Assembly: GCF_017745095.1 (NCBI RefSeq)
Contig: NZ_JAGHZZ010000008.1
Span: forward strand, 1 to 64,000
Source of the DNA: Sporocytophaga sp.
GTDB taxonomy: Bacteria; Bacteroidota; Bacteroidia; Cytophagales; Cytophagaceae
Direction of reading: 5' to 3'
Length of the DNA stretch: 64,000 bases
A model generated the notes under the pieces. The model made no database searches. It saw only the letters and a list, made by a program, of their open reading frames with translations, and had not been told where the DNA came from. Each line of letters starts with the position of its first letter. Positions within the stretch are counted from its first letter, which is position 1. This document shows positions 1 through 64,000 of this stretch, one piece after another. Both the position numbers and the translations under genes were made by a program.

Positions 1-1420
1 ATATAATAGGTACCTGAAGTTGCTATCGTTGTTGCGTTCGCTAGAGCTGTCGTCGCTCCTGCATCCTGCCAGTAAGTTAAAGTCAGACCTGCTGTAGAAC
101 CAGCTGTTACTCCTGCTCCGGTTATGCTCACTGTATTTGGTGAACATACTGCAGCCGGATTAGTAACTACTACTGTTGGTTTTGGATTTACTGTTACTGC
201 TACTGGTTGAATATCAAAACAACCCGTTGCCGCAACTTCTCCTCTGATATAATAAGTACCTGAAGTTGCTATCGTTGTTGCGTTCGCTAGAGCTGTCGTC
301 GCTCCTGCATCCTGCCAGTAAGTTAAAGTCAGACCTGCTGTAGAACCAGCTGTCACTCCTGCTCCGGTTATGCTCACTGTATTTGGTGAACATACTGCAG
401 CCGGATTAGTAACTACTACTGTTGGTTTTGGATTTACTGTTACTGTCACCGGCTGGAGATCAAAACAACCTGTTGCTGCAACCGTACCTTTTATATAATA
501 GGTACCAGATGTCGCAACTGCTCCTGGAGTTCCCAAAGCTGTGGTCCCAGCTGCATCTGTAAAATATGTGTAGGTTAACCCTGCTGTAGAGCCTGTTGTT
601 ACTCCTACTCCGGTTATGCTTACTGTATTTGGTGAACATACTGCAGCCGGATTAGTAACTACTACTGTTGGTTTTGGATTTACTGTTACTGCTACTGGTT
701 GAATATCAAAACAGCCTGTTGCTGCAACCGTACCTTTAATATAATAGGTACCGGATGTAGCAATTGCTGATGGAGTTCCCAAGGTTGTGGTCCCAGCTGC
801 ATCTGTAAAATATGTATAGGTCAATCCTGCTGTAGAGCCTGTTGTTACCCCTGCTCCGGTTATGCTTACCGTATTTGGTGAACATACTGCTGCAGGATTA
901 GTAACGACTACCGTTGGTTTGGGATTTACTGTTACTGTCACCGGCTGGAGATCAAAACAGCCTGTTGCTGCAACCGTACCTTTAATATAATAGGTACCAG
1001 ATGTCGCAACTGCTGCTGGAGTTCCCAAGGTTGTGGTGCCTGCCGCATCTGTAAAATATGTGTAGGTCAATCCTGCAGTAGAGCCTGTTGTTACCCCTGC
1101 TCCGGTTATACTTACCGTATTTGGTGAACATACTGCTGCAGGATTAGTAACGACTACTGTTGGTTTTGGATTAATTGTAACTACTACAGGCTTAATATCA
1201 GTACATGTTCCTGAATTTGTACCTTTTATATAATAGGTACCAGAAGTGGATACTGCAGTATAATTCACCAAAGGAATAGTCCCTGCCGCATCTTGCCAGT
1301 ATGTAAATGTGAGACCCGGTGCATATCCAGAGGTTGACCCAGCTGTTACTGCAGCAGCTGAAAGGTCTACAGTATTCGGAAAACAAACTGTTTGATTGGT
1401 AGTAACTACTTTCGGAGGAA
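1..1420 (-). repeat. Tandem 246-bp repeats inside the adhesin gene
   Basis: Equivalent positions of successive units fall at 191, 437, 683, 929 and 1175, a constant period of 246 bp, i.e. 82 codons in frame. Five units plus a partial sixth lie in the window and the array continues to the left. Neighbouring units are nearly identical over long stretches, while the unit at 1175-1420 nearest the N-terminus is the most diverged. Variants of two segments (QPVAV versus QPVTV, and WQDAGATTA versus FTDAAGTTT) are mixed between units, which suggests gene conversion or unequal crossing-over. Confidence 0.95.
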
Positions 1421-2408
1421 CATCACAAATACAAAGCTTTTTCTGACTACTGCAATCTGTACAACTATTAGCTGCACTACCTATATATGCTCCTATATTG
1501 GGTCCACAATAATTTATTTGATTTGAGGTTGTCAAATTAAAATTTATAATATCTACCCTGCTTACATTCAGCCTCGCACATCTTCCTGCACCACCGACAA
1601 ATGCAAAAGGGTTAGAAGAACTAATTCTCAAGCCTTGATTTGAAGCAGTACCCGTAACTTTCAATTCCGAACCTCTATCAAATCTGAATTGTCCAGAGGT
1701 CTGGAAATAAGCCGATCTTGATTCTATATATCCTGCATTATTTATAATTCCGTTGGAAGCCAACTCAAAATAATTTCCTGCTTTAATCACGGATTCACCA
1801 CAAGAATTATTTAGTACATTACCAGTACTTTGCATTGTGAAGTAATCTTGAGCTATAACTGTTCCAGCATTATCAAAATTAACATTTCCATTTAGGTGAA
1901 TAAACCCCTTGACATTAAAAGTTGCTCCATACTTAACACTAATACTACTATTCTTAGTTATTAATCCCGCACCACTGTTGGTTGTAAGATTTAAGGTAGC
2001 ATTTGTATCGACGATTATAGTTAAAATTCCGTCAACGGTAGAAGTATTTAGGTTAAGAGTTTTACCTTTAGCTACAGAAAAAGATGTAGCAAAATTCCAG
2101 TTACCAACTGAAACATCTCCATTACCATATGCTTGAAAATTGAATCCAGTTTTACCAACATTAAAGCTGTTTATTGAAACACCGTCCACACATACTTTAA
2201 GTGTTACATTATCATGCGCCAAATTAAAAGTAACATTTCCTGCAGGAACTGAGGTAATACAAATAGTCTCGCCGTTTGCAGAGGAACTTATATTAGTAGC
2301 CGAAGTAGAAGTAGTACATCCCGTACATTGGCCATACGCATTTATTTCTACCAATAGAAAAGAAATAAAAAAAGCCAACCAGCATAAAAAATGTTTCCCG
2401 TGATCCAT
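1..2408 (-). CDS. Giant repeat-containing cell-surface adhesin, N-terminal part (C-terminus beyond left edge)
   Basis: The reading frame starts at the ATG at 2406-2408 and stays open to base 1, so at least 802 residues are present and the gene is cut by the window edge. Residues 1-26 form a signal peptide (hydrophobic core, cut near AYG-QC). Residues 27 to about 320 are rich in Asn, Thr, Ser and Gly with scattered Cys and look like a beta-helix or beta-sandwich head. After a Cys cluster (motif KLCICDVPPK) the protein becomes a tandem array of 82-residue units, each carrying NPKPTVVVTNPAAVC and a TSGTYYI motif, Ig-like in character. Such repeats are typical of SprB-like gliding or adhesion proteins exported by T9SS. 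The neighbouring PorP/SprF gene fits, because SprF-like proteins assist export of SprB-like cargo. The C-terminal sorting signal is not visible, so T9SS export is inferred. Confidence 0.85.
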   Translation of the reverse strand, partial: MDHGKHFLCWLAFFISFLLVEINAYGQCTGCTTSTSATNISSSANGETICITSVPAGNVTFNLAHDNVTLKVCVDGVSINSFNVGKTGFNFQAYGNGDVSVGNWNFATSFSVAKGKTLNLNTSTVDGILTIIVDTNATLNLTTNSGAGLITKNSSISVKYGATFNVKGFIHLNGNVNFDNAGTVIAQDYFTMQSTGNVLNNSCGESVIKAGNYFELASNGIINNAGYIESRSAYFQTSGQFRFDRGSELKVTGTASNQGLRISSSNPFAFVGGAGRCARLNVSRVDIINFNLTTSNQINYCGPNIGAYIGSAANSCTDCSSQKKLCICDVPPKVVTTNQTVCFPNTVDLSAAAVTAGSTSGYAPGLTFTYWQDAAGTIPLVNYTAVSTSGTYYIKGTNSGTCTDIKPVVVTINPKPTVVVTNPAAVCSPNTVSITGAGVTTGSTAGLTYTYFTDAAGTTTLGTPAAVATSGTYYIKGTVAATGCFDLQPVTVTVNPKPTVVVTNPAAVCSPNTVSITGAGVTTGSTAGLTYTYFTDAAGTTTLGTPSAIATSGTYYIKGTVAATGCFDIQPVAVTVNPKPTVVVTNPAAVCSPNTVSITGVGVTTGSTAGLTYTYFTDAAGTTALGTPGAVATSGTYYIKGTVAATGCFDLQPVTVTVNPKPTVVVTNPAAVCSPNTVSITGAGVTAGSTAGLTLTYWQDAGATTALANATTIATSGTYYIRGEVAATGCFDIQPVAVTVNPKPTVVVTNPAAVCSPNTVSITGAGVTAGSTAGLTLTYWQDAGATTALANATTIATSGTYY

Positions 2409-2809
2409 CTTATTAAATTTTTCTAATTCAGTCTAAAAGAAATAAATCTGATTTTATAGTCAATGGTGATAGTCGTTTTATCTGTTTAGTAAAGATTCAC
2501 AGATTGAAAATCTATGAGATCCTTCAGACTTTATTGCTTCAACAATCACTCGATCTTATCCTCCTTATATATCCATTTGGATTAAATGTGTATTACGAAA
2601 TTTGCCTTCACGGGTTAATAAATATTTGAAAATTAGATAAAAGAAGATAAAAAAGTTAGACACAAATAAACTTTACCCAAGCCCAAAATATGTTTATCGA
2701 AACCATTTAGATTTTCATCTAATAAAAATATTTTCATTCCTTTTGGGCACTAATATTTAAACAACCGTAGACATGTAATACCCGTATCCTGACTAGTATT
2801 CAGTTTTTT
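2409..2809. other. Divergent intergenic region
   Basis: About 400 AT-rich bases separate the adhesin gene (minus) from the small lipoprotein gene (plus). I see no open reading frame, RNA or convincing repeat. It must hold the promoters for both directions, but I cannot place them with confidence. Confidence 0.6.
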
Positions 2810-3127
2810 ATGCTTATGATAGCACGAACAATCTGGCTGATAGCCTCTGGTATGATTCTTTATTCCTGCATTAATATTAATGTTGGTGAAGAGACTAAAA
2901 AAGAACCTAAAACAAAAAAGGTCAGGGCTTCATATCGTTCCAATAAATTTCATAAGAGTAAGAAGTATTATCATAAAGTAGACGATGTGTATACTAATAA
3001 TAAAGGAAAGAAAAATGCGTCTTCAGCTCAGTATAAGAAACAACAGGCTTCTGCATTAAAGAATCTGAACAGAAACAAAAAATATAATAATGTAAATAAA
3101 CCTGATACTTCTTTTGAGCTGTACTAA
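2810..3127 (+). CDS. Small basic lipoprotein-like protein, unknown function
   Basis: This encodes 105 residues. A hydrophobic N-terminus ends in LYSC, a plausible lipobox with Cys20. The rest is short, low in complexity and very rich in Lys, Asn, Tyr and Ser, with a high positive charge. I do not recognise a family. It lies 26 bp upstream of the PorP/SprF gene on the same strand, so co-transcription and an outer-membrane role are plausible. The ATG at 2810 or the ATG two codons later could start it. It could act as a periplasmic or surface anchor for the secretion partner, but nothing in the sequence proves this. Confidence 0.6.
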   Translation: MLMIARTIWLIASGMILYSCININVGEETKKEPKTKKVRASYRSNKFHKSKKYYHKVDDVYTNNKGKKNASSAQYKKQQASALKNLNRNKKYNNVNKPDTSFELY

Positions 3128-3153
3128 TCATCACTTTTTTTAAACTTTAGAAC

Positions 3154-4176
3154 ATGAAGGTTTACATAAAAAGCATTATACTGATTACGCTGATATTGAA
3201 TTCAATTCAGTTAAGATCTCAGGATATTCAATTCTCTCAATTCTATAATGTACCCTTGTACATGAATCCAGGATTTGCAGGGTCTTTGCATAGAACAAGA
3301 GTCAGTTTTCATCAGAGATTACAATGGCCAAAACTTGATGCCAAATACACTACTTCTGTATTAACAGGAGACACTTATTTCTCTAAATATAAAAGTGGTT
3401 TAGGCCTAATGTTTCTGCAAGACAATCAAGGAGGTGGACAAATAAGCAGTACTGAAGTACACTTTATGTATTCTTATGAAGTCAATCTAAATAAAACGTG
3501 GACGTTCAAACCAGGGATAGAGGCTGCATATGTTTCAAGGTTCCTTAATTATGCTGAGCTTAGATTTCCTCACCAGTTCAATAATACGCAAGGCCTGGTT
3601 TCCGGAACGGATCCTCAGGACCTGTTAAATAGAGCAAAAGCTTATGCCGATCTCTCCGCCGGTGGTATTTTATATACGAAAGAATTCTGGCTCGGATTTG
3701 CAGGACACCATGTTAATACTCCAAACCAATCATTTGATGGAGGCGCGAATGTAAGTACTCTTCCAGCTCAATATTCTATTGTCAGTGGTTACAAATATGT
3801 CTTATTTCAAAGGGTATCTATGCAACACGACAAAGAGGAAATCAGTGTAACTCCTACTTTTCAATACAAATGGCAGGGTAAATCTGACCAATTGGATCTT
3901 GGATTGTATGGAGCTGTAAATGAATTCTTAGTTGGTTTCTGGTATAGAGGAATCCCAGTTAAAAGGTATGAACATAGAATTCAAAATAATGAATCTATCA
4001 TTGGCTTTGTTGGATGGAAAGGTGAAACAATCAGGATCGGTTATAGCTATGACCTCACAGTATCAAGGCTGGCAAGGGTAGGTACAGGTGGTTCACATGA
4101 ATTCAATTTAACCTATGTTTTCCCAAAGAAGCACAAGAAAAAGATCATGAAGAGGTTGCCTTGTCCATCATTCTAG
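3154..4176 (+). CDS. PorP/SprF family type IX secretion membrane protein
   Basis: This encodes 340 residues with an N-terminal signal peptide ending near LRSQD. The family hallmark follows directly: DIQFSQFYNVPLYMNPGFAG, then alternating aromatic and hydrophobic beta-strands, a GLYGAVNEFLVGFWYRG-like segment and a terminal strand (SHEFNLTYVF). Family members are outer-membrane beta-barrels that work with PorK/PorN/PorE-type proteins or attach particular T9SS cargo. SprF is required for export of the adhesin SprB in Flavobacterium. Here the adjacent divergent gene is a giant SprB-like repeat protein and the convergent gene is PorE-like, so a dedicated cargo partner is more likely than the core PorP. 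That distinction is inferred. Confidence 0.92.
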   Translation: MKVYIKSIILITLILNSIQLRSQDIQFSQFYNVPLYMNPGFAGSLHRTRVSFHQRLQWPKLDAKYTTSVLTGDTYFSKYKSGLGLMFLQDNQGGGQISSTEVHFMYSYEVNLNKTWTFKPGIEAAYVSRFLNYAELRFPHQFNNTQGLVSGTDPQDLLNRAKAYADLSAGGILYTKEFWLGFAGHHVNTPNQSFDGGANVSTLPAQYSIVSGYKYVLFQRVSMQHDKEEISVTPTFQYKWQGKSDQLDLGLYGAVNEFLVGFWYRGIPVKRYEHRIQNNESIIGFVGWKGETIRIGYSYDLTVSRLARVGTGGSHEFNLTYVFPKKHKKKIMKRLPCPSF

Positions 4177-4192
4177 TCAATTTCTTTAAAAG

Positions 4193-4232
4193 AAAAGAAG
4201 ACCTTAAGGAATAATTCTTAAGGTCTTCTTTT
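4193..4232 (+). terminator. Intrinsic terminator after porP/sprF-like gene
   Basis: A perfect 16-bp stem (4193-4208 with 4217-4232) has an 8-base loop and ends in a T-rich 3' arm. It starts 16 bp after the stop codon. The A-rich 5' arm means it may also work in the other direction. Confidence 0.85.
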
Positions 4233-4542
4233 ATCATTATTAACAAACTATCCTTCTACCTTTAAGTTCCTCACCAATTACTTCCAAGCATATCCAATCA
4301 AGTATTCCACTCGAACTTTGCTTTAATTAAGTATAACTCCAACACTTCATCTTCAATAATTCATCTCAATTTCTTTAATGGGGTGCTATCCTTCAATTCC
4401 TAAAATGTTAAGCCACACATTAGAAACTACATCTATAGTTTATTCCTATTTAAATTAGCTTTCCAGCATTGATTGTAAACATATTCAACAAATAACCTTA
4501 TAGGTTTATTTTGCTTCTGAAACATCTTAGCTGGTTATAAAA
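4233..4542. other. Intergenic spacer between convergent genes
   Basis: About 310 AT-rich bases lie between two terminators of converging genes. I see no coding or structured element in it. Confidence 0.6.
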
Positions 4543-4568
4543 AAAGAGGTTGCAGAAGCAACCTCTTT
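4543..4568 (-). terminator. Intrinsic terminator after PorE-like gene
   Basis: An 11-bp perfect stem (4543-4553 with 4558-4568) has an AGAA loop. Read on the minus strand it is followed by a run of T. It lies 32 bp past the stop codon of the PorE-like gene. Confidence 0.85.
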
Positions 4569-4599
4569 GAAAGATCTAATAGATAATTACTTAATTATA

Positions 4600-6531
4600 C
4601 TATTCTATAATTTCTATCTCAGTTCTGCGATTCATTTGTTTATTCTCAGGAGTATCATTAGCCATAATAGGTTTGGTTTCTCCAAATCCTTTTGAAGCTA
4701 GTCTTGAGGCTGCTATATTTTTACTTATAAGATAATCTACAACAGCTTTCGCACGTGCATCTGATAATCTTAAATTATGATCATCATTTCCATCACTATC
4801 CGTATGACCAGAAATTAATATTCTAATACTCTTATTATTATTCAAAAGTTCTACAAGCCTCTCCAATTCAGCTTCAGACTCTTTTCGAAGTGTTGCTTTA
4901 TCAACATCAAAGAAGACGTTCCTTAAGACAATTTTGGTTCCCTTCTTCAGTTGTTCCATACAAATCTGATCATCGATTTCTTGATAATGCTCAAGAAATG
5001 GAATATCTATATTCTTTGAATAAAAAACATAACCAGGTGCTTCCACGCTTACCCCGTAATTTTTTCCTGCAGGAAGAATAACTATATAATTACCTGTACT
5101 TGAATTGGGAGTATAGATACCTATAACCTGTTGTGTTGTATTGTCTGTAACGGTTATCTTTCCTGTAATCGGACTATTTAAATTACAATTCAGAATCTTA
5201 CCTTTTAACACAACCAGTGCTGCTTCAACATCAGTTCTTTCCAGCATATAAATATCCTTTTCTCCATACCCACCCTCTCTTTCAGATGCAAAATAAGCCC
5301 TCTTATTGTCAGCAGACCATACAAAGAACACATCGTCATCAGCAGTGTTGATAGGATACCCGACATTCACAGGCTCAGTAAGTATCGTAGCTGTTTCAAG
5401 ATTTATAGTACAAGAAAATATATCATATCCTCCCATAGATTTATGTCCCTTTGAACTGAAATACAGAGTCTTTCCATCTGGGTGAATAAAAGGAGCATCT
5501 TCATCAAACTTTGTATTTATCTTTGGCCCAAGATTTATTGGTTTGGCATACTCGCCATTAGGTAACTTTCTCGCCATATAAATATCCCGTCCACCCTCTC
5601 CAGCTCTGTCACTGGTAAAGAATATGATTTTCTTATCAGGAGTAATACTCATATCAGACTCCCAGGCTTTAGTATTTATATTACTGCCAATATTTCGTGG
5701 TGCAGACCATTCAGTACCCATTAAATCACTAACAAACAAATCACCATGATTTTCTTTAGACCACCTGTAGATAAATAATTCCTGACCATCCGCAGAAAGA
5801 CCTACTGAGCCATCATGAGACTCTGTATTGATACCATTTCCCAAATCCTGTGGTTGAGTCCATTCTCCGTTTGCTTTATTAGATATATATATATCCTCAA
5901 AAAATTTATTATCCTGTATATCTATCTGACCTCCTGTAGTACTGTCTCTGCGGGATATGTAGATGATTGTACTTTCGTCTGCAGATATAGAAGGATGATA
6001 ATCCGGGAATTTCGAGTTAACATTTGGCCCAAGATTAGTAATTTTTACTTCTTTTGGATTTTTCACCAGCTCAATTCCATTCTCACAATTGTAAATAAGT
6101 CTTTCGGCAATTTGCTTATCAGATGGAACATTTTTTTTGTATGCATTCAACAAAGTTATAGCCTCAGGGAATCTATGAGCAAGATGATAGGAAACAGCGA
6201 GATAATAGTCAAGATCTGGATACTTTACTCCTCCTGTTTTAGCTTTTTCCAGATATGGTAAAGCTTTAAGCTTCTGATCTGTGTGATTATAACATAGTCC
6301 TACTGAATAAGAAATTTCAGGATCATCAGGTTGAAGACTATCCGCTATTAAAAATAAATTCAAAGCTTTTATAAATGCTTCCTGATCGCCAGACTTACCA
6401 ATTCTGAAAAAATTAGCAGCCTCGTCAGTTAATTTCCTTACTTCCTTCTTATTGCTCTGTGCATTTGTATTAAAATGAAAAAACAACAGAAGAAGGACCA
6501 GGATAACCTTCAGTCTATATTGAGTAAACAT
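4600..6531 (-). CDS. PorE-like OmpA-family protein (TPR, beta-propeller, CRD, OmpA-C)
   Basis: This encodes 643 residues. A signal peptide (1-24, ending FNTNAQ) is followed by TPR-like helices (about 30-150), a PD40/WD40-like propeller with repeated SADE/DGKTLYFSS-type blades (about 185-430), a carboxypeptidase-regulatory-like beta domain (about 440-520) and a C-terminal OmpA peptidoglycan-binding domain (about 535-643, motifs FFDVDKATL, GHTDSDGN, NRRTEIEI). This order matches T9SS PorE, which binds peptidoglycan and links the outer-membrane complex to the wall. P. gingivalis PorE is a lipoprotein, whereas this protein shows no lipobox. Such proteins are paralogous in Bacteroidota, so it may be a PorE paralogue dedicated to the neighbouring PorP/SprF protein. 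Confidence 0.88.
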   Translation of the reverse strand: MFTQYRLKVILVLLLLFFHFNTNAQSNKKEVRKLTDEAANFFRIGKSGDQEAFIKALNLFLIADSLQPDDPEISYSVGLCYNHTDQKLKALPYLEKAKTGGVKYPDLDYYLAVSYHLAHRFPEAITLLNAYKKNVPSDKQIAERLIYNCENGIELVKNPKEVKITNLGPNVNSKFPDYHPSISADESTIIYISRRDSTTGGQIDIQDNKFFEDIYISNKANGEWTQPQDLGNGINTESHDGSVGLSADGQELFIYRWSKENHGDLFVSDLMGTEWSAPRNIGSNINTKAWESDMSITPDKKIIFFTSDRAGEGGRDIYMARKLPNGEYAKPINLGPKINTKFDEDAPFIHPDGKTLYFSSKGHKSMGGYDIFSCTINLETATILTEPVNVGYPINTADDDVFFVWSADNKRAYFASEREGGYGEKDIYMLERTDVEAALVVLKGKILNCNLNSPITGKITVTDNTTQQVIGIYTPNSSTGNYIVILPAGKNYGVSVEAPGYVFYSKNIDIPFLEHYQEIDDQICMEQLKKGTKIVLRNVFFDVDKATLRKESEAELERLVELLNNNKSIRILISGHTDSDGNDDHNLRLSDARAKAVVDYLISKNIAASRLASKGFGETKPIMANDTPENKQMNRRTEIEIIE

Positions 6532-6680
6532 TGAAAAGATTTTTTTTATAGTATCTTATTAATACGTAACAATTTAATTAATATGTTAAATATTTTCAGA
6601 AATTTTAAAAGAGAGATTAGTACTGTTAATATGATTTTTATAACAATTGGTCTACAAAAAATATTATCAGGTAAAAAATA

Positions 6681-6709
6681 AAAAGGCCCTAATAAATTAA
6701 GGGCCTTTT
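6681..6709 (-). terminator. Terminator after tRNA-Cys
   Basis: A 10-bp perfect stem (6681-6690 with 6700-6709) with A/T-rich ends and a 9-base loop lies 3 bp past the 3' end of tRNA-Cys. Confidence 0.8.
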
Positions 6710-6711
6710 GA

Positions 6712-6781
6712 GGTTCCGAGCGGATTCGAACCGCTGTAAAAGGTTTTGCAGACCTCTGCCTAGCCACTCGGCCACAGAACC
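6712..6781 (-). tRNA. tRNA-Cys (GCA)
   Basis: A 70-nt cloverleaf. The acceptor stem pairs 6775-6781 with 6712-6718, with one G-T pair. The anticodon loop is CTGCAAA, giving anticodon GCA, and the T-arm contains GGTTCGAATCC. CCA is not encoded. A promoter-like TAAGTTTG lies 15 bp upstream. Confidence 0.96.
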
Positions 6782-6795
6782 ATTATTAGGTGATG

Positions 6796-6803
6796 CAAAC
6801 TTA
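6796..6803 (-). promoter_or_regulatory. Bacteroidota -7 element for tRNA-Cys
   Basis: Read on the minus strand this is TAAGTTTG, which fits the TAnnTTTG consensus of the Bacteroidota primary sigma factor. Its distance from the tRNA 5' end (14 bp) suits a start a few bases before the mature tRNA. I see no clear -33 TTTG. Confidence 0.5.
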
Positions 6804-6847
6804 TAATAAATACTTAAAACTTCAAAAAAAATTAACATTTATTATAA

Positions 6848-6875
6848 ATAGAAATGCCCTTACGGGCATTTCTAT
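6848..6875 (-). terminator. Terminator after rpsA
   Basis: A 12-bp perfect stem (6848-6859 with 6864-6875), loop TTAC, begins 13 bp past the rpsA stop on the minus strand and is followed by an A/T-rich stretch. Confidence 0.8.
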
Positions 6876-6888
6876 TTTATGAAAGAGA

Positions 6889-8715
6889 TTATTCTCCGTC
6901 TTCTTTTTTCTTAGCTTTTGCTTTCTTCTCTGCAGTAGCCTCGTCTTTATTCATTTGCTTCTTAAGATCAGAAAGTGCTTCTAAATCTCCAAGTGTTGAT
7001 TTCTCAACCTCAGGTAAAGATGCTTTAGCAGGAGCTTTTGCTTTTGCAGTTTTCTTAGCTTCTTTCGCTTCTTCAGCTTGTTCTGCTGCAGAATGAACTC
7101 TTGTATGAGATAGAACGATTCTCTTCTCATCTTTAGAGAACTCAAGAACTTTGAAATCTAAGCTTTCTCCAACTTCTGCTGTTTTACCATCTTGTTTTAC
7201 AAGATTTTTTGCACTTGAGAATCCTTCGATTCCGTAAGGTAACTCAAGAACAGCTCCTTTATCATTTTTCTGAATGATAGTTGCTTTGTGAGAAGATCCT
7301 ACAGTGAAGATTGTCTCAAACGTATTCCAAGGATTTTCCTCAAGTTGTTTGTGACCTAAAGCAAGTCTTCTGTTTTCAGCATCTAGCTCCAGAACAACAA
7401 CATCAAGTTTATCTCCTACTTTAACGAATTCAGAAGGATGTTTGATTTTCTTAGTCCAGCTTAAATCACTTACGTGCACTAGTCCATCGATACCTTCTTC
7501 AAGCTCGATGAATAGACCGAAGTTTGTAAGGTTTCTAACAACTCCTGAATGCTTAGAACCTACAGCATACTTAGTAAGTACATCTTGTTTAGTCCAAGGA
7601 TCTTCAGTTAATTGTTTGATACCAAGAGACATTTTTCTTTCTTCTCTGTCAAGAGTAAGAACAACTGCCTCCAGCTCATCACCAACTTTGATGAAATCTT
7701 GTGGATTTCTCAAATGCTGAGACCATGACATTTCAGAAACGTGGATCAGACCTTCAACTCCTGCAAGGATTTCAAGGAATGCGCCATAATCTGCAACGTT
7801 CACGATTTTACCTTTAACTTTTGAACCAACCTGAATAGTCTCAGGAAGTGAATCCCAAGGATGAGAAGTAAGTTGTTTCATACCAAGAGAAATTCTCTTC
7901 TTCTCGTCATCAAAGTCAAGTACAACAACATTAACTTTCTGATCAAGTTTAAGAACTTCTTCAGGATGATTGATTCTACCCCATGAAATATCAGTGATGT
8001 GCAATAAGCCGTCAACGCCTCCAAGATCAATGAACACACCGAAGTTTGTCATATTCTTGATAACGCCTTCAAGTACTTGTCCTTTTTCAAGGTTGTTAAG
8101 TATCTCTGCTTTTTGCTTCTCAATATCTTTCTCAATAAGTACTTTGTGAGAGACAACTACGTTATCGTTGGTATAGTTGATTTTCACAACTTTTACCTCC
8201 ATTTTCTTTCCAACAAACACATCAAAATCTCTGATTGGCTTCACATCAATCTGAGAACCTGGAAGGAATGCCTCAACACCGAAGATATCAAGGATAAGAC
8301 CACCTTTAGTTCTTCTTTTAACAATTCCTTCGATAACGATATCGCTATCAAGTGCTTTTTGGATATTGCTCCAAGCCTGAACAATCTTAGCTTTTCTTCT
8401 TGATAAGATAAGTTGTCCTTGAGCATCTTCCTGATCTTCAACGAAGACTTCTACTTCTTGTCCTACTTTCAGATCTTCAACATCACGAAACTCTGATAAT
8501 GGAACTAATCCGTCTGATTTAAAGCCAATGTTAAGGATCACATCTCTGTCAGTGATACCTACAACAGTACCTTTAACAACTTCTTTTTCATTTACCTGGG
8601 TGATAGTACCTTCGTAAAGAGCTTCTAATTCTGCTCTTTTCTTAGCATCGTAACCTGAACCGAAACCTTTGGTGTCAAAGCTATCCCAGTTAAAATCTTC
8701 TTTTGGTTTTGCCAT
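6889..8715 (-). CDS. rpsA: 30S ribosomal protein S1
   Basis: This encodes 608 residues with consecutive S1 RNA-binding domains. At least five clear repeats carry motifs such as GVFIDLGGVDGLLHITDISW, GAFLEILAGVEGLIHVSEMSW and GLFIELEEGIDGLVHVSDLSW, each followed by a KRISLGMKQL-type linker. This protein brings mRNA to the 30S subunit. It ends in a low-complexity Ala/Lys/Glu tail (about 550-608) typical of Bacteroidota S1. Bacteroidota genes largely lack Shine-Dalgarno sites, so S1 is expected to matter for initiation. It is a single gene with its own promoter element and terminator. Confidence 0.97.
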   Translation of the reverse strand: MAKPKEDFNWDSFDTKGFGSGYDAKKRAELEALYEGTITQVNEKEVVKGTVVGITDRDVILNIGFKSDGLVPLSEFRDVEDLKVGQEVEVFVEDQEDAQGQLILSRRKAKIVQAWSNIQKALDSDIVIEGIVKRRTKGGLILDIFGVEAFLPGSQIDVKPIRDFDVFVGKKMEVKVVKINYTNDNVVVSHKVLIEKDIEKQKAEILNNLEKGQVLEGVIKNMTNFGVFIDLGGVDGLLHITDISWGRINHPEEVLKLDQKVNVVVLDFDDEKKRISLGMKQLTSHPWDSLPETIQVGSKVKGKIVNVADYGAFLEILAGVEGLIHVSEMSWSQHLRNPQDFIKVGDELEAVVLTLDREERKMSLGIKQLTEDPWTKQDVLTKYAVGSKHSGVVRNLTNFGLFIELEEGIDGLVHVSDLSWTKKIKHPSEFVKVGDKLDVVVLELDAENRRLALGHKQLEENPWNTFETIFTVGSSHKATIIQKNDKGAVLELPYGIEGFSSAKNLVKQDGKTAEVGESLDFKVLEFSKDEKRIVLSHTRVHSAAEQAEEAKEAKKTAKAKAPAKASLPEVEKSTLGDLEALSDLKKQMNKDEATAEKKAKAKKKEDGE

Positions 8716-8834
8716 AATAATTAATATTCTGCCCTATTTACATCAGCCGTCGGGCAGTCCGACTGAAATTTTGGTTTAACATAAAATATCTATTCTGCCT
8801 TTAAACAGAACCATTTTTCTCAAAAAACGGAGTG

Positions 8835-8842
8835 CAAAGGTA
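8835..8842 (-). promoter_or_regulatory. Bacteroidota -7 promoter element of rpsA
   Basis: The minus strand reads TACCTTTG followed by CACTCC. This matches TAnnTTTG and the form often seen before Bacteroidota housekeeping genes. It is 120 bp upstream of the rpsA ATG, leaving a long leader. A -33 TTTG is not obvious. Confidence 0.55.
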
Positions 8843-8898
8843 AGAAAATTTCTCAGAAATCTAAATTCTACGATTTTTACAGAAATTAAGCATAAAAA

Positions 8899-8928
8899 AA
8901 GTCTGTGTTAATCAACTTATACAGACTT
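8899..8928 (-). terminator. Terminator after NlpC/P60 gene
   Basis: An 8-bp stem (8899-8906 with 8921-8928), extendable by wobble pairs, is followed on the minus strand by a T run. It ends the tsaD-smpB-NlpC transcription unit. Confidence 0.7.
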
Positions 8929-9000
8929 ACAATAAGTAGTCGATTTTAGTGATTAACAGGATTCCCATAGCTAACGCTAATTTAACTTAAAGATTTATTT

Positions 9001-9798
9001 TTAAAAGATCTGATTGATGGAAGAAAGCTTATGAGTATAGATATTTTTCTCCTTATTGAAAATTCCATTTTCGTCCAGCATATCCATTCTTACTTCCCCC
9101 GAAGCATGAATGATCACATTCTGATCAAGCAAAATACCTACGTGAACAACTGTTCCGTGTGCATTATGAAAAAATGCCAGATCACCTGGAAGACGCTCAG
9201 AATAAGGCTTTTTAAAACCACATTCAGCTTGCTGATACGCATCTCTTGGCAATTGCTTTCCACAGAATCTCATTACTTGTTGGGTAAAACCGGAACAATC
9301 GATTCCAAAATGAGATTTCCCTCCCCATAAATATGGCGCTGACAAATAAAATTTGGCCGTGCGTTCAAGAAATTTCAGATCCGGAGAATGGTTAATAAAC
9401 TGGGCTTCACCATCGAATCTGAGAATATTTTTCCCTATAATGACTGTTCCATTATTATAAAAAGGCAAAGTACTTCCCATCAAGATAGGAAAATACTTTC
9501 CATTTCCCTGAATTACTCCCATTACATCTTTACATACTGGCCATTGAAGCTTCTGGAACTCAACAAAATACTCCTTACCCACTGGCTCATACTGCTTTGA
9601 ATCAATCCAACCTTTATATCCATCCTGAACGATTTCTATATAAACCCACTTTCCATCTTGTGATTTATTCAATATCGAAAAAAGTTCTCCAAACAGAAGT
9701 TGGGATCCTATTTCACTCTTATCAGATGGCTCCATTTTCACAGGCACTACACTTAGATCGCAGACTCCGTAAATTTCCAATAAAGGCTCTTGATGCAT
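9001..9798 (-). CDS. NlpC/P60 family peptidoglycan hydrolase with SH3-like domains
   Basis: This encodes 265 residues. The N-terminal half (about 1-140) is two bacterial SH3-like wall-binding segments. The C-terminal half is an NlpC/P60 (C40) endopeptidase with Cys168 in HFGIDCSGF, His219 in VVHVGI and His231 in IIHASG, the complete catalytic set. Family members cut D-gamma-Glu to diaminoacid bonds in peptide stems. No clear signal peptide is visible at the chosen ATG, which is common in the related YkfC-type enzymes that recycle peptides in the cytoplasm. The gene follows smpB by 47 bp on the same strand and is probably the end of its operon. Confidence 0.9.
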   Translation of the reverse strand: MHQEPLLEIYGVCDLSVVPVKMEPSDKSEIGSQLLFGELFSILNKSQDGKWVYIEIVQDGYKGWIDSKQYEPVGKEYFVEFQKLQWPVCKDVMGVIQGNGKYFPILMGSTLPFYNNGTVIIGKNILRFDGEAQFINHSPDLKFLERTAKFYLSAPYLWGGKSHFGIDCSGFTQQVMRFCGKQLPRDAYQQAECGFKKPYSERLPGDLAFFHNAHGTVVHVGILLDQNVIIHASGEVRMDMLDENGIFNKEKNIYTHKLSSINQIF

Positions 9799-9845
9799 TA
9801 TTTATATAATTTTTTTCAGCTTAAATATAAAAAATTAAATTTATC

Positions 9846-10310
9846 TTAATAACGATCTCTTTCAAGTTCTCTTCTAACATCTTTTGCCTTAATATCTTCT
9901 CGCTTGTCATAAAGCTTTTTCCCTTTACCCAAAGCTATTTCCAATTTGGCAAATCCTCTGTCATTCACAAACAACCTGACAGGAATAATCGTGAGCCCTT
10001 TTTCGTCCCCTTTGATAAGTAATTTTCTCAGTTCTTTTTTGTTGAGCAACAGCTTTCTATCCCGCAATGGTTCATGATTGTAGTAACTTCCTTCTGTATA
10101 AATGGATATGTGCATATTCTTGACATACAATTCATTCCCTTTAAAAAAACAGAACGCATCCTGAAAATTTACTTTTCCCTGCCTAATAGCCTTAATTTCC
10201 GTTCCTTTGAGAACCATTCCCGCAGTAAAATTTTCAAGAAACTGAAATTCAAAACCTGCCTTTTTATTTCTGATATTGATATCCGACGATATTTTTTCCT
10301 TTGCTGCCAT
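9846..10310 (-). CDS. smpB: SsrA-binding protein SmpB
   Basis: This encodes 154 residues, the usual SmpB length. Visible signatures are NKKAGFEFQFLENFTAGMVLKG-type beta strands (positions 14-35), FKGNELYVKNMHI, HEPLRDRKLLL and a basic C-terminal tail KKLYDKREDIKAKD. SmpB binds tmRNA and takes it to stalled ribosomes for trans-translation. The start lies 3 bp after the tsaD stop, so the two genes form an operon. Confidence 0.97.
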   Translation of the reverse strand: MAAKEKISSDINIRNKKAGFEFQFLENFTAGMVLKGTEIKAIRQGKVNFQDAFCFFKGNELYVKNMHISIYTEGSYYNHEPLRDRKLLLNKKELRKLLIKGDEKGLTIIPVRLFVNDRGFAKLEIALGKGKKLYDKREDIKAKDVRRELERDRY

Positions 10311-10313
10311 CTT

Positions 10314-11318
10314 TTAAAAATTCATTCTTGGATCAGGGACTAATGCCTGATTACTAAAATCTCCTTTAATATATTTGAAATGCGCCGCCATTGCAATCAT
10401 TGCAGCATTATCAGTGCAATATTGAAAATCAGGAACATACACTTTCAATCCTTTGGTCTCAGCTTCTATCTCAAGTACTTTTCTTAATCCTTTATTAGCA
10501 GATACTCCGCCAGCTATTGCCACCTCTTTGATCCCTGTTTCCTGAACTGCTTTTCTGAGTTTTCTCATAAGAATATCAATAAGAGTATATTGAATGCTTG
10601 CGCAGATATCATTAAGATTTTTAGCAATAAACTGTTCGTCCTTCATTGTATTATTTTGAAGAAAATAAAGAATTGCTGTTTTTATACCACTAAAAGAAAA
10701 ATTCAACCCTGGAGTATCTACTTTGGGAAAAGTATAAGCCTGTGGGTTTCCTTTCTGAGCATATTTATCAATCAAGGGCCCACCCGGATACGGAAGTCCC
10801 AGTAATTTAGCTGATTTATCAAAAGCCTCTCCTACCGCATCATCTTGCGTCTCTCCCAGAATCTCCATTTCCAGATAATCTTTAACTAAGACAATCTGAG
10901 TATGTCCCCCACTGACTGTCAGACAAATAAATGGAAATGCAGGCTTTGGTTCATCTATAAAATGTGACAAAATATGCGCCTGCATATGATTCACTTCAAT
11001 AAGAGGTATTTCCAGTCCCAAAGCAAATGACTTTGCAAAAGAAATTCCAACCAGTAAAGATCCTAAAAGACCAGGGCCTTTTGTTACGGCAACTGCATTT
11101 AGCATGGATTTTGTTATATTTGCATTCAGCAATGCCTGATCGACAACAGGAATTATATTTTGTTGGTGAGCTCTTGAGGCAAGTTCGGGCACAATACCGC
11201 CGTATTTAATATGAACATCTTGCGTTGCAACAATATTTGAAAGAATTTTACCGTTGCCAATAACCGAAGCGGCGGTTTCGTCACAGGATGATTCTATTGC
11301 TAAAATATAAGGACCCAT
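10314..11318 (-). CDS. tsaD: tRNA N6-threonylcarbamoyladenosine transferase TsaD
   Basis: This encodes 334 residues. It has the ASKHA/Kae1 fold signatures: ILAIESSCDETA at the N-terminus, the metal-binding NHMQAH motif (about 109-114), TVSGGHTQ and a late AIAGGVSANKGLR and CTDNAAM motif. It transfers the threonylcarbamoyl group to A37 of ANN-decoding tRNAs with TsaB/E/C, which are not in the window. Its ATG is only 9 bp from the TTG start of the divergent tamB gene, so each promoter must lie within the other gene or in its first codons. Confidence 0.97.
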   Translation of the reverse strand: MGPYILAIESSCDETAASVIGNGKILSNIVATQDVHIKYGGIVPELASRAHQQNIIPVVDQALLNANITKSMLNAVAVTKGPGLLGSLLVGISFAKSFALGLEIPLIEVNHMQAHILSHFIDEPKPAFPFICLTVSGGHTQIVLVKDYLEMEILGETQDDAVGEAFDKSAKLLGLPYPGGPLIDKYAQKGNPQAYTFPKVDTPGLNFSFSGIKTAILYFLQNNTMKDEQFIAKNLNDICASIQYTLIDILMRKLRKAVQETGIKEVAIAGGVSANKGLRKVLEIEAETKGLKVYVPDFQYCTDNAAMIAMAAHFKYIKGDFSNQALVPDPRMNF

Positions 11319-11327
11319 TTATAAATT

Positions 11328-14300
11328 TTGAATAAAAGGCGAAAATACCTGATTTTTTTTAAAAGGTTAACAAAAACCATCTCATTTACTGCATTAGGCA
11401 TTATCCTTTTGCTGGTGGGATTGCTTTTTGCCATTCGCTCCCCAAAAGTACAAACATGGGCTGTCAATAAAGCTTCTGCCTATCTTTCAGAAAAATTGCA
11501 TTATCCTATTTCTGTAAAATATGTCGACATCAATTGGTTTGACAAGATTATTCTGGAAGGGCTTGAGGTTAATGACACGCATAATGGGAAAATGATCTCT
11601 GTTGGTTATGCAAAAGTTGATCTGAATTTCCTAAATCTCATTTATGGTAAAGTAGTCATAGACAAAATAAGCCTGGCAAATGGAAAAGTTGAAGTATTCC
11701 GATATTCAGATGGAGGTATTAACATTTCCGATTTTGTGGCTGCGATCCAGGACCTTTCAGCTTCCTCCGATACCTCTGCAACACAGTCTGCTCCTTTTGT
11801 AATAGAAGCTGTAAATGTAGAAAACATGCTTTTCTCTTATCATGATTTCAGAAAGGAAAAAATTACTTACGGATACGACTATTATCATTTTGCACTCACT
11901 GATATTTCTGCGGACGCTACCAAACTTAAATTCTTTAAGGATACGGTTCAGATAAATGTACATCGCTTAAGCACTAATGACAGGCAAACCAAACTGAATG
12001 TTCACCAGCTCATAACGCTCTTTACCTTTACCAAAAGGAACATGGAATTCAAAGATCTTTATGCCGAAATCGGGGAAAGCATTGTAAAGGATTATGTCCG
12101 GTTTGACTACAACACTATAGACGATCTGGGTGATTTTAATGAAAAGATTGTCATGACAGGAAATATCAAACAATCTGTGGTAACAAGCAGAAACCTGTCC
12201 CATTTCGCCCCGGACTTGCAAGACTATAATGACATTTATACGCTCTCAGGAAAATTCAAGGGGAAGGTCATTAATTTCTCTGTAAGTAATTTTGACTTCC
12301 AGTTTGGTAATCGAAGCAGAATGAAAGGTAAAACCAAGTTTGATGGTTTACCTGAACTGGATAAAACTTTTATGGATCTTAATTTTAAGGAAACAGACAT
12401 TACTGCTGCTGACATTCAGCAATATGTGGGTGATGATGCAGCTAATTTCCTTAAAAAACTAGGCAAGATAAAAGGACATGGAATATTCACCGGTTTCCTA
12501 AATGACTTCGTTGCAAAGGGCAATTTTACAACAGGTCTGGGCGTGGTGGAGTCTGATATCAATTTAAAGATTCAGGAGAATACAAATCCTAAAGCCCATT
12601 ACAAGGGAAGCCTAATCACAAAGTCATTCAATCTTGGGAAGCTTGTAGGATATGAGAATAAGGTTCAGTTGCTGGACATGGAAGGAACCGTTGAAGGCAA
12701 AGGCTTCACGCTAGATGATGCCGAAGTTTTTATCAATGGAAAAGTTCACAGGATCGGCGTAAACAATTACAATTACAAAAATATCACTACCACTGCCACG
12801 CTGAGTAAGCAATTTTTTAGTGGAGCAATAGCCATAAAAGACAGTAACATTGTACTTTCTGTTAACGGTGAAGTAGATCTCAATAAACATAATAATCATT
12901 TTAATATTCAGGCCAATCTGGAGAAAGCTAACTTGAAAGCTTTAAACCTTTCTCCAATAGAGACATTCGTGAAGACCGAAGCTGATTTCAATTTCACAGG
13001 AATGACATTGGATGAAATATTTGGTAAAGCAATTTTCAGAAATAGCTATCTGGTTTATAAAAACAAAGAAGTGTTTTTGGACTCCATGCAAATAATAAGC
13101 TCTAAAACAGATAGCATAAGGAATTTCTCTGTAAAATCAGACCTTGCAAGTATACAGGCGGAAGGTAATTTTAACTTCACCACATTCGCTTCCAATATTG
13201 AAACTTTGTGGAAAGAATATGAAATGACTGCCCGGAATAAAAAGAGTGAACTTGATAAATACTATGCTAATAAGAAGCAGATTTATGACAAGTACCATCT
13301 TGATTTTAAAATCAATCTCACGGATATCAATGCTATTTTAGCAATTTACCTTCCAAAACTTTATTTATCTCCTGGTGTAAAAATTGAGGGTGATTTTACT
13401 TCTGGTTATTCAAGTATATTAAACTTATATACTAAAATTGATACTTTGTATTACAATGAATATGAGCTATTAAAAACAGAAGCACAAGTTTCTGCTTCCA
13501 AGCTGGCAGATAGCAGCAATGTTCTTGCTATGTTCTTTGTAAAATCAGATGAACAAATTCTTAAATCTTTTACCCCTACCAAAAACCTTTTGGTGGAAGG
13601 TATCTGGAACGGAACAAGAGTAAACTTTACTTCGCAGATTGCACAAAAAGGCAGCAGCAATTCTGCTAAGCTGGCAGGTAATCTTGACTTCAATGAAAAT
13701 TACAGGGTTATAAATCTGAATGATAATTCATTCCTGAATCTTCTAAATAAAAAATGGACAATTGATCCTTCTAACTCTATTTCATTTAATTCTGAAAAGG
13801 TCCTTTTTGAAAACTTTACCGTTTCGAACAACAAACAAACTGTAAGCTTAGATGGCACTTTATCACAAGAACCATCTGATGAGGCCTTCCTTAAGGTTAT
13901 AGACTTTCAGCTTGAGACCATAAATCCATTGCTGACAGACGTTTCATTAAAAGGTGTCCTTACTGGCTCAGTCAATATTCATGATATTTTTAACAACCCT
14001 AACCTTGGCAGTAGTTTATTCATAAATAATTTCCATGTAAATAATTTCCTTGTAGGAAATATCATAGGTACATCTTCATGGAACACTGAAAAAAGCGTTC
14101 TGGACCTTGATGTGGAAGTGGAACGCTTGAGCAACATTATAATTAATATAAAAGGAAATATTCAACCCGGAAAAAACGGCGAAAGCGAAAAACTTAATCT
14201 CATTGCTGAATTGGACAAAGCAGATCTGGATTTGCTTAACCCTATATTCAAAGGTGTAATATCGGAAGTTTCTGGTAAAATAACCGGTGATTTTACTATT

Positions 14301-15950
14301 GGAGGCTCATTGAAAAACATTGTGTTAAAAGGAACTGGCGATGTTCAGAATGGAAAATTCAAGGTAGATTATTTGGGCACCACTTATTATTTCTCTGACA
14401 ATGTCTATTTCGACGAAAACCTGATTGGATTTAAAAGACTAAAATTAAAAGATTCGGAAGGAAATAACGCTGTTTTAGATGGAGGAATCTTCCATGATAA
14501 CTTCAGAAAATTCGTAGTAAACCTAAAAGGATACCTGAATAATGTATGTGTACTGAACACCACAGAAAAAGACAATGAATTATTCTATGGCAAGGCAATG
14601 GTAAGCGGAAATCTGGAAATTCTGGGCGCTTTCTCTGATCTTAAAATAACAGCAAATGCCAGGTCTCAGAAAGGTACTGATATTCATATTCCAATGACAG
14701 AATACTCCACTGTCGAAGAACAAAGTTATATCACCTTTACAACTTCCAAAAGCAAAGCTGCCATTAACAAAGAAACTGTTGATTTATCAGGAATAACACT
14801 TGATTTTAACTTCGACATGACTCCTGATGCGAATATTGAAATTATTTTTGATAAAAAAGCAGGTGATAAACTTAGAGGAAATGGATCTGGAAATATAAAA
14901 ATGAGTATTGATACCCGTGGTGATTTTAACATGTTTGGAAACTACAGAATCAAAACAGGTACCTACAACTTCTCACTTGCAAATATTATCAGCAAAGAAT
15001 TCAATTTGCTTCCCAACAGCAGTATTTCATGGACGGGAGATCCTTATAAGGGTTTATTAGATATCAGGGCGGCCTATAGACAAAATGTTTCCCTTGCTCC
15101 TCTTATTGATACTGGAAGAGTAAGAAAGAATCCTGAATTTAAAACAAGGTACCCAGTTGATGTTTTAATGGGAATAGAAGGTGATTTAATGTCTCCCCGC
15201 ATCAATCTTGATGTTGATATCCTAAAGTCTGACCCAAAAATGGTGGAAGATGTTATCGAATTTGAATCCAAAATTAAAACCAACGAGCAGGAATTAAATA
15301 AGCAGGTATTCAGCTTACTTATTTTAAAAAGCTTCTCTGCTCAGGACGGATCTTTTAATGGTATCGGAGGATCAGGCGGTAACCTCAGTGAACTTCTATC
15401 CAATCAACTAAGCAGCTGGCTTTCTCAACTTGATAAAAATCTTCAGGTAGATATTGATCTCAATGCTATGAACACCTTCATGTTACGATTCAGCTATACT
15501 ATGCTGGAAGGTCGCCTTAGAATATCCCGTGACGGAAGCTATCAAAACACACAAAGCAACAATCAGAACAATTTCTCCAGCATTGCAGGTGAATGGACAA
15601 TTGAATACCTGCTTAGCCAGGATGGAAGACTAAGGCTAAAGCTGTACAATAAAAACAACAATAATGCACTCCTGAATTCAGTTGCATCGAACAACATCAA
15701 CAATACCTCTGCTGGCTTTAGCATTATGCATACGCAGGGATTTAATAATTTGAAGGAGCTTTTCGGCAAAAAAGAAAAACCAAAGAGGGATACCATAACT
15801 TTTGACCTGGAAGAAGAAAGAAAAAAATTCGAACAAGAATTGGCTGAAGAGAAAAAAAGAGAACAAGAAGAAGAAGAGAAAAAAAACAATAACACTCTTA
15901 ATACAACTGCCACTCCTCATAGGAAAGAAGACGAAGCTGAAGCTGAATGA
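11328..15950 (+). CDS. tamB: Translocation and assembly module protein TamB (DUF490)
   Basis: This encodes 1540 residues. An N-terminal membrane anchor (about 15-35, SFTALGIILLLVGLLFAI) is followed by a very long periplasmic body of amphipathic beta strands, typical of AsmA/TamB lipid-transport bridges. The C-terminal TamB domain (about 1150-1480) ends the fold, and a highly charged Glu/Lys tail (about 1490-1540) follows. TamB moves phospholipid or helps barrel assembly between inner and outer membranes. The start is TTG at 11328. An in-frame stop at 11322 leaves only an ATT at 11325 as an alternative, and the first ATG is inside the conserved region. The stop overlaps the next start (ATGA). 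Confidence 0.92.
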   Translation: MNKRRKYLIFFKRLTKTISFTALGIILLLVGLLFAIRSPKVQTWAVNKASAYLSEKLHYPISVKYVDINWFDKIILEGLEVNDTHNGKMISVGYAKVDLNFLNLIYGKVVIDKISLANGKVEVFRYSDGGINISDFVAAIQDLSASSDTSATQSAPFVIEAVNVENMLFSYHDFRKEKITYGYDYYHFALTDISADATKLKFFKDTVQINVHRLSTNDRQTKLNVHQLITLFTFTKRNMEFKDLYAEIGESIVKDYVRFDYNTIDDLGDFNEKIVMTGNIKQSVVTSRNLSHFAPDLQDYNDIYTLSGKFKGKVINFSVSNFDFQFGNRSRMKGKTKFDGLPELDKTFMDLNFKETDITAADIQQYVGDDAANFLKKLGKIKGHGIFTGFLNDFVAKGNFTTGLGVVESDINLKIQENTNPKAHYKGSLITKSFNLGKLVGYENKVQLLDMEGTVEGKGFTLDDAEVFINGKVHRIGVNNYNYKNITTTATLSKQFFSGAIAIKDSNIVLSVNGEVDLNKHNNHFNIQANLEKANLKALNLSPIETFVKTEADFNFTGMTLDEIFGKAIFRNSYLVYKNKEVFLDSMQIISSKTDSIRNFSVKSDLASIQAEGNFNFTTFASNIETLWKEYEMTARNKKSELDKYYANKKQIYDKYHLDFKINLTDINAILAIYLPKLYLSPGVKIEGDFTSGYSSILNLYTKIDTLYYNEYELLKTEAQVSASKLADSSNVLAMFFVKSDEQILKSFTPTKNLLVEGIWNGTRVNFTSQIAQKGSSNSAKLAGNLDFNENYRVINLNDNSFLNLLNKKWTIDPSNSISFNSEKVLFENFTVSNNKQTVSLDGTLSQEPSDEAFLKVIDFQLETINPLLTDVSLKGVLTGSVNIHDIFNNPNLGSSLFINNFHVNNFLVGNIIGTSSWNTEKSVLDLDVEVERLSNIIINIKGNIQPGKNGESEKLNLIAELDKADLDLLNPIFKGVISEVSGKITGDFTIGGSLKNIVLKGTGDVQNGKFKVDYLGTTYYFSDNVYFDENLIGFKRLKLKDSEGNNAVLDGGIFHDNFRKFVVNLKGYLNNVCVLNTTEKDNELFYGKAMVSGNLEILGAFSDLKITANARSQKGTDIHIPMTEYSTVEEQSYITFTTSKSKAAINKETVDLSGITLDFNFDMTPDANIEIIFDKKAGDKLRGNGSGNIKMSIDTRGDFNMFGNYRIKTGTYNFSLANIISKEFNLLPNSSISWTGDPYKGLLDIRAAYRQNVSLAPLIDTGRVRKNPEFKTRYPVDVLMGIEGDLMSPRINLDVDILKSDPKMVEDVIEFESKIKTNEQELNKQVFSLLILKSFSAQDGSFNGIGGSGGNLSELLSNQLSSWLSQLDKNLQVDIDLNAMNTFMLRFSYTMLEGRLRISRDGSYQNTQSNNQNNFSSIAGEWTIEYLLSQDGRLRLKLYNKNNNNALLNSVASNNINNTSAGFSIMHTQGFNNLKELFGKKEKPKRDTITFDLEEERKKFEQELAEEKKREQEEEEKKNNNTLNTTATPHRKEDEAEAE

Positions 15951-16831
15951 GAATCATTATCTTATTTTTTATCTCTTTTTTAAGTTTTGCATCCAAGGCC
16001 CAGGATACCATCTCTGCAATAAATAAAAAAAGGCTGATTCCAGTTGCAACTGGCGTAGTGGGATTATATACAGTAAGTATGGTCGGCCTTAATGAGGTAT
16101 GGTACAAAAACAATCCTCGAAGTTCTTTCCACTTTTTTGATGACTCAAATGAATGGAAGCAGATGGATAAGATAGGCCATGCTACTACTTCGTTTCATGA
16201 AAGCCGCTTTGCTGTTGATGTTCTTAAATGGAGTGGTGTACCAAAGAAAAAAGCATATATTATTGGCGGTCTGGCAGGATTTGTATTTCAGACACCTATA
16301 GAATTTCTTGACGCTTATTCTTCCGAATATGGTTTCTCATGGACAGATGTCGCCGCAAATGCATCCGGGTCAGCCCTTGTAATAGGACAATATTTACTTT
16401 GGGATGAACTTAGAATTCAGCCAAAATTTTCTTTTCACAAAACAAAATTTGCAAAAGAGAGGCCTAATGTATTAGGAAAATCGCTTAATGAACAACTCCT
16501 AAAGGACTATAATGGTCAGACTTACTGGCTTTCTTTTAACATTCTTTCATTTCTTCCAAATAAAGAAAGTCGATTCCCCAAATGGCTAAATGTTTCATTA
16601 GGTTATAGTGCAGAGAATATGATTTATGCTCAGGACGTTCAGAACAAAGCAGCTGGATATGATCCTTACAGGCAGTATTTTCTGAGTCTTGATATAGATT
16701 TCACCAAAATAAGAACCAGAAGCAAGGTGTTGAATTTCATTTTTGATTATGGTTTAAACATTTTGCATGTTCCTGCCCCAGCTTTGGAATACAGCAGAAA
16801 AGGATTTAAATTTCATCCTGTTTACTTTTAA
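15947..16831 (+). CDS. DUF2279 family membrane protein
   Basis: This encodes 294 residues. A signal peptide (ending SKAQ) is followed by a conserved DUF2279 body with WKQMDKIGHATTSF, QTPIEFLDAYSSEYGFSWTDVAANASGS and a GQ-rich helix. Later segments look like outer-membrane beta strands. Function is unknown; the family is common in Bacteroidota and is related to YfiM-like lipoproteins. It overlaps tamB by 4 bases, so it is translationally coupled and may take part in the same envelope-lipid pathway. That link is inferred from context only. Confidence 0.85.
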   Translation: MRIIILFFISFLSFASKAQDTISAINKKRLIPVATGVVGLYTVSMVGLNEVWYKNNPRSSFHFFDDSNEWKQMDKIGHATTSFHESRFAVDVLKWSGVPKKKAYIIGGLAGFVFQTPIEFLDAYSSEYGFSWTDVAANASGSALVIGQYLLWDELRIQPKFSFHKTKFAKERPNVLGKSLNEQLLKDYNGQTYWLSFNILSFLPNKESRFPKWLNVSLGYSAENMIYAQDVQNKAAGYDPYRQYFLSLDIDFTKIRTRSKVLNFIFDYGLNILHVPAPALEYSRKGFKFHPVYF

Positions 16832-16835
16832 AATT

Positions 16836-17762
16836 ATGAAACCGGGAGATAAGGTCAGATTTATACATGGGAAAGAAGAAGGAATTGTTAGAAAAATAAT
16901 CAATTCCAGAGATGTTGAAGTAGAGATCCAGGATGGATTTCTTATTCCTGCACTAATGAAAGAACTTGTAGTGGTTGCTTCTGCCGAAAGCTTCATTGCA
17001 GCAGAGGAGCCCGGGCAGGAAATTGCTCCTGAAAAACTTAAAACTGATGGCATTTATCTTGCATTTATTCCTTTCAATGACAGAATTTATTCTATTCAGC
17101 TTGTCAATGAAAGTGATCTTGACGTTTCGTTTACCTTTGGTAGTCTGACTGATGATAATTATACAGGTATCAGCACAGGAACCCTGAAAACAAAAGCTCA
17201 CATCAAAGTTGGAGAAGCATCTGTAAAGGATTTTGATTCCTGGCCATCATGGATCACTCAGTGCCTGTATTTCAGCTACGGACGATCCATCTTTAAAGAG
17301 CCTCTCGTCAGAAAGCTAAGCATTAAAGCCTCAACTTTTTATAAAAATAAAAAGCTTATCCCCCTTGTAAATGAACAAGGTTATTTGTTTAAAATTGATG
17401 ATAAACAGACGCCTATTAACAAGGAAAAGCTTGTCCAAGAAATGTATTCTGCCCCCCAGGAGGTAAAAGACTTTTCCAGACCAGCACCTGAAATCGACCT
17501 TCATATTGAAAAACTAACCCCGGATCATCTGAAATTAAGCAATAGCGAAATGTTAGAAATGCAGGTAAAGCATTTTCAGAAAAATCTAGACAATGCAATT
17601 GCCTCAGGTATGGACGAAATCACATTTATCCATGGAGTCGGCAATGGTATTTTAAAATTAAAAATTCAGGAAATTTTAAGCAGAACCAAAGGCATTGCCT
17701 TTTTCAAGGATGCTAAAAAAGAAAAGTTTGGTTACGGAGCCACTTTGGTAAAAATTAACTAA
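16836..17762 (+). CDS. DUF2027 and Smr domain protein
   Basis: The ATG at 16836, 5 bp after the DUF2279 stop, gives 308 residues and begins with the family motif MKPGDKVRFIHGKEEG. The frame is open further upstream, but that extension overlaps the previous gene. Residues 1-230 fit DUF2027 (beta-rich, found in Bacteroidota). Residues about 235-308 are an Smr domain with the nuclease-like motifs EIDLHIEKL and ITFIHGVGNGILKLKI. Smr domains occur in MutS2 and act on branched nucleic acids or stalled-ribosome mRNA. The protein lacks the MutS ATPase part. It is the third gene of the tamB operon. Confidence 0.88.
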   Translation: MKPGDKVRFIHGKEEGIVRKIINSRDVEVEIQDGFLIPALMKELVVVASAESFIAAEEPGQEIAPEKLKTDGIYLAFIPFNDRIYSIQLVNESDLDVSFTFGSLTDDNYTGISTGTLKTKAHIKVGEASVKDFDSWPSWITQCLYFSYGRSIFKEPLVRKLSIKASTFYKNKKLIPLVNEQGYLFKIDDKQTPINKEKLVQEMYSAPQEVKDFSRPAPEIDLHIEKLTPDHLKLSNSEMLEMQVKHFQKNLDNAIASGMDEITFIHGVGNGILKLKIQEILSRTKGIAFFKDAKKEKFGYGATLVKIN

Positions 17763-17774
17763 ACCCAGAAAGCT

Positions 17775-17803
17775 TTTGGGGATTACAAAATCAGATATAT
17801 TTG
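17775..17803 (+). promoter_or_regulatory. Promoter of rnpB
   Basis: TTTG at 17775-17778 and TATATTTG at 17796-17803 (TAnnTTTG consensus) are separated by 17 bp. The mature RNA begins 7 bp after the second element, the distance expected from a -7 box to the start. Confidence 0.7.
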
Positions 17804-17810
17804 TATTGAA

Positions 17811-18174
17811 TGCAAGCCATCTTATCGCTTCCCGATTTCGGGGGGAGGAAAGTCCGGGCAACAGAGAGCACCATACTTCCTAACGGGAAGGCTTTTCATA
17901 AATTTATGAAGGGACAGAAAGTGCCACAGAAAATTACCGCCTTGCAAAAGGTAAGGGTGAAAAAGTGAGGTAAGAGCTCACTCGTTTTGCAGCGATGTAA
18001 AATTGGGGTAAACCTTATGGGTTGAAAGACCAAATAGGTTCCGTCTACAGCAGAGTTGCTCGCTCTGATTCCGGCTACCGGAATGGCGGAATGGGTAGGT
18101 CGTTTGATTCCCGATGGCGACTTCGGGACCAGATAAATGATAAGACACGACAGAACCCGGCTTAACGGCTTGCA
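17811..18174 (+). ncRNA. rnpB: RNase P RNA (class A)
   Basis: The ends TGCAAGCC (17811-17818) and GGCTTGCA (18167-18174) pair perfectly as helix P1. Inside lie the universal conserved blocks GAGGAAAGTCCGGGC (CR-I side, about 17845) and ACAGAACCCGGCTTA (CR-V side, about 18150), plus a P-loop block with GGGTGAAAAAGTGAGGTAAGAG-type sequence around 17952. The RNA cuts 5' leaders from pre-tRNAs with the RnpA protein. The 364-nt length is normal for Bacteroidota. T residues after P1 (18175-18181) can terminate transcription. Confidence 0.97.
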
Positions 18175-18211
18175 TTTTTTATTTAACCTAAAACCGAACA
18201 AAAGAAGCAAC

Positions 18212-19369
18212 ATGGCTCATATTCTAATTATAGATGACGAGAGAAGCATCAGAAGCACTCTGAAAGAAATTCTGGAGTTTGAAAAATATCAGGTAGATGA
18301 AGCAAAAGACGGAGAAGAAGGAATGGCTTTAATTGAGAAAAACAATTATGACCTAGTACTTTGCGACATCAAGATGCCTAAAATGGATGGCATGGAAGTG
18401 CTTGAAAAAGCTCTTGAACTTGGAAAAGACACTCAATTTATCATGGTATCTGCACATGGCAGCATTGAAACTGCTGTAGAGGCTACCAAGAAAGGTGCAT
18501 TTGATTTTATTCAGAAGCCACCGGATCTAAACAGATTGCTTGTATCAGTAAGAAATGCACTTGACAAATCAAGCCTTGTTACTGAAACAAAAGTGCTCAA
18601 AAAGAAAATCAATAAAACCTTTGATATACTTGGAAAATCACCAGCTATTGAGGAGGTGAGAAAAACCATAGAAAAAGTAGCTCCAACTGATGCACGGGTT
18701 TTTGTAACCGGACCGAACGGTTCTGGAAAAGAACTGGTTGCAAAATGGCTTCATGCCAAAAGTAATCGAGCAAGCGGACCCATGGTTGAGGTCAATTGTG
18801 CTGCAATCCCTGGTGAGTTGATAGAAAGCGAACTTTTCGGACATGAAAAAGGATCTTTTACTTCTGCCATCAAGCAAAGAATCGGGAAATTTGAACAGGC
18901 TAGCGGAGGCACCCTCTTTCTGGATGAAATTGGAGATATGAGTCTTTCTGCTCAGGCTAAAGTATTAAGAGCTTTACAGGAGAATAAGATTACTCGGGTT
19001 GGAGGAGAAAAGGAAATTAAAGTTGATGTTAGGATTGTGGCGGCAACCAACAAAAATATCCTGAAGGAAATTGAAGAAAACCGATTCAGAGAAGATTTAT
19101 ATCATCGTTTAGGGGTTATTCTTATTCAGGTCCCTCCTTTGAATGAACGTAGAGAAGATATTCCACTTCTAATCGAAAAATTTATAGGGGAAACAGCAGA
19201 CGAATATAAAACGACTCCTAAAAAGATCGACCCAAAGGCTGTAGCTTACCTTCAAACTTTGGAATGGCCAGGAAATATTAGAGAATTGAAAAATGTGGTG
19301 GAAAGACTGATCATAATGAGCGATTCTGTGATTTCCCTTGAAGATGCTCAAAAATACGCGAATAAATAA
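18212..19369 (+). CDS. NtrC-like response regulator with REC and AAA+ domains, no DNA-binding domain
   Basis: I choose the ATG at 18212, which starts MAHILIIDDE and gives 385 residues; the frame also runs back into rnpB but that part is not coding. REC domain 1-118 with Asp8/Asp9 and phospho-acceptor Asp52 (LCDIKMPKMDG). AAA+ domain about 140-370 with Walker A GPNGSGKE (167-174), Walker B GGTLFLDEIGD (232-242), and GNIREL near the end. The sigma-54 loop, usually GAFTGA, reads GSFTSA (214-219). The protein stops about 15 residues after the AAA+ lid, so the usual Fis-type helix-turn-helix is absent, as in FlgR. No partner histidine kinase is nearby. Confidence 0.92.
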   Translation: MAHILIIDDERSIRSTLKEILEFEKYQVDEAKDGEEGMALIEKNNYDLVLCDIKMPKMDGMEVLEKALELGKDTQFIMVSAHGSIETAVEATKKGAFDFIQKPPDLNRLLVSVRNALDKSSLVTETKVLKKKINKTFDILGKSPAIEEVRKTIEKVAPTDARVFVTGPNGSGKELVAKWLHAKSNRASGPMVEVNCAAIPGELIESELFGHEKGSFTSAIKQRIGKFEQASGGTLFLDEIGDMSLSAQAKVLRALQENKITRVGGEKEIKVDVRIVAATNKNILKEIEENRFREDLYHRLGVILIQVPPLNERREDIPLLIEKFIGETADEYKTTPKKIDPKAVAYLQTLEWPGNIRELKNVVERLIIMSDSVISLEDAQKYANK

Positions 19370-19380
19370 TTGAATATTCC

Positions 19381-19428
19381 GATAAAAAAAGAAAGCTTCC
19401 TTAATTAAGGAAGCTTTCTTTTTTTATC
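19381..19428. terminator. Perfect 24-bp palindromic terminator
   Basis: A 48-base perfect palindrome with no spacer (centre at 19404/19405) has A7 and T7 tracts, so it can act as a terminator on either strand. It lies 11 bp after the response-regulator stop. Confidence 0.85.
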
Positions 19429-19506
19429 AACAAAACCGAATATTTCTAAATCTAAACTCTGATGATTCCCTTTGATAATGTCAGAATCGTTTTAAAAAAA
19501 TCCAGA

Positions 19507-19632
19507 TTAAATTTTCGCTACAGAAGCTGATTTTTTAACTTCTTTAGTGTAGGTCGGGCAAGTTCTGTGTGTTGCGCAAGCAGAAGCTAGCAAAAGCACG
19601 AAAGAAAATACAACTAGTGAATACTTTTTCAT
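19507..19632 (-). CDS. Tiny lipoprotein (41 aa)
   Basis: ATG at 19630-19632 to TAA at 19507-19509 on the minus strand. A signal peptide ends in LASAC, a good lipobox, with the lipidated Cys near residue 19. The short mature part reads CATHRTCPTYTKEVKKSASV, Cys- and Lys-rich, and resembles tiny CPTYTK-type lipoproteins that I have seen in Bacteroidota. Function is unknown. It stands alone between the palindromic terminator and the LuxE-like gene. Confidence 0.7.
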   Translation of the reverse strand: MKKYSLVVFSFVLLLASACATHRTCPTYTKEVKKSASVAKI

Positions 19633-19754
19633 AAAGTGTTTAATTTTAAATTTAGTACCTGATTCTTAACAAAATTAATTATTCATTTTCAATAATTAAA
19701 ATAAACAGCAAATAAAATTAAATCTTTTCGATTTAATTTTGAACTTTTCAAAGA

Positions 19755-20741
19755 CTAGCTCATGTAAAGCAAATTGCATCCTCTAATATCAGAATTATCA
19801 AACCTGCCAAGAACCTCAAAGTTTTTGTCATCTGAAATTTTTCCAAGATCCTGAGTCTCAATAAATGCACACGAATCTACATTTGCCAGGTCTATAATAT
19901 TAATTCCACCAGACGACCTTCCCGATCCTATAGTCAATGGATCGTTAATATCCCGCAATAGGATTTTAAACCAATCAGGACCTAAAAAAAAACCACTTCC
20001 TGACGAGTATGCCTGAGATAAAAGCTCTGTCATGCCATACTCTGAATGAACATCTCTTATATTCAAACCACTTTTCAGAATTTGATGCAATTCATCTCTT
20101 ACCAATTCTTCCCTCCTGCCCTTCATACCTCCAGTTTCCATAACGATAAAATCTGACAAATCGGGGTGCTCATTTTCAGCCAAATCCCAAAGAGCATAAG
20201 AAACACCTATCAATAATTTTTTCGAAGGACTTTCTTTATATTTTTCAAGGTTCTCCAAAAGCGTATTTTCAGTAACGAAGCCAGAAAGAGAATTACCTGA
20301 TTGTTTAATAAAATGATTTACCATATAAATCAGGGAAGATCCCGGATTTTGCTGATAAGAAGGTAATAATGCCAGTACGATAAAATCAGAAAGATTTCCG
20401 TAAAACTTTTTAAAAATCTTTTCACAATTTTTCAAATAAAATTCAGGATCTGCTACATGGTGTCGACTGGTTTGCAAACCTGTAGTACCACTGCTGTAGA
20501 AAATTTGTTTTTCAGAAAAACTGCCTGTTTTTATTTCCTGAGTCTTAAAAAACAAAATCGGTAAAAATGGGATTTCTTCAATTAGAGAGACTTTGTCAGG
20601 GTCTTTTCCAAGGAGATCAATATATTGTTTATAAATCGGGTTATGTTTTGCCTGATATTTGAATAAAAGGATGGCCTTATCGTTAAAGTTTTGATCGGAG
20701 ATATTGAATAAATCTTTTTTAAAACTTTCTTTGAAATCCAT
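19755..20741 (-). CDS. LuxE-like acyl-protein synthetase / AMP-forming ligase
   Basis: This encodes 328 residues. It has the adenylate-forming P-loop SSGTTG (about 83-88), a central VMETGGMKGRREELVRDEL motif and a YGMTEL motif (about 239-244), all matching the LuxE acyl-protein synthetase family. LuxE activates fatty acids as acyl-AMP and moves them to a protein Cys. No LuxC reductase or luciferase is present. In Bacteroidota such orphans sit among unrelated genes, so the true acid is unknown. It diverges from the 20777 lipoprotein gene. Confidence 0.85.
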   Translation of the reverse strand: MDFKESFKKDLFNISDQNFNDKAILLFKYQAKHNPIYKQYIDLLGKDPDKVSLIEEIPFLPILFFKTQEIKTGSFSEKQIFYSSGTTGLQTSRHHVADPEFYLKNCEKIFKKFYGNLSDFIVLALLPSYQQNPGSSLIYMVNHFIKQSGNSLSGFVTENTLLENLEKYKESPSKKLLIGVSYALWDLAENEHPDLSDFIVMETGGMKGRREELVRDELHQILKSGLNIRDVHSEYGMTELLSQAYSSGSGFFLGPDWFKILLRDINDPLTIGSGRSSGGINIIDLANVDSCAFIETQDLGKISDDKNFEVLGRFDNSDIRGCNLLYMS

Positions 20742-20776
20742 TATTATTAATAAATTGAATCTTAAATAGTAAAAAA

Positions 20777-21289
20777 GTGAAATTGCATTTCAAATATACC
20801 AAACTTGTTCTGTTCGTTACAGGCCTGTTATTTGCCTGCGACAGAGCTCCAAATTACTCAGAGGTACCTGCCATCAGTTTCAATAAGATCCAGAAAATTA
20901 ATATCTTTAACCCCATTAGTAGTTCCTATATTGACTCACTCTCCATATCTATAAATTTTCAGGACGGAGATGGAAATCTGGGGAATATTGAGCAAAATGC
21001 AACCCATAATTTTATTGCTGAAATTTACATATTGAACACAGCAACTAATAGCTTCGAACTGAAACAAGAATATAGTTTTCTCAATTCCAGTTTCCCTCCA
21101 TTAAATAATACTGGAAAAAAAGGACCTATAGATGGGATATTGAACCAAGGGACTAACATCACCAATGTCTTTAACCTTATTCCAGATTTGCCCTCAGGAA
21201 CGTACAAATTTAGAATTAAAATACGTGACGAAGATGGAAATTACAGCAATTGGACCGAAACCTCTCCTATTGAACTAAGTCGCAAATGA
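20777..21289 (+). CDS. Lipoprotein, unknown function
   Basis: A GTG start at 20777 gives 170 residues; no in-frame ATG precedes the signal peptide. The lipobox is LFAC (about residue 21). The mature part is beta-rich with two Asp/Gly-rich turns, FQDGDGNLG and IRDEDGNYSNW, which look like Ca-binding turns of Ig- or cadherin-like folds. I do not recognise a specific family. It converges with the E1 fusion gene, only 4 bp apart at the 3' ends. Confidence 0.75.
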   Translation: MKLHFKYTKLVLFVTGLLFACDRAPNYSEVPAISFNKIQKINIFNPISSSYIDSLSISINFQDGDGNLGNIEQNATHNFIAEIYILNTATNSFELKQEYSFLNSSFPPLNNTGKKGPIDGILNQGTNITNVFNLIPDLPSGTYKFRIKIRDEDGNYSNWTETSPIELSRK

Positions 21290-21293
21290 TTTA

Positions 21294-23699
21294 TTAATAT
21301 AACGAAGGATATTTAACCGGATCTGCCTCATTCATCATCTCATATACAAGGTCCACCAGCTCTTCTGCATTAGGTTTGGAAAAATAATCCCCATCACTTG
21401 AATATGCCGGACGATGTTCTTTGGCAGGCAGTGTTCTTGGAGCTGAATCCAGCCATTGATAAGCCTTTTGAGTTTCCAACACCTCTTTCATCATATAAGC
21501 AGTGCCCCCACCTGGTACATCTTCATCTGTAAATACTACACGATTTGTCTTTTTAACAGACTTCGCGATAAAATGATGAATATCAAACGGCATTAGGCTT
21601 TGTACATCTATCACCTCTGCAGATATCCCCACCTCTTCCAGCTGTGCCGCTGCATCCAGAGAAATCTTACACATTGCTCCATAGGTTACAATAGTAACAT
21701 CACTTCCTTCTTTCAACACTTCCGGAATACCTAGTGGAACTGTGTATTCAGCAAGATTTGAAGGCATTTTTTCCTTTAGTCGATAGCCATTTAACGTTTC
21801 TATAATCAAAGCCGGATCATCAGACTTTAACATAGTATTATAAAAACCAGCTGCTTGTGTCATATTTCTAGGAACAAGAAGATATATACCTCTTAAGCTT
21901 CCCAAAATCATGCTAATGGGTGACCCGGAATGCCAGACACCTTCAAGTCTGTGCCCTCTGGTTCTGATAATCATTGGAGCTTTTTGCCCTCCTACTGTCC
22001 TGTAATGCAGAGTAGCGAGATCATCAGAAAGTGTTTGTATGGCAAATAACAGATAATCCAAGTATTGAATTTCAGCAATTGGTCTTAGTCCTCTCATGGC
22101 AGCTCCTATTCCCTGACCAATAATTGAAGTTTCACGGATACCTGTATCCATAATTCTTAATGTCCCAAACTTTTCCTGTAAGCCTGCGAAACCTTGGTTT
22201 ACGTCACCAATCATCCCCACGTCTTCTCCAAATGCAAAGATGCGAGGATCCTTTAGTAATAAAGCTTCAAAATTTGCCTGAAGTACTTCTCGCCCGTCAA
22301 CGAACGGACTGTCTTCATTATATTCAGGTTTAATTTCTTTAACTTTAAGCGCTGCCTGATCTGAATGACTAAATATGTGTGAACTATATCTTTGGAAATT
22401 TTCCTCCGAAGTTCTTTCAACCCATGCAATCAATTTGGTTCTAGCAGGAATTTCTTCAAACCGAAGTACTTTTAATGCTTTTTTAACAGCTTTAACAGCA
22501 TCACTTCTGATTGGATTCAGTGTTTTTTCAAGTGATTTTTTTATTGCTAGAAGAACCTCTTTTTGAGTGCTTTGAGAAGACGCCTCATAAATTAGAGCAA
22601 GGGCTTCATCCAAATCCCCTTTCATCGAATCAACAAAACGGTTCCATGCACTTTGACGGGCTCTTTTTACTTTTTCGAAGGCACTATCCTCTATCTCTTT
22701 TAATTCCTGATAGGTAGCAACTGAATTTTCAAGAATCCACTCTTTGAATTTTTTATTACAATCAAATTCTTCCTCCCAGGCAAGCCTTTCTTTTGATTTA
22801 TATCTTTCATGAGAACCAGAGGTAGAATGACCTAGTGGCTGAGCCAATTCTTCCACGTGCACCAATGAAGGCACATGATGTTCTCTCGCAAGTTGGGCTG
22901 CGTCTCTGTAGGTACGGCATAACTCTTCATAATTCCAGCCCTTTACCTTAAATATCTCAATCCCTCTTTCAGAATCAGTCCTCTTGAAACCTTCAAACAT
23001 TTTAGAGATATCGACTTTCGTGGTCTGATATTCCTGAGGTACAGAAATTCCGTAGCCATCATCCCAGATGGACACTACCATTGGTATTTGCAGCACTCCG
23101 GCCGCATTGATAGCTTCAAAGAAAATGCCTTCAGCAGTAGCAGCATTACCTATTGTTCCGAATGCTACTTCGTTTCCATTGTTTGAAAAGCCCTTTATAT
23201 CTTTAAGTTCCGGATTTAGCCTATATAACTTTGAAGCATAGGCAAGCCCCACTAACCTTGGCATTTGGGCCCCTGTAGGTGAAATATCCGGGCTTGAATT
23301 TTTTATTTTTGTGAGATCATTCCAATGTCCATTGTTATCAAGGCTTCGGGTGGCATAATGACCAATCATTAGTCTGCCTCCAGATGCCGGATCGGCAACA
23401 ATGTCTGTATGAGCATAAAGTTGAGCATAATATTGCTCAAGACTCAGTTCATCTATAGCCATCATAAAAGTCTGATCTCTATAATATCCTGAGCGGAAAT
23501 CTCCAAACCTGAAATATTTAGCCATGGCAATTTGTGCTAGTTCTTTTCCGGTTCCGAAAATTCCAAATTTAGCTTTACCTGCAAAAACTTCTTTTCTACC
23601 CAGAATACTTGCCTGACGACTTTCACAGAGTATTCTGTAATCATTAAGAATTTCCTCCTTGGTTAAAGTAAGATCATTTATGGTTTCCTGGGCGCTCAC
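21294..23699 (-). CDS. 2-oxoacid dehydrogenase E1, fused alpha and beta subunits
   Basis: This encodes 801 residues. The alpha part (about 1-360) has the thiamine diphosphate site (GHW, GTIGNAATAEGIFFEAINAA and later DGYGISVP). The beta part (about 470-801) begins near REVLQANFEALL and holds FGEDVG, GIRETSIIGQGIGAAM and the PRTLPAKEHRPAYS-type end. This fused form is characteristic of Bacteroidota branched-chain or pyruvate-type complexes and decarboxylates 2-oxoacids before transfer to the E2 lipoyl. The E2 and E3 genes are not in the window. Branched-chain specificity is inferred. Confidence 0.92.
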   Translation of the reverse strand: MSAQETINDLTLTKEEILNDYRILCESRQASILGRKEVFAGKAKFGIFGTGKELAQIAMAKYFRFGDFRSGYYRDQTFMMAIDELSLEQYYAQLYAHTDIVADPASGGRLMIGHYATRSLDNNGHWNDLTKIKNSSPDISPTGAQMPRLVGLAYASKLYRLNPELKDIKGFSNNGNEVAFGTIGNAATAEGIFFEAINAAGVLQIPMVVSIWDDGYGISVPQEYQTTKVDISKMFEGFKRTDSERGIEIFKVKGWNYEELCRTYRDAAQLAREHHVPSLVHVEELAQPLGHSTSGSHERYKSKERLAWEEEFDCNKKFKEWILENSVATYQELKEIEDSAFEKVKRARQSAWNRFVDSMKGDLDEALALIYEASSQSTQKEVLLAIKKSLEKTLNPIRSDAVKAVKKALKVLRFEEIPARTKLIAWVERTSEENFQRYSSHIFSHSDQAALKVKEIKPEYNEDSPFVDGREVLQANFEALLLKDPRIFAFGEDVGMIGDVNQGFAGLQEKFGTLRIMDTGIRETSIIGQGIGAAMRGLRPIAEIQYLDYLLFAIQTLSDDLATLHYRTVGGQKAPMIIRTRGHRLEGVWHSGSPISMILGSLRGIYLLVPRNMTQAAGFYNTMLKSDDPALIIETLNGYRLKEKMPSNLAEYTVPLGIPEVLKEGSDVTIVTYGAMCKISLDAAAQLEEVGISAEVIDVQSLMPFDIHHFIAKSVKKTNRVVFTDEDVPGGGTAYMMKEVLETQKAYQWLDSAPRTLPAKEHRPAYSSDGDYFSKPNAEELVDLVYEMMNEADPVKYPSLY

Positions 23700-23752
23700 T
23701 ATAAAAACAGTATATTTCTAATTAAATTAATATATTAACTTACGTTAAAGTT

Positions 23753-23784
23753 CAAAAATAGATAAAAAGGACTAACCTATCAAA
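23753..23784 (-). promoter_or_regulatory. Promoter of E1 fusion gene
   Basis: On the minus strand TTTG (23784-23781) is followed after 20 bp by TATTTTTG (23760-23753), both Bacteroidota consensus elements. The ATG is 54 bp downstream of the -7 element. Confidence 0.55.
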
Positions 23785-23951
23785 TTAAGAAATCGACGGA
23801 CTCCATTTTTAATTTATACTATACTGTTATTCTTATAGTTAAACTGCAATTAAATATATTATTTTCTAAAAATTACCTCTTGAGAAAAAACTCGGTGTCA
23901 AATAAAATATTCCTGCATAAAAAATCGGTATTAAAATTGTCACATAATACT

Positions 23952-23959
23952 TATATTTG
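23952..23959 (+). promoter_or_regulatory. -7 element upstream of DUF1573 gene
   Basis: TATATTTG matches TAnnTTTG and lies 47 bp before the ATG. No correctly spaced TTTG at -33 is visible. The rest of the 307-bp spacer 23700-24006 is AT-rich and shows no other feature. Confidence 0.45.
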
Positions 23960-24006
23960 GACGGTCTAAATATATTTTTTCAGATTAATCAAAATTAAAT
24001 AAACCA

Positions 24007-24792
24007 ATGATAAAAAGAATTGCCTCTGTAGCTTTCCTTTCTTTCCTGACACTAGGAGCTTTTGCACAAGGTGCTTTTAAATTTACCAGTGAAGACAAAC
24101 ACGATTTTGGTATCGTGGAAGAAGGCGTTCAGGCTGAATATGAATTTCAGTTTGATAACTCAGGAGATGCACCGATTGTATTAACAGACGTGAGAGCATC
24201 TTGCGGATGTACTACTCCTTCCTGGACAAAAGATCCAATTCCTCCAGGGGGCAAAGGTTCAATTAAAGCCTCTTACAATAGCACAGGAAGAATAGGTGTT
24301 TTCAACAAAAGCATTACTATTACCTCTAATGCATCGGAAGGTTCAAAAGTTGTTTACATCAAGGGTATAGTTGTAAAAAAAGAAGAACCAAAACCAGCTT
24401 TAACTCCAAAAGAACTAAAAGCTGCTCCAAAATTTTCCATAGATAAAAATATTCACAGCTTTGGAAAAATAGAACGTGGACAAAAAGTAGCTCAGAAATT
24501 CACTGTTAAAAATACAGGAAAATCTCCACTTGCATTATCATCTTTTCAGTCAGCATGCAGCTGCATAAGCCATACGCTTGCTTCTGATACTATTGCACCT
24601 GGAAAATCTGCTGTTCTTGAACTAACTTACAATCCGACTTTCGACGGAAAGAACTCTGATATTGTATCTATCTTCACAAACGATCCAAGTAATCCTCATG
24701 TTTCTGTAACCCTTTCAGGTGAAGTGGTTGAAAGTCTTTCAGCTCCTACTCCATTGAAAGAAGAGAAAAATACTGTTCCTTTTGGAAAATAA
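24007..24792 (+). CDS. DUF1573 double-domain periplasmic protein
   Basis: This encodes 261 residues. A signal peptide ending AFAQG is followed by two DUF1573 domains (about 25-115 and 145-235). Each has the DFGIVEEG or FGKIERGQ start and a Cys cluster (RASCGCTTPSW and SACSCISH). The domains are Ig/ASH-like and common in Bacteroidota, where they occur as substrates or partners of envelope systems. The function is not established. It is a single gene with its own terminator. Confidence 0.88.
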   Translation: MIKRIASVAFLSFLTLGAFAQGAFKFTSEDKHDFGIVEEGVQAEYEFQFDNSGDAPIVLTDVRASCGCTTPSWTKDPIPPGGKGSIKASYNSTGRIGVFNKSITITSNASEGSKVVYIKGIVVKKEEPKPALTPKELKAAPKFSIDKNIHSFGKIERGQKVAQKFTVKNTGKSPLALSSFQSACSCISHTLASDTIAPGKSAVLELTYNPTFDGKNSDIVSIFTNDPSNPHVSVTLSGEVVESLSAPTPLKEEKNTVPFGK

Positions 24793-24821
24793 AAACCTGT
24801 AAGGGTCTATACCGTAAGGAA

Positions 24822-24859
24822 AAAACAAAAGCCAGCGATATTTCGTTGGCTTTTGTTTT
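24822..24859 (+). terminator. Terminator after DUF1573 gene, overlapping the ald promoter
   Basis: A 17-bp stem (24822-24838 with 24843-24859, one G-T pair) has loop TATT and ends in T-rich sequence. The right arm contains the TTTG of the next promoter, so the two signals share bases. Confidence 0.85.
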
Positions 24860-24880
24860 ATATACTCTTAATTATATTTG
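24852..24880 (+). promoter_or_regulatory. Promoter of alanine dehydrogenase gene
   Basis: TTTG (24852-24855) and TATATTTG (24873-24880) are 17 bp apart, the same spacing and -7 sequence as in the rnpB promoter. The ATG follows 16 bp after the -7 element, giving a very short leader. Confidence 0.65.
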
Positions 24881-24896
24881 CAAAAACGAATTTACT

Positions 24897-26009
24897 ATGA
24901 TCATAGGAGTTCCAAAAGAAATAAAAACACTTGAAAATCGTGTAGGCCTAACTCCTGCACATTGTGCAGACCTTATAAAAACAGGTCACAAACTGATTGT
25001 AGAGACAAAAGCCGGTGAGGGTTCAGGATTTTCGGATAATGAATATAAAAACGCAGGAGCACAAATTTGCCAGGCTTCAGATGTCTATAGGGAAGCCGAC
25101 CTGGTGGTAAAAGTAAAAGAACCACTCGAAACAGAATATGCCCTGATCAGAAAAGGGCAAACAATATTTACCTATTTTCATTTTGCTTCATCCCGTCAGC
25201 TTACGGAAGCAATGATCAAATCAGGAGCTGTTTGTATTTCCTATGAAACAGTGGAGAAATCAGATCGTTCATTACCTCTTTTAGTTCCCATGTCGGAAGT
25301 TGCCGGAAGAATGGCTGTTCAGAAGGGAGCAAATTATCTTGAAAAACACAATCATGGAAGAGGAATTCTATTAGGAGGCGTACCTGGTGTTCCTCCTGCA
25401 AACGTTGTAATACTTGGAGCTGGTATTGTCGGAGCAAATGCAGCCAAGATGGCAGCCGGTCTTGGTGCTCGTGTAACAATCATGGATATAAATCTCACCA
25501 GACTAAGACAGTTGGATGATATTATGCCAGCCAATGTTACTACTTTATTCAGCAGCCAAAGCAATGTTAATGAAGCAGTAAAGACCGCAGATTTAATAAT
25601 CGGAGCTATCTTGGTACCAGGAGCTAAAGCGCCCATACTTATTACCCGAGAAATGCTAAAAACGATGAAACCAGGAACGGTCCTGGTAGATGTAGCTGTA
25701 GATCAAGGAGGATGTATTGAAACCTGTAAACCTACCACACATGAAAATCCAACCTATATTGTGGATGGTATTGTTCACTATTGTGTTGCAAATATGCCAG
25801 GAGCAGTTCCATTCACCTCTACCCTTGCTTTGACTAATGTTACCTTTCCTTATGTGTGCCAAATTGCCTCAAAAGGATGGCAAAAAGCTTGCAAAGAAAA
25901 TCAAGAATTGAAACTGGGTCTAAATGTGGTTAACGGACAAATAGTTTATAAAAAAATTTCAGAAGCATTTGATTTGCCCTATTCTGAAGTTGAGCAACAT
26001 TTAGGCTAA
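24897..26009 (+). CDS. ald: Alanine dehydrogenase
   Basis: The ATG at 24897 (MIIGVPKEIKTLENRVGLTP) gives 370 residues, as expected for Ald; an upstream ATG-lacking extension overlaps the terminator and is rejected. It shows the substrate segment FTYFHFASSRQLTEAM, the NAD-binding VVILGAGIVGANAAKMAAGLGA and the late VDVAVDQGGCIET block. It converts L-alanine and NAD to pyruvate and ammonia. It lies just upstream of the CPBP and LtaS-like genes but the functional link is not clear. Confidence 0.95.
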   Translation: MIIGVPKEIKTLENRVGLTPAHCADLIKTGHKLIVETKAGEGSGFSDNEYKNAGAQICQASDVYREADLVVKVKEPLETEYALIRKGQTIFTYFHFASSRQLTEAMIKSGAVCISYETVEKSDRSLPLLVPMSEVAGRMAVQKGANYLEKHNHGRGILLGGVPGVPPANVVILGAGIVGANAAKMAAGLGARVTIMDINLTRLRQLDDIMPANVTTLFSSQSNVNEAVKTADLIIGAILVPGAKAPILITREMLKTMKPGTVLVDVAVDQGGCIETCKPTTHENPTYIVDGIVHYCVANMPGAVPFTSTLALTNVTFPYVCQIASKGWQKACKENQELKLGLNVVNGQIVYKKISEAFDLPYSEVEQHLG

Positions 26010-26088
26010 AAGAATCAGGACAATCAGACAAATCATAAAATATCAAAAAGCATTTTTCCAGGAAGAATTCAATCTGAAATTTTTCCTG

Positions 26089-26970
26089 GTGCTTATTCTA
26101 TTTTTGGGATCTAGTCTGGCTTTTAATTATAGTTTTGATTTTGAAAATTCAATCCTGGAAAAGTATGCAGGGCAGAAAATATATAATGTGTATCTGTTTC
26201 TCTTTTATTCAGTGCCTTTGTTATTTCTTTCTCTTGCCTATGCCTACTTTTATGACAGAAAACTCCATTTACGCTCTTTATCGTACTGGTTTACAATACT
26301 TTTTGTAATTCTAATATTAATTTTTAGTGAAACATCATTTTATTTATACCGTGACTGGATCAGAGCAGTAATACCAATTGAAATCAGTCAGTTCATTTCT
26401 TCCTTTGTTTCGGAACTTATAAGTTCCTCCATTATTATCGTCCCTATCCTTGGCTACTGGTACTGGGTAGATCGGAAAAGTATACCTCTATATGGATTTC
26501 AGAAAAATTCCCTGGACCTGGCGCCCTATTTATGGCTTCTCCTGCTTATGGCTCCTTTTATTCTTTGGGCATCATTTCAACAAGATTTCCTGAATTATTA
26601 TCCTGAATACAAGCCAAGTTTAGCAGAAAATTATCTTGGATGGCCCTATTGGGCGACCTTTGGCATCCATGAAATATTCTATGGGATGGGATTTTTATCT
26701 ATAGAATTTTTGTTCAGAGGATTCCTGGTGTTGGCAATGATCAAATACCTTGACAAAGGAGCCGTATTCATTATGGTTGCTTTGTATTGCTACCTTCATT
26801 TCGGAAAGCCCTTGGGAGAAGCAGTTGGATCTATTTTCGGAGGTACAATTTTAGGAATTATTACCTATTATAGCAGGTCTATCTGGGGAGGATTATTGAT
26901 TCATCTGGGCATTGCTTATCTGATGGATCTGTTCGCTGTAATACAACACCTGTTAAAAAATCATTTCTAG
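26089..26970 (+). CDS. CPBP family intramembrane metalloprotease
   Basis: The first canonical start is the GTG at 26089, giving 293 residues with about seven membrane helices. The CPBP signature is present: EFLFRGFLV (EExxxR-like, here with Glu and Arg), YCYLHFGKP and a final GGLLIHLGIA. CAAX-type proteases cut near prenylated or signal sequences, but bacterial roles vary. The frame is open back to 26005 and encodes KYQKAFFQEEFNLKFF, which looks like the conserved N-terminal amphipathic helix of this family, yet has no ATG, GTG or TTG. A non-canonical ATC/ATA start near 26032-26035 is possible. Confidence 0.8.
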   Translation: MLILFLGSSLAFNYSFDFENSILEKYAGQKIYNVYLFLFYSVPLLFLSLAYAYFYDRKLHLRSLSYWFTILFVILILIFSETSFYLYRDWIRAVIPIEISQFISSFVSELISSSIIIVPILGYWYWVDRKSIPLYGFQKNSLDLAPYLWLLLLMAPFILWASFQQDFLNYYPEYKPSLAENYLGWPYWATFGIHEIFYGMGFLSIEFLFRGFLVLAMIKYLDKGAVFIMVALYCYLHFGKPLGEAVGSIFGGTILGIITYYSRSIWGGLLIHLGIAYLMDLFAVIQHLLKNHF

Positions 26971-26974
26971 AAAA

Positions 26975-28861
26975 ATGAATTTAACTCAATATAAAATACT
27001 TCTAAAAAGACTTGGACTCTTAACCCTCATTTATACACTTTGCAGGGTTTGTTTCTTTGTTTATAACTACTCATATTTCAGAGAAGCTTCTGTCACTTCA
27101 GTTTTTGAAGCCTTCCTGGCAGGTATAAGGTTTGACCTTTCTGTTATATTTATGGTCAACTTGCCATTTACCCTGCTGTCACTGATTCCTGTAACTTTCA
27201 TTACCAAACCGGGATATCAGAAATTTCTTAAAATACTATTTCTGATTGTCAATGCTCCTCTTCTTTTCGTTAACCTTGTAGACATTGAATTCTTCAGATT
27301 TACAGGAAAAAGGTCCACGTTCGAGCACCTTGCAGGTTTAGAGAAAGACATCCTAGACCAGGGACCACAACTGGCGTTGAATTACTGGCCAGTATTGCTG
27401 GCAGGGATAATTATCGTTGCATTTATTGCCTGGCTGTATCCCAAACCAAAAAGTACAATGAACGTACGGCTGAAATTGTATTTTGCAGCCCCTTTATTGA
27501 TTGGTTTTCTTGCATCTAATATTTTAATCATCCGCGGAGGTTTGCAGTTAAAGCCTTTAAGGCCAAATCATGCCTTTACGTTAAATCCGAATATTCTGGG
27601 AAATCTTGTACTAAATACTCCATTTTCCCTCATAGCAACATCCAATATTCAACCTGTTCAGAGAGTTAATTTCTTTTCTAATCAGTCAGAATTATTCAGT
27701 CTTATTAAAAAGTTAAAAGTAAAGAAAGCTGTTTCAACCAAAGAAAAAGAAAACGTAGTAATTCTGATCTGCGAAAGCTTCGGATCCGAATATACAGGAC
27801 TTGGAAATAACTATAAAGGCTTTACTCCATTTCTTGATTCTCTTGCCCATCAGGGTGTATGGATGAAAAATGCTTATGCAAACGGTCGCACTTCCATTGA
27901 AGCATTACCAAGTATACTGGCTTCAATACCTTCTTTAATGAGTGAGCCATATATCACTTCGGCATATCAAACGAATGAAGTTGTGGGACTCGGAAATATC
28001 CTTCAAAAAGAAGGTTATCATACAAGTTTTTTTCACGGAGGTAAGAACGGAACCATGGGGTTTGATGTATTTGCCCACAATGCAGGTTTTGAAGAATATT
28101 ATGGTAAAAACGAATATCCTGATCCGGATAAAGATTTTGACGGAAACTGGGGGATATTTGATGAACCATTCCTTCAGTTTTTTGCAAATAAACTCAGTAC
28201 CTTTAAGCAACCCTTTGCTACAGGCCTGTTTACATTAAGCTCACATCCGCCTTACACAATTCCTGAACAGTATAAAGGCAAGTTTCCCAAAGGAGATCTT
28301 CCGATTCATGAATGTGTTGCTTATTCAGACAATTCATTAAGAAAGTTTTTCGAAACTGCTAAAAAACAACCTTGGTATTCCAATACCTTGTTTATTATCA
28401 CAGCCGATCATACTCAGATGTCTTCGAAGCCTGAATATTCTAACGACCTTGGTGCTTTTGATGTGCCTATGATTTTATTCCACCCTTCGAAAAAAATTAC
28501 AGTACCAGATGACGAAAGGATTTGTCAGCATGCGGATATACTTCCCACTGTACTTGACTTTCTAAACATCGATAATCCTAAGAGCAATTATTTCGGCACT
28601 TCTATGTTCTCTAAAAAAGAAGAAGAAGGCTATGCGTTGACCTTTTCTAATGGCTCCTATAACCTGATAAAAAAAGATATGTACCTATCTTTAAATCAGG
28701 AAAACAAATGCCAGTGTTTTAAAATAGATCCCCCAAGAACCATCACCCATTTACCAGAAGTGCCTGAACAGAAAAAGTTGGAATCGGTTTTAAAAGCTTA
28801 TGTACAGTACTTTAATAACGGGCTGATAGATAATAATTGGTACAGCAGTCAAACCCCATAA
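26975..28861 (+). CDS. LTA synthase family / sulfatase-domain membrane enzyme
   Basis: This encodes 628 residues. Five N-terminal membrane helices (about 10-200) are followed by an extracytoplasmic sulfatase-fold domain with ICESFGSEY (metal Glu), GRTSIEALPS (Thr nucleophile), DGNWGIFDEP and TADHTQM. LtaS-type enzymes move glycerol phosphate from phosphatidylglycerol. Gram-negative members act as phosphoglycerol or phosphoethanolamine transferases. It starts 4 bp after the CPBP gene stop, so the pair forms an operon. Confidence 0.9.
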   Translation: MNLTQYKILLKRLGLLTLIYTLCRVCFFVYNYSYFREASVTSVFEAFLAGIRFDLSVIFMVNLPFTLLSLIPVTFITKPGYQKFLKILFLIVNAPLLFVNLVDIEFFRFTGKRSTFEHLAGLEKDILDQGPQLALNYWPVLLAGIIIVAFIAWLYPKPKSTMNVRLKLYFAAPLLIGFLASNILIIRGGLQLKPLRPNHAFTLNPNILGNLVLNTPFSLIATSNIQPVQRVNFFSNQSELFSLIKKLKVKKAVSTKEKENVVILICESFGSEYTGLGNNYKGFTPFLDSLAHQGVWMKNAYANGRTSIEALPSILASIPSLMSEPYITSAYQTNEVVGLGNILQKEGYHTSFFHGGKNGTMGFDVFAHNAGFEEYYGKNEYPDPDKDFDGNWGIFDEPFLQFFANKLSTFKQPFATGLFTLSSHPPYTIPEQYKGKFPKGDLPIHECVAYSDNSLRKFFETAKKQPWYSNTLFIITADHTQMSSKPEYSNDLGAFDVPMILFHPSKKITVPDDERICQHADILPTVLDFLNIDNPKSNYFGTSMFSKKEEEGYALTFSNGSYNLIKKDMYLSLNQENKCQCFKIDPPRTITHLPEVPEQKKLESVLKAYVQYFNNGLIDNNWYSSQTP

Positions 28862-28869
28862 GTGATAAC

Positions 28870-29319
28870 TCAGTTTTCAGGAAAAGGAGGTAATCCATTA
28901 ACATAGCTTACCTCCTTTGTTTCGTGATTAACACTGCAACAAAAAGTATTGATGCCGTTGGTAACGACAAAATAAGGAGCTTTCAGAACGAAGTTATAGG
29001 TCGCTGCCTGCTTAAAAACACCTTCGGTAATTTTCACTTCCGGGGCTTTGCATTCAATAAGGAGAAAAGGTATAGCTTCTCTGTTATAAACAACAATGTC
29101 TGACCTTTTCCGTAGCTTATTGTAACTAAGTCCCGACTCACATTTAATCAGGGATTTAGGATAATTGAACTGAGTAATGAGCATATTTATAAAATGTTGC
29201 CTTACCCATTCTTCAGGAGTTAAAACAACATACTTTTTTCTTAGTATATCAAATATCCATGTTTTATTTTCGTAATCTTTAATTTTAATATCGAATGCTG
29301 GAAGATTGAGGGGAATCAT
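28870..29319 (-). CDS. Standalone type I restriction HsdR N-terminal-like nuclease domain
   Basis: This encodes 149 residues, a single domain that matches the N-terminal nuclease part of HsdR (HSDR_N). The PD-(D/E)xK core is visible in RSDIVVYNREAIPFLLIECKAP (Asp then ECK). No ATPase or helicase domain follows and no HsdM or HsdS gene is nearby, so this is not a restriction system. Short proteins of this type appear widely in Bacteroidota core genomes. The function is unknown. Confidence 0.85.
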   Translation of the reverse strand: MIPLNLPAFDIKIKDYENKTWIFDILRKKYVVLTPEEWVRQHFINMLITQFNYPKSLIKCESGLSYNKLRKRSDIVVYNREAIPFLLIECKAPEVKITEGVFKQAATYNFVLKAPYFVVTNGINTFCCSVNHETKEVSYVNGLPPFPEN

Positions 29320-29349
29320 AAAAACAAATTTATCAAATTTTTTAATGCC

Positions 29350-30120
29350 ATGAAAACAAAGGAAGAAATCGTAAAAGACTGGTTACCAAGGTACACAGGT
29401 ACACCTATCTCCGAATTTGGAGAATATATTCTTCTTACAAACTTTATCAACTATGTTGAATTGTTCGCGGAGAAATTTAAGGTAGAGATTCAGGGAAGAA
29501 ACAGGGCTATGCAAACAGCCACTGCCAATAATATTACGATTATTAATTTTGGTATGGGAAGCGCTATGGCAGCAACTGTGATGGACTTACTTTCGGCAAT
29601 TCCACCCAAGGCTGTCTTATTTCTTGGAAAATGTGGCGGTCTGAAAAAAACAAAATTAGGAGACCTTATACTTCCGATTGCAGCCATCCGTGGTGAAGGT
29701 ACCTCTGACGATTACGCACCTCCTGAAGTTCCGGCTCTTCCTTCATTTCGTTTACAAAGAGCTGTATCCAGTATGATTAAAAAACATGAACTGGATTATT
29801 GGACAGGGACAGTGTACACGACTAACAGAAGAGTTTGGGAACATGATGAGAAATTCAAACAATATCTCAGAGATATTCGCACAATGGGTATTGACATGGA
29901 AACTGCAACTATATTCGTTGTAGGTTTTATGAATGGAATTCCTCACGGAGCATTGTTACTGGTTTCTGATAATCCAATGGATCCAGAAGGAGTAAAAACG
30001 GAAAAAAGTGACAAAACCGTAACTGAAAAATATGTAAAAAGACATCTCGAAATTGGTCTTGACTCACTCACTGAGCTTGCCGGATCAGGAGAATCTGTCA
30101 AACATCTAATTTTTGAATAA
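29350..30120 (+). CDS. amn: AMP nucleosidase
   Basis: This encodes 256 residues, matching the short Bacteroidota AMP nucleosidase. The N-terminus (KEEIVKDWLPRYTG) and the phosphorylase-like catalytic body are clear: FGMGSAMAATVMDLL, FLGKCGGLKKTKLGDLILP, GEGTSDDYAP and MGIDMETATIF. It hydrolyses AMP to adenine and ribose 5-phosphate. The stop codon is contained in the bidirectional terminator shared with dps. Confidence 0.93.
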   Translation: MKTKEEIVKDWLPRYTGTPISEFGEYILLTNFINYVELFAEKFKVEIQGRNRAMQTATANNITIINFGMGSAMAATVMDLLSAIPPKAVLFLGKCGGLKKTKLGDLILPIAAIRGEGTSDDYAPPEVPALPSFRLQRAVSSMIKKHELDYWTGTVYTTNRRVWEHDEKFKQYLRDIRTMGIDMETATIFVVGFMNGIPHGALLLVSDNPMDPEGVKTEKSDKTVTEKYVKRHLEIGLDSLTELAGSGESVKHLIFE

Positions 30121-30154
30121 AAAAGAGGGACTTAAATTTGAGTCCCTCTTTTTT
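30119..30154. terminator. Bidirectional terminator between amn and dps
   Basis: A 14-bp perfect stem (30119-30132 with 30141-30154), loop TAAATTTG, has A and T tracts on both sides. The arms include the final bases of the amn and dps stop codons, so both genes end inside the hairpin. Confidence 0.88.
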
Positions 30155-30630
30155 TATTTCTTTAGATAAGCCGAAAACATCCAAACCTGTTTCTCTTTCT
30201 GTTTGATATAATCGCTCATCAAAGAGTTTGTCCCCTCATCTTCTGCATCAGAAGCCAGTTTTAATATTTTTCTCTCTTCCACCAAAAGTATTTTAAATGC
30301 CTGAAGAATGAGAGAGACGGCTTCTGTACCTTCAAACACATTCTTAACTTCTTTTATTTCTGATTTCTTTTGGTAATCAGAAAATGCATGCTCAGGAACA
30401 AAACCTAAAGTAAGAATTCTTTCAGCGATCTCATCTATTTTAATTTGTACTTCATTGTATAGTTCTTCGAATTTCGCATGCAATTCGAAAAACTTCTCCC
30501 CTTTAATATTCCAGTGAAATCCTCTTAGGTTTATATAAAATAACTGGTAGTTAGCTAACAGAATATTTAATTCTTTTGACAGGATCTGAGACTTTTCCAA
30601 ATCCAGACCTATTAGACTTGCGTTTTCCAT
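30154..30630 (-). CDS. dps: Dps-family ferritin-like DNA protection protein
   Basis: This encodes 158 residues forming a four-helix ferritin-like bundle. The Dps ferroxidase signature is visible: YINLRGFHWNIKGEKFFELHAKFEELYNEV (His, Asp/Glu positions about 33-62) and later KIDEIAERI. Dps oxidises Fe(II) with peroxide and protects DNA in stress. It stands alone with its own promoter region. Confidence 0.92.
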   Translation of the reverse strand: MENASLIGLDLEKSQILSKELNILLANYQLFYINLRGFHWNIKGEKFFELHAKFEELYNEVQIKIDEIAERILTLGFVPEHAFSDYQKKSEIKEVKNVFEGTEAVSLILQAFKILLVEERKILKLASDAEDEGTNSLMSDYIKQKEKQVWMFSAYLKK

Positions 30631-30884
30631 ATCGTTCAGGTGTTAATTATAACTCAAAAATAGAAAGCTGAAATGAATAGAAAAAATCAATAATATCAAT
30701 AAAGAAATAGATAAAACTTATTCCTCTGGTTGATAAAAATCACCCTTTTGAATTCCCAGGTTGTACTCTTCCCAGAAAAAAACCAGGTTGATTTGAAACA
30801 AAATTTCACATACTTAATTTTACCTATAGACTTTATAGACTTATTTAAAAAGGTAATTTAATTAGTAGGAGAATCACTCAGTAT

Positions 30885-31061
30885 ATGGATTTTAAGAAAC
30901 ATAAAATCAATCCAGAGAATAAAATGGCAGCATTTATCTTAATGTATGTTCTCTTTATTTTTTTTGCTCAGGCCCTGCTGAAATTAAAGCCGGAGAATAC
31001 TACTTCAACACAATACATCAATGAACAAAAGTCCATTATCATAAGGACTATCAGCGAATAA
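30885..31061 (+). CDS. Small single-pass membrane protein (58 aa)
   Basis: ATG at 30885 to TAA at 31059-31061. A basic N-terminus (MDFKKHKINPENK) is followed by one membrane helix (about 15-33) and a polar tail. It lies 33 bp upstream of the hydroxylase gene, same strand, so it may be co-transcribed. No family recognised. A coding call is supported by its hydrophobic helix and position, not by homology. Confidence 0.5.
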   Translation: MDFKKHKINPENKMAAFILMYVLFIFFAQALLKLKPENTTSTQYINEQKSIIIRTISE

Positions 31062-31094
31062 ACATTCTCTTCTGCTTAACAAAATCAAATATTT

Positions 31095-32345
31095 ATGAAT
31101 GAATTATTACTGAGCATATCTATACCAGTATTTTTATTGGCTGTTACTGTAGAATACTTTTTTTCAAGAAAAAAAAATATAGAAGCATATACATTTAACA
31201 GTACCATTTCAAATTTGAGTATAGGTGTCGCTGAACGTCTTTCCAACCTTGCTTTGACAGGGATCTTCTATTCTATATTCACCCTCATCTATAATCACTT
31301 TGCCATCTTTACCATCAAAGAGACGTTTTCCTCATGGATATTGATTTTATTTTTGACTGATTTTATTTGGTATTGGTATCACCGGTTTAGTCATGAGGTG
31401 AATATTCTTTGGGCAGCTCACATAGTTCATCATCAAAGTGAAGAATTTAATCTAACAGTATCTGCAAGGATTACAGTTTTCCAGGCTCTGATCAGAAATA
31501 TCTTCTGGTGTATACTGCCCTTAATAGGATTTCCTGTCCATATGGTAATTATGATTCTTATTATTCATGCAGCTTATAGCTTCTTCACTCATACAAGATT
31601 GGTAGGTAAACTTGGCTTTCTTGAATACATTTTTGTCACCCCCTCTCATCATCGCGTACATCATGCCTCCAATGCTCATTATCTCGATAAAAACTATGCA
31701 GATATATTTATATTCTGGGACAAACTCTTTGGAACTTTTGCAGAAGAAAAAGAAGAGCCACAATACGGACTTACCCAACCCTTAAACAGTAGAAGTTTTC
31801 TTTGGCAACATTTCCATCAACTCATTGAATTAATGAGTTCTGTAAAGAATGTACATGGAGTAAAACAGAAAATAAAGATCTTACTGGGAAAGCCTGAAAC
31901 ATTATCTTCAGAGCTTAGACCACAACTAGAGAAAAAATTTCTTTCAGTAAAAAATATTGCTAATAATCAAAAGAGATATATTCAAAAAAAATATATTTTG
32001 GCACAAATAAGTATTGTCATTCTATTACTTACAGCGCTTGTTCCACTTTATCAGAATATTTCCGGAGGATTGATATTTCAATTGAATGCTTTAATTTTAA
32101 TTACACTTATCAATTGCGGTGCAATAATGGAACAAAAGTCATGGATCTTTCATCTTGAATGCTTAAGATTTATAATTATCTCTGCAATCCTGTCCTTCTA
32201 TTTCCCAGACCCTGCGCTTATTTCAGTGCTACTTAATGTAATTCTCTTACTTTGCTTTTTCTTTTCTGATTTCAAGAGAATGTTCCTGGTATTTATCTAT
32301 GGTAAATTTTTCTATGGAAGAGCAGTTAATTTAAGTAGTAAGTGA
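31095..32345 (+). CDS. Sterol desaturase / fatty acid hydroxylase family membrane protein
   Basis: This encodes 416 residues with about nine membrane helices. The three histidine boxes of the di-iron hydroxylase family are present: HRFSHE, HIVHHQSEEFN and HHRVHHASN (about positions 98-200). A long C-terminal membrane part (about 300-416) distinguishes it from short C-5 desaturases and resembles alkylglycerol monooxygenase-like members. The substrate is probably a lipid. It is alone or linked to the 58-aa membrane protein upstream. Confidence 0.88.
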   Translation: MNELLLSISIPVFLLAVTVEYFFSRKKNIEAYTFNSTISNLSIGVAERLSNLALTGIFYSIFTLIYNHFAIFTIKETFSSWILILFLTDFIWYWYHRFSHEVNILWAAHIVHHQSEEFNLTVSARITVFQALIRNIFWCILPLIGFPVHMVIMILIIHAAYSFFTHTRLVGKLGFLEYIFVTPSHHRVHHASNAHYLDKNYADIFIFWDKLFGTFAEEKEEPQYGLTQPLNSRSFLWQHFHQLIELMSSVKNVHGVKQKIKILLGKPETLSSELRPQLEKKFLSVKNIANNQKRYIQKKYILAQISIVILLLTALVPLYQNISGGLIFQLNALILITLINCGAIMEQKSWIFHLECLRFIIISAILSFYFPDPALISVLLNVILLLCFFFSDFKRMFLVFIYGKFFYGRAVNLSSK

Positions 32346-32733
32346 TAAGTAATAAGCAGAAAACGCAAGGCGGAAAGCTAAAAGTATAAGCTCTTGCATT
32401 TTGTCTCTGTGTATTTTGTGTCTTTTCTGTATACCTCTGTTAAATAATCACCGATAAAATTATAAGTAATTACTTTTTATATAAACAACTTGATCTTGAT
32501 AAGATTTTCAAGTGATTGAACGGAAAGCGAAAAGGTGAAAGTTAAATGCCATATTTTAAAAGCTCTTTCGATTTTTCTCTGTGTATCTCTGAGTCTTCTC
32601 TGAAATAATTTAAATTATAAATGATAAGTTTATTAGTAAAAAACTGAAGGCCTAAAGCTGAAAGTAAAAAGTAATTAAAGCTTTTGTGATTTTCAATACT
32701 CTCTTTCTATGAAATAATCAACATTAAAAAGCA
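32346..32733. repeat. Intergenic region with degenerate repeats
   Basis: No gene is seen. Three diverged copies of a roughly 130-150-bp unit can be aligned by eye: each has a GAAAG-rich A-tract block, then AAGCTCTT/AAAGCTTTTG-like text, then CTCTGTGTAT or CTCTCTTTCT and a final AAATAATC/AAATAATTT. Copies begin near 32368, 32518 and 32645. Confidence 0.4.
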
Positions 32734-32762
32734 AAAGCCTGCTTCGCTTGAAGACAGGCTTT
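32734..32762 (-). terminator. Terminator after PstS-like gene
   Basis: A stem pairs AAAGCCTGCTTC (32734-32745) with GAAG then CAGGCTTT (32750-32762, with one bulged A). It lies 24 bp past the stop and is followed on the minus strand by TTTTGC. Confidence 0.75.
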
Positions 32763-32785
32763 CACAAAAGAGAAAAACAAATTTA

Positions 32786-33712
32786 TTATTGATTGTTTAG
32801 CGTCAGAATTTCTTTTTGCTTACTTAACGTTTCGGTATCAAAATTTAGGAAGCCAAAATCGTGGTTGTATTTTTGTCCTTGATCTAGCACCCATGATAAG
32901 AAGAGACGGATATTCTTATTATTGTTGGCTGTGTCATAAACTACATTGACATTTTCAACAGGAATTGAAGATATTTCTTCTTTCTCAAGTTTTTCAATCA
33001 CTTTATCAAGGTTGTCAAATATTTTTTCATCAACATCCAGTTTTCCATTATCATTGATATCCAATGGAAGTACAGCAATCCCATCTACAGTTCTTCTTGT
33101 CGAAAGGTCATAAATGAATCCAAGGTTATTGTAAGTTACTCCCGCTGTATCTTTCTTTACAGCTTGAATAAGGTATTTATCATCACCACTTATTCCTTTC
33201 CCCTTTATAGCAGACTGCTCATATCCGAAATGATCCGCAAAGGCAATAGGAGCGCAAGATTTGCTTTCACGGGTATATAGATTCACCTCATACTTTTGCT
33301 TCTTCTTTTTCTCTTCAAACTGTTCATTCTCATCTTCAAAGAACAATTCCTTATATTCCTTTTCCTTCAACCCCTTTTCTGAAATATTCTTTAAAGCCGG
33401 ATTATTAATATTAGCAACAGGAAGTATAGCATATTTTCCCAGCACAACAGATTTCTCAGTTTGTGGAATATCCTCTTTTTTTCTTTCGTAAGAGACAATT
33501 TTCAAATCGGCAGTTTCATTCGGCTGTAGTTTAGAAACCACTTTTACATCTACCTCCGGATGAAGTGCTTCATATTCTTTAGCCCATTTCTCAAGAAGTG
33601 GATAAGTAAACTTAGTTCCTGTAATGACTAATTTTTCCTGGCTGATATTCTGTGCATTCAAAGATGCAGATGCCAATAACAGAAGAGCGGCATTTAGTAG
33701 TCTTTTCTTCAT
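32786..33712 (-). CDS. PstS-like substrate-binding protein with EF-hand-like loop
   Basis: This encodes 308 residues. A signal peptide (ending SLNAQN) precedes a periplasmic-binding-protein body that starts with LVITGTKFTYPLLEKWAKEYEALHP. The later GVTYNNLGFIYDLSTRRTVDGIAVLPLDIN part fits PstS-like proteins of Bacteroidota. A canonical calcium loop DINDNGKLDVDE (about 212-223) lies in the C-terminal lobe. No ABC permease or ATPase for phosphate is nearby. Anion binding, probably phosphate, is inferred. Confidence 0.78.
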   Translation of the reverse strand: MKKRLLNAALLLLASASLNAQNISQEKLVITGTKFTYPLLEKWAKEYEALHPEVDVKVVSKLQPNETADLKIVSYERKKEDIPQTEKSVVLGKYAILPVANINNPALKNISEKGLKEKEYKELFFEDENEQFEEKKKKQKYEVNLYTRESKSCAPIAFADHFGYEQSAIKGKGISGDDKYLIQAVKKDTAGVTYNNLGFIYDLSTRRTVDGIAVLPLDINDNGKLDVDEKIFDNLDKVIEKLEKEEISSIPVENVNVVYDTANNNKNIRLFLSWVLDQGQKYNHDFGFLNFDTETLSKQKEILTLNNQ

Positions 33713-34060
33713 TTCTTTCTATGTTTTAAAGATGAATTATTAATGGAAAAATAAATTCTAAATAAACTCTATAGAATTAATAGACAAATATAAAAATTGT
33801 TTAAATGCCGGAATACAAATTAAACCCGAACTTGAGGAGAATACCTAAAAGCCAATAATGGCTGCTCAAGAAAATTAGAAGAATCTACTTTTAAAAGTTT
33901 ACCAATAGCTTTAGAAAATTTACTACTCAAGCAAAGTTAGGCGGAGGTACAAAGTATTGTATACCAATCGCTTTGTCAACAAAATAGTATTAGAGAATCT
34001 TATAGGAGTACCAAAAAATTATTCCGCAGCACCAGGAAATAGAAAACTGCGGTTCGACAT
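33713..34060. other. Non-coding stretch upstream of pseudogene
   Basis: No intact frame is present. The last 40 bases before 34063 translate as RKLRFDI-like text that runs into the pseudogene and probably belong to it. Further left I see no recognisable coding remnant, though older decayed coding sequence is possible. Confidence 0.4.
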
Positions 34061-34540
34061 AACCTGTTGATTTCCTTTCCTTCACTGCTACCAAAGTAGA
34101 GGGTGGAGCATTGCTCAGTGGTCTGTTATTAATCAGGTTGACAATAAAGGTTTTTACATTGAAAAATCTGGTGGTACTAATTTCACTTCAATTAGCTTTG
34201 TTCCGTCAACTAACGGTTCTGCCTCAATTTATTGATAAGGAATTTTCAAATATTGCTTATTACAGATTTAAAAAAATTGACGGACAATTTGAATATAGCC
34301 AGACCGATGGTTAAGTGAAGAATCTACTGTTATAAAAATTTATCCTAACCCTTCTCTGGATGCCTTTAACCTGCAGATTAACGAATTACAAAAATTTCAT
34401 TTAGCAGCATATTCCTCAACAGGGTAAATTCCTCAACAGGACAAGAATTAGAACAAAATGACAATCTACCTAAAGGAACTACATTAATTGGACTAAGGGA
34501 GTTTATACTTTAAAATTTTTCTAAATACGCAGTGGTATGT
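34060..34540 (+). pseudogene. Decayed C-terminus of a T9SS-secreted protein
   Basis: Three frames together spell a normal T9SS cargo end. Frame of 34063 gives PVDFLSFTATKVEGGALL. A one-base loss near 34115 moves to QWSVINQVDNKGFYIEKSGG and TNFTSISFVPS, which hits stops near 34236. The frame of 34111 then gives FSNIAYYRFKKIDGQFEYSQ. Finally VIKIYPNPSLDAFNLQINEL (from 34329) is the type A sorting-domain start (YPNPxxD). Later stops and shifts destroy the last beta strands. The upstream cargo part is missing or unreadable. Confidence 0.85.
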
Positions 34541-34711
34541 ATACAAACTGGTGAAAGAATAAATACTCTACATTTTAATACTCAAGGCCTTTAAACTTGC
34601 GTTTAAAAGCCTTTTTTATTTATTACTATTTAATTAAGGTTTAATACTATTTTTATATATTTATAACGCATTAATAATCAAACAACACCATTCGATCTAA
34701 GATATTCTGAT

Positions 34712-36028
34712 ATGGTAAAATACTTTTTACAACTTACTATTCTCCTTGTATTCATTAGCTCATGCAGCACTGAAAAGAAGCAACCTGAACGTACTAATCA
34801 ATTTGTGAAAGTAAACAATACAGGATTTTACGTAAATGGCAAACCCTACTATTTTTTGGGAGCCAACTTCTGGTATGGAATAAATCTTGGTTCAGAAAAG
34901 GGAGGCCAGAGAACACGTCTTATCAGGGAATTAGATCGCCTTCAAAATTTGGGAATTACCAATCTTCGAATTGTTGGTCTGAGCGAAGGTCCAGATGATC
35001 AGCCCTACAGAATGCTTCCTGCAGTTCAAACTGCACCCGGAAAGTTTGATGAAGATCTGTTAAACGGTCTTGACTATTTACTTTCAGAAATGGCTAAGAG
35101 AAAAATGTATGCTGTAGTATGTCTAGGAAACTTCTGGCCATGGTCAGGCGGATTCGGCCAGTATATGTTATGGAGCAAGTCTGCGGATAGCATCCCGTAC
35201 CCTCCTCCTCACCCTGGTGGAGATTGGGATAGATATCAGAAATTCTCAGCAAAATTTTATTCAGATACTGCAGCTGTTCAAATGTATTACAATGCTGTCA
35301 AAAAAATTGTAACAAGAAAAAACTCAATCACAAAGGTTAACTACAAGGATGATCCAACCATTATGTCATGGCAACTATGCAATGAGCCAAGAGGAATGAA
35401 TAACCAAAAGAAATACAATAAATGGATTGATTCCTCTGCTGCCCTCATAAAGCAATGGGATCCAAATCATTTAGTCAGTGCGGGAACAGAAGGATATACA
35501 TCCGGACCGGAATATGCAGGGGTAGATGTAAAAGAAAATAACAACGGACCCAATATAGATTATGTAACATGCCACGTCTGGGTTGAAAACTGGGGATGGT
35601 ATGATCCCAAGAGAAATGATAATACTTATGATTCGGCGGTTTTTAAAATGGAACAATATCTGAAGCTCCATGTTGATGGGGCCAGGAAATTAGGTAAGCC
35701 TTTGGTGATTGAAGAGTTTGGTCTTGCAAGAAATGATGGAAATTTTTCACCATCTGCACTTACTACAGTAAAAGATCATTATTATTCAAAAGTATTTCAG
35801 GAAGCATACAACTATGCATCTTTAAGTTCACCAGTAGCTGGTGTAAATTTCTGGGCATGGTCTGGAGAAGGAAGACCTAAAGTTCCTGGTACTATCTGGA
35901 AAAAAGGTGATCCTTTCACAGGAGATCCTCCACACGAGCTCCAAGGTTGGTATTCAGTTTATGATACAGATACTTCAACCCAATTGGTGATTAAAAAGTA
36001 CGCCAATAAGATGAATTCTTTAAATTAG
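34712..36028 (+). CDS. GH5 family lipoprotein, mannan endo-1,4-beta-mannosidase-like
   Basis: This encodes 438 residues. The lipobox is ISSC (Cys18), so the protein is probably anchored in the outer membrane. It is a GH5 TIM barrel of the GH5_7 mannanase type: GANFWYGINLG, LRIVGLSEG, Glu225 in LCNEP (acid/base), HVWVENWGW, Glu335 in VIEEFG (nucleophile) and NFWAWSGEGRP. It should cut beta-1,4-mannans. It follows the T9SS pseudogene and has its own terminator. Confidence 0.9.
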   Translation: MVKYFLQLTILLVFISSCSTEKKQPERTNQFVKVNNTGFYVNGKPYYFLGANFWYGINLGSEKGGQRTRLIRELDRLQNLGITNLRIVGLSEGPDDQPYRMLPAVQTAPGKFDEDLLNGLDYLLSEMAKRKMYAVVCLGNFWPWSGGFGQYMLWSKSADSIPYPPPHPGGDWDRYQKFSAKFYSDTAAVQMYYNAVKKIVTRKNSITKVNYKDDPTIMSWQLCNEPRGMNNQKKYNKWIDSSAALIKQWDPNHLVSAGTEGYTSGPEYAGVDVKENNNGPNIDYVTCHVWVENWGWYDPKRNDNTYDSAVFKMEQYLKLHVDGARKLGKPLVIEEFGLARNDGNFSPSALTTVKDHYYSKVFQEAYNYASLSSPVAGVNFWAWSGEGRPKVPGTIWKKGDPFTGDPPHELQGWYSVYDTDTSTQLVIKKYANKMNSLN

Positions 36029-36047
36029 AAATAAACAATTCTATAAT

Positions 36048-36082
36048 AAGCAAAGGATGATTATCTAATCAATCCTTTGCTT
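36048..36082 (+). terminator. Terminator after GH5 gene
   Basis: An 11-bp perfect stem (36048-36058 with 36072-36082) is followed by a T6 run at 36081-36086. Confidence 0.82.
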
Positions 36083-36116
36083 TTTTATTTTTGCTAAATA
36101 CATTTTACACCAATAG

Positions 36117-36758
36117 ATGAATACAAGACAAGAAATTGATTTGAGTACCTATAAACGAAGAGGGATGCTTGAAATCTTTTCTAAAAAACTAATCCCTTTC
36201 GTAAGCACTTCAAGCAATATCGATATTACTAGGTTTAGAAAGAGCGTGAAAGAAAATAACCTTCGCTTTTTTGCCAGTATATGTTTTGCATTAAGTAAGG
36301 TAGCAAATGAAATACCTCAGTTCAGACACAGAATCATAGATAACAAACTTTATGAGTATTCCAGTATTGATCCGGGTTACACAGTTCTTCTGCCAGATAA
36401 TGAATTTTCCTTTTGTTCTACAAAGCATTCAACTGATTTCCCCACCTTCTATGCGAATGTGCTAAAGGATACAAGGGATGTCCTATCAGATAAGGATGAA
36501 TCCAATGGAGATAACAATCATCAGTTTTACATCACGAGTGTTCCATGGTTTTCTTTTACGTCATTAACTCATCCTTATGATCCTGTTAATGGAACCATAC
36601 CAATCATTGCTCTTGGCAAATACTTTGAGGAAAACGGCTCATATAAAATGCCTGTCGGACTTCAGATACACCATGGAGTCATGGATGGATATCATATGGG
36701 ATTATTTTATGAAAAATTGCAGAAAATGCTTGATGAACCAAGCTGGCTTATAAAATAA
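36117..36758 (+). CDS. Chloramphenicol acetyltransferase-like acetyltransferase
   Basis: This encodes 213 residues of the CAT fold. Visible: N-terminal RRGMLEIFSK, FALSKVANEIPQFRHRI, a central ITSVPWFSFTSLTHP and the catalytic HHGVMDG (HHxxxDG). Genuine CAT enzymes acetylate chloramphenicol; chromosomal CAT-like proteins with this motif often have other or unknown acceptors. No mobile element or resistance neighbour is present, so resistance should not be assumed. Confidence 0.85.
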   Translation: MNTRQEIDLSTYKRRGMLEIFSKKLIPFVSTSSNIDITRFRKSVKENNLRFFASICFALSKVANEIPQFRHRIIDNKLYEYSSIDPGYTVLLPDNEFSFCSTKHSTDFPTFYANVLKDTRDVLSDKDESNGDNNHQFYITSVPWFSFTSLTHPYDPVNGTIPIIALGKYFEENGSYKMPVGLQIHHGVMDGYHMGLFYEKLQKMLDEPSWLIK

Positions 36759-36854
36759 AACAAAGAGCAAGTTTCATTTGAAGGAAATTAAGAGACTATT
36801 AGACGGCCTTTTTTGTTTCCTTTAGGTTGACAATAGTATAGTAAAATTCAGTTT

Positions 36855-38528
36855 TTACTCCAGCATTTTTCTTAAATGATTTCTTAAAGAATTGGAGGCT
36901 TCAGGAAGGTCTATGATAATTTTTATGAATACCTTCTTGTTTTCAATAGAAAGCTCGTCTAATTTAATCTCCTCATTTTTCAGGAAACTCTGTAAATCTT
37001 GAGAAGTTAAAATCAATTGTTGAATTTCCAGATTGTACATGTCTTCTTCGACATCAGAAGACTCAATAAAGAACTCAGATGTTACTATCTCTGACAAAAG
37101 TCTCAGGATAGGAAAGAATGTTGTATCCTTTTCCTCCTTTTTCAAACCTTCAACCTTGGGAGGAATCAATAACATATCTGATGCTTTTACAATCCCTTTA
37201 CCAAAATAAAGTTCTGTATCAACCCCTGCATTACCAGCAAAAGCGGATGTAAATAATGCTTTACGTACTATTTCAACCTTTTGCCAACCTTCACTTAAAG
37301 CTTCAATTTCTTTATAATAAGTCTGATAATATAATGCAATAGCTGAAGCTATCTGAGGCGTAGCAGATGAGGTTCCAGCACCTGACAGGCTTACTTTATC
37401 TGTGCATCCAAACATTGCCCAAGGCAAATTGGGTGTAAAAGCAGCTATTGCCGTTCTCATGAATCGTCGAGGACCATAATTACCTTGCATGATCTTAACG
37501 TTGGGAATAAAATCAAATTTAAAGTAAGGAGTGTAATCATAAGTAACACCACAAGCCGCTATTACACGATTAAATCTGGCAGGATATACAAGTGTTCTAG
37601 GAGTAACTCCGCCAAAATTATTTCCAGCCGCCGTCACAATTATGATGCCCTTATCATATGCCTTATTGACTAGTTTTGCCCAATCTCTGGTTGGTGCGCC
37701 ACCCATGCTCATAGTAATAACATGGCATCGATTATGAGGATTATCATATAAAGTAATAATGTATTCGAGCGCTTCTTCAAATGCTTTACTTCTAAAAAGT
37801 ACGACTGAGCTTGCGATCCTGATTGGAACAATTTCAATCCCGTGCTCAGCAGAAAGGCCTAAAGTAACTGTAAAATTAAAAGTATTGTCAAATGATCTTC
37901 CAGCAAGGATACTTAGGGTCCCACATCCATGTCCACCATTCATACCACCGCCTTTGTCCTCTGCTGATCCAGTCTCACCTTCACCTGTAAAATTCTTTTC
38001 AAGATCTTTTCTGATCAATGATTTTGGATAAGTAATATGATCGGGATCATAACCTGTATCAAAGTGGGCAATACGTATAACGCTCTTTTCAGTACGCTGG
38101 CTTAGTATTTCAGCCACTTTATTTCTTGCAGATTCTAATTGAGAATAATCATCTTTTAAATGCCAAATCTGTTTTTCATCATTCAGTGGTCTGGTCCAGT
38201 TGTTATCATACTGAATTTCCTGAGTACAATAACGATCTGCTCCTCCGAACAACTCCTCCTTTTGACCTACCTGCACAGATGATCTCAAATTGGGGAAAGG
38301 TTCTTCGAGTGTATTACTATAGTCCGGCTCAATAAAATCTATGTCACCATTATTTTTATTCTCCCTGAAAATTTGGTGTGCCTTATCCCAATCATTTTCT
38401 TCTTGAAGAGCCACATTTAGATCTTTTTCTCCTAACTTAATAAAAGTAGGTTTTTCCTTTTCTTGATCAATGTGTTTCTTCTTATGGTCTTCCTGATGAA
38501 GGATCAAACCTTTGTAGTATACTTTCAT
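36855..38528 (-). CDS. Subtilisin-like (S8) serine protease without signal peptide
   Basis: This encodes 557 residues. A long N-terminal part (1-145) has no hydrophobic leader. The S8 domain has Asp157 in IAHFDTGYDPDH, His200 in GGHGCGT, Asn303 in AAGNNFGG and Ser387 in GTSSATPQ. The His box is unusual: a Cys follows the HG where most subtilases have Thr. The C-terminal 100 residues are helical and Glu/Lys-rich. No signal peptide is visible, so it may act in the cytoplasm or in an unusual export route. The catalytic set looks complete. Confidence 0.9.
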   Translation of the reverse strand: MKVYYKGLILHQEDHKKKHIDQEKEKPTFIKLGEKDLNVALQEENDWDKAHQIFRENKNNGDIDFIEPDYSNTLEEPFPNLRSSVQVGQKEELFGGADRYCTQEIQYDNNWTRPLNDEKQIWHLKDDYSQLESARNKVAEILSQRTEKSVIRIAHFDTGYDPDHITYPKSLIRKDLEKNFTGEGETGSAEDKGGGMNGGHGCGTLSILAGRSFDNTFNFTVTLGLSAEHGIEIVPIRIASSVVLFRSKAFEEALEYIITLYDNPHNRCHVITMSMGGAPTRDWAKLVNKAYDKGIIIVTAAGNNFGGVTPRTLVYPARFNRVIAACGVTYDYTPYFKFDFIPNVKIMQGNYGPRRFMRTAIAAFTPNLPWAMFGCTDKVSLSGAGTSSATPQIASAIALYYQTYYKEIEALSEGWQKVEIVRKALFTSAFAGNAGVDTELYFGKGIVKASDMLLIPPKVEGLKKEEKDTTFFPILRLLSEIVTSEFFIESSDVEEDMYNLEIQQLILTSQDLQSFLKNEEIKLDELSIENKKVFIKIIIDLPEASNSLRNHLRKMLE

Positions 38529-38722
38529 AGATCCAGGTTAAAATATTTTGGCTTTGTATATTTTTTAAAAAACAGAATACTCAAAACACTTATCCCAATA
38601 ACCTTTAATTATTAGAATATTTAACCCAAACTCTTTAAATCAAAAAATGATTATTAACTACAATTAATAAAAATATAGTTCAGAAATTTAAAAAAGAGAA
38701 ATTACAGCGTCACCAATAAAAA

Positions 38723-38743
38723 AAGCCTCGAAAATCGAGGCTT
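38723..38743 (-). terminator. Terminator after tRNA-Val
   Basis: An 8-bp perfect stem (38723-38730 with 38736-38743) is followed by T-rich sequence on the minus strand. Confidence 0.78.
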
Positions 38744-38750
38744 CTTTTTG

Positions 38751-38825
38751 TGGGACGTACTGGACTCGAACCAGTGGCCCCCACGTTGTCGACGTGATGC
38801 TCTGAACCAACTGAGCTAACATCCC
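38751..38825 (-). tRNA. tRNA-Val (GAC)
   Basis: A 75-nt cloverleaf including discriminator A73. Acceptor GGGATGT pairs with ACGTCCC (one T-G). D-arm GCTC/GAGC, anticodon stem TCACG/CGTGG and loop TCGACAA give anticodon GAC. The T-arm has GGTTCGAGTCC. Position 33 is C instead of the almost universal T. Confidence 0.93.
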
Positions 38826-38881
38826 ATAATCGTATGCGAATTACATATTATTTCTTTATAAATGCAAATTCAAAATTAACT

Positions 38882-40297
38882 CTAGGCATTTTTTCCTGAA
38901 GGATCCAACCTTAATTCACTCTGTCCTGAATAAGATTTCAAAGAAGGTATAAAAGACAATAATGTTATTCCAATGATGAATATTATGCCCAATGTCAAAG
39001 TACTTGGCCTCATGCTTCCCGTTATTTCTTCTAATACACCAAATAGGAATAAACCGAAAACACAAGAAAGTTTTTCAGCAATATCATAGAAACTAAAATA
39101 TGACGCATGGTCTGTCGTTTGCGGAGGAATCAGTTTGGCATAAGTGGATCTGGACATCGACTGAATTCCTCCCATTATAAAGCCAACCACTATTGCCAGC
39201 ATATAAAATTGTATGTCAGTCTTAACAAAGTATGCTGCGACACATACAAGAACCCATACAACATTAATGTAACGAAGAGTACTGATATTGCCTATTTTAT
39301 CTGAAAGTTTTGCACTCAAGTTTGCACCTACAATGGCGAGAAGCTGGATAATAAGGATAACAATTATCAACTCACTCATCTTAAGGTTAAGTTCTCCTTC
39401 TGCAAATATTACTGCCATGTACATAACAGTCTGAACTCCCAGATTGTAGAAGAAAAATCCCGGTAGGAAAATCTTAAGATATTTTTCTTTTCTCACTTCT
39501 GAAAGTACTTGGCTAAGCTCCTTAAATCCACTCCATAGCCAATTTCCTTTACTTTCTTTTTTATAAACATTAGAAGGCAAATAATAAAAAGAATATTGAG
39601 CAAACGCAAACCACCACACTCCTACAGACAGAAATGAAATTCTCGAAGCCAACCCTGCATAGTATGATTTCGCCTGCTCCATGGCTACTGTTTCATTAAG
39701 ACCTGTTGACATCAATTCATTTACCTTTCCGCTAAGATTAAAATACAGATCCGGCATAGTGAGCATTGTAATATTAAACACAAGAAGTAACACACTACCA
39801 ATATACCCCATTGCAAAACCTTTTGCACTTAATCTGTCATACTGATCTTCAGTCGCTATTTCAGGGAGAAATGAATTATAAAATACTATACTGCCGCTAT
39901 ATCCCAGACCAGCTGTTATGAATGCAAGTACTGAGGTTGTTAATGTAAATTGTGATAATACACCTGCATCTTTATGAAAAAAATAAAGATATACACACCC
40001 CAGACTTCCCAAGTAACAGAACAATTGCATAAAAAACTTTTTCTTGCCAGTATTGTCCGCAATTGGAGTTAAAATTGGACTTAAAATAGCTGCAAGCAAA
40101 AAAACCACTGCGAGGGAAAATGAATATAACGCTGAACTATAAAACTCAAATCCCAGAAAATTTACTTTATTTGGCCTTTCTGGCATAATAGCAGCATAAT
40201 AGCTCGGAAATATGGCTGTTGTTATAGTCAGATTGTAAGCAGAATTCGCCCAGTCATACATACACCATGCATTCTGTATTTTTTTATTATTTTTCAT
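38882..40297 (-). CDS. MFS transporter, Atg22/UMF1 type
   Basis: This encodes 471 residues with about 12 membrane helices. The N-terminus NAWCMYDWANSAYNL and the RLSAKGFAMGYIGSVLLL loop are typical of the UMF1 (Atg22-like) MFS branch. A later GGIQSMSRSTYAKLIP segment also fits. The substrate is unknown; vacuolar amino-acid export by Atg22 in yeast is only a distant hint. It diverges from the ABC ATPase gene. Confidence 0.9.
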   Translation of the reverse strand: MKNNKKIQNAWCMYDWANSAYNLTITTAIFPSYYAAIMPERPNKVNFLGFEFYSSALYSFSLAVVFLLAAILSPILTPIADNTGKKKFFMQLFCYLGSLGCVYLYFFHKDAGVLSQFTLTTSVLAFITAGLGYSGSIVFYNSFLPEIATEDQYDRLSAKGFAMGYIGSVLLLVFNITMLTMPDLYFNLSGKVNELMSTGLNETVAMEQAKSYYAGLASRISFLSVGVWWFAFAQYSFYYLPSNVYKKESKGNWLWSGFKELSQVLSEVRKEKYLKIFLPGFFFYNLGVQTVMYMAVIFAEGELNLKMSELIIVILIIQLLAIVGANLSAKLSDKIGNISTLRYINVVWVLVCVAAYFVKTDIQFYMLAIVVGFIMGGIQSMSRSTYAKLIPPQTTDHASYFSFYDIAEKLSCVFGLFLFGVLEEITGSMRPSTLTLGIIFIIGITLLSFIPSLKSYSGQSELRLDPSGKNA

Positions 40298-40432
40298 TGA
40301 TATCTAGCGGATTATTTAATCTACTGTGGGTTTATTACCGGGATTTGCTCAATTAATTTACTTGCAAAATAAGAAAAAAGGGATAAATGGTTTACCTTGG
40401 TTTCTTATTAATTTAATACATCATTTTACGTA

Positions 40433-41443
40433 ATGTCCTTTCTTAAGGTATCAAATCTTTCTAAAAAATACGCAAATCAGTCTGAATCTGCAGTAACAGA
40501 TATATCTTTTGAATGCAATGAGGGTGAATTCATTGCAATAGTTGGTGAAAATGGTTCCGGAAAATCATCTCTGTTAAAACTCATCAATGGATTAATTGAA
40601 CCGGATGAAGGAAGTGTTTTTCTTGAAGGAAAAAAAGTAAAAGGTCCTTCTGAAAACCTTGTCCCGGGGCACCCTGACATAAAGCTACTGTTTCAGGAAT
40701 TCAATCTTTTCCCAAAACATACTGTAAAAGAAAATATCATCTATCAACTGAGGTACTTTTCCAAGGCTGCTCAGGAAGAACGGCTGAATGAGCTTATTAA
40801 AGTCTGTAAACTTGAAGGCCTAGAAAATAAACTTCCCTCTGAGCTTTCGGGCGGTCAGCAACAAAGAGTTGCATTGGCTAGAGCAATGTCGGACCGCCCA
40901 AAACTTCTGTTAATGGATGAGCCTTTCAGCAATCTGGATGTAATGCTGAAAGACCAGATTAAAATACAGGTGCTTGATCATTTAAGAAGCGAAGGTCAAA
41001 CCATGATATTTATTACACATGACCTTCAGGATGCACTCAGTCTTGCAGACAAGATTATGATTATGAGGGCCGGACAAATAGTACAGCTTGATATCCCGGA
41101 AAAAATTTATGAGAAGCCGGTTGATGAATATTCGGCTTATCTATTTGGAAAGGTAAATATTTTTGATGCTGAAGAATTTCTTCAAACTACAGGTATTTCA
41201 GGATGCAAACCAACAAAATCAAAGATCAGTATCAGGCCGGAGCATTTCAGTATAACTAGAGAAGACAAAGGTGATTTCAAAGCTATCGTTGAAAGAATTT
41301 ATTACAGAGGTGACAGCTATGAAATTGTTGCTACTGTAAAAAATAAAATTACAATACGTATTAATACCCGAAAAAAGGATATACTTCAGGGTAATGAGAT
41401 AGCTATAAAATTAAGCAAATCCAAAATTCATTTTGTGGATTGA
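40433..41443 (+). CDS. ABC transporter ATP-binding protein with TOBE domain (orphan)
   Basis: This encodes 336 residues. ABC domain about 1-240: Walker A VGENGSGKSS, Q-loop FQEFNLF, signature LSGGQQQRVALARAM, Walker B LLLMDEPFSNLD and switch His in ITHD. The C-terminal TOBE-like region (about 260-336) has SIRPEHF, typical of the PotA/MalK/CysA group. No permease or binding protein lies nearby, so its partners are elsewhere. Probably imports an anion, polyamine or sugar. Confidence 0.92.
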   Translation: MSFLKVSNLSKKYANQSESAVTDISFECNEGEFIAIVGENGSGKSSLLKLINGLIEPDEGSVFLEGKKVKGPSENLVPGHPDIKLLFQEFNLFPKHTVKENIIYQLRYFSKAAQEERLNELIKVCKLEGLENKLPSELSGGQQQRVALARAMSDRPKLLLMDEPFSNLDVMLKDQIKIQVLDHLRSEGQTMIFITHDLQDALSLADKIMIMRAGQIVQLDIPEKIYEKPVDEYSAYLFGKVNIFDAEEFLQTTGISGCKPTKSKISIRPEHFSITREDKGDFKAIVERIYYRGDSYEIVATVKNKITIRINTRKKDILQGNEIAIKLSKSKIHFVD

Positions 41444-41450
41444 AATTGTA

Positions 41451-41471
41451 GAGACGCCATGCTGGCGTCTC
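41451..41471. repeat. Palindromic repeat GAGACGCCA-type, copy 1
   Basis: A 9-bp perfect hairpin (GAGACGCCA, loop TGC, TGGCGTCTC) lies 7 bp after the ABC ATPase stop and is flanked by TGTA. It can terminate transcription on the plus strand. Confidence 0.75.
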
Positions 41472-41558
41472 CCTATCCACCACGTGCTACATTTAATTTA
41501 TCCCCTATATTGAACGTTATTTGCTAGAGTTCAGATGTCGTTCATTAGCATAATTTTT

Positions 41559-41579
41559 GAGACGCCAGCATGGCGACTC
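41559..41579. repeat. Palindromic repeat GAGACGCCA-type, copy 2, inverted
   Basis: The inverted copy of the repeat at 41451, with one stem mismatch (GACTC for GTCTC). It sits at the 3' end of the DUF4349 gene and can terminate it on the minus strand. The two copies face each other across about 90 bp. Confidence 0.75.
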
Positions 41580-42388
41580 TACACCATTCTTTTTCTATTC
41601 ACTATAAATAAGACAACAGCTCCAACAACTAGCAATAAAGGCCATACATAAGCCATTCCTACTGCGAGACTTAAAACTCCATTCCATCCTGTACTGAAGG
41701 CTTCTTTAAATCGTACAAGGATACCGACCTCGGTCATTTCGGGCTCAGGAACATATTCAACCTTTTGATAAAATTTTACAACTATCGTACTATAGCTAAC
41801 CTGATCTTTCAGAAAATTCAGCCGGTCTACCTTTGCTTCAATTTCTTCGTGAAGGGATGCTATCTGCTGTTCTGCGAGCAGAACTTCCTCCAGAGTTTTG
41901 GCATTATGCCTCAACAGTTCAATATACCTTTGTTCAACCTCACGCTTGGCTTTTAGTCTGGAGGCTACATCTACAAATTCACCGGATACATCTTCCGAGG
42001 TTATCGTTTTCTCATTCATAAACAAGGCCTCCTTTGAAAGTATTCTGATCATTGTATCAAAAGCAGAAGACGGAATGCGAAGAATCATTTTATTCGAATG
42101 TTCATAATTACCGGTTAGTAACTCTGAGCTTTCTACAAAGCCATTCAACTGATTTACCTGAACTTCCAGATGATCTGTTGTCTTTTGAAGGTCCTTTGTT
42201 TCAAACCTGATATTGGCTTTGCGTATGATTTTCCCTGGATCCTTAATATGAATATCTTTTTTTACATCAATAGATGCAATCTCCTGCGATTGGGCCGCAA
42301 CATCTGCCGCTTCAGCCTTTTCTTCTTTTTGAGCACAGGAGGAAAATACATTAACAAAGAATAATGAGATAGCTATGATTCGTTTCAT
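41579..42388 (-). CDS. DUF4349 lipoprotein
   Basis: The ATG at 42386-42388 (MKRIIAISLFFVNVFSSC) gives 269 residues with lipobox FSSC; a longer frame to 42448 would put the signal peptide inside the protein and is rejected. DUF4349 features: IRKANIRFETKDL, a central coiled coil (about 135-200) and a C-terminal membrane helix (about 238-262). The protein could thus be held at both ends. Family function is unknown. It follows the small Glu-rich lipoprotein gene on the same strand. Confidence 0.85.
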   Translation of the reverse strand: MKRIIAISLFFVNVFSSCAQKEEKAEAADVAAQSQEIASIDVKKDIHIKDPGKIIRKANIRFETKDLQKTTDHLEVQVNQLNGFVESSELLTGNYEHSNKMILRIPSSAFDTMIRILSKEALFMNEKTITSEDVSGEFVDVASRLKAKREVEQRYIELLRHNAKTLEEVLLAEQQIASLHEEIEAKVDRLNFLKDQVSYSTIVVKFYQKVEYVPEPEMTEVGILVRFKEAFSTGWNGVLSLAVGMAYVWPLLLVVGAVVLFIVNRKRMV

Positions 42389-42421
42389 AATTAATACCTT
42401 TAAAAAGACCATAAGAAAAAA

Positions 42422-42446
42422 GTCTTCCGGAAAAAATCCGGAAGAC
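42422..42446 (-). terminator. Terminator after small lipoprotein gene
   Basis: A 10-bp perfect stem (42422-42431 with 42437-42446), loop AAAAA, is followed on the minus strand by a T6 run. It separates the small lipoprotein from DUF4349. Confidence 0.82.
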
Positions 42447-42462
42447 AACAGTAAAAAATATG

Positions 42463-42699
42463 CTATTTAGTAGCCGGCGCATCACTGTTCATTTCTTTCG
42501 GAGCGCTTTCTGGTTCTGCCTTAACAAGCGAATCTTCTTTGGGAGCCTGAATCTCTGAAGAGTCAATTTCCTCAACACTTGCTTTTTGTGTAGTGTCACC
42601 TGGATTTTCTATTTTACCATGTTCATTATTGAATAAAGAATCACAGGAAGTAAGTGAACAAGAAGCAGCTATAGCTGCAAGGATCATTAAATTTCTCAT
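42463..42699 (-). CDS. Small acidic lipoprotein
   Basis: This encodes 78 residues. The signal peptide ends in the lipobox LTSC (Cys19). The mature part is short and disordered, rich in Glu, Pro, Asp and Ser, ending in DAPATK. I recognise no family. It diverges from the ECF sigma gene (240 bp apart) and is terminated by the hairpin at 42422. Confidence 0.7.
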   Translation of the reverse strand: MRNLMILAAIAASCSLTSCDSLFNNEHGKIENPGDTTQKASVEEIDSSEIQAPKEDSLVKAEPESAPKEMNSDAPATK

Positions 42700-42939
42700 A
42701 GGTGTATTTGTTAAATTTTACACTTCATCCAAAATTTATTTCAGGGTAACCCGTATAAAAAAAATATTTTAAAATTGGGTTACCTGATTTTCGTTTGTGT
42801 ATTAAAAGGGCAAAACTTTAACTGGGATTAAGCAATAAAAAATTTAAATTTTAATCAATCCATTAGAAGATTTAATCAATGATGGGATAAATGATTAACA
42901 GGATTTTTCAAGGGCTAATACTTATTTTAGATTTAAAAA

Positions 42940-43515
42940 ATGAGCTTTATTTCTGATGAGAAGCTAATCGAAGGAATGTATAATCCTTCTTCCGGGGCGC
43001 TGGAAATTCTTTACAAAAGACATTTTCCCATGATCAACCGGATGGTGATAAAAAACAATGGTTCGGAAAATGAAGCCATGGACATTTACCAGGAAGCATT
43101 TATTATATTCTATGAAAAATTGAAGACTGAAAATTTTAAACTTCAATGTCAGGCAAAAACATTCTTGTATTCTATTTGCAGAAATCTTTGGCTGAAAAAG
43201 CTGACAGAAAAGAAACGTTTTCCTGCAATCACAAACGAATCAGAAAATTTTATTTCTGTAGAAGATTCAATTCTGGAAGCTGAATATAGAGAAAATGATT
43301 TCCTTAAGTTGCAATCTGCATTGAACCTTATAGGAGAACCTTGCAAGGGTTTACTTGAGGACTTCTATCTGCACCAGAAGTCGATGGAAGAAATAAGGAT
43401 AAAATTCCAATATACCAATGCAGACAATGCTAAAAACCAGAAATACAAATGTCTTCAAAGGTTAAAAAAATTATTCTTCAACCAATCTAAAGAAACAGAA
43501 AGTTATGAAGCCTGA
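42940..43515 (+). CDS. ECF-type RNA polymerase sigma factor
   Basis: This encodes 191 residues. Region 2 (about 15-85): LYKRHFPMINRM, DIYQEAFIIFYEKL and TFLYSICRNLWLKKL. Region 4 (about 125-185): a weaker helix-turn-helix around MEEIRIKFQYTNADNAKNQKYKCLQRL. ECF sigmas direct RNA polymerase to stress-type promoters and are held by anti-sigma factors. The next gene overlaps this one by 11 bases, so the pair is translationally coupled. Bacteroidota ECF sigmas are often linked to FecR or zinc anti-sigmas; here the partner is a protease fusion. Confidence 0.92.
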   Translation: MSFISDEKLIEGMYNPSSGALEILYKRHFPMINRMVIKNNGSENEAMDIYQEAFIIFYEKLKTENFKLQCQAKTFLYSICRNLWLKKLTEKKRFPAITNESENFISVEDSILEAEYRENDFLKLQSALNLIGEPCKGLLEDFYLHQKSMEEIRIKFQYTNADNAKNQKYKCLQRLKKLFFNQSKETESYEA

Positions 43516-44500
43516 ATTATGGGATGAGATTGAAAGATTTCTTAAAGGAGAATTAAATCCTTTGGAAACGTCAGCGTTTCAGGCTAAGCTAAAGTCTGAT
43601 TCCGCATTCAGAGAGAAGTTTGAGCAACATAAGGAATTACTAAATACCTTTCAGCGGTATTCAGAAAGACAAACACTGCAAAAAAGGTTGAATACTATTC
43701 CATTGAAAAAGGAAGGTAGCAAATTCAGACTAAATGTAAAAACATATGCAGTGGCTGCGTCGCTGACCTCTTTATTTACATTAGTCGGTGGTTATTTCTA
43801 TTTGAAATCAAATAACAATAATGCTGAATACAAAGCCTTGAAAAAAGATGTTGACCACATCAGAACATGGCAGCAGGTCATTACTCAAAAGCTTAATACT
43901 CCAAGCTATAATGCATCTGTTACCGGTCTGCTTTTAAACAGAAAGGGCTATATTCTCACAACTGCGCACGGTTTGAAAGGAGCGGACAAAATAGAAGTTG
44001 AAAACAATTCAGGATCTTTCAGCGCCAAACTCATTAAGCTTGATGAGTTTAACGATCTTGCATTGTTAAAAATTTCAGATACCCTGACAAACTTACCGGT
44101 CCCGAATTATAGCCTGTTTACAAAGGCACCCGAAATTGTTGAAAAATCCTTTATACTTGGCTATCCAGATAAGGATATGGTTTATGGAGAAGGCGTAATC
44201 GTTTGCACCAATGGCTTTAATGGAGATACCACTTCTTTTCAATTGAATATATTTGCAAACCCAGGAAACAGCGGGAGCCCTGTATTCAACGATAAGGGTG
44301 AATTGATAGGGATAATTAAAGGAAAACCAAAAGATTCCCCAGGAGCCTCTTATGCAGTCAAAGGTGAATTTATTCAAGAATTTATTAAAAGCTCAAAAGA
44401 AGACTTAAAATTAAACAGAAGAAACAAGCTTAAATCATTGAATAGAAAGGACAAAGCTAAGCAGCTTGAAAAGTGTATTTATAGGGTGAAGATTTATTAA
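43505..44500 (+). CDS. Anti-sigma-like membrane protein fused to periplasmic trypsin-like protease
   Basis: This encodes 331 residues. Residues 1-75 are helical and match the pattern of Bacteroidota anti-sigma N-termini (ELWDEIERFLKGELNPLETSAF); no zinc His/Cys set is seen. A single membrane helix spans 79-100. After a coiled linker, residues 135-295 form an S1C trypsin-like domain with His155 (LTTAHGL), Asp184 (EFNDLALLKI) and Ser256 (PGNSGSP). No PDZ domain follows; a basic tail (296-331) ends the protein. The overlap with the sigma gene and the topology suggest a membrane-bound anti-sigma whose outer part is a protease. This role is inferred; an ordinary anchored HtrA-like protease is the alternative. 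Confidence 0.85.
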   Translation: MKPELWDEIERFLKGELNPLETSAFQAKLKSDSAFREKFEQHKELLNTFQRYSERQTLQKRLNTIPLKKEGSKFRLNVKTYAVAASLTSLFTLVGGYFYLKSNNNNAEYKALKKDVDHIRTWQQVITQKLNTPSYNASVTGLLLNRKGYILTTAHGLKGADKIEVENNSGSFSAKLIKLDEFNDLALLKISDTLTNLPVPNYSLFTKAPEIVEKSFILGYPDKDMVYGEGVIVCTNGFNGDTTSFQLNIFANPGNSGSPVFNDKGELIGIIKGKPKDSPGASYAVKGEFIQEFIKSSKEDLKLNRRNKLKSLNRKDKAKQLEKCIYRVKIY

Positions 44501-44588
44501 AAAGATTCCAATTGCGATATAAGTAAAATTTAAGTTATTTGAACTTCAAACAATATATCAATTGTTTGAATGAAGATCGAAATACAAC

Positions 44589-44948
44589 ATGAACGACATC
44601 TCCAACAAAGAAGATATCAAGACATTGGTAGATCGCTTTTATGAAAAAGTAAACAGTGATGAATTGCTATCTCCCATATTTAACGATCATGCTGAAGTGG
44701 ACTGGCCAGAACATCTTCCAACTATGTATGACTTCTGGAACAGCCTTCTTTTTGGTTCTATGGAGTACAAAGGACAGCCCTTTCCAAAACATATGACTTT
44801 GCCTGTAACGAAAGAGTATTTTGAAAGATGGATACAGCTATTTACTGCTACATTAGAAGAAAACTTTGTGGGACCTAAGGCAGATGAAGCGTTAGCAAGA
44901 GCTATGAACATTGCCAGAGTATTTATGACTAAAATGGGCTTATTGTAA
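44589..44948 (+). CDS. Group III truncated hemoglobin
   Basis: This encodes 119 residues, short for a globin. Typical group III motifs: VDRFYEKVNSDELLSPIFN, DWPEHLPTMYDFWNSLLFG, FPKHMTLPVTKEYFERWIQLF. The proximal His is probably in the KHMTLPVT/ERW region. It binds heme and likely O2, NO or redox ligands. The last 9 bases overlap the 3' end of the convergent phosphodiesterase gene. Confidence 0.92.
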   Translation: MNDISNKEDIKTLVDRFYEKVNSDELLSPIFNDHAEVDWPEHLPTMYDFWNSLLFGSMEYKGQPFPKHMTLPVTKEYFERWIQLFTATLEENFVGPKADEALARAMNIARVFMTKMGLL

Positions 44949-45845
44949 TTTGGTTTTATGCTCAGATGATTCCAGCAACTCCTTAATCATCTCACCCTTC
45001 CAACAATCAGGAATTGTGCAATTTAAAATCGAAGCCAGCGTAACAGGTAAATCATAATTATGTAATCCATCCGGAAGGCGAAACCCAACCTGGATTCCCG
45101 CCCCTGCAATAATCAAAGGCACCTCTCTCAACTTCTTTGATCTGCCTCCATGGCCTTTTCCATTAAATCCATGATCTGAAGTGATGATGAAAATCGTGCT
45201 GTCCAATGCATTTCCGGCCTTTAACCTTTTTATTATAACACCGGTAAGTGAATCAGCTTTCTCAACAGCAGTTTTATATTGAATACTTCTATAACCAAAG
45301 GTATGACCTGCTTTATCTACAATATCAAGATGAATGAAGGTAAACAATGGCTTTTCTTTAACAATATAATCTGAAGCTTTTAATATCAGTCCACTGCCCT
45401 TTTCATAAAAACTATATGTCAAGGTATTAAGCTCTATCAGCTCTGTAAACTCCTTCCATTCGTGAAACACTGCAATATTTCCCTCAGGATACCTTTCTCT
45501 CATAACCTTGAAGATTGTAGGCACTGTATTTCCTTTTTCCTGATTGCAAAAGGTACGTTCCTCAAAGTCTGACTTTCTCCATTTATTATCCCATATCTGA
45601 TGATCGGAAGTTGATACTCCCATAAGTAAAGACGCCCAATTAGGATTACTCAAAGTTGGCAGGACAGCATTAACATTATAGGAATAAGAACCTTGAGAAG
45701 CTAAGCTGTCCCATACTGGTGTATCAGCTTTATTTAATATCCTTGATCCCAGCCCATCAACACCTATGAAAACTATTCTCTTCTGGCTAAAAACAGATGA
45801 AATGGAGAGACAGAAAAAAAGCAAAACAAAATAAAATTTCCTCAT
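44940..45845 (-). CDS. Alkaline phosphatase / phosphodiesterase family protein
   Basis: This encodes 301 residues with a signal peptide ending SVFSQK. Alkaline-phosphatase superfamily motifs: FIGVDGLGSRIL (metal Asp), a Pro/Thr-rich AVLPTLSNPNWASLLMG (Thr or Ser nucleophile) and ITSDHGFNGKGHGG (metal Asp and His). It should hydrolyse phosphodiesters or nucleotide pyrophosphates in the periplasm. The stop codons of this gene and of the globin gene overlap. Confidence 0.88.
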   Translation of the reverse strand: MRKFYFVLLFFCLSISSVFSQKRIVFIGVDGLGSRILNKADTPVWDSLASQGSYSYNVNAVLPTLSNPNWASLLMGVSTSDHQIWDNKWRKSDFEERTFCNQEKGNTVPTIFKVMRERYPEGNIAVFHEWKEFTELIELNTLTYSFYEKGSGLILKASDYIVKEKPLFTFIHLDIVDKAGHTFGYRSIQYKTAVEKADSLTGVIIKRLKAGNALDSTIFIITSDHGFNGKGHGGRSKKLREVPLIIAGAGIQVGFRLPDGLHNYDLPVTLASILNCTIPDCWKGEMIKELLESSEHKTKLQ

Positions 45846-45899
45846 CGCAAGACCTTTCTTAATATTTAAGTCATTACGATAAAAAAAGTTATAAAAAAA

Positions 45900-45921
45900 G
45901 GCGGGAGATTACTCTCCCGCC
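45900..45921 (-). terminator. Terminator after T9SS cargo gene
   Basis: A 9-bp GC-rich perfect stem (45900-45908 with 45913-45921), loop TTAC, is followed on the minus strand by a T7 run. Confidence 0.88.
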
Positions 45922-45952
45922 CAACTTTAAATTAACCAAAACATAGAAACTA

Positions 45953-48379
45953 TTACTCGATAATGACTTTATATATCTTTTGAATATTGCCCGAATCTAT
46001 CATCACAAAATACAAACCACTTGGAAAGCCTGAAACATCTACTGCAAGACCATCACCTGATTTTAGATCTGCACCGTTATTCTGATAAACTATATTTCCG
46101 AAAGAATTCTGAATGCTTATCACCAGTTCCTGGTTTTCATCTACCTGCGACTCGATATGAAGGACGTCCTTTGCAGGGTTAGGATAAACAGCGAAAAACA
46201 GGTTTTCAAAATTCACAGCCACTATCTTACTTAAGGTTTGACTGCCGTCGTTATCTACTTCTGTTACTCTATAATAAACAACTCCACTTACAGGATTTTT
46301 GTCAACAAAAGAGTAATTTGAAACCAAAGACGTATTGCCACCGGCTTTAACTGTTCCTATCTTTTGAAAGGATATACCGTCTACAGATCTTTCTACAATA
46401 AAACTATTGCTATTATTTTCCCATGCGGTACTCCAGCTAATTTCCACACCATTCTTAGCACCTTTGGCTGTAATATTCAAAAATTCGACTGGTAATATAC
46501 AATCATATATAGCTTTTACCGGCACACGGGCACAAGGAGTACCGGCTGATATTGCCCATCTCCACATTCCTGGAACTGAAGATGCAGGTTGTCCCGACAT
46601 AGGCCCAACAAATTTAACGGAAGAGGCATATGTTGTCCCCCATGTCATACCACCATTATACCAGCTCATATCATGATTATTCGGAGCTGGTTCAGCATAT
46701 TCTATTCTGTAGTTCGTTCCTGCAGGTACTGAAACATTTGCAGGTACTTTCACCCATTGCCATGTACCGCCTGCTGTACAACCAGCACCTGAAGAATAAC
46801 TATAAGTTACTGCTCCTCCGGGTATTATAGTTCCAGCTGAATTTACTATATTAAATGCCATGGTAGTGGGACAACCATAAACAATTACATACATCCAGAC
46901 AGAGTCAATTACAAATGGAGTTATTGCATCAAAAACAAATTTGGTTTCATTCTGTACAGCACGCTGCCCTAAACCAGTAAAAGAACCAGTAGATGCTAGA
47001 GAAGGGCCTATTGTTGCTTTAAATGAAGACGTATCTTCCGCATAGAAAGTATAGTCAGAAGTCGCTGACGCAGAAAATGTATAAGTATTCCCTCCTTTTT
47101 TCAATAGATTAGCCGGGGCTGTTCCAGTTGGGCTGTTCCACCATTTGTATTTACCGCTATTTACAGGAGTAACAGATACGGTTGCATTTTGTACAGGACA
47201 AAATATAGTATTCTGAGGTACAGGCGCCGTTGTTGTAATTAAAGAAACATCAGAAACAGTACCGCATATTGGGTCTATAACATCAACCCTATAGGTGCCA
47301 GGAGTATTTACAAAGAAAGTCTTTGAAGAGTCATTTCCGCCAGCACGGGTTGGATAACCTTTATACCATTTATACTTCACTCCAACTCCCGCATGCCCCG
47401 CATCGAGCGTCACAGATGCCGGATCACATAAACTAAGATCAGGAATATCCACTGTAAAAGTATTTAATATAACTATTTGATCTGCTTTTGCACATGATCC
47501 ATTGTCAGTAACGCAAACTGTATAGGTTCCAGGTGTTGTTATTACCCTTGAATAAGGAGCAGACATCCCAAATCCTGAAAGGCCATCCGACCACGAAATT
47601 GAAGTAGTTGAGGTATGAGGAATTCCTGCATCAATAGTAACAGAACCTCCTGTACCGCAGATAGTCTTGTCAGGACCAAGATTAGGCTGAGGGCCTGGGG
47701 CTCCATAAGCACATCCAGGAATAAATGATATATCATCAATTGCAAAATCAACATACTGATCACAACCGATTTCTGTTGTATTTTCTATACTGATGGTTGT
47801 AGGACCTGATACAGATCCGGAGTTCCACACAGTTTCGAATTTGACCCATGTTCCGCTTGAGGTAGGTGCTGAAATAGGTGTAGTTAAGTCCGTTGAGCCA
47901 ACAGTAAATCGTAAAGTACCTGGAGGATTGTTATTATCCTTTAATGCATTAATCCAAACACTGAAGTAGTAGTTGGTATTGGGTTCTACAATAATGCCGC
48001 TTTGCTGCCATAGTTTAATATCCTTTGCACAGATTCCATCCACCATCAACATGTTATTGTCTGCAGAAGGAGAGTGATCGGTTAATGCTGCATTGAAAGC
48101 AGAGTTAAATATATTCGGATTACTTCCTACGTGAATAAAACCCGGAGAAGAGAAATTTTGAGTGGCTGGAGGGTCAAATTTCAAGTAACCATTTGTTCGT
48201 GTAGGATCACTGGTATATGTCCAATCAGCATAACCTTGAGAGAAATCACCATTTTTTACGAGGTTGGTCCCACTAGAAGTAGAAGAACAAACAGGCTGGG
48301 AAAAAACATGGCTTTTATGTAATATTATTATCAAAAAAATCAACAAGATTTTCTTGATGAAATTATCGGGGGACTTCAT
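45953..48379 (-). CDS. Large T9SS-secreted protein with type A sorting domain
   Basis: This encodes 808 residues. A signal peptide ends near HVFSQP. Residues about 30-225 form a jelly-roll CBM-like domain (NLVKNGDFSQGYADWTYTSD, DDISFIPGC). Several PKD/Ig-like repeats follow (about 230-420, NLGPDKTICGTGGSV), then a beta-sandwich (about 440-620) and a fibronectin-like segment (ITAKGAKNGVEISWSTAWEN). The C-terminal 75 residues are the T9SS type A signal: VYPNPAKDVLHI, then GFPSGLYFVMI. It is probably a surface or secreted binding protein; no catalytic domain is visible. Glycan binding is inferred. Confidence 0.9.
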   Translation of the reverse strand: MKSPDNFIKKILLIFLIIILHKSHVFSQPVCSSTSSGTNLVKNGDFSQGYADWTYTSDPTRTNGYLKFDPPATQNFSSPGFIHVGSNPNIFNSAFNAALTDHSPSADNNMLMVDGICAKDIKLWQQSGIIVEPNTNYYFSVWINALKDNNNPPGTLRFTVGSTDLTTPISAPTSSGTWVKFETVWNSGSVSGPTTISIENTTEIGCDQYVDFAIDDISFIPGCAYGAPGPQPNLGPDKTICGTGGSVTIDAGIPHTSTTSISWSDGLSGFGMSAPYSRVITTPGTYTVCVTDNGSCAKADQIVILNTFTVDIPDLSLCDPASVTLDAGHAGVGVKYKWYKGYPTRAGGNDSSKTFFVNTPGTYRVDVIDPICGTVSDVSLITTTAPVPQNTIFCPVQNATVSVTPVNSGKYKWWNSPTGTAPANLLKKGGNTYTFSASATSDYTFYAEDTSSFKATIGPSLASTGSFTGLGQRAVQNETKFVFDAITPFVIDSVWMYVIVYGCPTTMAFNIVNSAGTIIPGGAVTYSYSSGAGCTAGGTWQWVKVPANVSVPAGTNYRIEYAEPAPNNHDMSWYNGGMTWGTTYASSVKFVGPMSGQPASSVPGMWRWAISAGTPCARVPVKAIYDCILPVEFLNITAKGAKNGVEISWSTAWENNSNSFIVERSVDGISFQKIGTVKAGGNTSLVSNYSFVDKNPVSGVVYYRVTEVDNDGSQTLSKIVAVNFENLFFAVYPNPAKDVLHIESQVDENQELVISIQNSFGNIVYQNNGADLKSGDGLAVDVSGFPSGLYFVMIDSGNIQKIYKVIIE

Positions 48380-48655
48380 TTGATTGATATTTTGGTTAAT
48401 AATCAGAAGATTATATATTCTTTAATACGGAAAAATGATCAAAGTAACCAGCGAATATTAACATATCAACAAAAAAATAGACGAAACAAATAAAATCACA
48501 CACATATCAATAAAAAACAACACACCAATACAGAAAATATAACTATTCAAACAAAAAATTACACTAACAAGATTAAAATAAACTAAGCACCAAATTCACA
48601 ACAGGTTGTAATAAAATACAAAAACTAGGATTAAAATGGCACTAAAGTCCAGGTT

Positions 48656-48698
48656 TAAGAATTTTAACTGCTCTCATATTTTGTGGAATGAAAATGTA
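48656..48698 (+). repeat. 43-bp direct repeat, left copy
   Basis: Perfect match over 43 bases to 50999-51041, 2343 bp away in the same orientation. Flanking bases differ. Confidence 0.9.
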
Positions 48699-48780
48699 TT
48701 CCAAACCAGAAGAATTATTGGATAAAATTTAGAATAAAGGACATCTAATAATACTGACCCTAACAGGATTATCATAAAAA

Positions 48781-48939
48781 TTGTCTGAATCTGGATTTAC
48801 AAGATTATAGGAAAAATCTAATTTATAAATCAAAAATAAAACTCCATTTTTCAAATTCTCACCAAAACTGAAATTGCAAGCTTTAACCAAAATAAGAATC
48901 CTGTTTACCCTAAAATTCTGTAAATCCTGATTCAGACAA
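48781..48939. repeat. Inverted pair of dispersed TTGTCTGAATC-type repeats
   Basis: The arm 48781-48806 and the reverse complement of 48914-48939 match in 23 of 26 positions. Text of this type (GATTAACAGGATT variants) also occurs at 8951-8965 and 42893-42907, so it belongs to a dispersed intergenic family. Confidence 0.6.
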
Positions 48940-48969
48940 AAATAGCCCCGATAAATATCTGGGCTATTT
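48940..48969. terminator. Hairpin, possible terminator
   Basis: AAATAGCCC (48940-48948) pairs with GGGCTATTT (48961-48969). It has A/T-rich ends on both strands and no adjacent intact gene. It may have belonged to a lost gene. Confidence 0.45.
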
Positions 48970-49082
48970 GAAGACTATCTTGAATTTTAAATTTGCCTGC
49001 CTTTATAACCGCAAGTCAATTGACTTGCTCTCATTTGTAGGCAGAAGTCAAAAGATTTCAGCCAGAAAACCGAATAACAGAC

Positions 49083-49432
49083 TTAACCCAGGAAGGGAAT
49101 AAAATTATCTTTAATCGCAAATTTTCCATCATCACGCATATGTCCTAATTTTGAAATACTCTCTGTTGACGAAAAAGGTCCTCCAGGCTCAGCTCCTTTA
49201 ACTAAATTTGCCTGTGCAATCAAAATATCTGCACTTGTCAAGCCTAGTGACGCTGTAACAGGTTTAACTTTTGACCAATATTTACCCATTTTTGCTTGGT
49301 TGCGCAAATCACCGATTCCTGAGAGTCAAACCATTCGATTTCACCTTTTTCATTAATATACCAACCGCTTTTCATTCTCGGCACACCGCGCGCTAGCCTT
49401 CCGAGGATGACAAACGCGGCCCAGCTGATCAA
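49083..49432 (-). pseudogene. Frameshifted fragment, possible polymorphic-toxin tail
   Basis: Two overlapping minus-strand frames join into one sequence after one frameshift near 49320. The first has GWYINEKGEIEWFDSQ, a linker text that is common just before C-terminal toxin domains. The second has IGDLRNQAKMGKYWSKVKPV, LGLTSADILIAQANLVKGAE and GKFAIKDNFIPFLG before its stop. The N-terminal end is the repeat copy 49388-49429. It lacks any delivery domain. The toxin origin is inferred from style and context only. Confidence 0.45.
49388..49429 (+). repeat. 42-bp GC-rich repeat, left copy
   Basis: Matches 50957-50997 with a single one-base gap (CTAGCC versus CTAGC). It is clearly more GC-rich than its surroundings. 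It lies at the edge of the toxin-like fragment. Confidence 0.88.
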
Positions 49433-49525
49433 ATGTAAAGCGATTTTAGGATTAATAAAAAAGTGTAAATCTATAACCGGATTACCAATCCAACCTGTAA
49501 ACTTTTTTTAGCACGACACAGGGGG

Positions 49526-49975
49526 TTATTTCTTCACATATGTTAATCCTAAAGTTCGTTGGTACTGCTTTTGTTCAAATATTTGCTCTTCACAAAATAG
49601 ATTACTTGATGGATATAGGATTTTATAACCATCCTCTCCATAATAAAACAAAGCGCTTGTTGGATAATTTTTAAATTTCAAATATAAATATCCACCATTT
49701 TCATTATTATAATCTGCCTCCCAAAAACCGACGCTATCTTTAAATAAACTATTTTTTAAAAAAAAACTTCCATCTTCATTTATTTTTATAAATGATCCAT
49801 TTAGCTTTTTTGCATTTAGTAAATAGAATTCCTTATAAATCGCATCTCCACCATAAATTTCAGGTGGAGACACATTTAAAAATTCGTACCTTCCAATATA
49901 CTCGCTTCTATCAGGCCCTCTATAACACCCTGTTAAAATAAACGTCACTAAAAAGCATACAAGTTTACTTTTCAT
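49526..49975 (-). CDS. Lipoprotein, possible immunity protein
   Basis: This encodes 149 residues. The lipobox is LTGC (Cys17). The mature part is rich in Tyr, Phe, Asn and Gly, with YIGRYEFLNVSPPEIYGG and FIKINEDGSFFLKNSLF suggesting a small beta-barrel or sandwich. No family recognised. It begins 8 bp after the stop of the toxin-like tail at 49984, the position usual for an immunity gene. Membrane-attached immunity lipoproteins do occur. The role is inferred from this position alone. Confidence 0.6.
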   Translation of the reverse strand: MKSKLVCFLVTFILTGCYRGPDRSEYIGRYEFLNVSPPEIYGGDAIYKEFYLLNAKKLNGSFIKINEDGSFFLKNSLFKDSVGFWEADYNNENGGYLYLKFKNYPTSALFYYGEDGYKILYPSSNLFCEEQIFEQKQYQRTLGLTYVKK

Positions 49976-49983
49976 ATTTTCAA

Positions 49984-50151
49984 TTATTTATAAAATAAGC
50001 TTTCCAATTCTTCAATAGATTTAACAATACGAATTCTTTGTCTAACATTAGTCCATGGTTGACGTCCAGCATTCTTAGGTCTTTCATATTTCCCATCAAC
50101 TCTTGGCTGGCGCGCGTTTTCAAAACGCGTGCCCCGCTGCACTTTCTTCTT
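49984..50151 (-). pseudogene. Truncated C-terminal toxin-like tail
   Basis: An open frame of 55 codons with no start ends at TAA 49984-49986. The last 40 residues are convincing protein: PRVDGKYERPKNAGRQPWTN then VRQRIRIVKSIEELESLFYK. The upstream 15 codons are the REP-like hairpin, so the gene was probably cut by repeat insertion. The basic character and the adjacent lipoprotein suit a secreted nuclease-like toxin end, but the fold is not recognised. Confidence 0.45.
50113..50129. repeat. REP-like hairpin CGCGTTTT-C-AAAACGCG
   Basis: A perfect 8-bp stem with one-base loop lies 55 bp after the 3' end of the RAYT gene. It has the same design as the hairpins at 50815 and 50891. Confidence 0.75.
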
Positions 50152-50184
50152 TTACATATCTCTAAACTATATCAAGCAGTTCAC

Positions 50185-50736
50185 CTACCTCAAGAACTCA
50201 ATCACGATTAATCCCTTCCGCCCACAATAATCTCTTGCCGAACTAAACAAATAATCTTCCGGATTCTCCACTATCATATCTTCTACAGGATTATTATGAA
50301 TGTTATCTAATTTCTGATTCATAAATGAAAGAGTTTCTATCCCTTTGGCTTTACTCCCGTCTTTCCAAACTTTATAATTCTTTATCCTTTTCAGATACTC
50401 TCCAGCTCTTTCAAACATTTCAAGTAGCCACGCTCTCCTGCTTTCTCCTATTACTTTAATCTCCGATATAATTTTCTTACTTGTAAACTTTTTAAAATCT
50501 CGCATTAAATCTGATAATTCAAAATCCCTCTTCTCTGATATAATCATGTGAATATGACAGGGCATTATAACCCAGGCGTATACTATAAGACCTTTTTCCT
50601 TAATGCAAAAGTTCAGAGAGTCTACAATTAAGAGACGTAATTCTTTGCGGGTAAATAAATCTACCCACTATACTACCGTAAGAGTCACAAAATAGATTCC
50701 TTGCTGGTGATTCTTAAATCCGTATTTATCTGACAT
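50185..50736 (-). pseudogene. REP-associated tyrosine transposase (RAYT / Y1_Tnp), broken by an amber codon
   Basis: From ATG 50734-50736 the frame encodes 183 residues with one in-frame TAG at codon 23 (50668-50670). The protein before the stop reads MSDKYGFKNHQQGIYFVTLTVV and after it WVDLFTRKELRL, so the reading is otherwise normal. The HUH motif is in VIMPCHIHMII and the later DFKKFTSKKI, ESRRAWLLEMFERAGE, KVWKDG and LDNIHNNPVE blocks are typical of Bacteroidota RAYTs. A downstream ATG at 50565 could start only a truncated protein with the HIH at its very end. RAYTs move or maintain REP hairpins. Confidence 0.88.
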
Positions 50737-50813
50737 AGCTAGTTTTGGGTCTCAAAATAAAAAAATAGCCAGCTCTTCAAAAACTGGCTACTCAAAAATA
50801 TTTTCTCAAACTC

Positions 50814-50830
50814 TCGCATTACAAATGCGA
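50814..50830. repeat. REP-like hairpin TCGCATT-ACA-AATGCGA
   Basis: A perfect 7-bp stem with ACA loop. Same design as the hairpins at 50113 and 50891. Confidence 0.7.
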
Positions 50831-50890
50831 AGGCACTTTATACAATATGAAGCTACAACAATCTTAATTATCCCTCTGTCACAGATTGCA

Positions 50891-50905
50891 CGCTTTACAA
50901 AAGCG
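50891..50905. repeat. REP-like hairpin CGCTTT-ACA-AAAGCG
   Basis: A perfect 6-bp stem with ACA loop. It shares three bases with the long inverted repeat that follows. Confidence 0.7.
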
Positions 50906-50960
50906 CTTTCAATGTCGTTAAGTTAAGGAATTTTCCTTAACTTAACGACATTGAAAGCGC
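50903..50960. repeat. 28-bp perfect inverted repeat with 2-base loop
   Basis: The left arm 50903-50930 is the exact reverse complement of 50933-50960; the loop is TT. There is no T-run, so it is not a standard terminator. The right arm runs directly into the 42-bp repeat copy at 50957. Confidence 0.92.
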
Positions 50961-50997
50961 GCTAGCTTCCGAGGATGACAAACGCGGCCCAGCTGAT
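50957..50997 (+). repeat. 42-bp GC-rich repeat, right copy
   Basis: Matches 49388-49429 with one missing C. It overlaps the end of the long inverted repeat and touches the 43-bp direct repeat (from 50999). Confidence 0.88.
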
Positions 50998-50998
50998 A

Positions 50999-51041
50999 TA
51001 AGAATTTTAACTGCTCTCATATTTTGTGGAATGAAAATGTA
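50999..51041 (+). repeat. 43-bp direct repeat, right copy
   Basis: Perfect match to 48656-48698. Together they bound a 2.3-kb block holding the RAYT and toxin-like remnants. Confidence 0.9.
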
Positions 51042-51103
51042 GGCTAGGGGAAGTGAATCATTGAATAAAAGAAGGAATATGGCGGGGTGGGTTCAAAACA
51101 AAA

Positions 51104-51126
51104 AAAGCCCTGAAGTTCAGGGCTTT
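51104..51126 (-). terminator. Terminator after tRNA-Ser
   Basis: An 11-bp arm pair (51104-51114 with 51116-51126) leaves an effective small loop around AAGTT. On the minus strand it is followed by a T run, and it starts 13 bp past the tRNA. Confidence 0.82.
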
Positions 51127-51138
51127 CTTTAAATTATG

Positions 51139-51226
51139 CAGAGAGGAAGGGATTCGAACCCTCGATACCCTTTTGAGGTATACACACTTTCCAGGCGTGC
51201 TCCTTCAACCACTCGGACACCTCTCT
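51139..51226 (-). tRNA. tRNA-Ser (GGA)
   Basis: An 88-nt class II tRNA with a long variable arm. Acceptor AGAGAGG/CCTCTCT with discriminator G73. Anticodon loop CTGGAAA gives anticodon GGA. The T-arm contains GGTTCGAATCC. CCA not encoded. Confidence 0.95.
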
Positions 51227-51327
51227 GTGAAAAGATTTTCTCTATTTTGGAAAAAGTGAGTGCAAAGAAACCAACATTTTATCAAAACACAAAAAGGATT
51301 GATAAAATAAATCAATATATCATACTG

Positions 51328-52386
51328 TTAATCCATTTCTCCTCTGATTGATTCTTCCAAAGAGGCTCTGATATTTTCATTAAAAGGTTTATTAGCAAGC
51401 ACAAACATCATTTTAGTAATAGCAGCTTCGGTAGTAATATTTTTGCCACTGATTACTCCTGATTTTTCCAAATGTCTGCTTGTATCATACCTTCCCTGAA
51501 AAACAGTACCGCCTATACATTGACTCACATTTAATATAACAATTCCCTTCTCTGATGCCTCTTTTAAAACATCTTCAAGCCATTTATCCGTCGGAGCATT
51601 ACCAGATCCAAAAGTCTCCAGAACAACGCCTTTCAATCCTGCAGTATTGAACAGACACTCAACAACCTCTTTATTAATCCCCGGAAATAACTTAACTATA
51701 AGAACATTGGAATCAAGCACAGTATAAATTTTAAATGGCTTGTAAGCAGGACTATACAAGGCTGTTTCGTTAAATTCTATTGAAACCCCAGCCTCAGCAA
51801 GATTAGGGTAATTTTCAGATAGAAAAGCATCAAAATGACTGCTCTGCAGCTTCTTTGATCGATTACCTCGCATCAATGCATGATTAAAGTAAATACAAAC
51901 CTCCTTGACAACCGGTTTTCCATCTTTTCTTGCTGCTGCTATCTCAATGGCTGTCACTAAATTTTCTCTTGCATCTGATCTAACCTCTGACAAAGGAAGC
52001 TGTGCACCAGTAAAGATAACTGGCTTATTAAGGTTTTCCATCATGAAACTCAAGGCTGAAGCTGTATATGCCATGGTATCAGTTCCATGCAAAATCACAA
52101 AACCATCATATTTCTGGTATTGTTCATGAATTAGCTCTGCAAGCGCAATCCAATGAATTGGCTTCATATTGCTTGAATCAATAGGTCTCAGAAAAGATAT
52201 GAATTCAAGAGTAAGATTGAACCTACCTACCTCAGGTAATGTAGAAATGATATCAGAAAAATTAAAAGGCACTAAGGATTTTACCATAGGATCATAATGC
52301 ATTCCCATGGTACCACCTGTATATATTATTAGCAACCTCCCCTGAGCATCGGGGTTAATATGCAGATTAATCTTATCACTAAACAT
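51328..52386 (-). CDS. ansA: Type I L-asparaginase
   Basis: From ATG 52386 the protein has 352 residues (MFSDKINLHI); an ATG at 52407 adds seven more but would overlap the tatD gene by 29 bp instead of 8. Motifs: LLIIYTGGTMG (first Thr nucleophile), FVILHGTDTMAYTASAL (second Thr, catalytic Asp) and VLETFGSGNAP. No signal peptide, so it is a cytoplasmic type I enzyme converting asparagine to aspartate and ammonia. The start overlaps the 3' end of tatD, so the two form an operon. Confidence 0.92.
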   Translation of the reverse strand: MFSDKINLHINPDAQGRLLIIYTGGTMGMHYDPMVKSLVPFNFSDIISTLPEVGRFNLTLEFISFLRPIDSSNMKPIHWIALAELIHEQYQKYDGFVILHGTDTMAYTASALSFMMENLNKPVIFTGAQLPLSEVRSDARENLVTAIEIAAARKDGKPVVKEVCIYFNHALMRGNRSKKLQSSHFDAFLSENYPNLAEAGVSIEFNETALYSPAYKPFKIYTVLDSNVLIVKLFPGINKEVVECLFNTAGLKGVVLETFGSGNAPTDKWLEDVLKEASEKGIVILNVSQCIGGTVFQGRYDTSRHLEKSGVISGKNITTEAAITKMMFVLANKPFNENIRASLEESIRGEMD

Positions 52387-53155
52387 TCCCAAAAAGTTTT
52401 TCTGCATTTAAAGAAGTTACTTTAGCTACCTCCTCCTCTGAACATTTCTTGACTTCCGCAAGCTTCTTTACCACAAAAGGAATATATCCTGGTTCATTTC
52501 TTTTACCTCTGTATGGAACTGGTGCCAGATAAGGAGCATCCGTTTCTAGAACTAAATTTGAAAGGTCTGCTGTTTCCATAACCTTATCGAGACCACTGTT
52601 TTTAAAGGTAATAACTCCACCCACTCCAATGTAAAATCCGATCTCTTTTATCTCATCAATATCCTTTTGATCACCAGTAAAACAATGGAATACTCCTGTC
52701 TGACTATCTGATTTAACCTTCAATAACAAATCCATAGTTTCTCTGTAAGAATTGCGACAATGAATAGCTATAGGCAAATTATGCTTAGCTGCCAACTGAA
52801 CCTGGATAGCAAAGGCTTCTTCCTGCCAGTCTTTATGAGTAGTATCCCAATATAGATCTATACCAATCTCTCCTACTGCAGCAAATTTTCTTCTATTCAG
52901 CCACGCTTCAATTTCATAAAGATCTTTTTCAAAATCCTTCTTTACGTAGCATGGATGGAGCCCCATCATGGGTATACAAAGATCCGGATACCTGTGCTCC
53001 ATTTCAAGCATTCTGTCAATGCTTTGCAAATCCACATTAGGCATAAAGAGTTTTTTCAGACCAGATGATCTTGCATTTTCAAGCACATCTGTTGTGTCTT
53101 TTTCAAACTCTTCAGCATATATATGCGCATGTGTATCTATATAAGTAAAATCCAT
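52379..53155 (-). CDS. tatD: TatD family metal-dependent deoxyribonuclease
   Basis: This encodes 258 residues of a TIM-barrel amidohydrolase. Metal-site motifs: YIDTHAHIY (His-x-His), GEIGIDLYWD (Glu), PIAIHCRNSYRE (His), GVFHCFTGD (His) and LVLETDAPYLAP (Asp). TatD enzymes are 3'-5' exonucleases or D-aminoacyl-tRNA-like hydrolases in different lineages. The start is 3 bp after the stop of the GT2 gene, so it is transcribed with the polysaccharide genes. Confidence 0.94.
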   Translation of the reverse strand: MDFTYIDTHAHIYAEEFEKDTTDVLENARSSGLKKLFMPNVDLQSIDRMLEMEHRYPDLCIPMMGLHPCYVKKDFEKDLYEIEAWLNRRKFAAVGEIGIDLYWDTTHKDWQEEAFAIQVQLAAKHNLPIAIHCRNSYRETMDLLLKVKSDSQTGVFHCFTGDQKDIDEIKEIGFYIGVGGVITFKNSGLDKVMETADLSNLVLETDAPYLAPVPYRGKRNEPGYIPFVVKKLAEVKKCSEEEVAKVTSLNAEKLFGNV

Positions 53156-53158
53156 AAT

Positions 53159-54265
53159 TTAAAATCTTCTGCCCTTCCATTCGATTTTACCGGGCTTCAG
53201 GTAATATAATAAAGTTAATAATGAAACAAATCCGGTATAAAATTCATAAATGACAATGTACTTCCACAAAGGAAATTTATAATCAAGCTTTTTATACACT
53301 CTGTTAATAAATGAATACTGCAATAACAATTTGCCTGACCAAACCAGAGTTGCAAAGTTGGGTACAATAAACATTGTGACTAAAATGACAGGGAAAAACA
53401 AGGATTGCAATAAAAGCAATGTGGACAGCACAACAGGTATTTTTACGGCTCCGTGCATCCATCTCCTCCTTTGATTTAACAATCTTTTTAAGCTATCAAG
53501 AGGTTTGGAAAATGCTAGCACTCCAGGTCCCATGAGTTGTTGATAATCATAACCAAGATCCAGAGTAGCCTTAAAAAGTTCGAAATCTTCCGTAACTGAA
53601 AATGGAATGTTTTCATATCCTCCTGTTTCTTCATAAACCCTGCGAGGAATCATCATGTTATTTCCAACGGCAGAAACCGGAATGTTTTGATCAGATACGG
53701 CTTTAACCATTCCAAATGCATGCATCCACTCCATGCTTTGAAGTTTTGCAAATAGAGTCTCCCCTTTAATCATCGTAACACCTGAGACCGTTCCTGATGA
53801 TTTTTTATAATTGCCAAGCATTTCTTTAACCCAATTTTCAGGTATTGAAATATCAGCATCTGTTATAAAAAGATATTCACCATTCGCCTTTCTTGCAAGC
53901 TGTGCAAGCACATTGGCTTTGCCTTTAGCCTGGCCAACATTTTCTGTAATATCTAATAACTTGAATTTCTTGTGAGTTTTTATAAACTCCAGTATTATAG
54001 ACCTGGTGTTATCTTCAGATCTATCATTACCAATCAGCACTTCAAATTTATCTTCAGGATAATCCATGGAGGCAAGTGCCTTTAAACATTCACCTATATT
54101 ATCTTCCTCATTACGAGCAGCAACTAACACAGACACCAGAGGTTTGTCACTTAGTGGAGGATTAGATATGTATGGTTTTAACCTTTCAAAAAAAACAAAA
54201 AGGAAAAGTATATATATAAAGTAAATGAGGAAATAAATTAACAGAACAGCTAAAAGGATTTTCAT
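53159..54265 (-). CDS. Family 2 glycosyltransferase (membrane)
   Basis: This encodes 368 residues. An N-terminal membrane helix (1-25) is followed by a GT-A domain with VSVLVAARNEEDNIGECL, LIGNDRSEDNT, the TDADISIPENW metal motif and QRRRWMHG (QxxRW acceptor). Two to three C-terminal helices follow. It resembles processive or membrane GT2 enzymes that build exopolysaccharides. It overlaps the deacetylase gene by 4 bases. Confidence 0.92.
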   Translation of the reverse strand: MKILLAVLLIYFLIYFIYILFLFVFFERLKPYISNPPLSDKPLVSVLVAARNEEDNIGECLKALASMDYPEDKFEVLIGNDRSEDNTRSIILEFIKTHKKFKLLDITENVGQAKGKANVLAQLARKANGEYLFITDADISIPENWVKEMLGNYKKSSGTVSGVTMIKGETLFAKLQSMEWMHAFGMVKAVSDQNIPVSAVGNNMMIPRRVYEETGGYENIPFSVTEDFELFKATLDLGYDYQQLMGPGVLAFSKPLDSLKRLLNQRRRWMHGAVKIPVVLSTLLLLQSLFFPVILVTMFIVPNFATLVWSGKLLLQYSFINRVYKKLDYKFPLWKYIVIYEFYTGFVSLLTLLYYLKPGKIEWKGRRF

Positions 54266-54909
54266 AAGGTCTTAAATTCAAAACCTTTGGACAAAAAATA
54301 TTCTATGTACCGAGGAAGTACATATTTCATATTCTTGCTTGCTTTGATACTATCATGAAAAATCACAATTGATCCTGGAGTTGAGTATTTAATAGATTTA
54401 GCAAGACATTCCTCTTCTTTCAGATTTTGATCATAATCACCAGTGAGCACGTTCCACATTATTATTTCGTAAGACTTTTGAAGTTCTTTAGCCTGAGAAC
54501 TTTTTATCTTTCCATAAGGTGGTCTGAATAATTTTTTAACCGAGCCTAGATCTATTCCTACTTCTCTTTTAACCTCATCAATTACAGCCTGACAGCTTGC
54601 TATATTGTTAAAATATTTTTCATTCTCATTTTTCCATCCATTAAGATGATTAAAAGTATGATTGCCTGCAACGTGTCCTCTTTTAATAATGTCCTTTAAC
54701 AAATGAGGATACTTTCTAACATTATCACCTACACAAAAAAAAGTAGCTTTAACATTCCATTTGTCTAATTCATCAAGTACAAACTCCGTAGCATCAGGCA
54801 CTGGACCGTCGTCAAAGGTCAGAAAAAGCTCGTTACCTTTTACTTTTTTCTTCCAGACCAAAGATGGATACAATAGTTGAAATGCCCAAGTGTAGTTATT
54901 GAAATACAT
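54262..54909 (-). CDS. Polysaccharide deacetylase (NodB-like)
   Basis: This encodes 215 residues of a carbohydrate esterase 4 domain. Motifs: LFLTFDDGPVPDA (catalytic Asp pair), GHVAGNHTFNH (metal His), FRPPYGK and IVIFHDS. No signal peptide is visible, unusual for an enzyme that acts on exported polymer, so it may work on lipid-linked or cytoplasmic sugar or use the N-terminal helix. It lies between GT1 and GT2 genes and probably deacetylates the same glycan. Confidence 0.9.
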   Translation of the reverse strand: MYFNNYTWAFQLLYPSLVWKKKVKGNELFLTFDDGPVPDATEFVLDELDKWNVKATFFCVGDNVRKYPHLLKDIIKRGHVAGNHTFNHLNGWKNENEKYFNNIASCQAVIDEVKREVGIDLGSVKKLFRPPYGKIKSSQAKELQKSYEIIMWNVLTGDYDQNLKEEECLAKSIKYSTPGSIVIFHDSIKASKNMKYVLPRYIEYFLSKGFEFKTL

Positions 54910-54913
54910 AAGT

Positions 54914-56041
54914 TTAAGCTAAGCATTTTTCTACAGACTTCCAGAATAATTCTGCTGAAGTATCCCAACTATACCTTTCACAATTCACTCTCCCTTTCTC
55001 AATGAGCTTTTGTCGCTTTCCCTGATCGAAAGCCATCTGAGATAGACCTTCAGCAATTGAACTAACCGAATATGGATCTACAAGTATTGCAGAATCACCT
55101 GCTACCTCTGGCATGCTGGTCACATTTGATGTAATAACAGGGCAGTCACATTTTTGAGCTTCTAAAATCGGAATACCAAAGCCTTCAATAAAAGGAACAT
55201 AAGTGAGTGCCAATGCCGCCCCCAATAGATGACGGTATTCTTCATTACTCACTCTGCCGGTGAATATGACATCATCTTTAAAAGGATTACTCTCTAATGT
55301 TTCAAATATTTCCTTGGTTCCCCATCCTTTCCGGCCAACGATCATCAGCTTTGTATCATTGGGCGTTTTAGATTTGAATTCAGCAAAAGCCTTAAGTAGA
55401 TTTATGATATTTTTTCTTGGATGCAGAGCTCCAACAAAAATAAAATAAGGCTTGCCTTTACTATATGTTTTTCTGCATTCCTCCTGTTTTGAAAGGGCGA
55501 TAGGATGGAACTTTTCACCATTAGCAGCATTCCCGACAACGTCTATTTGATCAGGATCAATCTTATATAATTTAGAAATATCCTGTTTGGAAAATTCCGA
55601 AACTGAAATTATCCTGGAAGCTTTTCTTGCGTACCTGGGACCAAACCACTTAAGGTATTTATAGATAAGATAACTGAGACCTCCCCTTGTGTGCTCATAT
55701 GCTAGATCATGTATTACAATCAGGGAAGGCGTATGAGAGCTCAAGGAATTAAAGCCATCTGTAGAAATAAACAGATCACATTTTTCTTCTTTTAAAGCTT
55801 TCGGAACTGCCAGTTCAAACCACCAGAACCAGAGGAATGGATGCCTGGCCGGAGGGAAAAGCTGAATGGGTTTTATATTATCTGCAAATAAAAATTGCTT
55901 ATGAAATGGTCGGTCAAACAAGAATATAAATTCATGTTCAGGATGATTCTTAACCATTCTTTGTAAAACTTCAAATGTGAAAGTACCAATTCCCTCAAGT
56001 TTATCTTTTAAGAGGAATCTTGTATTTACGGCTATTTTCAA
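54914..56041 (-). CDS. Family 1/4 glycosyltransferase
   Basis: This encodes 375 residues, GT-B fold. N-terminal GIGTFTFEVLQRM, LIVIHDLAYEHTRGG and SVSEFSKQD; C-terminal YFIFVGALHPRKNIINLLKAF, LMIVGRKGWG and PFIEGFGIPILEAQKCDCPVI (nucleotide-sugar site). It is probably a mannosyl- or related retaining transferase in the polysaccharide cluster. It starts 15 bp after the flippase gene stop. Confidence 0.93.
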   Translation of the reverse strand: MKIAVNTRFLLKDKLEGIGTFTFEVLQRMVKNHPEHEFIFLFDRPFHKQFLFADNIKPIQLFPPARHPFLWFWWFELAVPKALKEEKCDLFISTDGFNSLSSHTPSLIVIHDLAYEHTRGGLSYLIYKYLKWFGPRYARKASRIISVSEFSKQDISKLYKIDPDQIDVVGNAANGEKFHPIALSKQEECRKTYSKGKPYFIFVGALHPRKNIINLLKAFAEFKSKTPNDTKLMIVGRKGWGTKEIFETLESNPFKDDVIFTGRVSNEEYRHLLGAALALTYVPFIEGFGIPILEAQKCDCPVITSNVTSMPEVAGDSAILVDPYSVSSIAEGLSQMAFDQGKRQKLIEKGRVNCERYSWDTSAELFWKSVEKCLA

Positions 56042-56056
56042 GTTTATTATTCCTTT

Positions 56057-57418
56057 CTACTTATACTCCAGCATTGTGTGTTTGAACCCACAGACTAAAG
56101 AATATATAACTGTTATTATAACGGACATAATACCTGCTAAAATCCAATTCAGATCATAATACCTGCACATTGCAAACATTATCACTAAAAGAATCAAAAG
56201 TATCGACAGTTTGAATAAAAGTTTCCAGGGAACATTTATGTCGGTACTTGTTCCAGTAAAGATAAAAGCAAATACACACAATATGAATGTTGATATTACA
56301 GTAATCCACGCGGAAGCAATAACACCATAAGTGGGTACTATCATAAAATTAAGCAGAATATTCAAAACTACACTGATTACAATAGAGATATTGACAATTT
56401 TCACATATCCCATTGCATTCAGGTAAGTTGAGTAAATATTAAAGAAACCATTTAATAATAAGGAAATAAACAGAATTCTTAGCAATTCTTGAATCACCAT
56501 CAATTCAGATTCAGAACTGTTATTAAGGAAATACACCAAAACTTCAGGATAAAAGAAAACAAATGAAGCTGCTAGAATAACTGGAATTGCTGCAATCAGC
56601 TGAGCAGCATTAAATAACTTTTGCACCTGCTGATTGTCTTCTTTATAAAATGGAAATCTTGCAAAAAATATTGGCATAATAATCCAAATATACATCATGG
56701 TCGCATCCAGCCATCTGTATGCGGCAGCATATAACCCCGTAGGAGTCGTTCCTAGCAACCGCTCCAAAAGAACCTGATCAATTTTATCATTTACAGAATA
56801 TAACACTGCCATTGAGGCAAACGGCAGGCTGCTGACAATTATATCTTTAATTTTTACCCAATTAAATGTCAGGTGCATTCTTCCAATAACTTTTTTCAGA
56901 AAATGATAGCCCATTCCAACAGTAAATACAGCAGATAGTAATCTGGCTGCAATAAAACTTTCCAATGAGATTTTCGAAAAAATAACCAACAAAAAAGTAA
57001 ATAAGGCTAATAGTAATTTATCCAAAATTCCCAAATAACTATCCAGATAAAATTCTTGCTTTCCCTGTAAAATTGCTTTTCCATAGAGGATAAATTGCAA
57101 CAAGGAATTTGTGAGTGACAGAAAAAAAAGAAAAATCAGTTGTTCATTTTTATACCCCCATAAATAACCAAGAAATGTGCAAGCAATTGGAAATATTATA
57201 GTCAGGATAATTTTAAACAAAGTGACTTGAGAAAACAGTGACACAGTCTCAGAAGAATTTCGAGCAATTGATTTCGTCACATAATAATTAATCCCAAAAT
57301 CTGTTAAAATCAAAAATATAAACCCGAAGGAGAAGAGTGCAGAATATAAACCATAATCTTCATGACCGATTTTATTTTGAACCAGATTTTCCAAAATTAT
57401 CCAAATCGGTTTGATCAT
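56057..57418 (-). CDS. Oligosaccharide flippase (Wzx/MOP family)
   Basis: From the ATG at 57418 the protein has 453 residues and about 12-13 membrane helices, with VQNKIGHEDYGLYSALFSFGF and later SVNDKIDQVLLERLLGTTPTG loops typical of the MOP flippase fold. The protein moves lipid-linked repeat units across the inner membrane. The frame stays open upstream and encodes ISKVFKNIGLSVFLNI, which completes the first helix, so the true start is probably further upstream at a non-canonical ATT or ATC near 57466-57469. It converges on the GT1 gene and diverges from the chain-length gene. Confidence 0.88.
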   Translation of the reverse strand: MIKPIWIILENLVQNKIGHEDYGLYSALFSFGFIFLILTDFGINYYVTKSIARNSSETVSLFSQVTLFKIILTIIFPIACTFLGYLWGYKNEQLIFLFFLSLTNSLLQFILYGKAILQGKQEFYLDSYLGILDKLLLALFTFLLVIFSKISLESFIAARLLSAVFTVGMGYHFLKKVIGRMHLTFNWVKIKDIIVSSLPFASMAVLYSVNDKIDQVLLERLLGTTPTGLYAAAYRWLDATMMYIWIIMPIFFARFPFYKEDNQQVQKLFNAAQLIAAIPVILAASFVFFYPEVLVYFLNNSSESELMVIQELLRILFISLLLNGFFNIYSTYLNAMGYVKIVNISIVISVVLNILLNFMIVPTYGVIASAWITVISTFILCVFAFIFTGTSTDINVPWKLLFKLSILLILLVIMFAMCRYYDLNWILAGIMSVIITVIYSLVCGFKHTMLEYK

Positions 57419-57561
57419 GATATTCAGAAAAACCGAAAGGCCGATGTTTTTAAATACTTTACTGATAATCGTTAAATTTTTCCCACTTAAAACTAAATAA
57501 ATCGTAACAATTTTATCAAAATTATATAATTTTAAACTTTAATATTTTTAAAATTCATTTA

Positions 57562-58422
57562 ATGAAAGAGAATAATTTCAATTTATTAAGCTTTGGGGAT
57601 GTTATAAAAAGGTGGAAAAAACTGATTATAGGAGCATTCCTCTTAAGTTTGGTAGTCAGCACTATAGTTGCCTTTTTACTTCCCGTATATTACAAATCAG
57701 TAGTAATTTTCTATCCATTTGATCCACGTTCTTACGATCCAAGATTTGCATTAGTTAAGAGTCCAGGATTTGGTATATATGCAGGAGAACAAGAGGTTGA
57801 GAGAATACTTGCAGTTGGGGAATCCAGGGAATTGGCTTTTTATATGATTGAAAAGTTTAATCTATATCAGAGATACAATATCAAAAAATCTGAAGCAAAG
57901 GCAGAAAAAAGGGTATTTGATGAATTTATGAATCAAGTAACAATCAAAAAAACGCCTTTAGCCGGTGGACTAGAAGTAATTGTATTTGACAAGGATGCGA
58001 AAATCGCAGCGGATATGGCAAATGAAATCATTAAGTTTATAGATAAAAAAAACAGAGAGCCTATTTCTATCATCAACAACCAAATTCTAAGAGGATATTT
58101 GAAAAGTCAGGAGGAGAAAGTAAAAGATATTCAAAAACTAATTGAAAACCTTAAACCTAATCAAAATTATACAGCATTCAATACTGACTTTCTTGCGAAC
58201 GAATACATTTACAACTATACTAAGCTCTCTGATGTACAGCAAGAATTAAAAGTTTTGGATGAAAAAATCGAAACACTTTATATTCTGGAGCCTGCTAAAC
58301 CAGCTTTAGACAAAGCAAAACCAATAAAAGCTCTTGTTATTTTAATTGGGGTGGTTGGTTCTATGATAATAATATTTATTATTATCTCAATTGCTGAATC
58401 ATTTTCAAAAAGAGAAGGTTAA
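57562..58422 (+). CDS. Polysaccharide chain-length determinant (Wzz-like)
   Basis: This encodes 286 residues. Two membrane helices (about 20-40 and 255-280) flank a periplasmic alpha/beta region with a coiled coil (about 190-240). The N-terminus FGDVIKRWKKLIIGAF fits Wzz/PCP proteins. It lacks a C-terminal tyrosine-kinase domain, so it is a PCP-1-like or split PCP-2 protein controlling polymer length. It starts the plus-strand pair with the ligase gene. Confidence 0.88.
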   Translation: MKENNFNLLSFGDVIKRWKKLIIGAFLLSLVVSTIVAFLLPVYYKSVVIFYPFDPRSYDPRFALVKSPGFGIYAGEQEVERILAVGESRELAFYMIEKFNLYQRYNIKKSEAKAEKRVFDEFMNQVTIKKTPLAGGLEVIVFDKDAKIAADMANEIIKFIDKKNREPISIINNQILRGYLKSQEEKVKDIQKLIENLKPNQNYTAFNTDFLANEYIYNYTKLSDVQQELKVLDEKIETLYILEPAKPALDKAKPIKALVILIGVVGSMIIIFIIISIAESFSKREG

Positions 58423-58427
58423 TTCAA

Positions 58428-59870
58428 TTGAACTCATTACCTACATTAGCAAGGCCCCTTCTGATTTCATTCTCCATCCTAATATTACTGTGTGGGATAT
58501 CAGCAATTTGCTTTCAAAACGTCTTAGTATTGTTAATTCCAGTGCTATGTGCCTTTGGACTCTTCTGCTTTTATGATTATGAGCTAGTTTATTATGTATT
58601 AATATTTTTTCTCCCTTTATCTAAAGAATTTCCTATTATCGGAAACAGCAATCTAAGCCTTCCTTCTGAAGGTTTAATACTTGTTCTTGCGTTCATCTAT
58701 ATTATCTCCCTTCTATTTCAGAAAAATTATGACCTTGGACTACTTAAAGATCCAATGATAATAATTCTTTTACTTCTTTATTGCTGGGCAGTTTTTGAGT
58801 ATCCATTCTCCATTGACAAATTAAAAACGATCAAATACATCATAGCCAAAACTGTTTATTATCTAGTCTTTCTGTTTTTAACTTTTTCAATTATCAGATC
58901 AAAAAGAGATCTCAAAAAATTTATATATGCATATACAGGAGGTTTATTTATAGGTGTTTTTTTCACTATCATTCTCCATGCAATAGATGGTTTTTCATTT
59001 GAAAATATTAATTACATATCTTCAATTATTTTTGTCAACCACGTTTATTATGCTACTGTAATAGGGATTGGAATACCGTTAACTTGGTTTTTAATGAAAA
59101 CAACTCCAAAGTTTTCTATTAAACAAACACTCTATCTGAAATTCATCCTGTTTCTGTTTTTATTTGCTCTTATCACTTCCTATACAAGAGGCTCCTGGTT
59201 GGCATTGATTATTTGCATTATTTTTTATCAATTAATGAATTACAGAAAAGTAACCTTGGTTATAGCCATGTCAGTAATTTTAGTCATTAGCTCGGTTGCT
59301 TATTTATTTACTAATGACAATTACCTTGATTTTGCATCTGATTATACTACTACAATATTTCATGAAGGTGATATTGAAGGACATCTTGCAGCTACTTATT
59401 CAATGAAAGATGTTTCAGGTATGGAAAGAGTATACAGATGGGTGGCGGGTGCAAATATGGTAAAGGAGAAACCTATTATGGGATCCGGACCTGGCACTTT
59501 CTATCCTGAATATAAAAAATTTGCCATTGATCGATTCAGGACTTATGTAAGTGACAATCCGGAACAATCAACTACACATAATAATTTTCTTTTATTTCTT
59601 ACAGAACAAGGGTTAGTTGGATTTTTCCTTTTTGCATCTCTTGTGATCATGGTTTTCATTAGAGGAAGTAAAATTTATAATGAAACTTCAGACCCTGATC
59701 TAAAACATCTAACTGCAGGGTTTTACCTAGCATTTACTTCCATAGTAATATGTATGATTTTTTCGGATTTTACGGAAAGTGATAAGGTAGGTTCATTCTT
59801 CCTTGTTTCAATCACCATTCTTGCAAAAATCAATCAGTGGAATAAAGAAGGTCAGGTTAAAAGCCTCTGA
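58428..59870 (+). CDS. O-antigen ligase / polymerase family membrane protein
   Basis: This encodes 480 residues with about 12 membrane helices. It starts at TTG 58428; no in-frame ATG exists near the first helix. A large periplasmic loop (about 310-390) with VYRWVAGANMVKEKPIMGSGPGTFYPE and THNNFLLFLTEQGLVG matches the Wzy_C/WaaL signature. It ligates or polymerises O-antigen or exopolysaccharide units. Its 3' end overlaps the convergent SpoIIE gene by 14 bases. Confidence 0.9.
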   Translation: MNSLPTLARPLLISFSILILLCGISAICFQNVLVLLIPVLCAFGLFCFYDYELVYYVLIFFLPLSKEFPIIGNSNLSLPSEGLILVLAFIYIISLLFQKNYDLGLLKDPMIIILLLLYCWAVFEYPFSIDKLKTIKYIIAKTVYYLVFLFLTFSIIRSKRDLKKFIYAYTGGLFIGVFFTIILHAIDGFSFENINYISSIIFVNHVYYATVIGIGIPLTWFLMKTTPKFSIKQTLYLKFILFLFLFALITSYTRGSWLALIICIIFYQLMNYRKVTLVIAMSVILVISSVAYLFTNDNYLDFASDYTTTIFHEGDIEGHLAATYSMKDVSGMERVYRWVAGANMVKEKPIMGSGPGTFYPEYKKFAIDRFRTYVSDNPEQSTTHNNFLLFLTEQGLVGFFLFASLVIMVFIRGSKIYNETSDPDLKHLTAGFYLAFTSIVICMIFSDFTESDKVGSFFLVSITILAKINQWNKEGQVKSL

Positions 59871-61092
59871 TTTTACAAGACACAAAGGTAATATCATCAG
59901 GGAATGCTATTTTTCCTTTGAATGCATTCAGTTCTTCCATAAGCTTTTTATGTATGACCTGATTTTCATGAGTTGTGTTTTCTCTTAACAATTGAACAAA
60001 TCGTTCCATACCAAACTCTTCTTCATCTATATTTGATGTTTCCGTCACACCATCCGTATACAAAAATAACAACGAGTTTTCTTTTATTTCCAGGATTTCC
60101 TCACTAAGGAATGGGAGATCTTCAAAAATGCCTAAGATAGTTGTGCCACTGTCCAGGGTTTCAGGATTTCCGTCCTGAATAATAATAGCAGGATTATGAC
60201 CGGCATTAATATATCTTGCCTTCTTGTGTTTCAGATCTACAATCATGGCAAAAAAAGTAATAAACCTTTCCCCTCTTGCATTCAGACGAGTAATGTAATT
60301 AAGCTCTGTGATAATCTTTTTAAGATCTGATGTTTGCCTTAACATCGTTCTCAAACAGGCCTGAAAATTGGACATTAAAAGTGCAGCAGGTATCCCCTTG
60401 CCAGATACATCAGCTACACAAATAAAAAATTCATCCTCTGTTAATTGTACATAATCGTAATAATCCCCTCCTATAGACTGATGTGGTAAGTAATCAGCTT
60501 CTATTACAACTCTTGTATTATCTGGAAGAGAGGTTGGAAAAAGATGTGATTGTACATCTCGGGCAATTTCAAGCTCCTTCCGGAAGGCTTCCTGTTGAAG
60601 TTCTTTTCTGGCAAGCTTTTTATTTTCAATTGCCACAGTAATAATATTGGCAAAAGTCTGAACGAAAGATACATCTGTATTTTCTTCACCAAGTTCAAGA
60701 CCTCCAATAAAGACAATAGCAAGCAATTGTGATTTATGCGCAACGGGAATCAGCAAATCAAATTCTGAAAACTGATTAGCTGTCTCTTCCAGTTTCGATA
60801 TTTTGCTAACGTTAAAAAAAGATTGATCTAATTCAATTGATTTAAAATTCGTTTTAGTACCATAGTTGACCTTACAACTCCATCCAGAATCAAAAACATA
60901 AAGGGCAAATTTCTTGATTTTAAGGTTGGCTATTAAAGTGAAGTAAAATATCTTATATAAAGATTCTTCAGGCAAGTTAAAATTAATTGCCTGAGTTACT
61001 TCAAGTAGAGAGTTTAACTCCAGCTGCTTTAGTTGCAGCGAGTTTTCCAAACCACTTTCTTTTTCACCATTTGACGGCGCTTTGGGGATCAT
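59857..61092 (-). CDS. GAF-domain PP2C/SpoIIE protein phosphatase
   Basis: This encodes 411 residues. A GAF-like sensor domain (about 30-170) is followed by a helical linker (ELQQEAFRKELEIARDVQSHLFP) and a SpoIIE/RsbU-type phosphatase domain (about 205-411) with IGGDYYDYVQL, CVADVSGKGIPAALLMS and LYTDGVTE and FPDDITFV metal motifs. RsbU-like enzymes dephosphorylate anti-sigma antagonists. No partner switch kinase is nearby. Its start lies 29 bp inside the permease gene, and no later Met is suitable. Confidence 0.92.
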   Translation of the reverse strand: MIPKAPSNGEKESGLENSLQLKQLELNSLLEVTQAINFNLPEESLYKIFYFTLIANLKIKKFALYVFDSGWSCKVNYGTKTNFKSIELDQSFFNVSKISKLEETANQFSEFDLLIPVAHKSQLLAIVFIGGLELGEENTDVSFVQTFANIITVAIENKKLARKELQQEAFRKELEIARDVQSHLFPTSLPDNTRVVIEADYLPHQSIGGDYYDYVQLTEDEFFICVADVSGKGIPAALLMSNFQACLRTMLRQTSDLKKIITELNYITRLNARGERFITFFAMIVDLKHKKARYINAGHNPAIIIQDGNPETLDSGTTILGIFEDLPFLSEEILEIKENSLLFLYTDGVTETSNIDEEEFGMERFVQLLRENTTHENQVIHKKLMEELNAFKGKIAFPDDITFVSCKIRGF

Positions 61093-62314
61093 ATGCGTCT
61101 CTTAAGCCGTTTCCGAATAAGTTAAAAGCCAAAACAAGAATACAAATACATAAACTAGGAAGTACCACCAGATAACCAGAATCTTTTGCGAGCATTGATC
61201 CATAACCTTCATTAACCATCATCCCCCAAGAAGGCATTGGAGGTTGTACTCCAAGACCAAGAAAACTTAACCCTGCCTCAATTAAGATAGCAGATGCAAA
61301 GTTCGCGGTAGCAATTACAATCAAAGGCCCAACAATATTGGGAAGGATATGCACAAATATTATTCTGAGATCACCAACTCCCAGCGCTTTTGCAGCTTCA
61401 ACGTAAAGTTTTTCCTTTAAGCTTAAAATCTGGCCTCTCACAACCCTTGCTACTTCAACCCACATCGTTAATCCTACTGCTACAAATGCAACCCAAACTC
61501 CTCTGCTTTGTAAAGCAAGGCTTATGGCAATAACAAGCATGATACTTGGAATAGACCACACTACTGTCATTAGCCACATTATAAACTTATCAGTTGTTCC
61601 GCCAAAAAAACCACTCAAGGCACCGAGAGTAACGCCCACCAAAATGGAAATTAATACAGAAATAAATCCTATAGAAAGTGAAATACGTGTCCCAAACAAT
61701 AACCTGCTTAGGATATCCCGACCTGCCTTATCTGTTCCCAACAGATACTTTCTTTTTTCAATATTATGGTCCAGAAAATCTCTTAACAGTTCCTCTTTTG
61801 TGATTTGAACCGTCTTTTCATTTAAATCAAGGTAAGTAATGACATCATCTTTTACAGAATAGTTGTAGACAGAATCAGGCTTAAGTTTCGGGGAAGTACC
61901 TACAAAAAGGTTCTTAGTAACAGCAACGATATCGGCAGATTCTGTTTCATCTTCTTTTCCAAAAAGGGAATAATAAACCTTAAGGTTTTTAATCTGATAA
62001 GAACTGACAGGTTGAATAATAAAATCACTTTCTTGTCCCATATACATCTTCTCCAGAAAATTCCCCCTCTCAATTTCTCTATTTTTCCTGAATTTCAACA
62101 AGGTACATTCAAACCCTATATGTTTCTTTTTAATAAGAGCGGAGCCGTCATTCGCATTAGGAGTATGATCAGGCATTATTAAATAACCAAGAATTGCAAT
62201 GATGTGAGCAAGAACAATAACTATAAATCCGGCAATTGCTGGCTTATTTTTCCATAGCCGCTTGCGAACATAATAAGAAGGTGTTTTAACGGTATTCTCT
62301 TTCGACTTAACCAC
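61064..62314 (-). CDS. ABC transporter permease, OppC/DppC type (orphan)
   Basis: This encodes 416 residues with six membrane helices in a DppC-like fold. The EAA loop is EAAKALGVGDLRIIFVHIL and the last helices have GLSFLGLGVQPPMPSWG. Between the first helix and the core there is a long extracytoplasmic insert (about 55-190), rich in charged residues and unusual for E. coli OppC (about 300 aa). No OppB, OppA or ATPase gene is in view. Peptide or nickel transport is inferred. Confidence 0.9.
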   Translation of the reverse strand: MVKSKENTVKTPSYYVRKRLWKNKPAIAGFIVIVLAHIIAILGYLIMPDHTPNANDGSALIKKKHIGFECTLLKFRKNREIERGNFLEKMYMGQESDFIIQPVSSYQIKNLKVYYSLFGKEDETESADIVAVTKNLFVGTSPKLKPDSVYNYSVKDDVITYLDLNEKTVQITKEELLRDFLDHNIEKRKYLLGTDKAGRDILSRLLFGTRISLSIGFISVLISILVGVTLGALSGFFGGTTDKFIMWLMTVVWSIPSIMLVIAISLALQSRGVWVAFVAVGLTMWVEVARVVRGQILSLKEKLYVEAAKALGVGDLRIIFVHILPNIVGPLIVIATANFASAILIEAGLSFLGLGVQPPMPSWGMMVNEGYGSMLAKDSGYLVVLPSLCICILVLAFNLFGNGLRDAYDPQSAVKW

Positions 62315-62315
62315 T

Positions 62316-62606
62316 TTATAAGGTGTTATGAGCTTTTAATCCTGCTTTGGTAGCTAGAAAATGGTAACTTTCGAATTGTCCCTTTGAAACTTCATCGGAT
62401 TCGACTTCATCTTCTGTGCCTTTGTAAAAAACTTTCACCCACCCTTTACGGAAAAGTTGCTCCAAATGATTCCTTAATTCTGAATCATCCATTGTTAAAT
62501 TTTTCAACAATTGGTCCAAGGTGCAAATAAAATAAAGCTCATCCAGAATGTCGTATTCTTGTGGTGTCAATTTCTCAGTTTTTAATATCTCTTCCTTTCC
62601 AAACAA
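62316..62606 (-). CDS. Small winged-helix-like protein
   Basis: This encodes 96 residues. It reads as a short helical bundle with EYDILDELYFICTLDQLLKN, then LRNHLEQLFRKGWVKVF, the look of a wHTH fold, and an acidic linker. I recognise no named family. It starts inside the GT2 gene (32-base overlap) and ends 1 bp before the permease start, so all three are co-transcribed. DNA binding is possible but not shown. Confidence 0.7.
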   Translation of the reverse strand: MFGKEEILKTEKLTPQEYDILDELYFICTLDQLLKNLTMDDSELRNHLEQLFRKGWVKVFYKGTEDEVESDEVSKGQFESYHFLATKAGLKAHNTL

Positions 62607-63714
62607 AACTACCAGAATTACTTAATAATCCAATAGTTATAACATAAAACGGATAAAAGGCCCATGTAATTGCAAATTCTATCAGATTAAATTGATGATT
62701 TAAAAGCCGAGAAACCTGTTTCAGAAATAAAAATTCTGTAACGAATTTTACAATGGCAAAACCTGCAAAAACAAGCACACCCATTTTATCCACTAATGAA
62801 TATGCGCCCGAAACTAAAAATAAAAAATTCACTAAAAAAATAAATAGTGCCAAATACTGATTTCTTTTGTTCTTATGCATTTTCCACTTGCCTGCCCATC
62901 GTTTCCTTTGTTCCAAAAATTCTTTGACTGAATCTTTAGGATAAGTCATCACCAATGCCTCTGGCCTACATGCAAATAATACTTTTCCCGGATATCTCTC
63001 ATAAATTTTATGCAAAAGAAATTCATCATCTCCCGAAGCTATCTTTTCAAATCCATTAAATCCACCTACTTCATAAAATGCTTTTTTTTCATAACAAAGG
63101 TTTGCCCCATTGGCCATTGTTGGAAATCCTGAAGCCAAGCAAACCCCTCCTGTGCCCATTACCGCACTGAATTCAATTTGCTGCATTTTCTCAAACAATG
63201 TCCCCTTAGTATAGAATCCTACCGGCCCACAAACCATCTTAGATTCTGATACTTCAAGCATCCCCGCCATTGTTGCAATCCAATTTTCACCGCATCGACA
63301 GTCGCCGTCTATCGTCAATATTAAATCTCCTTGGGCTCTTGAAATTCCATATTCAATCGCTTTTTTCTTTGGAGCAGCATTTGATTGATAATCAATAGAA
63401 ATAAGAATTCCCAACTGGATATCTGTCATCTCTCGATACTCATGAACTAAGGAAACTGTAAAATCCTCAGATCCATCGTCAATAACAATGACTTCATATT
63501 GACTCTTTGGATATCGTTGCTTAGACAAATCGGTAAGCAAACTTAAAATATTCAGTTCTTCATTTCTTACAGGAATAATAACTGACACAAACTTACCTAG
63601 CGGCGACACATCTAAATTTTTGGACCATAATTGCATTTTTCTCCATTTACTGATAGCCCATATAAGTGCAACTGTATAAATCAAAAAAAATAGAGCAATA
63701 ACTATCAGCATCAA
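62575..63714 (-). CDS. Family 2 glycosyltransferase (membrane)
   Basis: This encodes 379 residues. GT-A signatures: VSVIIPVRNEELNILSLL, VIVIDDGSEDFT, TIDGDCRCGENW (DxD-like), GDDEFLLHKI and QRKRWAGKW (QxxRW). The first and last thirds are membrane helices. It overlaps the LPG-synthase-like gene by 4 bases at its start, so they are coupled. Sugar and acceptor are unknown. Confidence 0.92.
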   Translation of the reverse strand: MMLIVIALFFLIYTVALIWAISKWRKMQLWSKNLDVSPLGKFVSVIIPVRNEELNILSLLTDLSKQRYPKSQYEVIVIDDGSEDFTVSLVHEYREMTDIQLGILISIDYQSNAAPKKKAIEYGISRAQGDLILTIDGDCRCGENWIATMAGMLEVSESKMVCGPVGFYTKGTLFEKMQQIEFSAVMGTGGVCLASGFPTMANGANLCYEKKAFYEVGGFNGFEKIASGDDEFLLHKIYERYPGKVLFACRPEALVMTYPKDSVKEFLEQRKRWAGKWKMHKNKRNQYLALFIFLVNFLFLVSGAYSLVDKMGVLVFAGFAIVKFVTEFLFLKQVSRLLNHQFNLIEFAITWAFYPFYVITIGLLSNSGSFVWKGRDIKN

Positions 63715-64000
63715 AAGGGTCCTTTAATTTTTAGCCTGAAAATAAGAAATAATCCCACTATTGAAGGCGTCAATACATTCAATAGCCAAACTGTGAGACT
63801 TGAGTACAATACCATTTGTAAATCAACCGCTTCTTCCTTAAAAATAAATACCACAGCCGCTTCCCTTACACCTAAATCGAATATCGTAGGTATTAAAGAT
63901 TTAATTAGAAAGACAAATGGTACGGCGAGAAATTGAAAAAACAAGTCGGTTTTAATATGAAAGTAATTGAATATCAAAATAAATTGAAATAGGAAAATGA
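63711..64000 (-). CDS. LPG synthase-like transmembrane protein, C-terminal part
   Basis: The frame enters from the right edge, so the start is outside. The visible 96 residues are membrane helices with LAVPFVFLIKSLIPTIFDLG and REAAVVFIF, the SLIPTI-DLGVREA motif of the lysylphosphatidylglycerol synthase/UPF0104 family, whose members make or flip polar lipids or act with glycosyltransferases. The stop overlaps the GT2 start (ATGA). Confidence 0.8.
   Translation of the reverse strand, partial: IFLFQFILIFNYFHIKTDLFFQFLAVPFVFLIKSLIPTIFDLGVREAAVVFIFKEEAVDLQMVLYSSLTVWLLNVLTPSIVGLFLIFRLKIKGPF

Follow-up and report, generated by a model that had tools for sequence, protein, structure and literature searches.

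The described systems closest to the locus reported here are the RpoE–RseA–DegS–RseP–ClpXP cascade of Escherichia coli and AlgU–MucA–AlgW of Pseudomonas. According to two published accounts, release of the sigma factor follows the order DegS, RseP, ClpXP (PMC7593790, PMC8144685). In RsgI, XAA sites in the membrane helices act as ClpXP tags (PMC12203970). Given a substrate, the HtrAw protease of Brevibacillus severs its own anchor domain, one molecule acting on another; the authors remark that autoprocessing of this sort seems to be widespread among HtrAs (PMC5359297). For the Bacteroidetes, PMC7406223 places a class I anti-sigma domain near only 6% of the ECF factors.

The locus lies in a 64,000-nucleotide stretch of DNA from Sporocytophaga sp. 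(positions 1 to 64,000 of contig NZ_JAGHZZ010000008.1), referred to as the window, which also holds a class A RNase P RNA (17809-18180) and tRNA matches at 6711-6781, 38751-38825 and 51139-51226. Computational analysis found at this locus an ECF gene, an anti-sigma-type fold, a membrane helix, a protease with an invariant triad, an unvarying association of the two genes, and a conserved promoter motif. Probably, the locus encodes an ECF sigma factor that regulates its own expression and is kept at the inner membrane by an anti-sigma factor fused to an HtrA/DegS-type periplasmic protease of its own. No report of such a fusion or of the motif was found in the literature searched, and the published ECF group classification may already list the group.

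The gene pair and its distribution

The ECF sigma factor gene (42940..43515, plus strand) encodes 191 aa. Its product matches Sigma70_r2 of Pfam above the cut-off (6.3e-8) and the NCBIfam sigma70-ECF model over residues 20-177 (1.1e-13; 51.1 bits, cut-off 42.9), with no separate Pfam match for region 4, and it is 36-94% identical to 44 other aligned orthologs. The gene of the fused anti-sigma-type/HtrA-type protease (43505..44500, plus strand; 331 aa) begins with an ATG at 43505, and the sigma stop codon ends at 43515. The initial annotation had described an ECF sigma gene and a second gene starting 11 bases before the sigma stop, and both are confirmed in the sequence, the overlap being 43505..43515 on the plus strand. 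The same gap of -11 occurs in loci L014, L015 and L028. A globin gene follows the fused gene.

Co-occurrence of the fused gene with ECF genes in related genomes, which had been proposed as a count worth making, proved complete. Among 76 loci, an ECF gene stands upstream on the same strand at 52/52 fused-protein loci (50 intact ones, together with L011 and L016, which are probably a single broken locus) and at 0/18 S1C loci in which the match does not include the N-terminal part. Thus, the protease also occurs free, and the link to ECF genes follows the N-terminal domain. A profile check returned domain and sigma factor in 50/50 intact loci and the domain in none of the 18 free S1C loci, the former figure being partly circular since most intact loci built the profiles. 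Gaps between the sigma and fused genes range from -55 to +173 bases in the intact loci. In L011/L016, from a Sporocytophaga MAG (G003), both genes are interrupted, by a possible assembly or sequencing error or by decay.

Matches at E 1e-20 or better were obtained in 27 of 59 genomes of relatives, with an ECF gene upstream in 25; in the other two (G018, G045), the matching protein is an S1C protease that begins like a signal peptide. In the phylum sample, 35 of 395 genomes match at 1e-20, 29 with an ECF gene and six without, and the four of these six that were examined have other N-terminal parts. The fused pair has been retained across many families of the order to which the window belongs, and the class has two further families with it; the pairing is not due to chance. 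By sequence comparison, the fusion is widespread in Bacteroidota and conserved beyond one order. A scan of viral contigs with the sigma factor found no relative, and the protease alignment retrieved two phage proteases from them. Several S1C proteases (L056, L064-L067, L069) have signal-peptide-like or lipoprotein-like starts and no ECF neighbors; at the C-terminal end, they resemble the fused protein.

The domains of the fused protein

The fused protein consists, in order, of a three-helix cytoplasmic domain, one membrane helix, a periplasmic linker, a PDZ-less HtrA/DegS-type protease and a conserved tail. An AlphaFold2 model of the whole protein (seven aligned sequences, mean pLDDT 71) contains helices at residues 3-13, 19-31, 33-64, 78-102 and 106-131, a trypsin-type domain and, toward the C-terminus, a helix followed by a strand (314-330); pLDDT falls below 50 at residues 48-103 and 125-136. 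About 35 residues extend beyond the protease domain, and the conserved tail among them (residues 314-330; 44444..44494, plus strand) is modeled as a helix (314-324) and a strand (325-330) with a block pLDDT of 86-90. Mean identity among orthologs is 43% across residues 309-331, and R314 is nearly invariant. No PDZ model matched the protein in the Pfam and NCBIfam scans, so that its reported lack of a PDZ domain holds, and Pfam gave no FecR domain at E up to 1.

The anti-sigma-type domain comprises residues 1-64 (43505..43696, plus strand), with helices 3-13, 19-31 and 33-64, and is assigned from the model, Foldseek and the ECF pairing. When residues 1-77 were folded separately with AlphaFold2 (three sequences, mean pLDDT 78) and compared with 350,542 PDB chains in Foldseek, rows 1-6 were four MucA and two RsiW chains, with probabilities from 0.93 to 0.35, followed by unrelated chains at 0.20 or less. 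Because the E-values of the MucA and RsiW rows are weak (0.85-1.8), it is the ranking that counts: a class I anti-sigma helical fold of the RseA/MucA/RsiW type is indicated by rank and not by E-value. In the VIA comparison, RsiW reached Z 5.8 over 67 residues and MucA 4.3, and the next unrelated chain 3.2.

Profile similarity is weak throughout. No Pfam model exceeded its cut-off for residues 1-75; zf-HC2 was matched in 3/50 orthologs (best 0.0026), and other N-terminal Pfam matches were weak and partial. With hhalign, the domain scored weakly against RseA (4.7% probability, P 0.0086) and against zinc-finger (zf-HC2) anti-sigma proteins (6.9%, P 0.0052), the control against the sigma factor giving 0.2% and P 0.38. 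The HMM searches suggested by the initial annotation therefore divided: its residues 1-75 remained without a Pfam model above cut-off, and its residues 135-295 were borne out as S1C through Trypsin_2. Its anti-sigma-like reading of residues 1-75 is supported in the fold, by the MucA and RsiW chains in Foldseek rows 1-6, and the likeness on which the idea of a fusion depends was thus found as a fold resemblance, for residues 1-77.

Other identities were considered for this domain. No Cys zinc ligands occur in residues 1-75 or in the domain consensus, which rules out a zinc-finger anti-sigma (ZAS) protein, and the lack of a FecR match speaks against a FecR-type anti-sigma factor; DUF4880, the FecR N-terminal family, was matched in 0/10 genomes. 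Among the best 60 matches listed for the N-terminal profile against PDB sequences, PPAR nuclear receptors and one fusion protein (E ≥ 0.018) were judged chance helical matches.

In the genome of the window, the N-terminal profile matches 16 places, each directly downstream of an ECF match on the same strand, as read by coordinates against the 57 ECF matches of the genome (two of the 16 paired ones being below the family cut-off). Only the copy in the window matched the protease, and in several cases copies behind ECF genes carry quite different outer parts. Of 108 profile matches in all, 29 loci were examined. An ECF gene lies immediately upstream in 28 of them; fused proteins account for ten of the 29, which leaves 18/19 for the others. 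The locus without an ECF neighbor (L125) encodes a FecR-type protein and is the weakest among the matches listed. Beside the fold, the ECF neighborhood is independent evidence for a putative anti-sigma domain. Given the MucA and RsiW chains in the top Foldseek rows and the 16/16 copies behind ECF genes, the modeled N-terminal domain looks like an anti-sigma domain. Two of the 50 orthologs (L040, L044) lack its helices 1-2.

The membrane helix (residues 82-101; 43748..43807, plus strand) is assigned from hydropathy and from the predicted helix 78-102, which has low pLDDT. The most hydrophobic 19-residue stretch, 82-100, has a modest mean hydropathy of 1.48, the same place ranging from 1.41 to 2.61 in the 50 orthologs; together with the low-confidence helix, it agrees with the single membrane helix first proposed. 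At its start, residues 83-86 read VAAS (43751..43762, plus strand), a candidate motif for site-2 cleavage and ClpXP tagging. A84 and A85 are Ala in 50/50 orthologs and are the sole invariant residues of a membrane-helix part with 31% mean identity; [VIAL]AA[SCTA] is found here in 48/50 orthologs and VAA[SC] in 29/50. The RseA of E. coli has VAAC at 106-109, where RseP cuts to leave a VAA end for ClpXP. An RseP-type protease is encoded in the genome of the window (C22:427617-428858; 5.2e-65). Among 22 protease-less relatives that share the N-terminal domain (one place, L007 = L133, being counted twice), the membrane-helix window contains [VIAL]AA[SCTA] in 6/22 and any AA in 15/22. AA alone is therefore common in such helices, and what stands out is its position and invariance. 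Since the pattern also occurs in protease-less relatives, the motif is less telling and may be a packing feature of the membrane helix.

It is against this motif that a cleavage-free account must be set, in which the fusion ties the dose of protease to the level of stress, the fused protein being mainly an envelope quality-control protease whose free versus busy amount tunes the sigma factor through the N-terminal domain. The overlap of the two genes behind one predicted promoter and the existence of related S1C proteases without an anti-sigma part (L056, L064-L070) speak for this account, yet it leaves the two alanines, invariant in a helix of low mean identity, unexplained, and it is considered quite improbable.

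The protease domain (residues 137-296; 43913..44392, plus strand) belongs to the HtrA/S1C type by its trypsin-like fold and HtrA-type triad, His155/Asp184/Ser256; the usual PDZ domain or domains are absent, and whether a PDZ domain is required for membership is a matter of definition. Trypsin_2 of Pfam matches residues 140-270 at 2.1e-18, and the modeled domain (block pLDDT 65-92) reaches Z 19.6 against DegS delta-PDZ and HtrA1. The triad aligns with H96/D126/S201 of DegS and is H, D and S in 50/50 orthologs. The periplasmic S1C domain with intact His155, Asp184 and Ser256 had thus been correctly recognized, down to the exact residue numbers.

The residues T167, R178 and Q191 are the activation residues of DegS. 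The Q191 position is Gln in 45/50 orthologs, the R178 column is Arg in 10/50, and the T167 column is Asp or Glu in 44/50, the loop being uncertainly aligned. At the H198 position, 47/50 orthologs have proline; H198P is a studied DegS mutant according to PDB titles, and it presumably favors the active state of DegS. Gly237 and Asp241, within a shortened loop, are identical in 50/50 orthologs. Identity with DegS was ruled out by the missing PDZ domain and the mostly replaced activation residues. From these columns, we infer an HtrA-type protease that may have its own activation switch, with no PDZ control.

Between membrane and protease, the linker measures 36-53 residues in 50 sequences, with 21% mean identity. 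It includes a periplasmic helix of low pLDDT (residues 106-131; 43820..43897, plus strand), a candidate site-1 region and stalk, and the linker is a plausible stalk and substrate. By analogy, we infer that the sigma factor may be released through protease activity or self-cleavage, as had been proposed; release by cleavage is made more plausible by the invariant triad, the AA motif, the RseP-type protease and the published self-cleavage of HtrAw. The protease domain might instead sense by binding peptides, the sigma factor being freed by a conformational change or by another protease's first cut. The fused protein would then use its proteolytic activity solely against other proteins of the periplasm. 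Neither the anti-sigma-type fold nor the ECF pairing requires self-cleavage, the linker is weakly conserved, and the first cut could come from one of four other S1C proteins encoded in the genome, whose open frames span 475-524 residues. A triad invariant in 50/50 orthologs would, however, be needless for pure binding, although activity on other substrates would explain it. This account is regarded as unlikely, and release by the fused protein's own cleavage is the reading followed below.

The promoter motif and its candidate targets

For the sigma/anti-sigma operon, an ECF promoter is predicted at 42777..42804 on the plus strand, with GGGTTAC as the -35-type and GTATTA as the -10-type element and a 15-base spacer between them. 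In regions of 300 bases upstream plus 60 bases into the gene, GGTTAC-N15/16-GTATTA was found at 36/50 orthologous sigma genes; controls in the same regions gave 0/50 for the reversed pattern, 0/50 for spacings of 10-14 and 17-21, and 0.005 for shuffles. The strict motif is absent from the remaining 14/50, several of which have a near form. Because the spacers differ between species, what is conserved is a promoter and not a stretch of sequence. The motif is present at one of 24 protease-less ECF loci (L122), a set that includes places counted twice (L007 = L133, L076 = L121). In the window, the full motif has two matches versus 0.01 expected. The sigma operon thus appears to be autoregulated. 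A different ECF motif, with a CGT -10 box, is given for a flavobacterium in PMC9723704. A generic sigma-70 promoter scan of 42400-44700 yielded no excess (seven found versus 7.9 in shuffles). Compared with three other Sporocytophaga sequences, the window has more than 100 extra bases between promoter and sigma start codon (42805-42939), and these contain two TTTAATCAAT repeats.

The motif also precedes small (~60-90 aa) lipoprotein-like genes beside the sigma gene in 18/50 loci, in up to three tandem copies, the lipoprotein-like start being judged by eye and with a loose pattern. In genome G041 (L159), it precedes such a gene away from the sigma locus. Small lipoprotein-like genes of this kind in L029, L030, L033, L034, L021 and others encode low-complexity tails rich in Asp, Thr, Ser, Ala and Lys and are sometimes in tandem. 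In the window, the candidate target is a divergent small lipoprotein-like gene of 78 aa (42463..42699, minus strand), whose product has no Pfam match. The -35 part, GGGTTACC, is present before it, and the hexamer at the right spacing is GGATGA; the promoter match is partial because of this -10 place. In all four aligned Sporocytophaga sequences, GGGTAACCC is kept.

The second full copy in the window (48423..48449, minus strand) lies 43 bases before gene 45953-48379, which encodes an 808-residue product with a type IX secretion tail; it is kept, with a different spacer, before a similar gene in L011 (8905-8931). A protein of about 100 residues, alike in L166 and L167 (G091, G205), stands behind the motif and is a possible further target. 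The matches in L151 and L152 were judged likely chance.

The genome of the window shows no genome-wide excess of the motif (five matches versus six in the control). Ten other genomes gave 54 matches versus 32 in the control, and the excess is local because 23 of the 54 are at the sigma locus by coordinates. Among 30 motif loci examined, many of those at a distance from the sigma locus lack a sensible gene behind the motif. With no genome-wide excess, the regulon looks small, or there are other targets with degenerate promoters.

Proposed mechanism and comparison with known systems

In the proposed mechanism, the N-terminal domain would bind and inhibit the sigma factor. Envelope damage would switch on the protease, most likely when the latter encounters, as its substrate, a periplasmic or outer-membrane protein that is unfolded or in the wrong place. 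The protease would then cut the periplasmic linker (site 1), either in its own chain or, with greater likelihood, in a neighboring copy. The shortened protein would next be cut by the RseP-type protease within the membrane helix, behind the AA motif (site 2). ClpXP would remove the released domain, and the free sigma factor would transcribe its own operon and the small lipoprotein genes close by, perhaps along with genes for a small number of exported proteins. Against this mechanism stand the weak hhalign and Foldseek scores, the two orthologs lacking helices 1-2, the poorly conserved linker, the replaced DegS residues and the lack of a genome-wide motif excess.

A more specific form is put forward tentatively, as a possibility somewhat short of an even chance. 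Here, a single protein would combine the roles of sensor, site-1 protease and anti-sigma factor; engagement of a substrate would lead to cleavage of a neighbor within an oligomer held by the periplasmic helix, and the regulon would be minimal. It would then be the occupation of the quality-control enzyme with substrate that raises the alarm, and the regulon would comprise the sigma operon and the neighboring small lipoproteins, which may feed back on the protease.

Several described systems share single traits with the fused protein. RsgI differs in its sigma class and in its outer domains, which are sugar-binding or glycosidase domains. Nevertheless, RsgI of Clostridium thermocellum is likewise a membrane anti-sigma factor cut by RseP and has XAA motifs for ClpXP (PMC12203970). 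IutY of Pseudomonas putida is also a fusion within an ECF signaling chain, but it joins the sigma factor to the anti-sigma factor, (PMC7593790), whereas here the anti-sigma factor is joined to a protease. HtrAw of Brevibacillus sp. WF146 is a membrane-anchored HtrA whose anchor domain is cut off between molecules; unlike the PDZ-less fused protein, it has a PDZ domain, and the excerpted text does not describe its N-terminal part as an anti-sigma factor (PMC5359297). Likeness to FecR-type anti-sigma factors amounts to one FecR protein among the N-terminal profile matches, whereas the fused protein has no FecR domain.

Within the same genome, the protease-less ECF pairs L006-L010 have the N-terminal domain and the gene order of the fused pair. 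Their outer parts differ, with CHU_C type IX secretion-type domains in 3/5 and no Pfam match in 2/5. CHU_C is over the cut-off in L006 (C11:591844) and L009 (C18:30012) and weak in L008 (C22:476690); L008 and L009 also have weak SprB-repeat matches. The CHU_C-bearing domain proteins behind ECF genes suggest that ECF signaling may be tied to type IX secretion. A divergent, zinc-less domain with 16 copies in one genome may also explain part of the gap left by the 6% of Bacteroidetes ECF factors with a class I anti-sigma domain nearby.

The closest likeness is to the E. coli and Pseudomonas cascades. Shared with this pathway are the ECF sigma factor, a single-pass protein with a MucA/RsiW-like domain, the DegS-type protease domain, the AA motif with which the membrane helix begins and an RseP-type protease in the genome. 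In the E. coli cascade, however, anti-sigma factor and protease are separate, whereas here they form one protein, with no PDZ domain and with R178 and T167 mostly replaced. The fusion is a concrete candidate for a Bacteroidota envelope stress pathway, for which a predicted promoter, a putative degradation tag and possible targets are also at hand. On the best reading, it is a version of the known cascade in which the counterparts of RseA and DegS have in effect become one protein.
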